Part shown: piece after piece, positions 1 through 45,502 of the stretch
Layout: each line of letters starts with the position of its first letter
Position numbering within the stretch: the stretch's first letter is position 1
From: Planctomycetota bacterium
Lineage (GTDB): Bacteria; Planctomycetota; Phycisphaerae; Phycisphaerales; SM1A02
DNA: 45,502 nt
Direction: 5' to 3'
Assembly: GCA_022562915.1 (NCBI GenBank)
Contig: JADFOJ010000021.1
Location: forward strand, 1-45,502
Translations under genes and position numbers: made by a program
The notes under the pieces: generated by a model
What the model saw: only the letters and a program-made list of their open reading frames with translations
Told to the model about the DNA's origin: nothing
Databases searched by the model: none

Positions 1-259
1 CCGCCCCGCCCCGCCCCCCCCGACCTTGCCCCGCACCCGGCAACCCGTACAATCCGGCGACTCCCACCACAGGGGGCCGCCGGTGACTCCGAGCAGTGTC
101 GGGGGCGCCGCATGGGGCGTGCATCCGCGGCGATGGCGTTCCAGCCTCGGGGAGTCTTGCCGCGGATGAGGTAATCGGCCCCGCCGAGCACCGAGCCGCG
201 AAACGAGTTCGGTAGTTCGGGCAAGCGGTGGCCGGAGTCCAACTTCTTCGCCGCACATC

Positions 260-331
260 TGGCCCGTGGTGTAATCGGTAACACACCTGGTTTTGGTCCA
301 GGCATTCCAAGTTCGAGTCTTGGCGGGCCAG
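260..331 (+). tRNA. tRNA-Gln (anticodon TTG)
   Basis: The full cloverleaf folds by eye. The 7-bp acceptor stem is 260-266 with 324-330, the D stem GTGT/ACAC is 269-272 with 281-284, the anticodon stem CCTGG/CCAGG is 286-290 with 298-302, and the T arm is 307-323 with the TTCGAGT loop. The seven-base anticodon loop TTTTGGT places TTG at 34-36, which reads CAA (Gln). Base 331 is the discriminator G, and CCA is not encoded. It lies 20 nt upstream of the glmU-like gene on the same strand and may be co-transcribed with it. Confidence 0.96.
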
Positions 332-351
332 CTTCCCGTGTCAGCAGCGGC

Positions 352-1140
352 ATGCATCATTCCTCGGACAATTCGTGCGACACGCGACCCCTGGCGGCGG
401 TGATTCTCGCCGCGGGCAAGGGCACGAGAATGAACGGCGATCTGCCCAAGGTTGCCTGTGAGGTCGCGGGACACCCGATGATCCGCTGGGTCGTCGATGC
501 GGTCCGCAACGTCGGTGCCCGGCCGATCGTGCTGGTGGTCGGGTACGGCGCCCAACGGGTGCGTGACGTCTTCCATGGTGACGACGGTGACCTCGTCTAC
601 GTCATGCAGGAGAAACAACTCGGCACCGGCCACGCCACGGCGTGCGCCGGACAGGCGATGGACGGTTTCGACGGCGACGTGCTCGTGCTCGCCGGTGACG
701 GCCCGCTCATTCGTACGGAGACTATCCGGACGCTCGTGGCCCGCCACCGTGAGCGCGGCGCCGCCGTCACCCTCGCCACGGCAACGGTCCAGGATCCGAC
801 CGGGTACGGACGCATCGTCCGCGATGCCGGCGGGCGATTCGAGGCCATCATCGAGCATGCCTCCGCCACCGAGGCGCAGTTGAGCATTCGGGAGATCTAT
901 CCGAGCTACGCCTGCTATGACGCGTCACTGCTGTTTGCGACGCTCCCGAAGCTCGCCTCGGACGAGCCGAGCGGCGAGTACAGGATCACCGACGTGCCGG
1001 CGCTGCTCGGTGCGGACGGCCACCGCGTGGAGCTTGTCGGGGACTTCCCGCCACAGGACGTGCTGTCCATCAATACGCCGGAACAGCTCGAACAGGTCGG
1101 CATGATTCTCTCCCGGCGTGCCCAGGACGCGACGCCATGA
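352..1140 (+). CDS. glmU: UDP-N-acetylglucosamine pyrophosphorylase (GlmU N-terminal half only)
   Basis: A 262-residue sugar-phosphate uridylyltransferase of the GlmU N-terminal type, which makes UDP-GlcNAc from GlcNAc-1-phosphate and UTP for peptidoglycan and LPS precursors. The nucleotide-binding loop LAAGKGTRM is near residues 20-28, followed by the conserved LPK, the uridine contact QLGTGHA and the metal-site LAGDGPLI. A normal bifunctional GlmU has about 450 residues with a left-handed beta-helix acetyltransferase. That half is absent here, and the stop codon overlaps the start of prs (ATGA), so this is a genuinely short protein and not a truncation at a contig end. The acetyltransferase step must be encoded elsewhere. 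Start chosen at the first ATG after the tRNA; no strong Shine-Dalgarno is visible. Confidence 0.88.
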   Translation: MHHSSDNSCDTRPLAAVILAAGKGTRMNGDLPKVACEVAGHPMIRWVVDAVRNVGARPIVLVVGYGAQRVRDVFHGDDGDLVYVMQEKQLGTGHATACAGQAMDGFDGDVLVLAGDGPLIRTETIRTLVARHRERGAAVTLATATVQDPTGYGRIVRDAGGRFEAIIEHASATEAQLSIREIYPSYACYDASLLFATLPKLASDEPSGEYRITDVPALLGADGHRVELVGDFPPQDVLSINTPEQLEQVGMILSRRAQDATP

Positions 1141-2120
1141 GCGCAGCGGATCGTGACCACATGAAGGTGTTCGCCGGCCGGGCGGGCATCGAGCTGGCCC
1201 GGACGATGTGCGACGACCTGGACGTCGAGTTGGGCAAGGCCCGTACCGAGCTCTTCCCCGATGGTGAGCTCTTCGTCAAGGTGGAAGAGGACGTGCGCGG
1301 CCGCGACTGCTTCGTGGTGCAATCCACGAGCGATCCGGTCAACGCCAACCTCATGGAGCTGCTGATCTACATCGACTGCCTGCGCCGGGCGTCGGCGAAG
1401 CGCATCACCGCGGTCATGCCGTACTTCGGCTATGCACGGCAGGATCGCAAGGACGAGGGTCGCGTCCCCATCACCGCCAAGCTGGTGGCCAACCTGATCA
1501 CCGCCGCCGGCGCAAGCCGCGTCCTGTGCATGGACCTGCACGCGCCCCAGATCCAGGGCTTCTTCGATATCCCCGTGGATCACCTCACCGCGGCTCCCGT
1601 GCTGCTGAAGTACCTCGACGAGCACCGTGCCGAGTTCGGCCAGCTCGTGGTCGTCTCGCCGGACGTCGGCAACGTCAAGGTCGCCAACACCTACGCCGAC
1701 CGGCTCGGGGCGGACCTGGCGATCATCGACAAGCGGCGTCAATCCGGCTTCGCCGTCGCCTCACGGAACGTCGTCGGCGACGTCGAGGGGCGGACCGTCC
1801 TCATGGTCGACGACATGATCAGCACCGCCGGGACGATCTGCGAGGCCGCCAGGGTGGTCATGGAGCACGGCGCGACCGACGTGATCTGCGCCGCCACGCA
1901 TGCGGTACTGGTGGGGCCGGCCCTGGAGCGGCTCGCCGAGGCGCCGATCAGCCGCATCATCGTCACCGACACGATCCCCAACCACCGGCGATTCGACGCG
2001 ATCAAGGACAAGCTCGTGCACCTGTCCGTCTCTCACCTGCTCGGCAAGGCCGTGCACAGGATTCATCACGATCTGTCGATCTCGGCGATGTTCCGCGAGG
2101 TCGTGGGGACCAAGAGATAG
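1137..2120 (+). CDS. prs: Ribose-phosphate pyrophosphokinase (PRPP synthetase)
   Basis: A 327-residue PRPP synthetase, which converts ribose-5-phosphate and ATP to PRPP for purine, pyrimidine, His and Trp synthesis. Family signatures are clear: FPDGELFVKV near the N-terminus, the YFGYARQDRK ATP loop, the catalytic region CMDLHAPQIQGFFDIP, and the PRPP-binding loop VLMVDDMISTAGT. Length is normal for the family, with a few extra residues before the MKVFAG core, so the internal ATG at 1161 is an alternative start. The ATG at 1137 overlaps the glmU stop in an ATGA, implying translational coupling. Pairing of glmU, prs, rplY and pth is a common bacterial arrangement. Confidence 0.97.
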   Translation: MSAADRDHMKVFAGRAGIELARTMCDDLDVELGKARTELFPDGELFVKVEEDVRGRDCFVVQSTSDPVNANLMELLIYIDCLRRASAKRITAVMPYFGYARQDRKDEGRVPITAKLVANLITAAGASRVLCMDLHAPQIQGFFDIPVDHLTAAPVLLKYLDEHRAEFGQLVVVSPDVGNVKVANTYADRLGADLAIIDKRRQSGFAVASRNVVGDVEGRTVLMVDDMISTAGTICEAARVVMEHGATDVICAATHAVLVGPALERLAEAPISRIIVTDTIPNHRRFDAIKDKLVHLSVSHLLGKAVHRIHHDLSISAMFREVVGTKR

Positions 2121-2139
2121 CCATCAGCCAGGAGCTGCG

Positions 2140-2829
2140 ATGACACACCAGACCGAAACACCCAGGATTGAAGCCGAACGTCGCGAGAAGGTCGGCACGA
2201 CCTATTCCAGGCGGCTCCGGAAGGCCGGACGGCTTCCCGCCATCATCTACGGCCACAAGAAGACGCCCGTTGCCGTGAGCGTCGACGAGAAACAGATGCT
2301 CATCCTTCTTCACCAGGGCACGCACGTGCTCGAAATGAACGTCAAGGGCGGCCCGACCGAGACGGTCCTCGTCAAGGATCTGCAGTTCGGCTTTCTCGGC
2401 GACGACGTGGTGCACATCGACTTCGCCCGCGTCGACCTCGAGGAGGAGGTCACCGTGCAGGTCAACATCGTCTTCGTCGGTCAACCGCACGCCGCGACCC
2501 AGGCGGGCGCGATCCTCAACCACGACCGGACGTCGCTGGAAGTGATCTGCCGGGTCAACGCGATCCCGGGGGAGATCAGGGCCGATCTCACTCTCATGGG
2601 AGAAGGAACGATCTTGACGGTCGGAGACCTGGCGCTTCCGCCGGGCGTCCGAGCAGCGGCAGATCCGGGGACTCCCGTCAGCCACATCACCTTCGTGAAG
2701 AAGGAAGAGGAGGCCGTCGGAGAGGAGGTCGAAGTTGCCGCCACCGGCGACGAGCCGGAGGTGATCACCGAGGCCAAGCCGGGCGACGAGAAAGACACGA
2801 AGGCCAAGGGATCAGAGGGTTCGGGATGA
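2140..2829 (+). CDS. rplY: 50S ribosomal protein L25, CTC/TL5 long form
   Basis: A 229-residue bL25 of the long (Ctc/TL5) type, which binds 5S rRNA in the large subunit. The N-terminal 5S-binding barrel includes RRLRKAGRLPAIIYGHK, and the second domain follows from about residue 95 (VQVNIVFVGQPHAA, then VNAIPGEIRADL). The C-terminus is a low-complexity acidic and lysine-rich tail. The start is the ATG at 2140 because GGAG lies 6 nt upstream; the reading frame stays open far upstream only as a shadow of prs. It follows prs by 19 nt, and its stop overlaps the pth start (ATGA). Confidence 0.95.
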   Translation: MTHQTETPRIEAERREKVGTTYSRRLRKAGRLPAIIYGHKKTPVAVSVDEKQMLILLHQGTHVLEMNVKGGPTETVLVKDLQFGFLGDDVVHIDFARVDLEEEVTVQVNIVFVGQPHAATQAGAILNHDRTSLEVICRVNAIPGEIRADLTLMGEGTILTVGDLALPPGVRAAADPGTPVSHITFVKKEEEAVGEEVEVAATGDEPEVITEAKPGDEKDTKAKGSEGSG

Positions 2830-3401
2830 AGCTGATCGTCGGACTGGGCAACCCGGGACCGAAATACGACGCCACCCGTCACAATGTCGGGTTCGACGTG
2901 CTCGATCGCATCGCGCGGCGCCATGCGTCAAGCCCCGTGGCCCGAAGCCGGTTCCACGGCGCCATGGTCGAGGCGGCCATCGACGACCATGCGACCCTGT
3001 TGCTCAAGCCCGCGACGTACATGAACCGCTCCGGGCAGGCCGTCTCCGAAGCGATCGGGTTCTACAAGCTGGATCCGTCGGTCGATCTGCTGGTCATCGT
3101 GGACGACACGGCGCTGGCGTGCGGGACCTTCCGCCTGCGCGGCGACGGCGGCTCCGGCGGGCACAATGGTCTTGCCGACATCGAGCAGAGGCTCGCGACC
3201 AGCGAATATGCCCGCCTCCGGATCGGGATCGACCCGCCGGGGCAGGTCCCGCAGGAGTCATACGTGCTGGGCCGGTTTCGGCCCGAGCAGCGGGAGCTCG
3301 TCGAGCCGGCGATGGAAGAAGCCCTGGCCGCCGTCATCTGCTGGGTGACGCACGGCATCACCGAGACCATGAATCGATTCAACCGCCGTCAGACGGCATA
3401 G
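2826..3401 (+). CDS. pth: Peptidyl-tRNA hydrolase
   Basis: A 191-residue Pth, which cleaves the ester bond of peptidyl-tRNAs released prematurely from ribosomes and so recycles tRNA. The N-terminal GLGNPGPKYDATRHNVGFD contains the substrate Asn and the catalytic His. KPATYMNRSG, the conserved acidic pair in IVDDTA, and GGSGGHNGL with its Asn are all present. The usual HDD is VDD here, but the catalytic Asp is kept. Length is typical. The gene is translationally coupled to rplY by a 4-nt overlap and is followed 18 nt later by rpsF. Confidence 0.96.
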   Translation: MKLIVGLGNPGPKYDATRHNVGFDVLDRIARRHASSPVARSRFHGAMVEAAIDDHATLLLKPATYMNRSGQAVSEAIGFYKLDPSVDLLVIVDDTALACGTFRLRGDGGSGGHNGLADIEQRLATSEYARLRIGIDPPGQVPQESYVLGRFRPEQRELVEPAMEEALAAVICWVTHGITETMNRFNRRQTA

Positions 3402-3419
3402 GAAAACGAGGACACATCC

Positions 3420-3941
3420 GTGACAGACGAACGCATCAACGCCTACGAGGGCCTGTTTCTCTTCCCCCAGACAATCGGAGGAGACCTGCAGGCGGCGGTC
3501 GACCACATCAAGGAGATCCTGGCGAAATCCGACGCGCAGCTCATCAGCTTGAGGAAATGGGACGAGCGGCGTCTCGCGTACGAGATCAAGGGCAACAAGC
3601 GAGGGGTCTATTTCCTCGTCTACTTCCGCGCCGCCCGTACCACGCTGGCCTCGATCGAGCGATCCTGCAATCTCTCGGAATTACTACTCAGATCCATGAT
3701 CGTCCGGGCCGACCAGCTCACCCAGGAGCAGATGGAGTCCGTCGACGGGACCGCGGAGCTTGCCGACGAGATCAAGCTCAGAGCGGACCAGGAGGCCTCC
3801 AGGATCGAGACACCCGGCGCCGCAGTCGTCTCCAGGCCCGGCGACGCCCCGCCCGCCGACAAGGCCGGCCCGGCCACCAAACAGGCCGCCCCGGTGACAA
3901 TCGAAACCGAGGCCGCCACGAAAGATGCGGCTGCAACGTAG
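3420..3941 (+). CDS. rpsF: 30S ribosomal protein S6 with C-terminal extension
   Basis: A 173-residue bS6, a small-subunit protein that normally pairs with S18. The conserved core runs to about residue 100: YEGLFLFP at the start, LRKWDERRLAYEIKGNKRG in the middle, and LLRSMIVRA at the end of the fold. Beyond it is an Ala/Pro/Thr-rich, probably disordered tail of about 70 residues. The start is GTG at 3420, preceded by a purine-rich AACGAGGA. It belongs to the prs-rplI run. The usual neighbour rpsR is missing from this cluster, so its S18 partner must be encoded elsewhere. Confidence 0.93.
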   Translation: MTDERINAYEGLFLFPQTIGGDLQAAVDHIKEILAKSDAQLISLRKWDERRLAYEIKGNKRGVYFLVYFRAARTTLASIERSCNLSELLLRSMIVRADQLTQEQMESVDGTAELADEIKLRADQEASRIETPGAAVVSRPGDAPPADKAGPATKQAAPVTIETEAATKDAAAT

Positions 3942-3946
3942 GGTTC

Positions 3947-3966
3947 CCGCGGCGAAAAGGCCGCGG
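3947..3966 (+). terminator. GC hairpin between rpsF and ssb
   Basis: Perfect 7-bp stem CCGCGGC/GCCGCGG around a GAAAAG loop, six bases after the rpsF stop. No U-tract follows, so it is not a canonical intrinsic terminator. It may be a partial terminator, a processing site or an mRNA-stabilising hairpin separating rpsF from ssb. A TAGGAT box at 3995-4000 downstream could be a separate ssb promoter. Confidence 0.35.
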
Positions 3967-4029
3967 CGTGGTCGCAACGCCGGGGTCGCGGTAGGATCAG
4001 CACAACCACCAACAGACGGGAGCAGGACC

Positions 4030-4479
4030 ATGGCCGGCAATTTCAACAAAGTGTTCCTGATGGGCAACCTCACTCGCGACATCGAGCTGAAGCACACCCC
4101 GAGCGATCAGTCCGTCGCGACGATCGGCATTGCGGTGAACCGGCGTTACACGACGAAGGACGGTGAAAAACGCGAGGATACGACCTTCGTGGACTGCGAG
4201 GCGTGGGGTCGGACGGCGGAGGTCATGAGCCAGTATCTCTCCAAGGGCTCGCCGGTCTTCATCGAGGGTCGACTCAAGCTCGACCAGTGGGACGATCGGG
4301 AGACGGGCAAGAAACGATCCAAGCTCCTGGTCGTCATCGAGACTTTTCAGTTCGTCGACAGCAAGGGCAGCGGTGGCGGTGGCGGCGGCGGCGGACAACC
4401 CGCTCCGGCCGGCGCGGCCGTGGGGCAGGGAAGCGGTCCCGAACACGCTCCCGTCGACGACGCAGAGATTCCTTTCTAA
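4030..4479 (+). CDS. ssb: Single-stranded DNA-binding protein
   Basis: A 149-residue SSB that coats single-stranded DNA during replication, recombination and repair. The OB-fold spans about residues 1-112 and starts NKVFLMGNLTRDIELKHTPS, with the conserved WG and the YLSKGSPVFIEGRL strand. A Gly-rich linker including eight consecutive glycines follows. The C-terminal acidic tip DDAEIPF is the docking peptide for SSB-interacting proteins. The start is ATG 4030, preceded by GGGAGCAGGA; an open frame upstream is non-coding. It sits between rpsF and rplI as in most bacteria. Confidence 0.97.
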   Translation: MAGNFNKVFLMGNLTRDIELKHTPSDQSVATIGIAVNRRYTTKDGEKREDTTFVDCEAWGRTAEVMSQYLSKGSPVFIEGRLKLDQWDDRETGKKRSKLLVVIETFQFVDSKGSGGGGGGGGQPAPAGAAVGQGSGPEHAPVDDAEIPF

Positions 4480-4516
4480 GCACGCGGCTCGCCGCATTAC
4501 ACGCACAAGGAAAGTC

Positions 4517-5128
4517 ATGGCCAGGAACGTTGAGCTGCTGCTGTTGGAAACGGTCGAGAACCTCGGCCTCGTCGGTGACGTCGTCAAGGTCAAGACGGGG
4601 TATGCCCGCAACTATCTCCTGCCGCACGGAGTGGCCGAGCCGCCGAGCCCGTCCAAGATCGAGCAACTGAAGGAGCAACGCGCCCGCGCCCAGACCGAGC
4701 TGTCCGCGCTGCGCACCCAGCGAGAGAAGATCATCGAGGAGCTCACCGAGGCGCACGTTACTCTCCATCGCAGTTGCAACGACCAGGGATCGCTGTACGG
4801 CTCGGTGACGCAGCGGGACATCTCCGATGCACTGATCGGCGCCGGCTACGGCGTGGACGTGCACGCGGTCCGCCTGAGCCATGCCATCCGCCACATCGGG
4901 ACCTACCCCGTGCCGATCCAGTTCGACAAGGACCTGCGGGTCGAGATATCGCTGCTGATCAAGCCCGACCGCGATCTGGAGGGGTTCGACGATCTCGGTC
5001 AGCCGATCGACAGCGACGAAGCCGAGCACGAGGGCGACGCTGACCGCGACGGTGACCGCGACAAGCGTCACGAACACGCCCACGCCGACGGCGATGATCG
5101 CCCGAAGCGCACACGTCATGACGAGTAG
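4517..5128 (+). CDS. rplI: 50S ribosomal protein L9 with charged C-terminal tail
   Basis: A 203-residue bL9, a two-domain protein that projects from the large subunit and limits frameshifting. The N-domain is NVELLLLETVENLGLVGDVV followed by KVKTGYARNYLLPHGVA. A connecting helix (about residues 50-80) follows, then the C-domain with CNDQGSLYGSVTQRDI and a strand ending VEISLLIKP near residue 155. A His/Asp/Arg-rich tail of about 45 residues is added beyond the family length. The ATG at 4517 follows AAGGAAA. It closes the ribosomal/replication run, and a dispersed repeat begins right after its stop codon. Confidence 0.94.
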   Translation: MARNVELLLLETVENLGLVGDVVKVKTGYARNYLLPHGVAEPPSPSKIEQLKEQRARAQTELSALRTQREKIIEELTEAHVTLHRSCNDQGSLYGSVTQRDISDALIGAGYGVDVHAVRLSHAIRHIGTYPVPIQFDKDLRVEISLLIKPDRDLEGFDDLGQPIDSDEAEHEGDADRDGDRDKRHEHAHADGDDRPKRTRHDE

Positions 5129-5178
5129 GGACGTCGCTCCACGGCCGAACTCGCTTCGCTCGCTCGACCGTGCCACCC
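5129..5178. repeat. Half copy of a dispersed palindromic element
   Basis: This 50-bp stretch begins at the base after the rplI stop and matches one half of the 85-bp element at 28308-28392. Eighteen bases, 5161-5178, are identical to 28375-28392. On the minus strand it also shares GGGTGGCA, GAGCGAAGCGAG and CCGTGGAGC in the same order with the left half of the 28-kb copy. Only one terminal repeat is present, so it looks like a truncated copy. It sits in the same orientation relative to its upstream gene as the other copy. Confidence 0.7.
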
Positions 5179-5399
5179 GGAAAAAACGCCGTCCCGGATA
5201 TTTCCATTCGACCCGCCTGGTGCTCCAGTTCGCCTCGGCAGGCTGCCCGCCGTCGCTGAACCCGCTGGCGTGCAGTGACAATGCCCGCGGGTGCGGACAG
5301 TCCTCGGAGATTCAGCTTCTTGTTGCCCAGGGCATTGAATATCTGCTTCGTGTCGGTGGCGCCGACGGTGGCGGGGAGGGGTTCCTGACGGTCTCATGC
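5179..5399. other. Intergenic stretch without recognisable gene
   Basis: Together with the flanking repeat and hairpin this forms a gap of about 320 bp between rplI and the pseudogene. Short open frames exist on both strands, but none has a ribosome-binding site or a recognisable family. A minus-strand frame reading TDTKQIFNALGNKKLNL around 5290-5350 looks protein-like and could be a decayed gene remnant; I cannot name it. Confidence 0.4.
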
Positions 5400-5459
5400 G
5401 AAATAAAGGGGACTGATTTATTTGTCGGAAGCCGCAAATAAATCAGTCCCCTTTATTTC
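5400..5459. repeat. Near-perfect 60-bp hairpin (REP-like palindrome)
   Basis: Two perfectly complementary 25-base arms, 5400-5424 and 5435-5459, enclose a 10-base centre that can itself form CGG/CCG with an AAG loop. The arms are AT-rich (AAATAAA, GATTTATTT) around GGGGACT, in sharp contrast to the GC-rich surroundings. The stop codon of the broken nucleotidyltransferase lies inside the right arm. The shape resembles REP-type elements mobilised by RAYT transposases, or a strong bidirectional terminator; no transposase is present here. Confidence 0.85.
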
Positions 5460-5802
5460 AACCGCGCCCACGCCAGGTCGAGCGGGCACCCGCTCGCGAC
5501 CATGGACGCAATGTCGCGCAGATGCTTGTCCGAGCCGCCGGCGACGCTCGAGCGCCTTTGCCGGCAGCGGGTCCTCGCCCGCCGGGTAGAAGTCGGCCTT
5601 CATCCCGGTCGCGTTCTGGATGACGTTGAAGTGCCCGCGCGCCGCCCGCCTGGGCGAGGGCGAGCCTGAGCACGACGTTGACGTCCGTCGTCATGCGCGG
5701 CTCGCCGTACGCCATCGCGCCGACGGATCCCGTGACCATGTACACGATGCCGAGCCGGTCGAGCGGTTCAATGAACGTGCCGATCCAGTCAGGCAGCGCC
5801 AT
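5453..5802 (-). pseudogene. Frameshifted nucleotidyltransferase (MNT-like) remnant
   Basis: Remains of a small minimal nucleotidyltransferase. The first frame, from ATG 5802, gives GIVYMVTGSVGAMAYGEP, then RMTTDVNVVLRLALA, which matches the GS-x(n)-DxD motif except that the second Asp is Asn. Homologous sequence then continues in a second frame (FNVIQNATGMKADFYPAGED, about 5650-5530) and ends in a third (GGSDKHLRDIASMVASGCPL then DLAWARLK, to a stop at 5453-5455). At least two frameshifts and probably internal deletions are therefore needed. The stop lies inside the 60-bp hairpin. It overlaps its small upstream partner by 14 nt, a residue of an original two-gene cassette. Confidence 0.75.
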
Positions 5803-5944
5803 TCAGGAGATACTCGCGCAGTCGCAGCGCGCTCGAACGCAACTGGTCTGCGAGATCGAGCTTCTGCTCGAAGGTCATGCGTTTCCACGCCGCGACTTGT
5901 TCGGGGCTCGGGCGATCCGGCTTGATGAACGGGGCGGCGGCCAT
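5789..5944 (-). CDS. Small helical protein, partner of the broken nucleotidyltransferase
   Basis: A 51-residue ORF on the minus strand, starting at ATG 5944 and ending within the start region of the nucleotidyltransferase remnant. Its middle, PSPEQVAAWKRMTFEQKLDL then ADQL, resembles the short W-x(n)-MTPEQKL-type proteins that I recall often sitting directly upstream of MNT-type nucleotidyltransferases. The family usually runs about 15-20 residues longer, so this copy may be cut short at its C-terminus. The function is unknown; the context suggests a defunct two-gene cassette, possibly of toxin-antitoxin type. Confidence 0.5.
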   Translation of the reverse strand: MAAAPFIKPDRPSPEQVAAWKRMTFEQKLDLADQLRSSALRLREYLLNGAA

Positions 5945-5966
5945 GCGCAGGACATGGTAGCCGAAA

Positions 5967-6347
5967 TTATTTCACGAAGTGCAGCTCGAGATACCGCGCG
6001 ACGTAATCCAGGATGCTCGACGCCTCGGGTATATCGGGGTTGCTCGTCGGGCCCGCCGGCTCGAAGCGCATGCCCCGGAAACGATCCGCGGCGTCCGCCA
6101 GCGGCAGGCCGTACTGCAGGGCGAGACTGAACGCCCGGCAGAAGCCCTGGATCAGGCCCGACAACGTCGAGCCCTCTTTGCTCATCTTGATGAATATCTC
6201 GCCGGGAGAGTCGTCCTCGAAGAGCCCGATGGTGAGGTAGCCTTCAAAGCCGGCAACGGCGAACTTGTGGGTCACCGAGCGGCGGGTCACCGGAAGAACC
6301 CGGCGCCGGCCGATCTGAAACTCCGTCGAGGGCGCTGGAGCGTGCAT
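5967..6347 (-). CDS. Stand-alone C-terminal (TSCPD-type) domain of B12-dependent ribonucleotide reductase
   Basis: A 126-residue protein matching the segment of adenosylcobalamin-dependent ribonucleotide reductase (NrdJ) that follows the catalytic barrel. It shows LPVTRRSVTHKFAVAGFEGY, then LTIGL, PGEIFIKMSKEGSTLSGL, LALQYGLPL and MRFEPAGPTSNPDIP. It stops where a full NrdJ would continue into the zinc/redox Cys-rich tail, so both the catalytic core and the terminal thiols are absent. It begins 6 nt after the mfd stop and is probably the last gene of that operon. It could act as an accessory subunit or regulator of a split reductase; a role by itself is not known to me. The ATG at 6347 is the only start before the conserved part. 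Confidence 0.72.
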   Translation of the reverse strand: MHAPAPSTEFQIGRRRVLPVTRRSVTHKFAVAGFEGYLTIGLFEDDSPGEIFIKMSKEGSTLSGLIQGFCRAFSLALQYGLPLADAADRFRGMRFEPAGPTSNPDIPEASSILDYVARYLELHFVK

Positions 6348-6353
6348 GCGGTA

Positions 6354-9300
6354 TCAATCGGTCGAAACACACGCGCGGTCACTACTTTTCAGTCGGGCCA
6401 CCAGAACGGTGACGATCGAGAGACCCTCCAGGTACGCTCTCGGCGGGCGGTAATACACCAGGGTCTCTCCCTTGCCGTCCGGGGCCTCGACGAGCCGCGC
6501 GGTGCCCTTCGCCGCGGAAAGCCTTTCATGGATCTCGCCGGGACGGTCCGCCCTGAGAATGACGTCGTTCTCGTGCCGCGTGATCGTACGAATGCCGTTG
6601 AGTGCCCCCAGCACGCGCAGCTCGGCGAGGCGGGCGAGCGTCACCGCAGCGTCCGGAAGGGGACCGTACGCGGTGGTGAGATCGTGCTCGACGCGGGCGA
6701 GTTCCTCCAGGCTGTCCGCCCGGCTGAACCGCCGGTACGCTTCCATGCGCCTGGCCGTGGAGGGGATATAGCCTCGCGGCAGTGCCCCGGTGATACCCAG
6801 GTCCACCGTCGTGTCGACGGAGCTGAGCTTCGGCTCGTTCTTCAATTCCCCCACGGCGTGTTCCAGCAGCCGGCAGTACATGTCGTACCCGACCGAGGCG
6901 ATGTGGCCGGATTGCTCCGGGCCCAGCAGGTTGCCGGCCCCGCGGATCTCCAGGTCGCGCAGGGCGATCCGGAACCCCGCGCCGAGCATCGAGAACTGCT
7001 CGATGGCCTGGAGCCGCCTCATGGCGGCCTGCTGGACGACCCGGTCCTCCGGCAGCAGCAGGTAGCAGTAGGCGCGATGCTTGTAGCGGCCGACCCTGCC
7101 ACGGAGCTGGTGCAGCTCCGAGAGACCGAACCGGTCGGCGTTGCTGACGAACATCGTGTTGGCGGTCGGAATGTCGATGCCGCTCTCGATGATGGTCGTG
7201 CAGACCAGGACGTCGACCTCGCGGCGCAGGAACTTGAGCATGACTGCTTCGAGCCGGCGCGCCCCCATCTGACCGTGGCCGACGACCACCCGCGCCTCGG
7301 GCACGAGTTGCTGCACCGTGTCGGCAACGGACTGGATGTCATGCACGCGGTTGTGCACGAAGAAGACCTGTCCCTCGCGAGCAAGCTCCCGCCTGATTCC
7401 CCGCTGGATGCGCCGGGGGTCCCAGGAGAGGACCTCCGTGACGATCGCCCTGCGGTCCAGCGGTGGAGTGGTCAGTGAGCTGATGTCCCTCAGCTTCAGC
7501 ATCGCCATGTGCAGCGTCCGTGGGATCGGCGTCGCGGTGAGCGTCAGCACGTCCGCGGTCAAACGGAACGAGAGCAGCTTCTGCTTGTGGCGGACGCCGA
7601 ATCGCTGCTCCTCGTCGATGATGACAAGCCCCAGGTCGGCGAAGCGAACGTCCTTGCTCAACAGGCGGTGCGTGCCGATCACGACGTCGACCTGCCCGAG
7701 CCTGACCGCCTTGAGTATCTCCGCCTGTTGCCTGGCGGTCTTGAAGCGGCTCAGTGACTCGATCCGGAACGGATAGTCCGCGAACCGGCCGCGAAACGTC
7801 CGTTCGTGCTGCTCCGCCAGGACCGTCGTCGGGACCAGGACGACCACCTGTTTGCCGAACTCCACCGCCTTGAACGTCGCGCGAATGGCGACCTCGGTCT
7901 TGCCGAAACCGACGTCCCCGCAGATGAGCCGGTCGCTGGGCTGTGGATTGCTCATGTCGCGCTTCACCTGCGCGATTGCCGTGAGCTGGTCCCGCGTCTC
8001 CTCGTACGGGAACTCCGCCTCGAACTCCGTCTGCCACGGTGTGTCGGCCGGATAGCGGATGCCCGGCCGCGACGCCCGGGCCGCCTGGACGCGCAGCATC
8101 TCGCCGGCGAGCTCCCGGACGGCGTCGGAGACCTGCTGCTTCTGTCCCGCCCAGCGGCGGCCGCCGAGGTGCGACAGCTCCGGCGTGCCCTGGAAGGAGC
8201 CGAGGTACTTCTGGACGAGCTCGATCCTCGACGCCGGGACGTGGAGCTTCGACCCGCCGGCAAATTCCAGTGTCAGGAACTCTTCGCCCCAGCCGCGGCC
8301 CGCGAGCCGATCGAGCCCCAGGAACCGCGCGAGCCCGTGATCGCGGTGCACGACGATGTCACCGATCTCGAAATCGAGGTAGCGATCCGTGGAGTGCGCC
8401 GCGCGACGCCGGACGTGGCGCCGCAGATGATACCGGTGCAGCAGTTCGTGGTACGGCACCAGCGCGACGGGCACGGGCGGCTCCGCCCAGATGAATCCGC
8501 GGTGCAGGTAGTGGGTCTGGATGACGATGTTCGCCTCCGGAGCACCCTCGGCAAGCAGTTCTCGCATCCGCTGCGACTCGCCGTCGTTCTGACAGAGCAC
8601 GACCGTCGGCGTCTGCCCGGCGAGTTCGCCGAGTTCCCGGACCGCCTCGGACGCGTTCTCGGCAAACGGCGGCAGAACCTCGACAGGCAGCGTCACCGGC
8701 ACATCGACCGCGCCCCCGGAGTACTGGTTGATCTCGACGACGGCATGGCACCGATCGGTCAGCGCCTCGAGCACTTCGGCCAGCGTCAGCAGCCCGCGCC
8801 CGTCGTCGGCGCGGTCCAGGTAGCTGCGTCCCTGCTCCGCGATCTCGACGATCTCCGCCAGCAGCACGACCGTCTCGCCCGGCAGGTACCCCGCCAGCGG
8901 TATCCCCGACTCGCCCGGCCCGACCGGGCCGACGGACATGCCGACGATCTCGACGACATCCAGGCGGCGGTCCGAGCCCATCGTCTCGATATCCACGTCG
9001 AAGAGAGCTTCGATCTCGTCGCCGAAGAAGTCGATGCGGACCGCCGAGCCGGTCGGCAGGTACACGTCCACGATCCCGCCGCGAACGGCGAACTCGCCCG
9101 GCGTCTCGATCGTCTCGACGCGGGCGAAGCCGCTGCCGGTGAGCCAGGCGGCGAGGTCGTCGATGGAGTGCTTGAGGCCGACCCGCAGGACGCGCATCAT
9201 CGCGTCGAGCGTCTCGGCGCGCGGAACCTCCTGCATGAGCGCGTGGATCGGTGCCACCACGACCGCCGGCGCCGGACCGTCGACGAACCGGCGCACGATC

Positions 9301-9608
9301 GTCAACCGCTCGGCGAGCAGCTCCGTGCTCACCGAGCTCTCACCGGGAAGAACCTCCATCGCGGGGAACTTCACCGCGTGCACCCCCATCGAAGCCAGCT
9401 CGTCGACGGCTTCGTCCGCCTCGTCGAGGTGGGCCGTCACCAGGATCATGGGTCGCCCGGTCCGCCCCAGGAGCGCCCCGGCAATGACCACGGCACTGGA
9501 TCCGACCAGGCCGCGGGCGGCAATATGGCCGCCCTGTTCAACCAGCCCGGCAAGAGTCGTCAGTGCCTTGCCGCCGGCGATCTGCTCCAGCCAGTTCGTG
9601 CAGGTCAT
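6354..9608 (-). CDS. mfd: Transcription-repair coupling factor Mfd
   Basis: A 1084-residue Mfd, which removes RNA polymerase stalled at DNA lesions and recruits UvrA. The N-terminal UvrB-like region includes VEQVETI-like and PGEFAVRGGIVDVYLPTGS segments. The RNA-polymerase-interacting domain begins near residue 415 (DIVVHRDHGLARFLGLDRL). The RecG-like translocase has Walker A GDVGFGKTEVA near 563, DEEQRFG near 663, and TATPIPRTLHMA downstream. The C-terminal TRCF domain is complete. Size is slightly below the E. coli protein. Its ATG overlaps the stop of the upstream HhH gene by 4 nt. Confidence 0.97.
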   Translation of the reverse strand: MTCTNWLEQIAGGKALTTLAGLVEQGGHIAARGLVGSSAVVIAGALLGRTGRPMILVTAHLDEADEAVDELASMGVHAVKFPAMEVLPGESSVSTELLAERLTIVRRFVDGPAPAVVVAPIHALMQEVPRAETLDAMMRVLRVGLKHSIDDLAAWLTGSGFARVETIETPGEFAVRGGIVDVYLPTGSAVRIDFFGDEIEALFDVDIETMGSDRRLDVVEIVGMSVGPVGPGESGIPLAGYLPGETVVLLAEIVEIAEQGRSYLDRADDGRGLLTLAEVLEALTDRCHAVVEINQYSGGAVDVPVTLPVEVLPPFAENASEAVRELGELAGQTPTVVLCQNDGESQRMRELLAEGAPEANIVIQTHYLHRGFIWAEPPVPVALVPYHELLHRYHLRRHVRRRAAHSTDRYLDFEIGDIVVHRDHGLARFLGLDRLAGRGWGEEFLTLEFAGGSKLHVPASRIELVQKYLGSFQGTPELSHLGGRRWAGQKQQVSDAVRELAGEMLRVQAARASRPGIRYPADTPWQTEFEAEFPYEETRDQLTAIAQVKRDMSNPQPSDRLICGDVGFGKTEVAIRATFKAVEFGKQVVVLVPTTVLAEQHERTFRGRFADYPFRIESLSRFKTARQQAEILKAVRLGQVDVVIGTHRLLSKDVRFADLGLVIIDEEQRFGVRHKQKLLSFRLTADVLTLTATPIPRTLHMAMLKLRDISSLTTPPLDRRAIVTEVLSWDPRRIQRGIRRELAREGQVFFVHNRVHDIQSVADTVQQLVPEARVVVGHGQMGARRLEAVMLKFLRREVDVLVCTTIIESGIDIPTANTMFVSNADRFGLSELHQLRGRVGRYKHRAYCYLLLPEDRVVQQAAMRRLQAIEQFSMLGAGFRIALRDLEIRGAGNLLGPEQSGHIASVGYDMYCRLLEHAVGELKNEPKLSSVDTTVDLGITGALPRGYIPSTARRMEAYRRFSRADSLEELARVEHDLTTAYGPLPDAAVTLARLAELRVLGALNGIRTITRHENDVILRADRPGEIHERLSAAKGTARLVEAPDGKGETLVYYRPPRAYLEGLSIVTVLVARLKSSDRACVSTD

Positions 9609-9964
9609 GGCGGATCAGGCGTCCCCGTACCGCACACCACATACGGCCGGATCTTCTGCACCAGCTTCGGTCCGATTCCTCTCACGCGTACGAGATCCTC
9701 GACGGAGGCGTACGGCCCGCGTGCCGCGCGGTCCGCCGCCAGGCGGTCGGCGAGGCGGGGTCCGATCCCCGGCAGCGCGTTGAACTCGGTCGCCGGGGCC
9801 GTGTTCACATCGAGCCGCATGTCCGGCCACGCCGCCGTTGGTGTCGCGACCTGCACCCGTCCGGCCCGAAGCAGCACGGTGCCGCCGATGGCAACGGCGA
9901 GCAGGACGATCAGCAGGTTCGTCCCCGGCGCCGGCGGCGTCCGGCCGGGTGCCCGCTCAGCCAT
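9605..9964 (-). CDS. ComEA-like helix-hairpin-helix protein with membrane anchor
   Basis: A 119-residue protein with one N-terminal transmembrane segment (about residues 16-33, NLLIVLLAVAIGGTVLL) and a C-terminal double helix-hairpin-helix domain. The domain contains VNTAPATEFNALPGIGPRLA and VEDLVRVRGIGPKLVQKI. This is the ComEA architecture, in which a membrane-tethered HhH domain binds incoming DNA during natural transformation, though short HhH proteins also have other roles. It is coupled to mfd by a 4-nt overlap and overlaps the upstream GH10-like gene by 8 nt. No other competence gene is present in the window. Confidence 0.82.
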   Translation of the reverse strand: MAERAPGRTPPAPGTNLLIVLLAVAIGGTVLLRAGRVQVATPTAAWPDMRLDVNTAPATEFNALPGIGPRLADRLAADRAARGPYASVEDLVRVRGIGPKLVQKIRPYVVCGTGTPDPP

Positions 9965-11468
9965 CGGGTCGAGCCGCGGAAAGTTGGAGACGGCTCTTCA
10001 GTCGGCCAAGCGGCTTTCGGAGACGCCTGCGGGTATCGACCAGTCGCTTGAGGACGGGTTTGGGATGCCCGCTGTCGCTGACGAGGCCGCCCGCAGGCAG
10101 AATGGATCCGTCGTGGTCGTAGAGGTCGGTCCAGATGAGCGTCTCCACGAACGGCTTGGACATCGCCATCGCAAAGACGCGCGACATCCATCGTGACTGC
10201 GCATCGGAGGACCACGGCTTGTGCCAGAAACCGCCGTCCTCGTCGACCTGGCGACTGGGGACGCCGAAAGCAGAGATCACCACCGGCATATCCAGGACGA
10301 GGTATCGATCGATGATGTCGCTGATCTGCATGAGGTCGCGGCTGGAGCGGCCGGAGTCCTTCTGCCCGAAGAGCAACTGCAGGCCGATGCAGTCGACGCG
10401 GATCCCTTCCTGGATGACGCGGTCCATGAAGGTCACCGGCGGGACCGACTGGTGGTTGACGGCGCAATGCTCGCCGAAGGGCTGCACCAGTTCGAGCATC
10501 GTTCGCGAGCCCTTGCGGGCCTGGCGGGCGATGAGGTTGGCCATGCGCGCCAGGTCGAGCATCTGCTCGGCCGTGAACTGGAAGTTGTCGTTCACGTTGA
10601 GCCCGGAGGCGATATTCCAGATCGCGACTGAATTGCGGTACCGGTGCACGACCTGCTCGACCTGCTCGTAGACGAGGTCCCGGCACGTGCTGTAGTCGTG
10701 CTGCCAGACGTACATCCATTTCGGCAACGTCGTCTTGGAGAAGTCCAGAAGGGGCCCGAGAACGATCGGGATCTTCTCTCGCGACGCCCAGGTGACCCAG
10801 CGGTCCAGCGGATCCCAGTCGAATCGGCCCTCCTCGATCTCCAGCTCGTTCCACGCCACGGGCAGAACCAGCAGGTCGAAGTCGCGCTTGACGATCTCTC
10901 GCAGTGCCGACGTATCGCGTCGGGGGTGTACGCGCACGCCGAGTGTCCTGGACGACGCCGGTCGATTCCCGAACCGCCAGTGCAGCAGGATCTCCGCGTG
11001 CGCCAGGGCGAGCCGCTCAGTGGCCTCCACGGCCCCGATGAGCGCAGCTGACGAAATGCGGCTTGCCTCGACGGGGTCCTCGACGATCAGCGCCTTGGAA
11101 AAAAGGCCGCGGACCTCTTCCCACTGCCGCACGGCGCGGTGCTCGGGGCCGAGGTCGAACATCTGCCACTCTTCGCTCTTGGCGATGAACATCTTGATGC
11201 GATGCCGGGCCAGCTCGATGACAAGGTCGTACGGGCGGTCGCGGTCCGGCAGCAGGCAGGTCTGCAGCATGATGCAGCCCATGGCGCCTGCATCCCATTG
11301 GAGGCACAGCCCCGCCGTCTGGGCGGTTTTCGGGCGGCAGACGACGTGGCCGTCCTTGAACTTGATCGCCCCCGGAATCGGAACATCGCCCGGGCCGAGA
11401 AGGTAGGCGTTCACCAGCGGCAGGGCCCGCGCGGGCCCGGCATCGTCATACACAGCGAATCGAAGCAT
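9957..11468 (-). CDS. GH10-like TIM-barrel protein lacking catalytic glutamates
   Basis: A 503-residue protein. The first 160 residues or so are a separate N-terminal region; from about residue 175 (LGVRVHPRR) a glycoside hydrolase family 10-like barrel follows, with LEIEEGRFDWDPLDRWVTWA and an ending LIWTDLYDHDG then PKPVLKRL typical of GH10. The acid/base site, normally W-D-V-V-N-E, reads VAIWNIASG. The nucleophile strand, normally I-T-E-L-D, reads VVISAFGV. Neither glutamate is present, so xylanase activity is unlikely; carbohydrate binding or a scaffold role is an inference. No signal peptide is seen. It heads the operon that continues into the comEA-like gene and mfd. A TATAGT box about 75 nt upstream on the minus strand could be its promoter. 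Confidence 0.62.
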   Translation of the reverse strand: MLRFAVYDDAGPARALPLVNAYLLGPGDVPIPGAIKFKDGHVVCRPKTAQTAGLCLQWDAGAMGCIMLQTCLLPDRDRPYDLVIELARHRIKMFIAKSEEWQMFDLGPEHRAVRQWEEVRGLFSKALIVEDPVEASRISSAALIGAVEATERLALAHAEILLHWRFGNRPASSRTLGVRVHPRRDTSALREIVKRDFDLLVLPVAWNELEIEEGRFDWDPLDRWVTWASREKIPIVLGPLLDFSKTTLPKWMYVWQHDYSTCRDLVYEQVEQVVHRYRNSVAIWNIASGLNVNDNFQFTAEQMLDLARMANLIARQARKGSRTMLELVQPFGEHCAVNHQSVPPVTFMDRVIQEGIRVDCIGLQLLFGQKDSGRSSRDLMQISDIIDRYLVLDMPVVISAFGVPSRQVDEDGGFWHKPWSSDAQSRWMSRVFAMAMSKPFVETLIWTDLYDHDGSILPAGGLVSDSGHPKPVLKRLVDTRRRLRKPLGRLKSRLQLSAARPDG

Positions 11469-11685
11469 GCCAGTCCGTGAAGTGCCAGGTCGTCAAGACA
11501 TCGTCCGGCCGGTCGTTCCAAGCGTTCTGCCGGGGAAACACTATAGTTGTACCGATCCGGTCGGGAGCGATTTTGCCGCCTTTGACGGGCCTTTCGGGGA
11601 CCGAACCGAATGCCTCGCTGACCGGCGGTGAATCCGGGCGGAACCGAGTGGCACGGGAGGGCTCGTCAACCAGGCCCACCGGTGC

Positions 11686-11691
11686 TACAGT
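11686..11691 (+). promoter_or_regulatory. Extended -10 box close to purC start
   Basis: TACAGT preceded by TGC gives an extended -10 (TGCTACAGT), only 6 nt before the purC ATG at 11698. There is no Shine-Dalgarno between them, so the transcript would be leaderless or almost so. No clear -35 is visible. Confidence 0.4.
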
Positions 11692-11697
11692 CCGGCG

Positions 11698-12663
11698 ATG
11701 ACCACGATGACCGACGCCGTGACGGGCGAGACGCTCCCGTACACTGATGTACAATTGCCGGGCCGCCGCCAGGGCAAGGTCCGCGACATCTATCCATTGC
11801 CGGGGCGAGCCGGCGCGGCACCGCGACTGCTCATCGTGGCGACCGATCGGGTCAGCGCTTTCGACGTGGTGTTGCCTACCCCGATCCCCGGCAAGGGGCG
11901 CCTGCTCACCGAGATCAGCCTCCGGTGGTTCGACTTCATCCGCGGGCTCGGTCTCATCGGCGATCACGTTCTTTCCGACGATCCGCACGACGAGCCGGAG
12001 TTGACCGAACAGCAGCGGGCCATGCTGAAAGGTCGGATCATGATCTGCCGGGCCGCGGAGGTCGTGCCGGTGGAGTTCGTCGTGCGGGGGTATCTCGCCG
12101 GCTCCGGCTGGCGGGAATATCAGCAGAGCGGGTCCGTCTGCGGCGTCGCGCTGCCGGCGGGTCTGCGCAACGGCGACAAGCTGCCCGAGCCCATTTTCAC
12201 GCCGACGACCAAGGCCTCCAGCGGCCACGACGAGCCGCTCGATTTCAAGCAGGCGGCGGCCATTGCCGGGGAGGAGGTCGTCGAGCGGCTGCGTTCCGTG
12301 TCGCTGGCGATCTACGCCGCCGGAGCGGCCTATGCCGGAGAGCGAGGCATTATCCTGGCGGATACGAAGTTCGAGTTCGGCAACGCCCTGGACTCCGACG
12401 GCCGCCGGACCGACGAGATCATCCTGATCGACGAGGTGCTGACGCCGGACAGCTCGCGATACTGGCCCGCCGACCGGCACGAGCCGGGCCGCGAGCAGGA
12501 CAACTTCGACAAGCAGTACATCCGCAACCACCTCCAGAAGGTGGTCGACAATGGGCAATGGCACAAGACGCCGCCGGGACCGCCACTGCCGGCGGAGGTC
12601 GTCGCCAACACGTTGTCACGCTACGTCGAGGTCCGCGATCGCCTGTTCGGTCAGGGGCGGTAG
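11698..12663 (+). CDS. purC: SAICAR synthetase (long form)
   Basis: A 321-residue phosphoribosylaminoimidazole-succinocarboxamide synthase, which ligates aspartate to CAIR in de novo purine synthesis. It carries GRRQGKVRDIYPLPG, VATDRVSAFDVVLPTPIPGK, the signature VVPVEFVVRGYLAGSGW, ILADTKFEFG, and IDEVLTPDSSRYW. The length is that of the longer, ADE1-like form; E. coli PurC has about 237 residues. It stands alone between divergent and convergent neighbours. Start is ATG 11698; the next in-frame ATG is only three codons later. Confidence 0.97.
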   Translation: MTTMTDAVTGETLPYTDVQLPGRRQGKVRDIYPLPGRAGAAPRLLIVATDRVSAFDVVLPTPIPGKGRLLTEISLRWFDFIRGLGLIGDHVLSDDPHDEPELTEQQRAMLKGRIMICRAAEVVPVEFVVRGYLAGSGWREYQQSGSVCGVALPAGLRNGDKLPEPIFTPTTKASSGHDEPLDFKQAAAIAGEEVVERLRSVSLAIYAAGAAYAGERGIILADTKFEFGNALDSDGRRTDEIILIDEVLTPDSSRYWPADRHEPGREQDNFDKQYIRNHLQKVVDNGQWHKTPPGPPLPAEVVANTLSRYVEVRDRLFGQGR

Positions 12664-12675
12664 CGCAGCCCGCAT

Positions 12676-13542
12676 TCACTTCTGGCGGCGCCGTGACGCC
12701 GATTCAACGGTATTGCGAAGCAGCATGGCGACGGTCATCGGCCCCACGCCGCCGGGCACCGGGCTCACGGCCGAGGCGACGGCCGCCACCTCGTCGAAGG
12801 CGACGTCGCCGACGGTTCTCCGGGTGCCGTCGGGAGCCTCGACGCGGGAGATGCCGACGTCGATCACGACCGCCCCCGGCTTGACCATGTCCGCGGTGAT
12901 CAGCCCCGGCGTGCCCGCGGCGGAGATGAGCACGTCGGCGGTGCGGGTGAGCGAGCCGAGCTGCGGCGTGTACTTGTTGGTGGAGATCACCGTCGCTTGG
13001 TCCCGCATGAGCAGCACGACCACCGGCTTGCCGACGATGTTGCTGGCCCCCACGCAGACGCACTGGGTTCCGGGCAGATCGATGCCGGTGGACTCGATCA
13101 TTTCCATGACCGCCAGCGCCGTGCACGGCACGAGGCTGCGGCGGCCGTACACGATGTTGCCGATGTTCGCGGGGTTGACGCCCTCGACGTCCTTCACCGG
13201 GTCGATCATCGACTGGATCCGCTCGGTGTCGACGCCCGACGGCAGCGGCAGGTGCACCATGACCGCGTGCACCAGCGGCTCGGCGTTGAGCAGCATGACG
13301 CGCCCGGCGATCTCATCGTCACGGGCGTCGTCGGGAAGCTGGTGCAGGACGTGCTCGATACCGAGTTCCCGGCACGCGGTGCCCTGGTTGCGGGCGTAGA
13401 TGGCGGCGCTGCCGTCGGAGCCGACGAGGATTGCGTCGAGCCGCACCGGTGTGTCGCACGCGCGCAGGCGCTCGATCCGCGACGCCAGCGTCGCCTTGAC
13501 GTTCTTCGCAAGCGCCCGGCCGTCGATGATGCGTGCGGTCAC
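12676..13542 (-). CDS. folD: Bifunctional methylenetetrahydrofolate dehydrogenase/cyclohydrolase
   Basis: A 288-residue FolD, which interconverts 5,10-methylene-THF and 10-formyl-THF and supplies one-carbon units, including those for purine synthesis. Diagnostic parts are LDAILVGSDGSAAIYARNQG (catalytic region; the usual Y-x-x-x-K reads YARNQ, so the Lys position is not obvious), HLPLPSGVD, DPVKDVEGVNPANIG, and the dinucleotide loop CVGASNIVGKPV near residues 165-176, ending PVPGGVGPMTVAMLL. The start is GTG 13542, because the conserved N-terminus TARIIDG begins there and the longer frame upstream is non-homologous. It lies 31 nt after the Rieske gene stop. Confidence 0.92.
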   Translation of the reverse strand: MTARIIDGRALAKNVKATLASRIERLRACDTPVRLDAILVGSDGSAAIYARNQGTACRELGIEHVLHQLPDDARDDEIAGRVMLLNAEPLVHAVMVHLPLPSGVDTERIQSMIDPVKDVEGVNPANIGNIVYGRRSLVPCTALAVMEMIESTGIDLPGTQCVCVGASNIVGKPVVVLLMRDQATVISTNKYTPQLGSLTRTADVLISAAGTPGLITADMVKPGAVVIDVGISRVEAPDGTRRTVGDVAFDEVAAVASAVSPVPGGVGPMTVAMLLRNTVESASRRRQK

Positions 13543-13551
13543 GGGGTGCCG

Positions 13552-13578
13552 GCGGTCATGGCGGTCATGGAGGTCATG
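13552..13578. repeat. Three 9-bp tandem repeats upstream of folD
   Basis: GCGGTCATG, GCGGTCATG and GAGGTCATG follow each other between the Rieske stop codon and the folD start. On the coding (minus) strand each contributes a CATGACC, so three out-of-frame ATGs precede the GTG start. This could be simple expansion or could affect translation initiation. Confidence 0.6.
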
Positions 13579-13885
13579 GAATCTCGATCTTGATCTCGTC
13601 ACCGTCCAGTTCGACACGGTAGCAGGTGACGCCCTCCTCGGCGGGCGGGCACGTGACGCTGCCGTCACGGAGATCGAACGTCGCATTGTGCCACGGGCAG
13701 ACCACCTCGTGGCCGTCCACATCGCCTTCCGACAGCGGCCCCCCGCTGTGCGGGCAAGCGTCGTCGATCGCGAAGAACGTTCCGCCGACGTTGAACAGCG
13801 CCAGTCGGCGATCCTCGATCTGGACCGCCATTGCACTGCCGGGCAGCAGGTCTCCTGCTTGTGCCACCGTATGAAGTTGTCCCAT
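13574..13885 (-). CDS. Rieske-type [2Fe-2S] ferredoxin
   Basis: A 103-residue soluble Rieske ferredoxin. The cluster ligands are plain: CPHSG near residue 44 and CPWHNATFD 17 residues later, the C-x-H...C-x-x-H pattern, with the domain otherwise complete from the start. It has no membrane helix, so it resembles small electron-transfer ferredoxins such as the NirD or BphF type rather than a cytochrome bc subunit. The start is ATG 13885, preceded by AGGGAG; the longer open frame upstream is antisense to the neighbour's end. It lies 20 nt downstream of the CRTAC1-type gene, in the same direction as the pentaheme cytochrome, so a redox role in that set is plausible. Confidence 0.9.
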   Translation of the reverse strand: MGQLHTVAQAGDLLPGSAMAVQIEDRRLALFNVGGTFFAIDDACPHSGGPLSEGDVDGHEVVCPWHNATFDLRDGSVTCPPAEEGVTCYRVELDGDEIKIEIP

Positions 13886-13905
13886 CGAGGTTCGCTCCCT
13901 CATGC

Positions 13906-15801
13906 TCAGGGCTGGGTAATGACCATGACGTCCGTGCCGCCGTCGGGCTCCGCCGGATACGACCCGACGGTCCCATCCGGCCAGGTGACCGAGAGCGCCT
14001 CGACCACGTCGCCGGGGCCGAGCCCGAAGGTGACCACCCGCTCGACCTGGGAGAGATAGCTCCTGGTCGGCATCACCTGCCGGGCCATGACCCGGCCACC
14101 GGTCAGGGTACAGTGTACCCACGCCCCGATCGCGTCACGGTTGGAGGTCGTGCCGTTGCCGACGAGCTTCACCCGCAACCCCCTGTGCCCCAGCGCCTGG
14201 TCGTTTCGCAACAGCATCGGCGGTCCGCCCGTCTGGGTGAGCACGACGTCCAGGTCGCCGTCACCGTCGATGTCGGCATAGGCAGCCCCGCGGCCGACGA
14301 TCGGCCTGGCGAGATCGCCCGTCGCCGCCGTCGGCACGTGGACGAAGCTGACCCGCGAACCCGGTCCGGTGTTCCAGAACAACTGCGCCGCCTGTCTGTA
14401 ATGCTGGCTCGACTGGACCGTGTTGATCGCCTCCTCGAGGTGCCCGTTGGCCTGGAGCAGATCGAGCCGACCGTCCAGGTCGTAATCGAAGAAGAACAGC
14501 CCGAAGCTCAGCACGCGGCGGCTCGGGGCCCCCACCCCTTCGCCGATCGCCTCGTCGGCAAACTGCCACGGGCGCCCCTGTGAGACGTACAGCGACGACA
14601 TCTCGTTGGCGAAGTTGCCGATACAGAACCCGAGACTCCCGTCGTCGGGCTCCCTGTAATAGGCCGCGTCGATCCCCATCGCGCCGGTGGCAGCGCCCAT
14701 GCTGCTGTACGCGACGCCCGCAGCGGCGCCGATCTCCTGGAACCCCGGCTCACCGGAGGCCCCGGTGTTGCGAAAGAGAAAGTTCGCCACGGTGTCGTTG
14801 GCGACGAAGATGTCCATCCAGCCGTCGCGATCGATGTCGATGAAGACGACCGCCAGCGCCTTGCCCACCGCAACGCCGGTGGCGGCGTTGACCACCTCGA
14901 TGCCGCTTTCGGCCGAGACGTCAGTAAACGTGCCGTCACCGTTGTTGCGGTACAGCGAGGCGAATGTCCCCTCGAAGGTGCTCGGTGGTCCGTACGCCCG
15001 GCCGATCCCGGTGAGCCGGAAATCGACGGCGAAGTCGATCTCACGCGACCAGCGCACGTAGTTGCATACGAACAGGTCCAGGTCACCGTCGTTGTCGTAG
15101 TCGAAGAACCCCGAACTCGTGCTCCAGCCGTCGGGGTCGCCGCCGGTGCCGGCCCGGCGGGTGACGTCCGTGAAAACGCCGTCATCGTTGCGGTACAGAT
15201 GGTCCGGTCCGACGGCGGTGAGAAACAGGTCCACGTCCCCGTCGTTGTCGTAGTCGCCGGCCGCGACGCCCATGCCGTAGAAGCCGACGTCGAGACCGGC
15301 CTCGGCCGTCACGTCCTCGAAGCGGCCGGTCCCGTCGTTGCGGTACAGCGCCATCGTGGCCGGGGGACCGTCGCCGGACGGGTGATCCGGCCAGTGGCTG
15401 GAGTTCACGAACAGCAGATCCTGGTCGCCGTCGCCGTCATAATCGAGGAATGCGCATCCGCCGCCCATGGTCTCGGGCAGCAGCTTGTCGCCGGCGGCGC
15501 CGTTGGTGTGCACGAAGTCGATGCCCGCATCACTGGTAATGTCCGTGAAGACCACGCTCGGCGGATCGGCCGCGCGAACCGGTACGACGATCTTGATCGG
15601 ACCCGCCGGTACCGGCGGGGCGAGCTCTTGCGGCCGGTTCGCGATCACCAGGACGACGCCGGCCACGACGCCGAAGACCACGAGCACCGCCAGCGACCAT
15701 CGGAACGCCCGGCCGATGACCGCGTCGTCATCGGGGACCATCTCGGTGTCGTCGACGGCCTTGCGCGGTGAGCGCTCACTCAGGTCATTCCGGTCAATCA
15801 T
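13906..15801 (-). CDS. CRTAC1-type FG-GAP/VCBS repeat protein with ASPIC/UnbV domain, membrane anchored
   Basis: A 631-residue exported protein. A transmembrane helix at about residues 34-53 follows a charged cytoplasmic start. The rest is a beta-propeller made of FG-GAP/VCBS repeats with many calcium-type loops (DYDGDGDQDLLF, DYDNDGDVDLFL, DYDNDGDLDLFV, DIDRDGWMDIFV, DIDGDGDLDVVL), finishing with an ASPIC/UnbV-like C-terminal domain (VTWPDGTVGSYP). Such proteins are common in planctomycetes and often sit beside multihaem cytochromes. Its start overlaps the stop of the cytochrome/TPR gene by 4 nt (ATGA), so the two are co-translated. The exact biochemical role of this pairing is not established. 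Confidence 0.88.
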   Translation of the reverse strand: MIDRNDLSERSPRKAVDDTEMVPDDDAVIGRAFRWSLAVLVVFGVVAGVVLVIANRPQELAPPVPAGPIKIVVPVRAADPPSVVFTDITSDAGIDFVHTNGAAGDKLLPETMGGGCAFLDYDGDGDQDLLFVNSSHWPDHPSGDGPPATMALYRNDGTGRFEDVTAEAGLDVGFYGMGVAAGDYDNDGDVDLFLTAVGPDHLYRNDDGVFTDVTRRAGTGGDPDGWSTSSGFFDYDNDGDLDLFVCNYVRWSREIDFAVDFRLTGIGRAYGPPSTFEGTFASLYRNNGDGTFTDVSAESGIEVVNAATGVAVGKALAVVFIDIDRDGWMDIFVANDTVANFLFRNTGASGEPGFQEIGAAAGVAYSSMGAATGAMGIDAAYYREPDDGSLGFCIGNFANEMSSLYVSQGRPWQFADEAIGEGVGAPSRRVLSFGLFFFDYDLDGRLDLLQANGHLEEAINTVQSSQHYRQAAQLFWNTGPGSRVSFVHVPTAATGDLARPIVGRGAAYADIDGDGDLDVVLTQTGGPPMLLRNDQALGHRGLRVKLVGNGTTSNRDAIGAWVHCTLTGGRVMARQVMPTRSYLSQVERVVTFGLGPGDVVEALSVTWPDGTVGSYPAEPDGGTDVMVITQP

Positions 15802-18659
15802 GGCGGGCTCTCTCGCCGGGGTGGCAGCTCGTAGGCGCCGTCGCGCTGCAGGTCATAGATCACGATCGCCTCCGCGGCGTGATTGGCCGCCGGATACTGC
15901 CGTCGCGCCGCGGCGACCGCCCGGTCCCGCGCGTTGTCGTCCGGCTTGTACCGGGCGTGTGCCGTCCGGTGCCGCTCGGCCCGGTCGGGCTCCTCGAGCT
16001 GGTCCGCCAGCAGGGCGAGATTGTAATGCGCCGCGACGTTCTCCGGGTCCAGCTCGAGCACCCGTTCGAACCACGAGGCCGCCTCGACGAGCAGTTGCCG
16101 GCGCCGCGAGCTCGCCGCGGCGCCGCGCTCCTGTTTGGCGCGCTCGAAGATCGTCTGCCCGAGCTCGTTGAGCAACCGGTAGTCCTGTGAGAAGTCGAAC
16201 TCCCGCTGCCGGGTCTCGGCCGTGTTCATCCGGACGATGGATCTCAGGTTGTCGATCGCCTCGTCAAGGTATCCATGCTGCTTGTTGACCAGGCCGGTGA
16301 ACCATGCGACCGTCCACGGGTACGCCGGCGGATCGAATGTCCGGGCCGTTTCCAGCGCGACCACGGCGTCGGCGAGGTTGCCCTCCTTGATGTAGACACG
16401 GGCACGGTTGAGCGGGCCGTCCGGGCGGCCGAGACGTTCGACCTCGGCGAACGCGTCTTGGGCCTGGCGCAGCTCGCCCTTGTTGGCGCCGGAGTCGCCC
16501 TTGCGGAGCAGCCCGATGCCGTAATCGTTCCAGCGCTGCCACGGAGGGATTCCGACGTCATCGGCAACCGTCGCGCTGCCGGGGCCGACGGGGAAGGTCA
16601 CCTCGTCCTGGGCGAGCGTCATGATCGGCAGGTCGTTGACCGTGAACTCGTCGCCCTGGAAGAACCGCATGTAGGTCGTGTCGAACTTGCGGTACTGGAG
16701 CTTTGCCCTGACCGTGATCGATCCGGTCGCGTCCGGCGGCACGGTGAAGGCGAAGTGCACCGTGTCCGCCGCCCCGGGCGGGATCTGGTGGTTGTACAAC
16801 GCGACGAAGATGTCCTGGGCGTTGCGGCGATCGATGCGGTTGCCGAGGCGGTCCAGGACGAACGCGTTGACGAAGTGGGACCACGGGTCCACCTCGCCGT
16901 CGGCGGCGCGGCCGCCGCTGCGGCCGATGACCTTGTCGCCGAGGGAAAGCGTCACGTCGAGCCAGATTTCGTTGGAGTCGGCCGTTCCCTGTGTGAACAG
17001 GTGGCCCATCTTCATGGTTCGAACGACCGTCTCGAGCAGGTAGCGCCGCCCCGGTTCCAGGGCGGGAACGCCCGGGCGAATCGGCGCCGTCAGCGCGCCG
17101 TCGATCGTGCCGCCCTGCTTGATCCCGAAGATGTCCACGCGCATGACACCGTCCATGAACTCGCGGTGTGCCTCGTTCACCCACGACGGCATGTCCAGCA
17201 GGCTGGGGATCGCGGTGTTGGCGGACGGAAACTGGTGGTTGTGGACGGTCAACTGGTCGAACAGATCGTCGCCGGGATCCTCGGCAAACGCGCGAGCGCC
17301 GAAGTCATCCGACCGCACCAGCGGCATGTGGCAGCCGGCGCAATTATGCTCTGCCTGTGGCGGGTAATAAAAGCTGCTGACACCGTGGCCGGAGACGCCG
17401 CTGAGCAGGTAGCTGTCATAGTGATTCTGGCCGCGCAGGAACTTGTAGCCGTTGAGCTCAACGGGCAGGTGCACCTTGTGACAGGCTCCACAGAACTCCG
17501 CGGTCTTGTGCAGCGGCTTGAGAAACGTCCTCTTGTGAAAACCCGGCTTCGACTTCACGAGCTGGCGGTTCACCCACCTCAGCACGCGGTTCTCCGAGAA
17601 GGTAAACGGGTAGTGGATCGGTTCCTCGATCGTGTAGTCGGCGTTGCCGCGCACGTTGTTGTGGACGATCGCATGGCACGCGGTGCAGGTGATCCCGGCG
17701 GTCGCGAGCGGGTCAGAGGCCAGGTCGTACTCGGGGTCGTCGAACCGGGGGTCCTCGAACTCGCCGCTGAAGAACGGAACCGGATCATGGCAGCCGGCGC
17801 AGAAGCGCGAGGCCTGCACGTTGCCGTCACGGGCGAATCCGACGCGCCGCGTCTCGCGCACCGAGGCGTCGTACGCCGGGTTGTTGAACGAGCTGAACCG
17901 GTGCATGCTGTGGGCCCACTGTTCGTGGACGTCGGCATGGCATTCGAGGCAGTACGAGTCGTTGAGCAGCACCCGCGCCGGGATGAAGTCGCCGGTCGAG
18001 GTACGGGCAAGCGACGGGAAGAAGTACTGCAGCCCTGAGGCCGGCCCCGAGACGTTCCAGCGGCGCGGGTCCTGCGAATGAAGGCCGACCATCACCAGCG
18101 CGAAGGCGCCCGCCACGGTCATCCACGCCAGGCCGGTCCGCCATCGGATCCGCCGGCCCGCCAGCCGGTGCAGGATGAAGAGCCACACGGCGATGACCGG
18201 CGTGACGACGTGAGCCCAGTAGACGGCGGCGCGAAGGTCCGGTTGCTTCAGATCGACCAGTGCCCGCGTGAGCAGGAGGCCGCTGGCCAGAACGACCAGG
18301 GCCGTCGTGAACAGCGCCAGGCCCGCCCGCACCGCGCGCCGGTTGGGACGCGACCACGCGTTGCGGATGTGAAAGCAGCCGAAGAGAACCACCGGGCACA
18401 CGAACGCAAGGCCCAGCACCAGGTGCACCAGGAACATCCACTGGAAGAAATAGTTCTCCCACGTCTGTCCGGTGTACCACTGCGTCAGCGACACGGACAC
18501 CAGGTAGACGGAGTTCACCATGAGCAGCGCGAAGAGGCCGAACACCACGGCCAGCAACCGCTTCAGGCGGGGCCCGACCACCGGCACGTATTGTGTGCGC
18601 CGTGCCGAAGCGGTCGCGGTGGTATCGGTCTCCGAAATCGAGGTCATGGCACGACGCAT
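15798..18659 (-). CDS. Membrane-bound pentaheme cytochrome c with TPR domain
   Basis: A 953-residue protein. The first 200 residues or so hold several transmembrane helices resembling a membrane cytochrome or scaffold (from LLAVVFGLFALLMVNSVYLV). The periplasmic part has five CxxCH haem c motifs: CLECH, CAGCH, CTACH, CGACH and CAGCH, near residues 235, 285, 323, 391 and 440. A beta-rich middle is followed by C-terminal tetratricopeptide repeats (about 700-930), including AASWFERVLELDPENVAAHY. The architecture resembles cytochrome c554-like proteins with a TPR tail. It is coupled to the CRTAC1-type gene by an ATGA overlap. The first ATG (18659) was used; ATG 18647 is equally possible, and neither has a clear Shine-Dalgarno. 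Confidence 0.87.
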   Translation of the reverse strand: MRRAMTSISETDTTATASARRTQYVPVVGPRLKRLLAVVFGLFALLMVNSVYLVSVSLTQWYTGQTWENYFFQWMFLVHLVLGLAFVCPVVLFGCFHIRNAWSRPNRRAVRAGLALFTTALVVLASGLLLTRALVDLKQPDLRAAVYWAHVVTPVIAVWLFILHRLAGRRIRWRTGLAWMTVAGAFALVMVGLHSQDPRRWNVSGPASGLQYFFPSLARTSTGDFIPARVLLNDSYCLECHADVHEQWAHSMHRFSSFNNPAYDASVRETRRVGFARDGNVQASRFCAGCHDPVPFFSGEFEDPRFDDPEYDLASDPLATAGITCTACHAIVHNNVRGNADYTIEEPIHYPFTFSENRVLRWVNRQLVKSKPGFHKRTFLKPLHKTAEFCGACHKVHLPVELNGYKFLRGQNHYDSYLLSGVSGHGVSSFYYPPQAEHNCAGCHMPLVRSDDFGARAFAEDPGDDLFDQLTVHNHQFPSANTAIPSLLDMPSWVNEAHREFMDGVMRVDIFGIKQGGTIDGALTAPIRPGVPALEPGRRYLLETVVRTMKMGHLFTQGTADSNEIWLDVTLSLGDKVIGRSGGRAADGEVDPWSHFVNAFVLDRLGNRIDRRNAQDIFVALYNHQIPPGAADTVHFAFTVPPDATGSITVRAKLQYRKFDTTYMRFFQGDEFTVNDLPIMTLAQDEVTFPVGPGSATVADDVGIPPWQRWNDYGIGLLRKGDSGANKGELRQAQDAFAEVERLGRPDGPLNRARVYIKEGNLADAVVALETARTFDPPAYPWTVAWFTGLVNKQHGYLDEAIDNLRSIVRMNTAETRQREFDFSQDYRLLNELGQTIFERAKQERGAAASSRRRQLLVEAASWFERVLELDPENVAAHYNLALLADQLEEPDRAERHRTAHARYKPDDNARDRAVAAARRQYPAANHAAEAIVIYDLQRDGAYELPPRRESPP

Positions 18660-18676
18660 CCTAGCCGTCGGCGGCC

Positions 18677-18682
18677 TACACT
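18677..18682 (+). promoter_or_regulatory. -10-like TACACT box next to coaX start
   Basis: TACACT lies 9 nt upstream of the coaX ATG, inside a 32-bp gap between two divergent start codons. No Shine-Dalgarno separates box and start, implying a nearly leaderless mRNA. Confidence 0.4.
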
Positions 18683-18691
18683 GCTGACGAG

Positions 18692-19489
18692 ATGAGCGAA
18701 CTCAATCTCCTCGTCGTGAACGTCGGCAACAGCCGAACTCAATTCGGCCAGTTCGTCGGTACGGACTTGCGCCGGCAGATGCACCTCGACAACACCGCCG
18801 TGCCGCCGCTGGTCCAGCAGGCGGTCCAGTGGTGGGAGCAGACCGACGAGCCGAAGTCCCTGCTCATGGCGTCGGTCAATGGTGAGGTCGCGGAACCGCT
18901 GGACGCCGCGCTGCGCGATCAGCTTTCGGTCGAGATCTACCATGTGGGCGAGGACGTTCCGGTCCCCATCGGGCGCTGCCTCGATCCGGAGACGATCATC
19001 GGCGTGGACCGGCTGCTCAACGCCGTGGCTGCGTGGGACCGCATTCACCAGGCGTGCATCATCGTGGATACGGGCACGGCAATCACCGTCGATTTCGTGG
19101 ACGGCGACGGGACGTTTCACGGCGGGGCGATCATTCCCGGCGCGATGATGCAGCTCGCGGCGCTGCATGCCGGCACCTCGAACCTGCCGGAGTTGCAGTT
19201 CATCGCTCCGGACGACTCGGACGTGTTCGGACGCTCCACCAGCCAGGCCATGCTCAAGGGCGTCTTCCACGGAATTCGCGGCGCGGTACAGCGGCTCGTG
19301 GAGCAGTACGCGACTCAGTACGGCGCCTTCCCGCAGATCGTCGCGACCGGTGGCGACGCCGAGACGCTCTTCAAGGGTTACGAGCTGATCGACGACATCG
19401 TCCCCGAGCTCGCCATGCTCGGCATTGCCGCTGCGGCACAGCTCGCGCTGGCGACCGAGAATGCGGACCGGCGGGATGGCCGGGACTGA
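18692..19489 (+). CDS. coaX: Type III pantothenate kinase
   Basis: A 265-residue CoaX-family kinase, which catalyses the first step of coenzyme A synthesis and is resistant to feedback by CoA. It has the ASKHA fold: an N-terminal nucleotide loop at VVNVGNSRTQFG, PIGRCLDPETIIGVDRLLNA, the catalytic VDTGTAITVDFVDGDG then FHGGAIIPGA, and an ATGGDAETL loop. The usual D-x-G-N-T of the first loop is N-x-G-N-S here, replacing the phosphate/metal-contacting Asp by Asn; the second Asp (VDTGTA) is kept. It overlaps the following GTPase gene by 14 nt. Confidence 0.9.
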   Translation: MSELNLLVVNVGNSRTQFGQFVGTDLRRQMHLDNTAVPPLVQQAVQWWEQTDEPKSLLMASVNGEVAEPLDAALRDQLSVEIYHVGEDVPVPIGRCLDPETIIGVDRLLNAVAAWDRIHQACIIVDTGTAITVDFVDGDGTFHGGAIIPGAMMQLAALHAGTSNLPELQFIAPDDSDVFGRSTSQAMLKGVFHGIRGAVQRLVEQYATQYGAFPQIVATGGDAETLFKGYELIDDIVPELAMLGIAAAAQLALATENADRRDGRD

Positions 19490-20459
19490 CACGGACGGCA
19501 CCCGCGGTTTCTCGTGCCGCCTGCTGACGGCCACGGCGGCCCGGCCCGGTGCGATTGCGATCCTCCAGCTCGACGGCGACGTCGAGCCCGCTCTGCGAGC
19601 GATCACCGGCATCGCGGACTGGCCCCACGGGCGGGCCCGGCTGGTGCGATTTGCCGACGTCGATCGCGGTCTCGCCGTGCGCCTGACGGAACGCGTCGCG
19701 CAGCTCATGCCCCACGGCGGTCCGCGCGTCGTGCAGCGGCTGTGCGCGTGGATGGACCGTCTCGGCATCGAGACCGCGTCGTGCGACGAGGTCCTCCCCG
19801 AGCTCGCATTCCCGGAGGCGTCCGATCGATTCGAAGCGATGGCGCTGGCGGCCGTGGCCCGGGCGGCGAGCCCCCTGGCCATCGACCTTCTCCTGGACCA
19901 GCCGCGGCGCTGGAGAGCCATGACCGCCCCCGACGAGGAGGACCTGGCCCGGTCGAAGCGACTCGATCGCCTCATCGAGCCGGCGATCGTGGTCGTGACG
20001 GGACCCGTCAACGTCGGCAAGAGCACTCTCGGCAACGCGCTGGTGGGCCGTTCGATGTCGATCGCCACGGACCTGCCCGGCTCGACGCGCGATTACACCT
20101 CGGGCCGGGTCGAGCTGGCCGGGATCGTCGTGGACTGGCACGACACGCCCGGCCGGCGCGACACGACCGATGCGATCGAGGCCGAGGCCGCCCGGATCGC
20201 CGATCGCCTGGTCGATTCCGCCGACCTGGTCATCGCGATGACCGACCACGAGACAGCATGGGCGGCCCTGAAACGGACGCCGGACCTGCGCGTCGCCAAC
20301 AAGTGCGATCTCGCTGCCCGACGCGACGCGGACCTCTCGATCAGCGCCACCGACGGCACCGGGATTCCCGAACTGGTCAGGGCCGTACGAGACCTGCTGG
20401 TGCCGCCGGAAGACCTGAAACACCCCGGTGTCTGGGTCTTCGACGATCGACTGACGTGA
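19476..20459 (+). CDS. Shortened MnmE/TrmE-like GTPase
   Basis: A 327-residue protein with an MnmE-like layout in reduced form. A TrmE N-terminal-like segment (TAARPGAIAILQLDGD, residues 20-35) is followed by a compact helical region and a GTPase domain with G1 GPVNVGKST at 176-184, a G2-like PGSTRD at 201-206, G3 DTPG at 223-226, and NKCD for G4. MnmE has about 450 residues and ends in a conserved Cys motif (C-I-G-K) needed for tRNA wobble-uridine modification. That end is absent, so a role other than canonical tRNA modification is possible. The start is ATG 19476, inside coaX, after GGACCGGCGGG. It converges on fabI with 3 nt between stops. Confidence 0.78.
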   Translation: MAGTDTDGTRGFSCRLLTATAARPGAIAILQLDGDVEPALRAITGIADWPHGRARLVRFADVDRGLAVRLTERVAQLMPHGGPRVVQRLCAWMDRLGIETASCDEVLPELAFPEASDRFEAMALAAVARAASPLAIDLLLDQPRRWRAMTAPDEEDLARSKRLDRLIEPAIVVVTGPVNVGKSTLGNALVGRSMSIATDLPGSTRDYTSGRVELAGIVVDWHDTPGRRDTTDAIEAEAARIADRLVDSADLVIAMTDHETAWAALKRTPDLRVANKCDLAARRDADLSISATDGTGIPELVRAVRDLLVPPEDLKHPGVWVFDDRLT

Positions 20460-20462
20460 TTT

Positions 20463-21242
20463 TTACAGCGCGACGGAACTGAAACCGCAGTCGACGAAGA
20501 GGGTCTGCCCGGTGACTCCCAGCGACAGGTCGCTGAGCAGGTACACGGCGCTCTCGCCGACCTCGCTGCCGGTGACGTTGCGTTTCATCGGCGCCCGCCT
20601 CTCGACCCAGTCGAAGAGGTCGCTGAAACCTCCGACCGCCAGCGCCGACATCGTTCGCAACGGCCCGCCGGAGATCGTGTTGACCCGAATATTGCTCGGC
20701 CCCAGGTCGCGTGCGAGGTAGCGCGTGATGGATTCCAGGGCCGCCTTGGCGACGCCCATGACGTTGTAGCAGGGCGCGGCCTTCTGCGCACCGTAGTAGC
20801 TCATCGCCACCATCGAGCCGCCGGAGGTCATCAGCGGCGCGGCGCGGGTGGCCATCGCCATGTACGAATAGGCGCTGATGTCCAGTGCCTGCGCGAAGAC
20901 CTCACGCGGCGTGGCGGCAAAGGTGCCGTCCTTGAGCCAGGCGCGATCGGCAAACGCAATGGAATGAACCAGGAAGTCGATCGATTCGAACTCGTCGCCG
21001 ATCTTCGCGAAGACGGTGTCGAGATCATTGTCCGAGCAGACATCGAGCGGGACCAGCCACGGCTCGGCCACGCCGAGTTCGTTGATCGCCCTGGACACGC
21101 GGCGTTGCATCTTCTCGCCGGGCAGATGCGTGAAGAGGCACTCGGCCCCGTGGCGAAGCAGCGCTTCGGCGATGAAGTACGCATAGCTGTGGTCGTTGGC
21201 GATTCCCACCACCAGCCCGCGCTTTCCGTCCATCAGGCCCAT
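20463..21242 (-). CDS. fabI: Enoyl-[acyl-carrier-protein] reductase (NADH)
   Basis: A 259-residue FabI, the final reductive step of each fatty-acid elongation round and the target of triclosan. It is an atypical short-chain dehydrogenase with MDGKRGLVVGIANDHSYAY at the NADH site, the catalytic tyrosines in DISAYSYMAMA and SYYGAQKA...YNVMGVAKAAL (Y-x6-K), and the product-side motif NTISGGPLRTMSA. Length is standard. ATG 21242 was chosen because GGAG lies 8 nt upstream and the core starts immediately; ATG 21254 is an alternative. A TAGGCT box farther upstream could be the promoter. Confidence 0.95.
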   Translation of the reverse strand: MGLMDGKRGLVVGIANDHSYAYFIAEALLRHGAECLFTHLPGEKMQRRVSRAINELGVAEPWLVPLDVCSDNDLDTVFAKIGDEFESIDFLVHSIAFADRAWLKDGTFAATPREVFAQALDISAYSYMAMATRAAPLMTSGGSMVAMSYYGAQKAAPCYNVMGVAKAALESITRYLARDLGPSNIRVNTISGGPLRTMSALAVGGFSDLFDWVERRAPMKRNVTGSEVGESAVYLLSDLSLGVTGQTLFVDCGFSSVAL

Positions 21243-21340
21243 GTCCGGCTCCATGATCACATCACAACAGGGGACGGAGCCTAGCTGGGATCCCGCCGTT
21301 CGGCCAGTGCCCCGCCGCTGCACGCGCAGGAATCGCGCGG

Positions 21341-21346
21341 TATGCT
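21341..21346 (+). promoter_or_regulatory. -10-like TATGCT box before the DUF6941-like gene
   Basis: TATGCT ends 10 nt before the ATG at 21357, with no Shine-Dalgarno between. The same hexamer sits 9 nt before the DUF1573 gene at 30718. Confidence 0.38.
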
Positions 21347-21356
21347 GCCTGCCCCA

Positions 21357-21854
21357 ATGGCAGAATCGCAATCTCCCGTCGCCCCGATCGTGCTCACTCT
21401 TCTGCTGTGCGAGAAGGTCATCGTTGACGCACGGACGCAACAGTACTCGCTCATCGGGCTTGTCTCCAACGTGAACGCATCCCGTTTCCCGGTGAGGTCG
21501 CCGAACCTCTGCGTCTATACGGAGATCACCGGCGGTCACGGCGTGACCCCGCTGACCGTGCGGATCGTCGATGTCGACGAGAAGCGGGATCCGGTGGTCA
21601 AGCTCGACCTGGAGGTCAACCTGGAGGACCCGCTGGCCGTGACCCAGGTGGTCTTCGGGATGCCCCGGCTGGTCTTCCCCGAGCTGGGCGATTACCGCCT
21701 CCAGGCGATCTCCGGGGGCACCCGGCTGCTGGAGAAGCGCCTCATACTCCGCGAGGCCAACGCCTCCGAGATCCTCGATGAGGACGAGGATGGCGAGAAT
21801 GACGAGGATGATGAAGAAGACGAGGAAGAGCAGGAGGGGGAAGAGGAAATCTAG
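21357..21854 (+). CDS. DUF6941-like protein with acidic tail
   Basis: A 165-residue protein of unknown function. The N-terminal 130 residues form a predicted beta-sandwich with SPVAPIVLTLLLCEKVIVDA then SLIGLVSNVNASRFPV, which I recognise as DUF6941-like. The last 30 residues are almost entirely Asp and Glu, likely disordered. No signal peptide or membrane segment is seen. It is transcribed divergently from fabI. The ATG at 21357 was chosen because the family similarity begins soon after; an in-frame ATG at 21342 lies inside the proposed -10 box. Confidence 0.65.
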   Translation: MAESQSPVAPIVLTLLLCEKVIVDARTQQYSLIGLVSNVNASRFPVRSPNLCVYTEITGGHGVTPLTVRIVDVDEKRDPVVKLDLEVNLEDPLAVTQVVFGMPRLVFPELGDYRLQAISGGTRLLEKRLILREANASEILDEDEDGENDEDDEEDEEEQEGEEEI

Positions 21855-21965
21855 GCAGGCGCGCCGAATGCAAGTGCCGGCCATCGAAGAAAGATTTAGC
21901 GGGTGATCCGGTCCATTCCCGGGCTATACTCTGGCTTAACCCCCGTCCGGGGGAGGAGGCAGACC

Positions 21966-22169
21966 ATGACGATGCCCGCAGACACGGCGTCCAACGAGAC
22001 GCTCAGGATGGGGCCGATCAAGGTTGTACGGGTGTATGCGTCGAGCGCGCCCACCGACGTAACGATCACGGAACGGCTCGGGTACACCACCCCGCCGTTC
22101 TCACAGATCAGACACCTGTGCTCCAGCAAGCCGCTCGGCCGACACCTGCCGACCGAAGACCGCCGCTGA
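21966..22169 (+). CDS. Small hypothetical protein (67 aa)
   Basis: A 67-residue ORF with one of the strongest ribosome-binding sites in the window (GGGGGAGGAGG, about 7 nt before the ATG) and a TATACT box at 21925-21930 upstream. The product, MTMPADTASNETLRMGPIKV and onward, is polar, has one Cys, no signal peptide or membrane helix, and no family I recognise. The signals argue that it is really expressed. Confidence 0.45.
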   Translation: MTMPADTASNETLRMGPIKVVRVYASSAPTDVTITERLGYTTPPFSQIRHLCSSKPLGRHLPTEDRR

Positions 22170-22243
22170 GCGAGGTCAGGTCACGCGCGCAAGACCCAGA
22201 ACCGCGGTACCGACCGTGCGCGCCGGTTTCGCGCCCGGGATGC

Positions 22244-22320
22244 AACAACCCACGTGTGCGCTAAACAACCAACGTGAGCGCTGAACAACCAGCGTGTGCG
22301 CTGTACGACCAACGTGTTTC
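22244..22320. repeat. 20-bp direct tandem repeat, 3.8 copies
   Basis: Period exactly 20 bp: units start at 22244, 22264, 22284 and 22304, with core AACAACCAACGTGTGCGCTG varying at one to four positions and a partial last unit. It lies in the spacer before tRNA-Arg. There are no unique spacers, so it is not a CRISPR; a protein-binding array or simple slippage product is possible. Confidence 0.8.
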
Positions 22321-22356
22321 CGCCCCGACCGACTCCGAGTCATCCTCCGTTGCTGC

Positions 22357-22362
22357 TATCAT
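22357..22362 (+). promoter_or_regulatory. Extended -10 promoter element for tRNA-Arg
   Basis: TATCAT preceded by TGC (TGCTATCAT) ends 19 nt before the tRNA 5' end, a plausible spacing for a tRNA promoter with a short 5' leader. No clear -35 is visible. Confidence 0.4.
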
Positions 22363-22381
22363 GAGGCCGGTTCACCCCCCT

Positions 22382-22455
22382 GCGCGCGTAGCTCAACTGG
22401 ATAGAGCATCGGTCTTCGGAACCGAGGGTTGCGGGTTCGAGTCCTGCCGCGCGTG
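22382..22455 (+). tRNA. tRNA-Arg (anticodon TCG)
   Basis: Cloverleaf by eye: acceptor GCGCGCG 22382-22388 with CGCGCGT 22448-22454 (one G-U), D stem GCTC/GAGC, anticodon stem TCGGT/ACCGA at 22409-22413 and 22421-22425, and T arm GCGGG-TTCGAGT-CCTGC. The loop CTTCGGA places TCG at 34-36, reading CGA (Arg). CCA is not encoded. The stop codon of the convergent PEP-CTERM-like gene is only 4 nt beyond its 3' end. Confidence 0.95.
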
Positions 22456-22459
22456 TTCG

Positions 22460-23176
22460 TCAGGGCGACCGAGGCGATGATGTGTGCCTTGGCTGTACCT
22501 TGGGTGGCTGCCTGCGGCGTCGGCGAACGCGCAGCAGCCCGGCGAGCCCGAACAGGGCATACGCACCGGGACCCGGCACCTGGAAGAAACTCTCGATGCT
22601 CACGAACTCGATGCCGTTGCTCATGCCCCTGATCCGCAACGTCCCATGGATTGCGGTGCCGTCCGCAGTCGAGAACTGGGCGATCAGGATCTGGCCGTTG
22701 CCGGGGAACGAGTTGGCCGGGTCGAACGGGTTGCCCTGCGGGCTGTTCGGAAAGAGTGCCCAGCCCGCCATGTCCATCCACAGGCTGGATCCGGTGATCC
22801 CGACGGGGAATCCCGGCGTGATGATCAGGGTGTCGCCGGTTGAAACCTTCTTGCCGATCGAGACGAAGGTGTCGAACGCGAGGCTGGGATACACATCAAT
22901 GAGTGCGGGGTCGGGTGCTCTGTCGTTGCCGAACGCGCTGTTGTAGAACGTTCCGTTCTCCACCACGATGTGCAGCGGGTTCATCGGCGTTCCGGCAACC
23001 GATATCATCGAGTCCTCGCCCGGCCGGTCGAACACGGCGTAGACGTTGACGACGAGCAGCCCGAAGTCGTTCGGCTTCGAGGTGGTCGTGATTCCAACGA
23101 AGCCCCCCGACGCCGACCCGCTCAGGATCAACGGTGTACACACACCCGCCGCGAGTGCCATGGTCTTCACTTTCAT
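22460..23176 (-). CDS. Secreted PEP-CTERM-like protein
   Basis: A 238-residue exported protein. The signal peptide is about residues 1-23 (MALAAGVCTPLILSGSASGG region). The mature part is beta-rich and Gly/Asp-containing, with no recognised catalytic domain. Near the C-terminus is a sorting-type signal, VPGPGAYALFGLAGLLRV followed by a run of arginines, the V-P-x-P-G / hydrophobic / Arg pattern of PEP-CTERM proteins in planctomycetes. Unusually, about 15 further residues follow the Arg run. The start has a good ribosome-binding site (GAGAGG). The partner exosortase is not in the window. Confidence 0.72.
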   Translation of the reverse strand: MKVKTMALAAGVCTPLILSGSASGGFVGITTTSKPNDFGLLVVNVYAVFDRPGEDSMISVAGTPMNPLHIVVENGTFYNSAFGNDRAPDPALIDVYPSLAFDTFVSIGKKVSTGDTLIITPGFPVGITGSSLWMDMAGWALFPNSPQGNPFDPANSFPGNGQILIAQFSTADGTAIHGTLRIRGMSNGIEFVSIESFFQVPGPGAYALFGLAGLLRVRRRRRQPPKVQPRHTSSPRSP

Positions 23177-23435
23177 GGTGCACCTCTCTTTTCTGGTTCC
23201 GGGGCTCGCTGCCCCGGTGTGACCATGCGGCCCGGGCCGACCCCAGCATACCAGCCGAGGCGGCCGCGACGAAGGAAAACCTGGATGGCCGCTGCGGTTC
23301 CGCAGTTTTTCCAGGCCAGGTCCCCTCCGCCGCTACGGTCGGCCCATCACCCATGGTCACGTGCCGTACCAACGACCATGGAGCGGCCCCGACTGCCCCG
23401 GTCAGCCGGCTGCATCCGCTGTGTTCACGTCCCCG

Positions 23436-23678
23436 GTGAAGAGAGCAGACAAGAGGATCGATTTCAGCCTCACTCACGCTATGATGGCGATGCAGGACCA
23501 TCGACTTGACAAGGAGTTGGTGGCCCGGGCAATCCGTAACCCGTCCAGAACCCGCAGGTCGAAAAACGCGCGCCGCGTGCTCTTCGGGAAAGACTTGTCG
23601 TCACGTCGCAGATTGGTTGTGGTAGTCGAGGAGTCAGCCGACAGGCTGCTCGTTATCACCGTCTGGATCAAGCAGTGA
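23436..23678 (+). CDS. DUF4258-like putative RelE-fold toxin
   Basis: An 80-residue protein with the DUF4258 pattern: an N-terminal THAMMAMQDHRLDKELVARA helix, AIRNPSR, then beta strands RRVLFGK and LVVVVEESADRLLVITVW. DUF4258 proteins are small RelE/ParE-fold putative toxins. The start is uncertain; GTG 23436 gives a normal length. The stop is directly followed by the ATG of a DUF2283-like gene, the usual partner order for such pairs. Activity as a toxin is an inference from family and context. Confidence 0.65.
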   Translation: MKRADKRIDFSLTHAMMAMQDHRLDKELVARAIRNPSRTRRSKNARRVLFGKDLSSRRRLVVVVEESADRLLVITVWIKQ

Positions 23679-23945
23679 ATGGTTCTTGACGTCCACATCA
23701 CCCTCAGGACCGGTCCCCGCGGCAGCCGACTGGAGTTGGCCTATATTCGTTTCTCGAAGGCACCGATCGTTCGGACGGAAGAACTTGACGCGGACCGCCT
23801 GCTCGCCCACTACGACAAAGACGGCACTCTGGTCAGCATCGAAGTCCTCGCGCCATTCAATATCGTCCGGCTGAAGCACATCGTTACGCGCCGGCAACTT
23901 GCAGAACTCGAGCGCGTCCTGCCGGCGATCCTCCGGGCCGCCTGA
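23679..23945 (+). CDS. DUF2283-like putative antitoxin
   Basis: An 88-residue protein starting at the base after the upstream stop. The core LAYIRFSKAPIVRTEELDAD then YDKDGTLVSIEVLAPFNI matches DUF2283, a small beta-rich family commonly encoded next to DUF4258 proteins and regarded as antitoxin-like. The C-terminal helix is QLAELERVLPAIL. The two genes form a compact two-gene unit of about 510 bp, a typical accessory cassette. Confidence 0.65.
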   Translation: MVLDVHITLRTGPRGSRLELAYIRFSKAPIVRTEELDADRLLAHYDKDGTLVSIEVLAPFNIVRLKHIVTRRQLAELERVLPAILRAA

Positions 23946-23966
23946 CCGCATCTTGCATCGCGGGCT

Positions 23967-25076
23967 TCATGGGCACGGCCCCCAATTCGCGAGCAGCAGC
24001 AGGAAGTCGACGATGCCGACGTTGCCGTCGCCGTCGAAGTCCGGCGGTCCACCCGGATTGCTTCCCCACTGTGCAAGCAACATGAGCAAGTCGATGATGT
24101 CCACGGACCCGCTGTCGTCGAGGTCCCCGTCACACGCACACGAGACCGCGGCGCACGAAGGTTGGTCCGGCGCAGCGATGGTCAGGTGCAGCGCCCAGCG
24201 GTGAAGGCGACCGATGTCCCCGCTTCCTTTCCTGTCCGAGACCGTCAACGTCCAGTCTCCGGCGGAGTCGAGCCCCGCGAAGACGCTCAGGGGCTCCTGG
24301 GGCGTGAACACTCCTGTCAAAGCGGGTGGATCCCAGCCACACTGCTCTTCGATCGATCCACCGGTCGCGTCATCGCTCAACGTGATGTTGAGGTGATCCG
24401 ACCAGCAGCCGCAGCAGGACAAGTCACATTGGCCGTCGAACCCGATCCGCTGGACCAGGACCACGGAAGGACCGTTGCGTTTCTCCAGCGTCACGCACAG
24501 TTCTCCCGTCCAGGTATGGCTGATGAGCAGTTGGACCTCAAGGTCACGAATCTCGAACGATTCCTTGACGCTGATCGTGTCCGGAATGGAAAAGATGAAC
24601 TCGTCGACGCAGGACTCGACGACAAGGAGGCCGCCATCACAGCCGTTGCCATCGCCGAGATACGCCCCACCTGCGGTCGCACAGCCTGACGAGGTCAGTT
24701 CCTCACAGAACTGATCGATGCCATCGCATTGACAGCAGCCGCCCGTGGGAATCGGGGCACACGTCCCGTCGACGCAGCGTCGCCCGTCGCCGCATTCGCT
24801 GTCCAGAACACAGGCGCACAGGGAGCAGAACTCCAACGCCCACTGTGCACAGAGAGCATCCCAGGCGACTTCGCAACATTGCGGCACCTGGTTGCAGCGC
24901 TGCTCGCAGCAGGCGGCATCGCTGCAGCCAGGGGTGCCGTTCGCGGTAAAGCAGTCACCGGCGTCGGCGTCCCCGCAGACCGGCCGCGGACCCCCGTCTT
25001 CCGCCGCGTCGCCGCCGATCGGGAGCAGGACCGGGGCCCAGATCAGTATCGCCATGACCGCGATGATTCGGCTCAT
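23967..25076 (-). CDS. Secreted Cys-rich protein with P-domain and dockerin-like C-terminus
   Basis: A 369-residue secreted protein. The signal peptide is about residues 1-25. A Cys-rich planctomycete module follows (GDCFTANGTPGCSDAACC, VPQCCEVAWDALC), with a second Cys-rich region (GGCCQCDGIDQFCEEL). A proprotein-convertase P/Homo B-like beta domain covers about residues 155-305 (LEVQLLISHTWTGELCVTLE, ending SGDIGRLHRWALHL). The last 50 residues are a dockerin-like pair of calcium loops, CDGDLDDSGSVDIIDLLMLL and DFDGDGNVGIVDFLLLLANW, ending GPCP. That ending is typical of Phycisphaerae secreted proteins and is probably a sorting or attachment signal. A TACAAT box lies 9 nt upstream of the ATG. 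Confidence 0.85.
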   Translation of the reverse strand: MSRIIAVMAILIWAPVLLPIGGDAAEDGGPRPVCGDADAGDCFTANGTPGCSDAACCEQRCNQVPQCCEVAWDALCAQWALEFCSLCACVLDSECGDGRRCVDGTCAPIPTGGCCQCDGIDQFCEELTSSGCATAGGAYLGDGNGCDGGLLVVESCVDEFIFSIPDTISVKESFEIRDLEVQLLISHTWTGELCVTLEKRNGPSVVLVQRIGFDGQCDLSCCGCWSDHLNITLSDDATGGSIEEQCGWDPPALTGVFTPQEPLSVFAGLDSAGDWTLTVSDRKGSGDIGRLHRWALHLTIAAPDQPSCAAVSCACDGDLDDSGSVDIIDLLMLLAQWGSNPGGPPDFDGDGNVGIVDFLLLLANWGPCP

Positions 25077-25085
25077 CGTGCGTGC

Positions 25086-25091
25086 ATTGTA
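25086..25091 (-). promoter_or_regulatory. Extended -10 box close to the P-domain gene start
   Basis: On the minus strand TGTTACAAT (TGn plus TACAAT) is followed by 9 nt and the ATG at 25076. There is no Shine-Dalgarno in the interval, so a leaderless or near-leaderless transcript is likely. Confidence 0.42.
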
Positions 25092-25148
25092 ACACGCCGG
25101 CGGCGAGACTGAAAGTCCGCGAGACAGGTTTCCGGTCCTGGCTCCGTT

Positions 25149-25970
25149 TCAGAACTGGAATCGCACGCTGAGAATCACCGTGTAGTCCGTGGACAGACGC
25201 GGCGACTTCATGCTCCGGACCATCGGCAACTGAACGCCCGCTTCGACGATGAAATCCGGTGTGATGAACTGAATGCCGGGCGAGCCGAAGAGCTCCACGC
25301 TGCCGTCGGTGATGTACCTGCCGTTGAGCTCGAGCAGACCATACAGTCCCCACGGTTCGACGTCGGCTCCTTCGCCGCCGACGATCCGGTGCGACCAGGC
25401 GACGTCGGCGAAGAACTCGTCGTCGCCGGCGAGACCGCCGGCGGTGTTGAGCTTGACGATCAGGTCCCAGTCGAGCCACCACTGCTGCTCCTGGTGCGTC
25501 CAGACCGTACCGATGATCGGATCGACGCTGTCGCTGGAGAACGCGCTGTCGAAGGTCGGGATCTCCAGCCCCGCGATCGCCGCCCAGCGCGTCGTCTTGC
25601 CGAGCTCGTCTTTCTGGTAGAAGCGGAACTTGGCGCGAACGGGAATGTCTCCGATGCCCGTCTCCGAGGTCGACCCGCCGGAGCCGAACTCGACCCTGCG
25701 GTAGACCACCGGAACCGTGCCGATGAGTGCAAGCCGTTCGGTCGCGCCGTAGGCGAGCGTGATCGGCTGGACGATTCGATGCACCACCCGGCCCTGCGGC
25801 GTCGGGTCGTCAAAGAGCCGCGAGTAGCGAAACTGGACCCTGAGAATCACACCGCCCAGCGGCGGCGTGAGGGCGACGTCGGTGTTGATCCCCGCGCCGC
25901 GGGCACACGTCGCGACGATCGCCGCCGACAGCACGGCGGGCCGCCACGGTCTACTCCGGAAGACTGTCAT
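25149..25970 (-). CDS. Outer-membrane beta-barrel protein of the metal locus
   Basis: A 273-residue protein with an N-terminal signal peptide and alternating-residue beta strands, ending VILSVRFQF with a terminal Phe, as in outer-membrane barrels. Segments such as ITLAYGATERLALIGTVPVV and GIGDIPVRAKFRFYQ, and the overall length, resemble the phenol-degradation MetA/transporter-like barrel family. Its 5' end overlaps the upstream HMA gene by about 20 nt from ATG 25970, or 38 nt if GTG 25988 is used. It is therefore a member of the merR-merT type operon. A role in moving metal or a metal complex across the outer membrane is an inference from this position. Confidence 0.7.
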   Translation of the reverse strand: MTVFRSRPWRPAVLSAAIVATCARGAGINTDVALTPPLGGVILRVQFRYSRLFDDPTPQGRVVHRIVQPITLAYGATERLALIGTVPVVYRRVEFGSGGSTSETGIGDIPVRAKFRFYQKDELGKTTRWAAIAGLEIPTFDSAFSSDSVDPIIGTVWTHQEQQWWLDWDLIVKLNTAGGLAGDDEFFADVAWSHRIVGGEGADVEPWGLYGLLELNGRYITDGSVELFGSPGIQFITPDFIVEAGVQLPMVRSMKSPRLSTDYTVILSVRFQF

Positions 25971-26766
25971 CCGAACCCTGTTCAACACGAATGAACGAGA
26001 CCGTGCATCCGGCCGAGGCGAGCCTCTCTCGCAGGAGGTCGAGGTCCGGATCTTTCCCGGTCATCCAGATCTTCACGCGGCCGGTGGCGTGATCCGCCTC
26101 GGCGTGGATCACCGTGTCCAACGCGGCCAGGGCCTTCATCGTGCGCAACGAATCCTGCACGCCGGCAAGCTCATTCACCCCCGCGGTCACCAGCGCACCA
26201 AACTCAAGCGGCGCCCAGCGGTCCAGTACGATCTCCCATGAAGAGTCACCGTTACGGGCCCGCACGACCCCCGCAACGCGGACGCGCCGCGCGCCGTGCG
26301 CACCCCGGCGTCGAGCCGAGAGCTTCACGAGGTCCCGCCAGGATTCCCGACGATCGGCCTGGTCGCCGGGTCGCAGGACCACGGCCGGGCCGCGACCCCC
26401 ATCGGCCAGCAGAAGCGATGTCGCCGAGTCGTCCGCAGGGTCTCGTCGCACGGTGCCGGTCACCCACACTGAAATGTCGCGCGGCGTAAAGCCCGCCTCG
26501 CGGATCGCACGCCGGACGTCCGCCGGATCGAACTCGACGTCGGTGTTCCAGGTGAACCGCGTGGTCCCGGTTTCAAGGCTCGTCTTGACCCCGGCCGTGC
26601 GGTCCACGCCGGCGAGTTCACCGAGCCGCGCATCAACGCCGTGTACGCAGAAGGGGCATCCCAGGCCGTCCACGCGCACACTGACCTGCTCGACTGCGGC
26701 CGGCGCGGAAGCGGCTAGTGCCAGGGCGCCGAGCACGCACGAAAGGTTCGTCGGCGTCATGGACAT
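25951..26766 (-). CDS. Secreted heavy-metal-associated (HMA) domain protein
   Basis: A 271-residue exported protein with a signal peptide (about residues 1-23) followed at once by an HMA/MerP-like domain with the metal site GLGCPFC (C37, C40). The middle (about 100-190) is a beta-rich region containing DISVWVTGTVRRDP. The C-terminus (about 205-260) looks like a second ferredoxin-like fold, VIHAEADHATGRVKIWMTGK, without a C-x-x-C. It lies 10 nt downstream of the merT-fusion gene and overlaps the barrel gene. It probably carries metal in the periplasm, as MerP does, but it is three times larger than MerP. ATG 26766 was chosen for the signal peptide; ATG 26793 is possible. Confidence 0.75.
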   Translation of the reverse strand: MSMTPTNLSCVLGALALAASAPAAVEQVSVRVDGLGCPFCVHGVDARLGELAGVDRTAGVKTSLETGTTRFTWNTDVEFDPADVRRAIREAGFTPRDISVWVTGTVRRDPADDSATSLLLADGGRGPAVVLRPGDQADRRESWRDLVKLSARRRGAHGARRVRVAGVVRARNGDSSWEIVLDRWAPLEFGALVTAGVNELAGVQDSLRTMKALAALDTVIHAEADHATGRVKIWMTGKDPDLDLLRERLASAGCTVSFIRVEQGSDDSLPE

Positions 26767-26776
26767 GATCCGTCTC

Positions 26777-27721
26777 TCATTCCGGCCGGTCATCGGCGTT
26801 CGCCGCAACGGAATACCCGGCGGACCGGACGGCCTCGACGAGCGGTTCGTTGCCTGAGAGAACCGCCGAATCGATCGAGATGACGGCCTGGCGGTCCGGG
26901 TAGGAGACTCGTGCGTCCAGGACGCCCGGTACCTTTGCCAGCGCCGTCCGCAGCACGACGGCGCATGCGTCACAGGTCATGCCCTCGACGGCAAGGGTCA
27001 CGGTGATCACCTCGGCTGCGGGGATCGCGGTCTCCGCGGTGGCGCTGTCGCCCAGCAGGTAGCCGATCGTGTTCGGGAAGGTCACAGTGACGATCACGAG
27101 TCCCGTCGCCACCCAGATCATCACCCGGTTGAACCGCCGCAATCCCGATCGTGGCGCTGCGCACTCGCTTCCGGCGGCGCACACCGCAGGGCGGAAGTAC
27201 ACGAAGTAGAAGCCGGTCGCCAGCATCACGGCGGCCGCGCCAATAAAGAGCAGCCTGTATTTCGCCATCCAGCCGGAGATCCCGCCCGCCGAGACCCCGA
27301 ACCCGATCAGCGCAAGCGGAACCCAGCAGCACGCCGACGAGGCAATCGCCGATCCTACGGCGCCGGCGGTGGCGAGCATGCCCGCACGCTCACCCGTGCG
27401 CTGTTCCGTCGGCGCATCACCAGCCTGCGCTTCGAGCAGCGCCTGGGTGATCATCGCACGGTCGGGCATCCCCCGGCCGCCGTACGTCCGGCACGAGAGG
27501 CCGAAGTCGCGTCGCTGCCGTGCGTCGGGCTCGACATCGACGCCGTCCACACGAACGGACGGTGAGCCGAGGAATCGCCGCCGCCCGGCGTCGGCCGGAC
27601 CGGTCACCTCTGTTGCGACAATGTCGGCGTCGACTCCGAGTTCGGCGACGACATCCTGCACGAGGTCCACGGTGGGTTGATGGTTGGGGCAACCCTTGAA
27701 GTAGAAGATTTCGACTCTCAT
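26777..27721 (-). CDS. Fusion of DF-family thiol domain, MerT transporter and HMA domain
   Basis: A 314-residue three-part protein. Residues 1-98: a thioredoxin-like DF-family domain (IFYFKGCPNHQPTVDLV, RFLGSPSVRVDGVDVEP, FGLSCRTYGG; C11 and C77). Residues about 115-225: MerT with three membrane helices, the paired cysteines of helix 1 (SSACCWVPL, C131-C132) and the cytoplasmic C-x5-C (C181, C187), all known Hg(II) relay residues. Residues about 238-310: an HMA domain with GMTCDAC (C250, C253). It probably imports Hg(II), or a related soft metal, and hands it on between its own domains. A merR lies 60 nt upstream in the same direction. ATG 27721 matches the DF-domain start; a TTG at 27745 is less likely. 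Confidence 0.82.
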   Translation of the reverse strand: MRVEIFYFKGCPNHQPTVDLVQDVVAELGVDADIVATEVTGPADAGRRRFLGSPSVRVDGVDVEPDARQRRDFGLSCRTYGGRGMPDRAMITQALLEAQAGDAPTEQRTGERAGMLATAGAVGSAIASSACCWVPLALIGFGVSAGGISGWMAKYRLLFIGAAAVMLATGFYFVYFRPAVCAAGSECAAPRSGLRRFNRVMIWVATGLVIVTVTFPNTIGYLLGDSATAETAIPAAEVITVTLAVEGMTCDACAVVLRTALAKVPGVLDARVSYPDRQAVISIDSAVLSGNEPLVEAVRSAGYSVAANADDRPE

Positions 27722-27766
27722 GAGGTGTTCCACGATACGGCCCAAGCCCCCTCATGGGTCTTAACG

Positions 27767-27788
27767 ACCTTGTACCGCGGTTCAACGT
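27767..27788. promoter_or_regulatory. Candidate MerR-type operator
   Basis: A 22-bp dyad of ACCTTGTACC and GGTTCAACGT around GC has 8 of 10 matching arm positions. It overlaps the end of merR and lies about 45 nt upstream of the merT-fusion start. MerR operators are dyads of this size placed between -35 and -10. A TTGAAC on the minus strand fits a -35, but the -10 is not clear (GTTAAG or TAAGAC are candidates). Confidence 0.4.
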
Positions 27789-28252
27789 TGCCGTTTCTTC
27801 GAACCCTCGCGAATCTTTTTGCCACCCCCGGCGGTCTGTGACGGCTGTGCGGCCGCATTGAGGTCCTCCAGCACCTCGCAGCGGCCCGTGGCCGCGGAAC
27901 CCCGGCAGAGTGCAAGCGATGACTCCAACACCCTCCGGACGTGACCGAGGTCCCGCAACTGCCCGCGGACGCGCGTGAGCCTTGTCTCGATGAGCGCCTG
28001 GATCTCGGCGCAGGGGGCGGTCGCGCCGTCACGCAGGTTCAGCAATGCCGCGATGTCCTGGATGGTGAGCCCGGTCTCCCGCGCGGCCCGGATGAACCGC
28101 AGGCGCTCGATCGACGGCTCGTCGTAGACCCGGTAGTTGCCGCGAGTGCGCCCCGTCGGCGCGAGCAGGCCCGCCCGCTCGTAGTACCGCAGCGTCGAGG
28201 TCGGAACCTCGACCGCGCGGGCAAGCTCTCCGATGGTGTATTCGGGCTCCAT
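27782..28252 (-). CDS. merR: MerR-family regulator with complete Hg(II) ligand set
   Basis: A 156-residue MerR-family activator. The N-terminal winged helix reads YTIGELARAVEVPTSTLRYY and onward, followed by a dimerisation helix. Three cysteines sit at residues 81, 116 and 125 (APCAEIQ; LCRGSAATGRC), almost exactly the Hg ligands C82, C117 and C126 of Tn501 MerR, including the C-x8-C loop. Hg(II) or a similar thiophilic metal is therefore the likely inducer. A Lys/Arg-rich tail follows. It reads in the same direction as the merT-fusion gene rather than divergently as in most mer operons. The start is ATG 28252, where homology begins. Confidence 0.87.
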   Translation of the reverse strand: MEPEYTIGELARAVEVPTSTLRYYERAGLLAPTGRTRGNYRVYDEPSIERLRFIRAARETGLTIQDIAALLNLRDGATAPCAEIQALIETRLTRVRGQLRDLGHVRRVLESSLALCRGSAATGRCEVLEDLNAAAQPSQTAGGGKKIREGSKKRQR

Positions 28253-28307
28253 GTTCTGGTACGCCGGTCGAATCTTCTGAGGCCCACGGCCAGAGGGCGC
28301 CAAAGAA

Positions 28308-28392
28308 GGGTGGCAGGGTCGACGGAGCGAAGCGAGGTCGCCCGTGGAGCTGGGCGTCGCACCACGGGCGAGCACGCTCGACCGTGCCACCC
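28308..28392. repeat. 85-bp palindromic element with about 18-bp terminal inverted repeats
   Basis: The left end GGGTGGCAGGGTCGAC and the right end, read on the minus strand as GGGTGGCACGGTCGAGCG, form imperfect terminal inverted repeats. The interior also has a dyad around CCGTGG/CCACGG. A truncated relative occurs at 5129-5178. It fills most of the gap between merR and the DUF3179 lipoprotein gene, ending one base from the latter's stop. It has no coding capacity and is MITE- or REP-like. Confidence 0.75.
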
Positions 28393-28393
28393 A

Positions 28394-30139
28394 CTATTGT
28401 AAGTCCCGGCGCCGGCTCGCGATGTAGTGCCGCATCATGGTGTCCACGTCGTACGAGCGCGCGTACAGCCGGTCGATGACATCCTGCCGCGTGTCGGGGC
28501 CGGCGACCGTGCGATACCAGTGCTCGGCCATGATTTTCATCCCCAGCTCGTTGGGATGCAGTTCGTCGTCGTCGAAGCACCCCGGGAAGCCCTCGTAGGT
28601 CGGCGTCCAGACGTCGGGGCCCTCGTACACCCAGTCCAGGCCGCCGGCCAGCAGCGCCGCCAGCGCCAGCCGCTCGTTGCCGACCTCCGGCTCGACGGGC
28701 TTCTTGTAGATGTGCATCCCGATGTACACCCGCTCGAGGCCCAGGTCGCGCAACCTTCGCGACAACGTCTCCAGCGCGATCGCGCCGAGGCGAATGCCCG
28801 CCTCGTCGCCGGGGCTCGTCACCGGTCCGCGCAACGAGCCGGTGAACTGCAAGGACTGCTGGCACAGCGCGATCGAGGGCTCCGGCGCCTCGCCGCGCAG
28901 GCGGGCGTCCGGGCCGAAGTAATCGCGGACCATGGCGGCCACCGTCCGCGCGTAATCGCTCGACGACGGATCGCCGATCCATCGCTCCACCGCGGCACCG
29001 CCGATGACCGCGTTGAGCACGTGGTACCGGCGCTCGCCGCCGGCGTGCTGGTCGAGCATGTCCTGGAGCATCGCCGGCCACGCATAGGAGGTCGAATACC
29101 CGACCACGACGAAGGACTTCTCCGATCCGTCCAGGAGCGTCCGGGCCGGCCTCGGCCCGAAGACCAGCGACTCCGGATGAAACGCCGTCCAGGCGAAGTA
29201 CAACGACTGGACGGTCAGCACATCGGACGGCGCTTCGACGATCGTCATGCCGCTGTCGCCGGCTGCGACAACCACCAGTCCCGACGCGGTCTCCAGGCGC
29301 ACCGGTTCGTCGCGTGCCGCCTCGGCGGAGACGAACGCCGTGTAGTCGCCGGCGATGATCCCCACGCCGAGCGTCTTGGGCGGCAGCGTGTCGCCGTGGA
29401 CGACGGGCATGTACAGGCCGTCGCCGGCGAGGTATTCCCGGACGTGATCGTCTTCCAGGCGGTAGTCCTCGTCGTGGCCCGTCATGACGCTCAGGACCTG
29501 CCCGTCCGGGTGCCGCGCCTTGAACTCGCCGAAACTGATGATGCGCACCGGTCTGTGGTGCAGGCTCTCGCCGGCGTGCGGACCGGTCAGCGCGGTCATG
29601 CCCACCTGGGACCACAGACTGTTGGTGCTGCGGTCATACATGGTCAGGTTCGACCGGTAGAGCATGCCGGAGACGCCGAACTCGGTCGTGCCGCCTCCGG
29701 GCAGCCTGCGATCGATGACGGACGCCGAGTCGCACAGCGGGCAGTACGTCACGGCAATCGGCGTCTCTCCGACGGTGTCGTTGACAATCTCGTGCACGCC
29801 CATGATCGCCAGCGGATAGGCCACCGACTCGCCGTTGATGGAGACCTCGATGACCCGCCCGTCGTCGTCCGGGAAGCTCGCCTCGCCGATGTTCCACCGT
29901 TCGGGTTCGTCCAGAGCGACGATACCGTCCCGATCGACGCCGGGCGAGAACAGGTCGTCGATATCCAGCCGCGGATCGCTCAGGTCGAACTTCGTGAGCA
30001 GTCGTTGCTTGTGGGGTTCATGCCTGGCCTTGCGCTGGGCGAACGAGGGACTGGAACTCGACGAGGCCGCACAGCCACCCAGAAAAACCACCAGAACCAG
30101 GACACCGATGGCTCGCCGTCGCACTGGCATGTCACGCAT
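28394..30139 (-). CDS. Lipoprotein fusing DUF3179 and an SGNH-hydrolase-like domain
   Basis: A 581-residue lipoprotein with signal peptide and lipobox LGGC (Cys near residue 23). The N-terminal half is DUF3179, recognised from SVAYPLAIMGVHEIVNDTVG, TYCPLCDSASVIDRR and GMLYRSNLTMYDR-SLWSQ. The C-terminal half, from about residue 335, looks like an SGNH/GDSL hydrolase. Its GYSTSYAWPAMLQ may carry the nucleophile Ser, NAVIGGA corresponds to the Gly block, and DDDELHPNELGMKIMAEHW is the D-x-x-H-P block. The nucleophile block is non-canonical, so the enzyme call is tentative. The start is ATG 30139, preceded by GGAGAA. Function of DUF3179 is unknown. Confidence 0.75.
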   Translation of the reverse strand: MRDMPVRRRAIGVLVLVVFLGGCAASSSSSPSFAQRKARHEPHKQRLLTKFDLSDPRLDIDDLFSPGVDRDGIVALDEPERWNIGEASFPDDDGRVIEVSINGESVAYPLAIMGVHEIVNDTVGETPIAVTYCPLCDSASVIDRRLPGGGTTEFGVSGMLYRSNLTMYDRSTNSLWSQVGMTALTGPHAGESLHHRPVRIISFGEFKARHPDGQVLSVMTGHDEDYRLEDDHVREYLAGDGLYMPVVHGDTLPPKTLGVGIIAGDYTAFVSAEAARDEPVRLETASGLVVVAAGDSGMTIVEAPSDVLTVQSLYFAWTAFHPESLVFGPRPARTLLDGSEKSFVVVGYSTSYAWPAMLQDMLDQHAGGERRYHVLNAVIGGAAVERWIGDPSSSDYARTVAAMVRDYFGPDARLRGEAPEPSIALCQQSLQFTGSLRGPVTSPGDEAGIRLGAIALETLSRRLRDLGLERVYIGMHIYKKPVEPEVGNERLALAALLAGGLDWVYEGPDVWTPTYEGFPGCFDDDELHPNELGMKIMAEHWYRTVAGPDTRQDVIDRLYARSYDVDTMMRHYIASRRRDLQ

Positions 30140-30234
30140 GGACGATTCTCCGTTCGGGGCGCGCACCTGCCGCCGGCAAGAGAGTATTGCACGATCACAC
30201 GACTCGCAACGATGTTGCCGCGGCGAAAGGCCTG

Positions 30235-30537
30235 TTACGGGGTCGCCTGCCAGGTACCGCGGGGGAATGTACCCACCAGGAACACGGTCCCGATTCCCAT
30301 GCACAGGAAACCGATCCGGTACAGGGTCTCCGCCGAGAGGTACTCGTCCCTGCTCAGCCACGAGCTGACCTTGGTCTTCTCGCCCGCCCAGACGGTCACC
30401 GCGTCGTTGCCGCCGGAGACCGCCTTCATCTCCGCGTCCGCATAGCGCGTGCAGCCCCAGCCGGCCACGAGCAGAACCAGCCCGAGACCCAGCAACATGC
30501 GGCGAATGACGAATCGACCACTCATCATCGGATGCAT
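30235..30537 (-). CDS. Small membrane protein or lipoprotein
   Basis: A 100-residue protein with an N-terminal hydrophobic segment ending in a lipobox-like LLVAGWGC and a second hydrophobic helix near the C-terminus (IGFLCMGIGTVFLVGTF). The segment between is polar (about 40 residues). No family recognised. It could be a two-helix membrane protein or a lipoprotein. Three ATGs (30537, 30528, 30525) are possible starts, and none has a clear ribosome-binding site. Confidence 0.5.
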   Translation of the reverse strand: MHPMMSGRFVIRRMLLGLGLVLLVAGWGCTRYADAEMKAVSGGNDAVTVWAGEKTKVSSWLSRDEYLSAETLYRIGFLCMGIGTVFLVGTFPRGTWQATP

Positions 30538-30702
30538 CGGTCGCTTGGCGGAGCCGGTCCAGCCCCGTCCCGTTCCGCGGGACCGTCACGGATGATCGGA
30601 CCCGCGCATCGGGTAAAGATGCCACCCATCGGGGCATCGATGGGTTTCCGGACCACGCCGGCCTCGCCGGAGGGCCCGACACGCGAGACCCGGAGCATGC
30701 TC

Positions 30703-30708
30703 TATGCT
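30703..30708 (+). promoter_or_regulatory. -10-like TATGCT box before the DUF1573 gene
   Basis: TATGCT ends 9 nt before the ATG at 30718 without an intervening Shine-Dalgarno. It is identical in sequence to, and almost identical in spacing with, the box before the gene at 21357. Confidence 0.38.
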
Positions 30709-30717
30709 ACCCGGGCA

Positions 30718-31779
30718 ATGGCACGATACCTGTCGATTATTCCAGCGCTGCTGGCCGGGCTCGCCGCCTGTGATCGGAGCGGTTCCGAACCGGAGACATC
30801 GACCGACGGTGCCGCGGTCACGTCGCCGGGCGGACCGCCGATATTGACCTTCGCGTCGTTGTCGCACGACTTCGGGATCATGGACGAGACCGACCAGCGC
30901 TCGACCACCTTCGAGTTCACGAACACCGGCGGAAGCGAGCTGGTCATCAGCGACGTCAAGGCAACGTGCGGCTGCACCACGATCACGCTTACCAAGCGGC
31001 GCTACCAGCCGGGCGAAACCGGTCGCATCGAGGTGGGCTTCGATCCCGTCTCGCCGGGTCCGCAGGACAAGGCCATCGTCGTACTCGCCAACGTCGAGCC
31101 CGCGGTGACCCGTCTCAGAGTGCTCGCCGATGTCACGGCCTTCGTCTTCGTCGAACCGCGCATTCTCCAGCTCGGCGTACTCCAGTACGGCTACGAGCAC
31201 CGCGCAAGATTGACCGTCTCGTCCGTCGATGAGAACTTCGTCGTCCAGTCCGTCACCACGACCATCCCGGGGGTGAGTGCCCGGGTCGTGCCGCCGGACG
31301 CAGCGACCGCGCCGGGACCGAAGACGATCGAGGTGACGATCCCGCCGACCGTTGCATGGGGCGGTCTGTACTTCGGTGTCCAGATCACCGTCAGCGGCCG
31401 GGTCGGCGCCGGGACCCCGACCAGGACCCACACCAGGACGGTCCGCGTCGCGGGCAGGCTCTTCGGAGTGCTCTCGGCCAGCCCGGACATGTTTCGTTTC
31501 GCCGTCGATCCCGGTGACCGCATCGAGCGGAAGATCCACCTGCGGCGCGCCGACGGCAGGCCCTTCCGTGTGCTCAGCTCCAGCGTCCGGATCCCGGCAC
31601 TGCCGGACGCCACCGTCAAGGTCGAGCCGGAGAGCCTGGACACCTGGGCCGTCACGCTCTCCGCCACGGCACGCTCGGTCCCGGGACCGTGCCCGGGCGT
31701 GATCGCCATCACCACCGACGTCCGCGGTGAGGAGGTCATCGAGCTGCGGAGTCTCGGCGTCGTGCGGACGCCGCAATAG
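30718..31779 (+). CDS. DUF1573 lipoprotein
   Basis: A 353-residue exported lipoprotein (lipobox LAAC near residue 18). It is built of immunoglobulin-like beta domains. The first is a typical DUF1573 domain: HDFGIMDETDQRSTTFEFTN, then VKATCGCTTI and YQPGETGRIEVGFDP. The CGC motif is characteristic of the family. Two further beta-sandwich segments follow. Such proteins are abundant in Planctomycetes and Bacteroidetes with unknown roles. The start is ATG 30718; ATG 30697 is in frame, but the box TATGCT would then lie inside the gene. Confidence 0.8.
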   Translation: MARYLSIIPALLAGLAACDRSGSEPETSTDGAAVTSPGGPPILTFASLSHDFGIMDETDQRSTTFEFTNTGGSELVISDVKATCGCTTITLTKRRYQPGETGRIEVGFDPVSPGPQDKAIVVLANVEPAVTRLRVLADVTAFVFVEPRILQLGVLQYGYEHRARLTVSSVDENFVVQSVTTTIPGVSARVVPPDAATAPGPKTIEVTIPPTVAWGGLYFGVQITVSGRVGAGTPTRTHTRTVRVAGRLFGVLSASPDMFRFAVDPGDRIERKIHLRRADGRPFRVLSSSVRIPALPDATVKVEPESLDTWAVTLSATARSVPGPCPGVIAITTDVRGEEVIELRSLGVVRTPQ

Positions 31780-31812
31780 CGGCATAACCCGCGGCCTTGC
31801 CGGGTTGAATTG

Positions 31813-31818
31813 TACAAT
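31813..31818 (+). promoter_or_regulatory. -10-like TACAAT box
   Basis: TACAAT ends 7 nt before the ATG at 31826 and itself overlaps an upstream in-frame ATG at 31817. This favours 31826 as the true start, with a leaderless or near-leaderless transcript. Confidence 0.4.
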
Positions 31819-31825
31819 GCGTCGC

Positions 31826-32509
31826 ATGACCACCCGTGGCGTCACCAGGTACGGCCTGCTCGCCGTCATGGCGATCCTGGCCAGCACCGCCGTCGCCTGG
31901 AGTTGCGCGCTCTGGGCGCCGATGACCACCAGCCGTCCGCTCTCCGAAGCGGAGGCGGCCGAGATCATGGCCCGCCGGCTGGACGCACGGCAGTTCATCC
32001 CCACGCCGGACGGAACCGAAAACTCCGGGCTCGGCTGGAAGTTCGTCTTCGTCGTCGACGCCGCGATAGTTGAGCCGCCCCGGCGGGCCCGACCCCGATC
32101 GACAACGCCGGCTACAGGCGGACCCAACGCGGGCCGGCATGCGCTCACGAGTGGATCCGGCAACGCCACGGACACGTACGTTCAGATCGTCCTGGCAGGC
32201 TGGCCTGCGACCTGTTACCAGGGCACCACCGAGATGTTCGATCAATCGCTCACGCACCACGGCCTGTTCACGCCGCCTGAACTGGCGTCGAACCTGGGCG
32301 TCAAGCCGCGGCGACTCGTGCCGCTGTATCCGCGATGGACCGGTCTCGCGGTGAACAGCGTCTTCTACGGTGCGATCTTCTGGCTCGCGATCCCCGCCCC
32401 GAAGCTGCTTCGCCGCGCCCTGCGGCGACGACGCGGCCAGTGCGCCGACTGCGGGTACGACCTCGCCCACCACGAGCACGAGACGTGTCCGGAGTGCGGC
32501 GAGGGCTGA
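31826..32509 (+). CDS. Planctomycete membrane protein with C-terminal zinc ribbon
   Basis: A 227-residue protein with an N-terminal hydrophobic helix (about residues 8-28), a long polar loop presumably outside the cytoplasm, and a second helix (about 170-190, NSVFYGAIFWLAIPAP). The cytoplasmic end reads GQCADCGYDLAHHEHETCPE followed by CG, a C-x2-C...C-x2-C zinc ribbon. Proteins with this end are, to my knowledge, typical of Planctomycetes and of unknown function. ATG 31826 preferred over 31817 because of the -10 box. Confidence 0.68.
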   Translation: MTTRGVTRYGLLAVMAILASTAVAWSCALWAPMTTSRPLSEAEAAEIMARRLDARQFIPTPDGTENSGLGWKFVFVVDAAIVEPPRRARPRSTTPATGGPNAGRHALTSGSGNATDTYVQIVLAGWPATCYQGTTEMFDQSLTHHGLFTPPELASNLGVKPRRLVPLYPRWTGLAVNSVFYGAIFWLAIPAPKLLRRALRRRRGQCADCGYDLAHHEHETCPECGEG

Positions 32510-32583
32510 TACAGGGACAGGCGCTTACGCGGCCCGGTTGTTCTTCCGGACCGTGCTCTTGCGGTCCGTCTTCTTGCGGGTCG

Positions 32584-33141
32584 TCACTTCTTCGCGGCGG
32601 TCTTCCTGCGTGTCGCCGTCTTCTTCTTCGCGGTCGGGGTCCTGCGCGCGGTCCCGGCTCGCGGTGCCGTCGAAGACGATTCGGGCGCCATGGAGAACGC
32701 GTGGCACAACTGCGCCCATGCGTTGTCGACCGCCGGGTACCGTTTTCGCTGCGTCTCGAGTACCCTGATCGATCTCTCGAAGTAGCGCTCCTCGACGAGG
32801 TGCTTGCGCGCCGCACGGGTCGCGCGCACGGTGGCCTCGGTGGCCCGTTCGGCGGTCTTCATCAGCCACGGCCACTTCGATGCCTTCTCCCTGACGACCC
32901 TGCCCGCCGCCCGGCCCGCTTTCCTGGCGGGGGCGGCGATCTTCTTTGCTCGTTCGCTCTCGCGGATCGCGCCGCCGGCGCGCTTGAGCCCGTCAGCAGT
33001 CCTGCGGGCCACGGCGGGGCCGTGCTGCCGGCCGAGCTTCAGCCCGGTCCGTGCCGCGTGCCTGGCGGACGCGAGGCCCTTCTGCAACGCCGCCGCGGCC
33101 GCGTCGCGCCGAGAACCGGATTGAGTCGATTCGCTAGCCAT
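32584..33141 (-). CDS. Histone H1-like basic protein
   Basis: A 185-residue, very basic, Ala/Arg/Lys-rich protein. The N-terminal 80 residues are helical and Ala-rich (DAAAAALQKGLASARHAART). A short region with aromatic residues (KWPWLMKTAERATEATVRAT, VLETQRKRYPAVDNAWAQL) suggests a small folded part. The tail TAKKKTATRRKTAAKK has the lysine/alanine periodicity of eukaryotic H1 tails and bacterial Hc1-like DNA-binding proteins. A nucleoid role is an inference from composition. The start is ATG 33141, after GAAGGA. Confidence 0.55.
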   Translation of the reverse strand: MASESTQSGSRRDAAAAALQKGLASARHAARTGLKLGRQHGPAVARRTADGLKRAGGAIRESERAKKIAAPARKAGRAAGRVVREKASKWPWLMKTAERATEATVRATRAARKHLVEERYFERSIRVLETQRKRYPAVDNAWAQLCHAFSMAPESSSTAPRAGTARRTPTAKKKTATRRKTAAKK

Positions 33142-33201
33142 ACCGATCCTTCGTCGGCCAGCCGGGGGCGGTCCCTGAGCCCTTTTCCGCGGCCGTGGCG
33201 G

Positions 33202-33207
33202 TATATT
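33202..33207 (+). promoter_or_regulatory. -10-like TATATT box upstream of the symporter gene
   Basis: TATATT in otherwise GC-rich intergenic DNA lies about 70 nt before the ATG at 33278, between divergent genes. Unlike the leaderless cases, this start also has a Shine-Dalgarno (CAGGAG). Confidence 0.35.
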
Positions 33208-33277
33208 CGCACGTCCCATAGTCATCGTAGGCCTGCGGCGACGTGCACGGGCGGGTCCAACGGGCACAGGAGTCTGG

Positions 33278-34819
33278 ATGAGCGTTTTCGCCGTCGCCTT
33301 CACCGTCTACACACTGCTGATCGTTGCGGTCGGCGTGTACTCGGCACGTCACGCGCGCTCCGGCAACGAGGACTTCTTCCTGGCCGGTCGGTCACTCGGA
33401 CCGTGGGTGGCGGCGCTGTCGGCGTCGGCGTCGAGCGAGTCCGGATGGGTCACCGTGGGACTCGTCGGGTGGGCGTTCCGGTCCGGCATATCCGCGTACT
33501 GGATCATCCCGGGCTGCCTCGCGGGGTTCCTGTTCAACTGGTGGGTGATCGCGCCACGGTTGCGCGTCCGTTCGGAGGCTCTCGGCGCACTGACGCTGCC
33601 GGACTTCTTCGCGATGAGTTTCCGGGAACGGCGGCCCGTGCTGCGAATCATGTCCGTGGTGGTGATCCTGGTCGCGATGCTGCTGTACGTCGCGGCCCAG
33701 TTCTCGGCGGCAGGGAAGTCCTTCGAGGTCAGCTTCACCGGTGTGAGCTACCAGGGGGGCGTGGTGATCGGCGCGGTCATCGTGCTCGTCTACACGGTGC
33801 TCGGGGGTTTTCGGGCGGCGTGCTGGACCGACTTCGTGCAGGCGCTGATCATGGTCGGCACCCTCATCGTGTTCCCCCTGTACCTGCTCGTCGCCGGCGG
33901 CGGCTACGACGCCATCGCCCGGACGATGGCCGGCGTCGACCGCGGCTACCTCGGCTTCATGCCGGTCCTGGACGATGCGGGCGGGGTGGCGGCGTTGCTG
34001 GGGTTCCTGCTCGGCTCCGGGGCGCTGGGCATCAACCTCGGCTACTCCGGCCAACCGCACGTGCTGGTCCGCTTCATGGCGCTGCGCGATCCGCGACACG
34101 CTCGACTCGGCGGGGTCATCTCCGCGGTCTGGGCGACGTTCGTGTACTGGGGCGCGGTGACGGTCGGCCTGATGGCCCGCACCATGACCGAATCCGCTGC
34201 CACGACCGACGACATTGCGTGGACATCCACCCTCGCGGCCGGGCTTGCCGATGGCGCAACCGATGCGGGCGACACCGCCCTGGTGCTGGCCGCGAACAAC
34301 ATGCTTCCCGGGGTCATGTCGGGAATGGTCCTGGCGGCGGTCCTCGCGGCGATCTGCTCGACCGCCGACAGCCAGCTCGTCGTCGCGGCCAGCGCAGCGG
34401 CGAACGACATCTACGCGAGGATCATCGCGCGCGGCGGTCGCCTCACCCACGGGCTGATCAACCGCATGGTGATTCTCGGGCTGGGGCTCGGCGCCGTGCT
34501 GCTGGTCATCGACGAGCGCGTCGAGGTGTACAAGTACGTGCTGGACTACGGATGGGCGATCCTGGGCGCGTCGTTCGGCCCGCAGCTCATCCTGTTGCTG
34601 CTGTGGCGGCGCGCGTCGTACGCGGGGTGCGTGGCGGGGATGGCGACCGGGTTCACGATCGCCCTCTTGTGGAAACTCCTGGACCTCCAGCAGTACCTCG
34701 CGCACGTGCAGATCTACAACTTGACCATCGCCTTCGCGGCCGCGATGGTCGTCAACGTGGCCGTGAGCCTTGCGTGGCGTCCTCGCGAAGCGACACGTCT
34801 CACGCGACCTGCGCCTTGA
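33278..34819 (+). CDS. Sodium:solute symporter (SSS family)
   Basis: A 513-residue transporter with about 13 predicted membrane helices. SSS family features are the opening YTLLIVAVGVYSARHARSGN EDFFLAGRSLGPWVAALSASAS (in two parts here), the GGFRAACWTDFVQALIM signature in helix 5, and CSTADSQLVVAASAAANDIY in helix 8, where the Na+ site Ser/Thr pair lies. Similarity is closest to PutP-type Na+/proline symporters, but the substrate cannot be fixed from sequence alone. A ribosome-binding site CAGGAG precedes the ATG. Confidence 0.9.
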   Translation: MSVFAVAFTVYTLLIVAVGVYSARHARSGNEDFFLAGRSLGPWVAALSASASSESGWVTVGLVGWAFRSGISAYWIIPGCLAGFLFNWWVIAPRLRVRSEALGALTLPDFFAMSFRERRPVLRIMSVVVILVAMLLYVAAQFSAAGKSFEVSFTGVSYQGGVVIGAVIVLVYTVLGGFRAACWTDFVQALIMVGTLIVFPLYLLVAGGGYDAIARTMAGVDRGYLGFMPVLDDAGGVAALLGFLLGSGALGINLGYSGQPHVLVRFMALRDPRHARLGGVISAVWATFVYWGAVTVGLMARTMTESAATTDDIAWTSTLAAGLADGATDAGDTALVLAANNMLPGVMSGMVLAAVLAAICSTADSQLVVAASAAANDIYARIIARGGRLTHGLINRMVILGLGLGAVLLVIDERVEVYKYVLDYGWAILGASFGPQLILLLLWRRASYAGCVAGMATGFTIALLWKLLDLQQYLAHVQIYNLTIAFAAAMVVNVAVSLAWRPREATRLTRPAP

Positions 34820-34982
34820 GCACTGCGCGGCTCGCCGCGACCGCCAGGCGCTTGAGATTCAGATGGGTCGAGGTTTCCATCGGCTGATCCGCTCGCGATC
34901 GCAGTACCATTGGGCGCGGGGGCACATCGCCCCTGAGGGCAATGAACAGATACCTGACACAATTTCACCCGGACCGCAACCC

Positions 34983-35921
34983 ATGCCCGCCGTCTCGCTC
35001 ACCCTGGCCTTGATCAGAGACGTCTTCGTCACCGACGATGCCGGTGCGCGCCTCGCCCGACGGCTCGCGGAGGCTTCGAGCGAGGGCTGTGAGCTCGCCG
35101 TCCTGCCGGAGCTGCCGCTGAACCCGTGGTCCGCGATCTCCAGGACATCGCGCGACGAGGACGCCGAGCCCCCGCCGCCGGACGGTCCGCGGTTCCGGCG
35201 GCTTGCCGACGCGGCGCGCGAGGCCGGCATCGCGGTGTTGGGCGGAGCGATCGTCCGCGACCCGCAGACGGGCCGCAGGCTCAACACGGCGTTGCTCATC
35301 GATGCCAGGGGGAAACTGGTCCATGCGTACGCGAAAGTGCACCTTCCCGAGGAGCCCGGCTTCTGGGAAACAAGCCACTACGAGGCCGGTGCGGTTCCAC
35401 CGGTCCCGGTGCAGTTGCCGGGGCCGGGCCGGGGGGCGGGGGCGGGCATTGCCCTTGGAATCCAGATCTGCTCCGACATTCACCGTTGCGGCGCGCAGCT
35501 GCTGGCTGCCAGGGGCGCCGAGGCGATCATCGTGCCTCGGGCCACTGAGCCGCGGTCGTTTCCGCGCTGGCGGCTGGTGTTCCAGTCCGTGGCCCAGACC
35601 AACGCTGCGTGGGTCATCTCCGTGAACCGGCCCGACGACCCGTCGGTACCCATCGGCGGACCGACGATCGTCGTCGATCCGAGCGGAACGATCGTGCTGG
35701 AGACCGTGCAACCGTGTGCCGTCACGACGATCGACCGGGACGCGGTCGCGCGGGCCCGATCGTCCTATCCGGGTTATCTGTCAGCACGGGCGGATGTCTA
35801 TGCCGATGGCTGGGCCGCGGCGGCCATGGCCGACGCGCCGACAGCGCGACCCGGTGCAATCAAACACCCCTCTGCCGCGTTGTGCGGTGAGAAAAACCCC
35901 TTTCCAGAAAGCCCAACATGA
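34983..35921 (+). CDS. Nitrilase-superfamily carbon-nitrogen hydrolase
   Basis: A 312-residue amidase/nitrilase-superfamily enzyme. The catalytic Glu-Lys-Cys triad is E43 (AVLPELPLNPW), K118 (YAKVHLPEEPGFWE) and C163 (IQICSDIHRCG). The alpha-beta-beta-alpha fold and length are normal, with about 25 extra C-terminal residues. Substrate unknown; the P-E-x-P-x-N-P-W form does not match the well-known glutamine-amide or N-carbamoyl groups closely enough to assign. The stop overlaps the start of the beta-repeat protein (ATGA), so the two are co-translated. The start is ATG 34983. Confidence 0.85.
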   Translation: MPAVSLTLALIRDVFVTDDAGARLARRLAEASSEGCELAVLPELPLNPWSAISRTSRDEDAEPPPPDGPRFRRLADAAREAGIAVLGGAIVRDPQTGRRLNTALLIDARGKLVHAYAKVHLPEEPGFWETSHYEAGAVPPVPVQLPGPGRGAGAGIALGIQICSDIHRCGAQLLAARGAEAIIVPRATEPRSFPRWRLVFQSVAQTNAAWVISVNRPDDPSVPIGGPTIVVDPSGTIVLETVQPCAVTTIDRDAVARARSSYPGYLSARADVYADGWAAAAMADAPTARPGAIKHPSAALCGEKNPFPESPT

Positions 35922-37063
35922 CCTCCACGACAGATGTCCTCGAGCAGCGTATCGCAGCCCTTGAACAACAGATGCATCACACCCGATCCCGTGCCGGCCT
36001 GTATCGGCTCGCCGCGTTGACGCTCGGCCTGGTCCTGGTCGGGGTCGTCACGGTGGCTGCATCGATGGGGCCGGACGTGCCCGGCGTCATCCAGGCTCGC
36101 CGTTTCGAGGTCGTGGACGACGACGGGATCGTCGTGATTGCAGCGTCGGCGGGAGAAAACGGGGGAAGAATCAGCGTGTGGAACGGCGATCACCTCAACG
36201 TCGCGATGCTCGGCGCCAACGAGCACGGCGGCGACCTCGCGCTGTGGAGCACCGACGGCAACAACGTGCTCGGCGCGTTCGCCACCGCCACGGGCGGAGA
36301 GCTCTCGATCTGGAACGCCGGCGGCGTACGGTCCGTGCGTACCTATGCCGACGATGCAGGCGGCCGGTTCGAAGTGTACGACACCCGGCACCAACGACCG
36401 GTGGTCGCGGCGGCCGTGGCCGAGCACGGCGGCAGCATCACGATCGGCGGCCCCACCGGCGGGAGCGTCTGGGAGGTGCGGGCGACCGAGGCGGGGGCGT
36501 ATACGGCTGTTTCAGCCCCGGACGGCCAGGTAGCTGTGAGCAGCCGGGCCACGGACGCAGGCGGCTCGCTGGTGATTCACAACGCGGCCGGCACGGTGGT
36601 GCTGGCCGCCACCGCCGATGGCACGGGGTCCGGCAGGCTGCAGGTCTCCAACGCGGCCGGGCAGCAGGGCTTCGTTGCCACGGCCGGCGACCGAGGCGGC
36701 GTCGCCGAAGTCCACGGCGATGCCGCCAGGATCGACCTCGCCAACGGTTCCGGCACACGGGTCTTTTCGGTCGAGGCCGTCAGCAACGCCGGTGCCTCGC
36801 TGTCGATCTACAACGGAGAGGGCACACGACAATTCCTCGTGGTCAGCCGCGACCAGGGTGCGGTGTTCAACCTGATGAACAACCGGGGAGAGGCGGTCCT
36901 GATCGCCGGCACCGCGGACGCGGGGCTCGGCGGGGCGCTGTCGATCACGAACGGGGCGGGCCGCCAGGTCCTCCACGCCGGGTATGACAGCATCGGCGAC
37001 GGCATGCTGACCGTCTGGGATGCCTCCGGAAAGAAGATGTCCACGGTGACGCCCCGCCGTTGA
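35918..37063 (+). CDS. Membrane-anchored protein with about 13 beta-type repeats of 22 residues
   Basis: A 381-residue protein of unrecognised family. It opens with a short coiled coil (residues 5-25, DVLEQRIAALEQQMHHTR), then one membrane helix (about 30-50). The rest is a regular series of repeats of about 22 residues with consensus G-G-x-[LI]-x-[VI]-x-N-x-x-G-x-x-[VL]-x-x-x-x-x-x-x, for example GGELSIWNAGG, GGSLVIHNAAG, GRLQVSNAAG, GASLSIYNGEG and GGALSITNGAG. This predicts a right-handed or similar beta-solenoid outside the membrane. The protein is coupled to the nitrilase-family gene by a 4-nt overlap, so they may act together. No catalytic residues are obvious. Confidence 0.72.
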   Translation: MTSTTDVLEQRIAALEQQMHHTRSRAGLYRLAALTLGLVLVGVVTVAASMGPDVPGVIQARRFEVVDDDGIVVIAASAGENGGRISVWNGDHLNVAMLGANEHGGDLALWSTDGNNVLGAFATATGGELSIWNAGGVRSVRTYADDAGGRFEVYDTRHQRPVVAAAVAEHGGSITIGGPTGGSVWEVRATEAGAYTAVSAPDGQVAVSSRATDAGGSLVIHNAAGTVVLAATADGTGSGRLQVSNAAGQQGFVATAGDRGGVAEVHGDAARIDLANGSGTRVFSVEAVSNAGASLSIYNGEGTRQFLVVSRDQGAVFNLMNNRGEAVLIAGTADAGLGGALSITNGAGRQVLHAGYDSIGDGMLTVWDASGKKMSTVTPRR

Positions 37064-37128
37064 GATCGACGGCGCAAACGCAACGTCCATCTTTCGGTTA
37101 TCAGTTTCGATACGGCCGGCATTCGAGG

Positions 37129-37134
37129 TACATT
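37129..37134 (+). promoter_or_regulatory. -10-like TACATT box
   Basis: TACATT ends 11 nt before the ATG at 37146, with no Shine-Dalgarno between, giving another near-leaderless candidate. Confidence 0.35.
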
Positions 37135-37145
37135 GCCTTCCGGCA

Positions 37146-37601
37146 ATGACGTCAGTAGCGGCAACAACCCATCTGCGGCTCGTGGGCGTGAACGAGGCCT
37201 CCGAGGGCTCGGCTCAACGGGCCCGGCAGGCCGTCGCCTCTGAAAACCGTGCGGCCGCGGCCAACACCGGCCTCGACCCCACGGATCCGCGCTGGGTGCT
37301 GGCGGTCCGGGCGTATTCGCAGTTGCAGGGCACGGCGCTCAGCTTCGACCGGCGTCGGCGACTCATGCGGACCGCCAACGGGCTGGGTGTCCGCTCCTTC
37401 GACGCCAACATGATCATCGCCATCGTTCAGGACCACGCCCGCCGAGGCGCGCCGCTGAGCAATGCCGCGGGGACCGTCGCCTTGCTGGAGCCACCGGCGG
37501 GCCGTCGTCGCGGCGATGGCGCCGTGATGCTGCGCTGGATCGCCGCCATCGCGTCGGCGCTGACGGCCAATGCGTTTCTCATCTGGTGGCTACTGGGTTA
37601 A
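37146..37601 (+). CDS. Tail-anchored hypothetical protein
   Basis: A 151-residue protein with a soluble, mostly helical N-terminal part and a single C-terminal membrane helix (about residues 127-150, MLRWIAAIASALTANAFLIW). The soluble part includes DPRWVLAVRAYSQLQGTALS and FDANMIIAIVQDHARRGAPL. No named family recognised. Its last 12 bases overlap the end of rnc on the opposite strand, so the two genes converge tail to tail. Confidence 0.6.
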   Translation: MTSVAATTHLRLVGVNEASEGSAQRARQAVASENRAAAANTGLDPTDPRWVLAVRAYSQLQGTALSFDRRRRLMRTANGLGVRSFDANMIIAIVQDHARRGAPLSNAAGTVALLEPPAGRRRGDGAVMLRWIAAIASALTANAFLIWWLLG

Positions 37602-38330
37602 CGCCGGCGGCCGGCGACACACGCGAATCTCGCCGTCGTCGTCCTGCTCGGCGAACCCAAGTTCGAACAGCGCCTGCAGCGCGGCCAGTTGCTCGGCCTG
37701 CTTCTTGGAAGGCCCCCAACAGGAGGGGTACCGCGTCGCGCCCATCTCCACGCACACCTCGAAACACTTGGCGTGATCGGGCCCTTTCTCGTCGAGCACG
37801 AGATACTGCGGTTGTTGCCTGAGGACTTCCTGGGCGCTCTGCTGGAGAACCGACTTGAAGTTGTGCTGGTGACCGCTTCCGGCGGCCTGCGTGATGGTTC
37901 GTTTCATGCCCTTGACGATGAACCGCCTGGCCACGTCCAGGCCCCCGTCGACGAGAAGAGCACCGATCAGTGATTCGTAGACGGCGGCGAGAACCGATCG
38001 GGGCAGGCTCTCGCGTTCGGCAAGACCCTTGCCGAGCCGCAGCAGTTCGTCGAGCCCCAGTTCGTCAGCGATGTCGGCGCAGGTGCGGCGGCTGACCACG
38101 GACGACTTTATCTTGGTGAGGTCTCCCTCCAGGAGGTCGGTGTAGTGCTCGTAGAGGTATTCGCAGATCACCAGGCCCAGCACGGCGTCGCCGAGAAACT
38201 CCAGCCGCTCGTTGCTCTGCAGCCGGGACGGAGCGACCGATGCATGCGTCAGCGCCTGCTCCAGCAGCTCCTTGTCGGCAAAGCGGTGGCCTGACAGCCG
38301 CTCAGCCGTGCGAATCTCCTTGGGATCCAT
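37590..38330 (-). CDS. rnc: Ribonuclease III
   Basis: A 246-residue RNase III, the double-stranded RNA endonuclease that processes rRNA and structured mRNAs. The RNase III signature NERLEFLGDAVLGLVICEYL is near residues 38-57, the second acidic cluster is in AVYESLIGALLVDGG, and a C-terminal dsRNA-binding domain is present (NFKSVLQQSAQEVLRQQPQY, then KKQAEQLAALQAL). Length is normal. The start is ATG 38330, giving the family N-terminus; the frame upstream is non-homologous. A TATAGT box on the minus strand about 190 nt upstream (38516-38521) is a possible promoter. Confidence 0.95.
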   Translation of the reverse strand: MDPKEIRTAERLSGHRFADKELLEQALTHASVAPSRLQSNERLEFLGDAVLGLVICEYLYEHYTDLLEGDLTKIKSSVVSRRTCADIADELGLDELLRLGKGLAERESLPRSVLAAVYESLIGALLVDGGLDVARRFIVKGMKRTITQAAGSGHQHNFKSVLQQSAQEVLRQQPQYLVLDEKGPDHAKCFEVCVEMGATRYPSCWGPSKKQAEQLAALQALFELGFAEQDDDGEIRVCRRPPALTQ

Positions 38331-38664
38331 GTGGTACCGCCATCGAACGGGCCCCTGCGGGGCCGGCCTCGTCCCGGACGTGGATCCGGTGGATCTCGCG
38401 CACGGGCACCGGTTCATCGAGGCTGGGCGGGTTTTACAGTCGCGCCGACTGGCCATGGCTGGCGTGCGGAGCGGCCCAAAAACGCGTCCAGTGGAGCTCA
38501 CGCGGCTCCGCTCTCACTATAGGTCTCTCTTCGGCTCTCTGGCGGGACCACATGACCGGAACCGGTCCTTGCGGAGGAGGATCCCGGCCGCGGACGTCCG
38601 GTGCAGTGGCACGGCGCCGCGATCGGGCCTACGCTATGGCTCGTTTCACCACGGGAAGCCCGTC
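38331..38664. other. Divergent intergenic region between rnc and rpmH
   Basis: A 334-bp gap without a convincing gene. It holds a small perfect hairpin CAGTCG-CGC-CGACTG at 38437-38451, a TTTTACAGT sequence just before it that could be a -10 (plus strand), TATAGT on the minus strand near 38518, and TACGCT at 38630-38635 upstream of rpmH. Long plus-strand frames here continue from antisense of rnc and are not supported. Confidence 0.5.
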
Positions 38665-38799
38665 ATGCACCATCCGCGTCGGATCAGCAATATCAAGCGC
38701 ATCCGCAAGCTCGGCTTCAGAGCTCGCATGAAGACCAGGCTCGGCCGCAAGATGATCAGCCGCAAGCGGCGTCTCGGCCGCAGGATCGCGGCCGCGTAA
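38665..38799 (+). CDS. rpmH: 50S ribosomal protein L34
   Basis: A 44-residue, very basic protein. The core KRIRKLGFRARMKTRLGRKM followed by ISRKRRLGRRI matches the L34 signature (G-F-x-x-R-M-x-T-x-x-G-R-x-x-x). The N-terminus MHHPRRISNI differs from the common M-K-R-T-Y-Q form, as I recall for planctomycete L34. GGGAAG lies upstream of the ATG. L34 is a large-subunit protein usually encoded next to rnpA and dnaA; neither is adjacent here, the next gene being aroK on the other strand. Confidence 0.88.
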   Translation: MHHPRRISNIKRIRKLGFRARMKTRLGRKMISRKRRLGRRIAAA

Positions 38800-38813
38800 G
38801 ACCGGGTCTCGTG

Positions 38814-39365
38814 CTACCCCGACAGCAATTCCGCCAGTGCCTCCGCAATGCCCCCGGGCGGCGTTGAGGTCACGTCGTACTCGTGATCGGCCAGTTGCCG
38901 GTAGACAGGCTCGCGGGCTTCCAGAACAGGACCCAGCTCCATGACGGGATCCGCTCCGGTGAGTGACGGCCGATCGCCTGTGTTGCAGGAGAGTCGACGC
39001 CGGAGCTCCTCGATGGTGCAGCGCATGTAGATGAGCGTCGCACTGCCGGCCGCTCGTGCCGCTTCGAGATCGCGCCGGGCCGACTCCCCCATCGGCGTGC
39101 CGCCGCCAAGGGCGATGACGTTGTCGACTGCCCGGGACGCCCCGGACGCCCCGGAGTGTCCCAGCAACGCGCCGAGCACGGTCGCCTCGGCGTCCCGCCA
39201 CGCGGCTTTGCCGTGCGCTGCCCACACCGCCGTGACCGTCGGCTCGTCGAACGTCGCCAGCACGCGATCGTCAAGATCCAGGAACGGGCACTCCAGCCGC
39301 GCCGCAAGCAGTTGCCCGACGGTGGACTTGCCACAGCCCCGCAAACCCATCAGGAGGACATTCAT
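38814..39365 (-). CDS. aroK: Shikimate kinase
   Basis: A 183-residue shikimate kinase, which phosphorylates shikimate in aromatic amino-acid synthesis. Features are the P-loop LMGLRGCGKSTVGQLLA at the N-terminus, the substrate-binding Asp pair in FLDLDDRV, the RDAEATVL segment in place of the usual R-x-x-E, VIALGGGTPM, and DRPSLTG in the lid. A long insert is not seen and length is normal. The ATG at 39365 begins the conserved part; longer frames overlap the PilZ gene, whose stop is 16 nt upstream. The two are probably co-transcribed. Confidence 0.92.
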   Translation of the reverse strand: MNVLLMGLRGCGKSTVGQLLAARLECPFLDLDDRVLATFDEPTVTAVWAAHGKAAWRDAEATVLGALLGHSGASGASRAVDNVIALGGGTPMGESARRDLEAARAAGSATLIYMRCTIEELRRRLSCNTGDRPSLTGADPVMELGPVLEAREPVYRQLADHEYDVTSTPPGGIAEALAELLSG

Positions 39366-39381
39366 CCGGAAAGCGGTCGGC

Positions 39382-39759
39382 TCAGGCCGCGCGGCGGCCA
39401 CGCTCGCGATCGATGTAGTCAACGAGACGGTTGCGGTCCGAGGGGTTCAGGAATTCCGTGAACTTCAGCGCCATGCGCCGCGGGCCGGGATCGTCCTGCT
39501 CGTCGTGAACCCAGACCACGCTGGCCGACGCCTCGATCGCGGCATCGGTGCCGGGGAGTTCCAGATGAAGTGACACGATCTCGCCGGGATCGAGCGCGTC
39601 GTCGAGCTCGATCCGCACGCCGCCCTCGCTGATGTCGTACACATGGCCGTGCAGCCGCAGCGGGCAGTTCTGTACGCTCGTACTGGCAGTCACCGCGGTG
39701 TACATCGGCTGCAACCGGATCCGCTCGAACTCACGGTGTGTCTGCTGTTTGCCCGGCAT
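39382..39759 (-). CDS. PilZ-domain protein
   Basis: A 125-residue single PilZ domain. The cyclic-di-GMP motif parts are present in reduced form: an N-terminal REFERIRLQP segment (the usual R-x-x-x-R reads as E-R-x-R) and YDISEGGVRIEL, matching D/N-x-S-x-x-G. It probably binds c-di-GMP and acts as an adaptor, or is a degenerate PilZ; the spacing of the arginines makes binding uncertain. It lies directly upstream of aroK. Confidence 0.8.
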   Translation of the reverse strand: MPGKQQTHREFERIRLQPMYTAVTASTSVQNCPLRLHGHVYDISEGGVRIELDDALDPGEIVSLHLELPGTDAAIEASASVVWVHDEQDDPGPRRMALKFTEFLNPSDRNRLVDYIDRERGRRAA

Positions 39760-39888
39760 CGGTGCAGGCCCCGGCCAAGGAGACGCAGTTGACTATCGGC
39801 CATCACGCCGCGTGGCTTGAAAGCGTACCGGGTGGAGGCAGCCCTCCGCAGGGGTGATGCCAAAGCTCCACAAACCGGGAATGGCGGA

Positions 39889-40314
39889 TCAGCCCCTTGG
39901 CCGGCGGGCCATCAACTGGATGCTGATGCCCTCGATCTCGACCCCGGCCATCCGGGCGATCTCGGCGATGACCGCCTTCGGAAGCCCCTGGGTGAGCTTT
40001 TTGCCGAGTTCCTCCGGGACGTCCTGGATCGTTCCGTCCTCGCGGAACCACAGGTGCAGGTGCCGGCTGACGTCGGCGTCGAACCGGCAGCACCCGTTGG
40101 AAGGCAGTCTCCGGGCCAGGCCCGTCCTGCAGAAGGTATCGAGCGTGTTGTAGACCGTGGCACGGCTGAGGCGAGTCGTGGTGGGCTTCACCATCCGGTA
40201 GAGCTCTTCGGCCGTCGGGTGGCTGTCGGTGGCCACCAATGCCTCGTAGAGCGCCCGACGTTGCGTCGTGCAACGGATCTTGTTTCCGGCAAAGAGCTCG
40301 GACGTGCTCGGCAT
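39889..40314 (-). CDS. Fur-family transcriptional regulator
   Basis: A 141-residue Fur/PerR-type repressor. The winged-helix DNA-binding domain holds CTTQRRALYEALVATDSHPT and RLSRATVYNTLDTF, followed by the dimer domain with a shortened metal region SRHLHLWFREDG. The C-x-x-C pairs of the structural zinc site seen in many Fur proteins are absent, though isolated cysteines are present. It resembles PerR-like regulators lacking the structural zinc; peroxide or metal sensing is likely but not fixed. It is divergent from ilvC, with 115 nt between starts. Confidence 0.83.
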   Translation of the reverse strand: MPSTSELFAGNKIRCTTQRRALYEALVATDSHPTAEELYRMVKPTTTRLSRATVYNTLDTFCRTGLARRLPSNGCCRFDADVSRHLHLWFREDGTIQDVPEELGKKLTQGLPKAVIAEIARMAGVEIEGISIQLMARRPRG

Positions 40315-40429
40315 CACAAGGACCCTCACTGGACGAACCGACGTTCCGACCTCAGAATCGTCTACGGCATTATTCACCGTGACTCGTGACCGGACCACCC
40401 GCCCCTGCGGGCCGACAGACGGGACCCCC

Positions 40430-41458
40430 ATGGCCATCAAGATCATTCGTGGCACCCTCGACGCGCCGATCGACCCACTCCGCAGCCGTACCACCGCGAT
40501 CATAGGATTCGGCAACCAGGGCGCCGCCCACGCCATGAATCTCCGCGACTCCGGTCTCGACGTCATCGTTGCCAACCGGCGCGACTCGCCCAACGGCCGC
40601 CGCGCCGTCGAATACGGCTTCGAGCCGCTGGAGATCTCCGACGCGGTCGGTCGGGCCGACCTCGTGGTGTTGAGTCTTCCCGACGAAGTCCAGCCCGAGG
40701 TCTACGAGCGCCGGATCGCCCCTCACCTTCGGCCCGGCGCCGTCATCGGCTTTCTTACCGGCTTCAACATTCGCTACGACTTCATCACGCCGGCCGCCGG
40801 GGTCGGGGTGGTCATGGTCGCGCCCAAGGGCCCCGGGGCGACGCTCCGCCGCCTCTACACGGAGGGCCGGGGTCTCCCGTGCCTCTTTGCCGTTGCCCAG
40901 GACGTCCCCGGCGCCGAGGCCGCCGACGGTGCGTTGGCGCGCGGCCTGGCGTGGGCGAACGGAATCGGCTGCGCCCGGGCGGCGATCGTGCCGACGAGCT
41001 TCGCCGACGAAACCGAGACGGACCTCTTCGGCGAACAGGCGGTACTCTGCGGCGGACTCAGCGCCCTGGTTCGCGCCGCCTTCGAGACGCTGTGTGATGC
41101 AGGCTATCCGCCGGAGCTGGCGTACCTTGAATGCTGCCACGAGGTCAAGCAGGTCGCCGACCTGGTGTACGAGCACGGGCTCGCCGGAATGTACGAGGCG
41201 ATCAGCACGACCGCCGAGTTCGGAGCCTATCGGGCCGGCCCGGCACTGATCGACGATGGCGTCCGTACGCGAATGGCCGACCTGCTGAGCGAGATACGTG
41301 ACGGCACGTTTGCCAGGGCGCTGCGGGCCGACCACGAGAAAGGATCACCCTGGTTCGAGCAGCAGCGGGCCGCAGCGCGCCGTCATCCGCTGGAGCAGGC
41401 CGGTCTCTTCGTGCGGTCGCTCATGCCGTGGCTGGCCGGAAACGGTGACCGGCGATGA
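40430..41458 (+). CDS. ilvC: Ketol-acid reductoisomerase
   Basis: A 342-residue class I KARI, which converts 2-acetolactate (or 2-aceto-2-hydroxybutyrate) in Val/Ile/Leu synthesis using NADPH or NADH and Mg2+. The Rossmann loop is IIGFGNQGAAHAMNLRDSG and the cofactor loop NRRDSPNGRRA. The metal-binding acidic residues are in DETETDLFGEQAVLCGG and ECCHEVKQVADLVYEHGL, and the C-terminal knotted domain is complete. Only a weak GGGA precedes the ATG. It overlaps uppP by 4 nt. The other branched-chain genes are not in the window. Confidence 0.96.
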   Translation: MAIKIIRGTLDAPIDPLRSRTTAIIGFGNQGAAHAMNLRDSGLDVIVANRRDSPNGRRAVEYGFEPLEISDAVGRADLVVLSLPDEVQPEVYERRIAPHLRPGAVIGFLTGFNIRYDFITPAAGVGVVMVAPKGPGATLRRLYTEGRGLPCLFAVAQDVPGAEAADGALARGLAWANGIGCARAAIVPTSFADETETDLFGEQAVLCGGLSALVRAAFETLCDAGYPPELAYLECCHEVKQVADLVYEHGLAGMYEAISTTAEFGAYRAGPALIDDGVRTRMADLLSEIRDGTFARALRADHEKGSPWFEQQRAAARRHPLEQAGLFVRSLMPWLAGNGDRR

Positions 41459-42336
41459 CCCTCTGGCAGGCGTTGATCCTGGGTCTCGTCGAGGGGATCA
41501 CCGAGTACCTCCCCATCAGCTCGACCGGCCACCTCGTGCTGGCGTCGGCGCTGCTGGGGCTCGGCGATGCCGGCACACCCAAGCAGGCGATCGACGGATT
41601 CAACATCGTCATCCAGGGCGGCGCGATCCTGGCGGTGCTGGGCCTGTACCGCGCCCGCGTCATCCGGATGATCGCCGGGCTCGTCGGACGGGACGCGGCC
41701 GGCCGGAAACTGTTTTTCAATATCGTCGTGGCGTTCGTCCCGGCCGCGATCCTGGGGCCGTTGCTCAACGACGCCATCGAGGCACGTCTGTTTCACCCGG
41801 TCCCGGTGATCGCTGCCCTGGCCCTGGGAGGCGCGTGCATGATCGCGCTGGGACCGTGGCAGCGCCGGTTCTTTCACGATGCTGCCGGAGACCGCGGCGC
41901 TGAACACGCCTACCTCGACATCGAACGGCTCTCGTGGCGGCTGGCGTTCGTGATCGGTCTGTTCCAGTGCCTGGCGATGTGGCCCGGCATGAGCCGTTCG
42001 ATGGTGACCATCGTCGCCGGGATGCTCGTCGGCATGCGCGCGCGGCACGCCGCCGAGTTCAGCTTCCTGCTGGGGCTGCCGACGCTCGGCGGCGCGTGCG
42101 CATTCCGGCTCGCGAAGAGCATGGCGTCGGGCGAGCAGGGCATCGTCGACGCCATCGGCTGGCTGCCGTTGGTCGTGGGCCTCGCCACGGCGACCGTCTC
42201 GGCGGCACTGGCGATCAGGTGGCTCGTCGCATGGCTGAACCGTCACGGGCTGGCCGTGTTCGGCTGGTACCGGATTGCACTCGCCGTCGTGTTCGCCGTC
42301 CTGGTCCTGGCCGGTGTGATCGGCGACTTGCAGTGA
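41455..42336 (+). CDS. uppP: Undecaprenyl-diphosphatase (BacA/UppP)
   Basis: A 293-residue integral membrane phosphatase that recycles undecaprenyl diphosphate for cell-wall synthesis; overproduction gives bacitracin resistance in other bacteria. The first signature is LGLVEGITEYLPISSTGHLV with both conserved glutamates, and the second is MWPGMSRSMVTIVAGML with the catalytic Ser/Arg region. About eight helices are predicted. Its start overlaps the ilvC stop (ATGA), an unusual functional pairing that probably reflects compact operon layout. Confidence 0.96.
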   Translation: MTLWQALILGLVEGITEYLPISSTGHLVLASALLGLGDAGTPKQAIDGFNIVIQGGAILAVLGLYRARVIRMIAGLVGRDAAGRKLFFNIVVAFVPAAILGPLLNDAIEARLFHPVPVIAALALGGACMIALGPWQRRFFHDAAGDRGAEHAYLDIERLSWRLAFVIGLFQCLAMWPGMSRSMVTIVAGMLVGMRARHAAEFSFLLGLPTLGGACAFRLAKSMASGEQGIVDAIGWLPLVVGLATATVSAALAIRWLVAWLNRHGLAVFGWYRIALAVVFAVLVLAGVIGDLQ

Positions 42337-42345
42337 CCGTTCCGC

Positions 42346-42858
42346 TCAGCAGTCGATTTCCATGGCCACCATGTCGCTGTAGCTGGGGCCGACCGGCTCG
42401 CCCATCGTGAGCCGGAAGATCTCGCGAAGGTGCTTGATCGTCTCGTGGCACGACCGCGTGTCGTGGTCCTTGTCCACGATCGCCTCGAACTCGAGAAAGT
42501 TGCCGATGACCTCGACCTCGTCGAGATGGATCCGCACGTTGTCGAGCATCCACAGTTCGCGACGCTTGACGACCCGCACCCACTCCTTGAGGCTCGCCGT
42601 CCCCCAGCGACGCCGCGCCTGGGCGTCGGAGAGGATGGCGTAGTCGCACATCCGCGGTCGCACGATGTCGCGGCGGTGGTAGAAGATCCACTCCGTCGGC
42701 TCACCGGGCGCCTCGCGCCGCTTGAGCCGCCCGTCGGCGAGCCGGAAGTAGGTATCGGTCTGATGCATGACACCCATCCGCGTCGCCCCCAGCACCTTGC
42801 ACTGCCGCCGGGCCACCGGGAGATCGCGAAGTTCGGCCTTGAACTCGATGTTGTGCAT
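42346..42858 (-). CDS. CYTH-domain protein (class IV adenylate cyclase-like)
   Basis: A 170-residue CYTH-fold protein. The N-terminal strand HNIEFKAEL carries the charged pattern typical of CYTH domains, followed by alternating basic and acidic strands (QTDTYFRLADGRLKRREAPG, LDEVEVIGNFLEFEAI) that line the triphosphate tunnel. Length and layout are like CyaB class IV adenylate cyclases; thiamine-triphosphatase or inorganic triphosphatase activity is equally possible. It lies 44 nt downstream of the truncated exonuclease gene, in the same direction. Confidence 0.78.
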   Translation of the reverse strand: MHNIEFKAELRDLPVARRQCKVLGATRMGVMHQTDTYFRLADGRLKRREAPGEPTEWIFYHRRDIVRPRMCDYAILSDAQARRRWGTASLKEWVRVVKRRELWMLDNVRIHLDEVEVIGNFLEFEAIVDKDHDTRSCHETIKHLREIFRLTMGEPVGPSYSDMVAMEIDC

Positions 42859-42902
42859 CGTCTCGGCCAGATCGGCTGTTTTCGGGAGCGATCCCGCGAC
42901 TT

Positions 42903-43505
42903 TCACCGGGATTGGCTTGATACGGGATCGCCCGGTGCCCAACCCAGACGGCTGAAGCAACGATAAAGACGGTGAAGCGTCGCTGCCTCGCGATCATCAA
43001 GCCAGCGATCGTCGGTGAAGTCGAGAAGGACCTGTGCGAACGCGCGCGCGTGCAGGCTCCGAATCTGTTCGATCTCGAGACCCAGTTCCTCCTGCTTGCG
43101 AGCCAGGTACTCCACCTCATCGTCCGTGATGACCAGATCGGCAAGAACGGATTTCATCGCCTCCCAGTACTGGCGGCGAGTGCGCCGCGCCAGCGAGGGA
43201 GAGGTCCCAGGGTCCTTTGCCTCGGGGTCCTCTTCCTCGTGCACCGACGGCATTTCGCCACGTGACTTCATGCGGGTGGCGGACTTCACCGGCGGCGCGG
43301 TCGCGGCATCGAACGGCGGATCTCCGAAACTCTCGAAGAACTTGTAGCTCTTGCGCGCGGCAAGATCACCGAACGTCCGCAGATTTTGTTGCCGCATTGC
43401 GTCCAGGTAGATCGGCCACAGCCTCGCCGCAGCCAGCGCGTCTGATGATGCCAGGTGCGCGACCTCCTGGTCGATGCCGAGGTCTCGGCACGCATCGTCA
43501 CGGAC
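42903..43505 (-). pseudogene. 3'-5' exonuclease C-terminal remnant
   Basis: The minus-strand frame ending at 42903 encodes the end of a DEDD-type exonuclease (DnaQ-like): [20 protein letters not shown], then AARLWPIYL, corresponds to the last exonuclease motif (H/D-x-A-x-x-D). It is followed by a helical TerB-like tail (DLVITDDEVEYLARKQEELG, LLDFTDDRWLDDREAATLHR). The N-terminal catalytic part (D-x-E and middle motifs) is missing. Beyond about 43505 the frame stays open, but it reads antisense to the dehydrogenase fragment and has no exonuclease similarity. The gene is therefore cut at a breakpoint. Confidence 0.65.
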
Positions 43506-43988
43506 GACGACCGGGACGGCGTCGCCGACCGCGCGATCACCTTCGCCTACGTACAAAACCCCACCGGGTTCGAATTTTGGAACGGGGGCGTGCTCGTGGC
43601 CTCCGTCCCGGACCTGCTGTTTCTCAAGGACACAGACGGCGACGACGTCGCGGACGTCCGAATCCGGATCATGGGTGGCCTGGGCTCGGCCGACACCCAC
43701 CATTCGGCCAACAACTTCGTATACGGACCCGACGGCTTCCTCTACTACCAGCGTGGGATCTTCAACGTCTCGAACGTCGAGTCGCCCTGGGCTACGAACC
43801 AGGAGTCCGGGGTGTCCGGCATGTATCGGTTCAACCCGCGCACGTTCGAGTTCAGCTTCCATGCCCCCAACCCGCCCAACCCCCATGGCATCAGCTTCGA
43901 CTACTGGGGCTATCACTACGCGACAGACGCCACCGGCGGCGCGGCCGTTCCCAGGTCGAGGGCCTCCCAGAGCTCCACGAGGCTATGA
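43490..43988 (+). pseudogene. Internal fragment of a planctomycete (PSD-type) dehydrogenase
   Basis: About 160 residues of a membrane-bound-dehydrogenase-like beta-propeller typical of planctomycetes: [57 protein letters not shown] with Ser for the first Thr, [18 protein letters not shown], and [19 protein letters not shown]. Complete members are many hundreds of residues longer at both ends. Here the 5' end stops at the exonuclease breakpoint, and the 3' end fades at about 43945-43988, perhaps with a frameshift. No start codon with a ribosome-binding site fits. It is a gene scrap or an assembly join. Confidence 0.65.
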
Positions 43989-44043
43989 TCTCGACACGTC
44001 GGTCCCGGTTGCAAGCGATGCGGGACGCAGGCAGGAGGATCCG

Positions 44044-44721
44044 CTGTCGGGCGAACGACCGTCGGGCAAAGCGCAGGCCGCCGCGGCAGGGCGACGGCTG
44101 GCCGGGATCGTGCTGGCCGGCGGCCGGTCGAACCGTATGGGCGTGGACAAGGCCTCGCTGGTCTTCGGCGGGCGTACGCTGCTGCAACGCACGGTGGACG
44201 CGCTCGCCGAGGTGGTCGATGAGATCGTCGTTGTGCGCTCGCCCGGCCAGGAGCTCCCGGAGCTGCTCTCGCCGCTGCCGGTGCGAGTGGTGCAGGACGC
44301 GGTGGAGGGCGAGGGTCCGCTGGTCGGCATCGCCGCCGGACTGCGTGGCGCCACCGCGCCGGTCTCGCTGGTCGTCGCCTGTGACATGCCGTTCCTCCAG
44401 CCGGTGCTGCTGCGGCTGCTGGCGGAGCGCGCGGCGGCCGGCCGGCGCTTCGTCGTCCCCGTGGACGCCGAAGGCCCCCAGCCGCTGTGCAGCGCCTTCC
44501 GTCGCGAGGCGCTGAAGGTGGTACAGGAGCACATCGACGCCGGCGACCGCAAGATCATGTCGGTGGCCGGCGATCTCGACGTCGACCGTGTCTCTCCGCA
44601 CGAGTGGGCGGCCGCCGATCCGGGGGGACGCTCGTTCGAGAACGTCAACACGCTGGAAGAATTCGAGGCCGCCGTGAAGCGTGAGCGGGAACGCGCGCGT
44701 CTCCGCGCCCGGACCGAATAG
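44044..44721 (+). CDS. mobA: Molybdenum cofactor guanylyltransferase
   Basis: A 225-residue MobA-like nucleotidyltransferase, which adds GMP to molybdopterin to form the guanine dinucleotide cofactor. The signature is GIVLAGGRSNRMGVDKASLV near residue 22, followed by CDMPFLQP and PVDAEGPQPLCSAFR, and ending ENVNTLEEFEAA. No ATG, GTG or TTG with a ribosome-binding site fits the frame. A perfect AGGAGG at 44033-44038 lies 5 nt before a CTG at 44044, giving a normal N-terminus. I therefore call CTG as start; a sequence error at that codon is the alternative. Confidence 0.8.
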   Translation: MSGERPSGKAQAAAAGRRLAGIVLAGGRSNRMGVDKASLVFGGRTLLQRTVDALAEVVDEIVVVRSPGQELPELLSPLPVRVVQDAVEGEGPLVGIAAGLRGATAPVSLVVACDMPFLQPVLLRLLAERAAAGRRFVVPVDAEGPQPLCSAFRREALKVVQEHIDAGDRKIMSVAGDLDVDRVSPHEWAAADPGGRSFENVNTLEEFEAAVKRERERARLRARTE

Positions 44722-44885
44722 CTAGCTTCAACACCCTGCTGCGCCGCTTCGAACGACGGTCGATGCCCGATCGGCCGTCTTACCGACCGAGTTCGTGACC
44801 CTGGGCCATTGGCCGCGACGCGGTCGAGCCGCAACATGGTTCGCGTGGGCATGGTGAAGCTCGGGCAGCGGAGGGCACTGGGCCC

Positions 44886-45502
44886 GTGGAGACTGCGGCG
44901 ATTCGCCTGGAGCGACTGACCAAGGACTACGGGTCCGTCCGCGCGCTGACGGATGTGGACCTGACCGTGGAGCGCGGTCAACTCTTCGGTTTCCTCGGCC
45001 CCAACGGCGCTGGCAAGACCACCACCATTCGCGTCCTGCTCGACTTGATCCGGCCCACGGCCGGACGCGCCGAGGTGCTGGGCTTCGATGCGCAGCGCGA
45101 TACGATCGAGGTGCGCCGGCGCATTGGCTACCTGCCGGGCGACCCGCGCATGTACGAGGGCATGAGCGCGCTCGACTACTTCGGGCTCGTGGCCTCGCTG
45201 CGCGACGGACGGGTCGACATGGCGTACCGTGACCGGCTGGTCGAGGCGCTTCAACTCGACCCCACGCGCCGCATCGGGGTGCTCTCTCGAGGCAACCGCC
45301 AGAAGGTGGGCATCGTACAGGCGCGGATGTCGCGGCCGGGGCTGCTGGTCCTCGACGGGCCAACGAGCGGGCTGGACCCGCTGATGCAAGAGGTCGTCGA
45401 AGGGCTGCTACGCGAGGTGGTGGCGGACGGACGGACCGTCTTCTTCTCCTCGCATGACCTCGCGGAGGTGGAGCAGGTCTGCCACCGCGTGGCGATGCTG
45501 CG
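44886..45502 (+). CDS. ABC transporter ATP-binding protein (partial, runs off window)
   Basis: The reading frame from GTG 44886 continues to the end of the window, giving about 205 residues of an ABC-2-type exporter ATPase. The Walker A is GPNGAGKTTT, the Q-loop region is RIGYLPGDPRMYEGMSAL, and the signature is LSRGNRQKVGIVQA. The Walker B reads LLVLDGPTSGLDPLMQ, and the switch His is in FFSSHDLAEVEQV. The catalytic Glu after the Walker B Asp is Gly here (GGG instead of GAG), which would impair hydrolysis unless it is a sequence error. A GGAGGG lies about 14 nt before the GTG. The gene is cut by the window edge. Confidence 0.88.
   Translation, partial: METAAIRLERLTKDYGSVRALTDVDLTVERGQLFGFLGPNGAGKTTTIRVLLDLIRPTAGRAEVLGFDAQRDTIEVRRRIGYLPGDPRMYEGMSALDYFGLVASLRDGRVDMAYRDRLVEALQLDPTRRIGVLSRGNRQKVGIVQARMSRPGLLVLDGPTSGLDPLMQEVVEGLLREVVADGRTVFFSSHDLAEVEQVCHRVAML

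Follow-up and report, generated by a model that had tools for sequence, protein, structure and literature searches.

In the accepted scheme for MerT, periplasmic MerP passes the metal to Cys24/25 in the first transmembrane helix (TM1), from where it moves to Cys76/82 on the cytosolic face and on to MerA (PMC5715351). In the classical Tn501/Tn21 systems these are separate proteins, with MerA as the acceptor. Two fused forms are represented by NCBIfam models. The MerTP fusion (NF033556) joins MerT to a C-terminal HMA, MerP-like domain in a 186-position model without an N-terminal extra domain, and the MerT/CopZ fusion-like heavy metal transport selenoprotein (NF045683) combines MerT with an HMA-type domain and soft-chalcogen chemistry. 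The DF family (NF049942), for which an NCBIfam model also exists, is little known: its members are usually stand-alone proteins of about 100 aa, so far annotated merely as "(seleno)protein", "thioredoxin family" or "alkylmercury lyase".

Here we analyze a 45,502-nucleotide stretch of DNA from a bacterium of the phylum Planctomycetota, referred to below as the window. It encodes a protein in which a DF domain forms the N-terminal module of a MerT-HMA transporter. The chain retains the order of cysteine pairs known from the classical MerT, MerP and MerA system (MerP, then MerT TM1, then the MerT cytosolic loop; PMC5715351); unlike that system, it carries its modules in a single protein, and the genome lacks a canonical MerA. 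The earlier note on this DNA had regarded an N-terminal DF domain on MerT-HMA as new, and the open-access papers on the DF family, the MerTP fusion, SaoL and DF-MerB indeed contain no description of the three-domain architecture.

Domain architecture and gene neighborhood

The fusion gene and its neighbors occupy the following positions of the window:

25149..25988, (-): outer-membrane-type protein, PF13557 (Phenol_MetA_deg), E 8.3e-13
25951..26766, (-): secreted HMA protein, 271 aa, with an N-terminal signal-like stretch and a GLGCPFC motif, Pfam HMA E 6.9e-9
26777..27721, (-): DF-MerT-HMA fusion gene, 314 aa, ATG at 27721, stop at 26777-26779
26813..26998, (-): HMA domain, residues 242-303, Pfam PF00403, GMTCxxC (C250, C253), predicted periplasmic
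27059..27367, (-): MerT domain, residues 119-221, Pfam PF02411, C131-C132 in TM1, C181/C187 in the TM2-TM3 loop
27440..27715, (-): DF family domain with a predicted thioredoxin-like fold, residues 3-94, C11 at 27689-27691, C77 at 27491-27493
27722..27781, (-): gap of 60 bp between merR and the fusion gene, place of a MerR-type promoter, with a dyad that is strong in relatives and weak here
27782..28252, (-): MerR-family regulator, 156 aa from MEPEYTIG, Pfam MerR_1 4.5e-21, MerR-DNA-bind 2.6e-15

The reading frame of the fusion is free of internal stops over the whole chain. The earlier note had reported three cysteine modules in one chain of 314 aa, and all of them are exactly placed: C11 and C77, C131-C132 with C181-x5-C187, and C250-x2-C253. 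Its domain assignments also hold, as each domain scores above its cut-off in Pfam or NCBIfam searches. The N-terminal module is a genuine member of the DF family (NF049942, residues 3-94, E 3.6e-32, 110.3 bits against a cut-off of 70) with both conserved cysteines. The MerT domain (E 1.1e-11, 45.2 bits, cut-off 32.9) has all the marks of its family, namely the vicinal cysteines in TM1, the x5-spaced pair in the cytosolic loop and three transmembrane helices. The HMA domain (E 1.1e-11, 45.4 bits, cut-off 24.8) contains the GMTCxxC motif, and its predicted model has MerP (1osd) as the top fold match among solved structures.

By Pfam, the protein is of the MerT-HMA kind, yet it lies outside the MerT, MerTP and MerP equivalogs. 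The chain scores 56.7 bits against the MerT equivalog NF010314 (cut-off 150) and 85.5 bits against the MerTP equivalog NF033556 (cut-off 180; residues 123-305, E 3.3e-24), and its HMA part scores 49.9 bits against the MerP equivalog TIGR02052 (cut-off 92.55). Its match to the selenoprotein fusion NF045683, a model without a DF domain, is likewise below the cut-off (E 5.6e-21, 75 bits against 375). The genome of the window contains one MerT.

As in canonical mer operons, a MerR-family gene lies 60 bp upstream of the transport gene. The cysteine set of this regulator (C...C-x8-C) follows the pattern of the divalent soft-metal branch. The secreted HMA protein starts 10 bp downstream of the fusion gene and has a homologue in the MerT-HMA cluster of genome G048 (31% identity over 258 aa). 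The PF13557 protein is shared more widely with MerT clusters, at 58-60% identity in G459 and G048, 56% in G487 and 39% in G511. A gene for a DUF3179 protein (E 9.9e-62; 28397-30274) precedes merR and has the same orientation.

Recurrence of the fusion in the order

A first search of 61 genomes, comprising the window's own and its relatives, recovered four further full-length three-domain proteins with 42-45% identity. In the alignment of these first five fusions, C11, C77, C131, C132, C181, C187, C250 and C253 are invariant. With a five-row profile, we then searched 251 genomes of the order and recovered the full-length DF-MerT-HMA protein (profile positions 1 or 2 to at least 306) at 11 loci, which belong to 10 genomes: G000 (the window's own), G030, G044, G047, G055, G487 with two loci, G501, G511, G445 and G560. 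Both DF cysteines and the TM1 pair of MerT are retained in 13 of 13 chains compared, including those from Acidobacteriota described below.

A split form also exists, with a DF gene immediately before a MerT-HMA gene in G440 (two loci), G504, G610 and G612; in G504 and G440 the two genes share 4 bp. Partners that are adjacent in some genomes and joined in a single gene in others are a classic sign of one shared process. The split loci might also be taken to mean that DF is a separate gene throughout, and that the fusion stems from a frame error or a chance juxtaposition. We consider the probability of this negligible: the fusion is in frame, with an intact linker, in ten independent genome assemblies, which rules out a frame error or assembly artefact. 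A sequencing error that joined a separate ORF of about 100 residues to the transporter had been named as a refutation; it fails on the same order being found at full length in 10 genomes.

In G610 and G612, the gene directly before the DF and MerT-HMA genes encodes a CsoR/RcnR-family regulator and not MerR (L156:624-923, L157:6519-6821). In several relatives, a small secreted Cys-rich protein with the pattern CPGKxxCPxTGExVCxDRCP sits between merR and the DF fusion (L046:6000-6215, L048:5794-6105, L049:4338-4649, L148:7382-7633, L152 within 6278-6727 and L158:7916-8254). The copies of this protein that we tested had no Pfam match. In G036, a multi-domain thioredoxin-like/HMA/DF protein (L052:5194-6807) begins with a similar Cys-rich stretch.

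Probable exchange of the N-terminal module

Among 392 genomes of Planctomycetota, most MerT-HMA proteins bear an N-terminal extension other than DF. In the proteins examined by profile, this extension is the CopZ N-terminal zinc/2Fe-2S domain (zf_CopZ, here CopZN). The CopZN-MerT-HMA proteins of the same phylum (such as those of G048, G459, G510 and G012) share the core of the window protein, with 51% identity to that of G012, and in G048 and G459 also its neighbors; they differ from it in the N-terminal domain. The neighborhood remains unchanged between the two forms, as shown by the PF13557 homologues in G459 and G048 (CopZN forms) and G487 (DF form).

A tree built from the MerT-HMA core joins the window protein as a pair to the CopZN-fused protein of G012 (support 95/92), and the DF forms do not make up one clade. 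The starred branches force at least three changes of the DF label in this tree, which is soft, several of its rows being long branches. A single origin of the DF fusion is thus unsupported by the core tree. The simplest reading is that DF and CopZN have been exchanged on the MerT-HMA core several times.

Predicted topology and the proposed thiol relay

The model of the full protein predicts long helices at residues 111-143, 149-176 and 192-214. In the chains compared, the TM2-TM3 loop that holds C181/C187 carries 4-8 Lys/Arg, against 0-2 after TM3. Under the positive-inside rule, these counts suggest a cytosolic position for DF and the C181/C187 loop and a periplasmic one for HMA. In this predicted topology, HMA lies on the same side as MerP, and DF is the only one of the two soluble domains in the cytosol. 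In the DF-MerT proteins of Acidobacteriota, a separate MerP takes the role of HMA. The earlier note had the chain relaying Hg(II) or another soft metal between its own domains in the cytoplasm. Its three thiol modules in one chain stand; its wholly cytoplasmic setting is rejected on the three transmembrane helices and the Lys/Arg distribution, which leave only DF on that side.

The spacing of C181-x5-C187 equals that of Cys76 and Cys82 in MerT (PMC5715351). With the same cysteine order and the same spacing, DF would sit where MerA receives the metal. We propose, at about even chances, that the protein is an inner-membrane soft-metal handler under the control of MerR, with Hg(II) as the likeliest metal, and that the chain brings along both a periplasmic donor and a cytosolic acceptor. 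HMA, at the C-terminus, would catch the metal in the periplasm on C250/C253, as MerP does, and hand it to the vicinal C131-C132 in TM1 of MerT, from which it would pass to C181/C187 on the cytosolic loop and then to C11/C77 of the N-terminal DF domain as the final acceptor. Beyond DF, the metal might be sequestered, transferred to small thiols or passed to some reductase. The order of hand-off up to the loop is modeled by analogy on the MerT literature, and we infer both DF as the acceptor and Hg(II) as the natural metal.

Predicted fold and probable working residues of the DF domain

The AlphaFold model of DF alone, made with AF2 from two sequences, has a pLDDT of 84.5, and thioredoxins are the structures that it resembles best (Z 9.9, with an rmsd of 2.6 over 81 residues). 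The model is in keeping with the thioredoxin-like fold that the earlier note assumed for this domain. The Pfam family Thioredoxin_3 scores 20.5 bits on DF, under its cut-off of 24.8. Judged from the alignment, C11 would take the place of the first active-site cysteine, with the second replaced by histidine (CPNH), and C77 would lie before the last helix.

Stand-alone DF genes in G057, G450 and G023 contain in-frame TGA codons at exactly two places, which are the positions of C11 and C77 (L055 at about 5640-5930 in G057, L163 in G450 and L054 at about 4130-4380 (-) in G023). All three genomes have strong tRNA-Sec matches (65-70 bits, whereas cross-hits stay at about 52 or less), and the tRNA-Sec of G023 is confirmed by ARAGORN. 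The replacement of both cysteines by selenocysteine in relatives suggests that C11 and C77 form a functional pair, and marks them as the probable working pair of DF, a diselenol in some relatives. The TGA codons that G504 and G612 have in their DF stretches proved to be ordinary gene-end stop codons, which rules them out as selenocysteine. The double-TGA proteins of G057 and G450 have a lipoprotein-like N-terminus, and the gene in G057 adjoins MerR and a CzcA/CDF (RND/CDF) heavy-metal cluster.

DF on other mercury proteins

The profile search detected DF joined to MerT without HMA in two genomes of Acidobacteriota, G822 and G956. Their operons are compact, consisting of merR, the fused DF-merT gene and merP, to which G822 adds merC and a flavoprotein gene. 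The MerT parts score 178-182 bits, above the NF010314 cut-off of 150, the MerP of G956 scores 118 bits against 92.55, and the MerC of G822 is above its Pfam cut-off. As read from sequence, MerP carries a signal peptide. The regulators of both operons score best as MerR, yet under the MerR cut-off. In a further genome of Acidobacteriota, G785, a four-module DF-CopZN-MerT-HMA protein (L213:4874-6361), whose MerT and HMA parts score under the Pfam cut-offs, adjoins a MerR gene and a P-type ATPase. DF joined to MerT was found in none of 398 sampled genomes of Pseudomonadota and in none of 396 sampled genomes of Actinomycetota, where DF itself is common.

On two Streptomyces plasmids, DF lies N-terminal to MerB, the annotated organomercurial lyase (L182:4001-4972, L183:4001-4978; Pfam MerB 125-136 bits). 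The DF part of these proteins scores 63-68 bits, just below the cut-off of 70. Like the window protein, they carry DF at the N-terminus of a mer protein with the gene of a metal-responsive regulator adjacent; the partner of DF is here a lyase, and in the window a transporter. In Pseudonocardia, where a MerR-family gene lies upstream, the DF gene comes after a MerB-family gene. The DF-MerB fusions are the probable source of the name "alkylmercury lyase" on stand-alone DF proteins. The coupling of DF to mercury proteins is recurrent and apparently independent. The soft-metal link of DF proposed in the earlier note is borne out by DF-MerT in mer operons and by the DF-MerB fusions.

MerA and the operators

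The window's genome, in an assembly that is 93% complete, contains no canonical MerA: its best match to TIGR02053 reaches 387 bits against a cut-off of 454 and ends at profile position 454 of 465. No MerA above this cut-off was found in any genome with a DF-MerT-HMA fusion or split pair either. The best flavoproteins there score at most 407 bits, and nearly all of these matches stop short of the C-terminal cysteine region. A published survey lists a single MerA from Planctomycetes (PMC8261052). We reject the absence of MerA as a hallmark of the DF fusion, because it is likewise missing from most genomes whose MerT-HMA has a CopZ-type or other N-terminus: MerA scores over the cut-off in one of 25 MerT-HMA genomes with other N-termini, plus G048, and on the CopZN side the exceptions are G048 and G288. 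The suggestion of the earlier note that the chain acts in place of handing the metal to MerA is therefore compatible with the missing canonical MerA, and loses force from its equal absence in most MerT-HMA genomes with other N-termini. A search of the fusion genomes for a known Hg sink other than MerA found none; with neither present, import of Hg(II) would need a further end point.

MerR-type promoters with TTGACC, perfect 9-bp dyad arms and a 20-bp spacer stand directly upstream of the fusion gene in G487 and G501. Less perfect ones precede the DF gene in G504 and follow merR in G055, and the dyad in the window is weak. In G044, an Hg-type dyad (TCCGTAG-4-GTACGGC) precedes merR; the consensus of the Hg operator is TCCGTAC-4-GTACGGA (PMC1526738). 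A near-perfect ZntR-type operator (CTCTGGAGTCGACTCCAGA) lies upstream of merR in the Acidobacteriota merR-[DF-merT]-merP operons (L209, L210). Its presence on such operons suggests that operator type alone may not reveal the metal. Hg(II) is most likely the metal of the family, and a candidate metal for the window's own operon.

Alternative readings

The natural metal may instead be Zn/Cd/Pb or Cu, with the homology to MerT misleading in this clade. The regulator of the window scores higher as ZntR (106-109 bits) and CadR (101) than as MerR (97), all below the specificity cut-offs, and the ZntR-type operator in Acidobacteriota, the CsoR-family regulators in G610 and G612 and the RND/CDF heavy-metal cluster next to the DF selenoprotein gene of G057 point the same way. 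However, MerT and MerP score above their cut-offs in the sister operons, the regulators of G044, G504, G822 and G956 score best as MerR, and both the Hg-type operator in G044 and the DF-MerB fusions speak for mercury. We give this reading perhaps a minor share of the probability. The direction of transport might also be reversed, with DF taking up cytosolic metal and passing it through MerT and HMA to the secreted HMA protein and out via the PF13557 protein. Import alone looks harmful in genomes without MerA, and the conserved neighbors, a secreted HMA protein and an outer-membrane-type protein, would suit such a path. Against export, MerT has an established role in import and is not known to be coupled to energy for the outward path, and both DF-MerT forms of Acidobacteriota accompany merP, one of them also merC, which is an import set. 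We find export improbable.

DF could also serve as a dedicated thiol reductant that keeps the cytosolic cysteines of MerT reduced, or frees the metal, which would then go to low-molecular-weight thiols. Its predicted thioredoxin-like fold, the closeness of C11 to the place of the first active-site cysteine and selenocysteine at both positions in relatives, which is typical of redox sites, are all in keeping with this role. In DF, however, the CXXC of thioredoxin is CPNH, so that the second cysteine is remote; the window has no linked dedicated reductase, and the repeated fusion to MerB, an enzyme that sets Hg(II) free in the cytosol, suits an acceptor equally or better. This makes the reductant role an unlikely one in our judgment, and DF as the cytosolic acceptor of an importer is the reading that we retain.

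Implications

The repeated fusion or pairing of DF with MerT, MerT-HMA and MerB, together with its paired selenocysteines, gives a little-known family a testable role in soft-metal handling. The apparently independent recurrence of DF on mercury proteins extends the scope beyond the original observation. Another question that follows is how Planctomycetota cope with mercury when they have MerT-type importers and no canonical MerA. A more speculative extension, which we rate as doubtful, is that DF might be a general cytosolic acceptor of Hg(II), with a dithiol or diselenol site, that docks on both MerT and MerB. Planctomycetota could then handle mercury independently of MerA, the metal being drawn in and fixed on a thiol or selenol site or passed on, as opposed to being reduced to Hg(0). 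The single chain offers a convenient object for studying a complete periplasm-to-cytosol thiol relay.

DF also occurs in other settings. In a genome of Actinomycetota, an ABC-2 type transporter permease carries a fused DF-like domain (L212:4180-5352), and a DF gene on an IMG/VR contig (L180:2955-3263) has neighbors that resemble phage structural genes.
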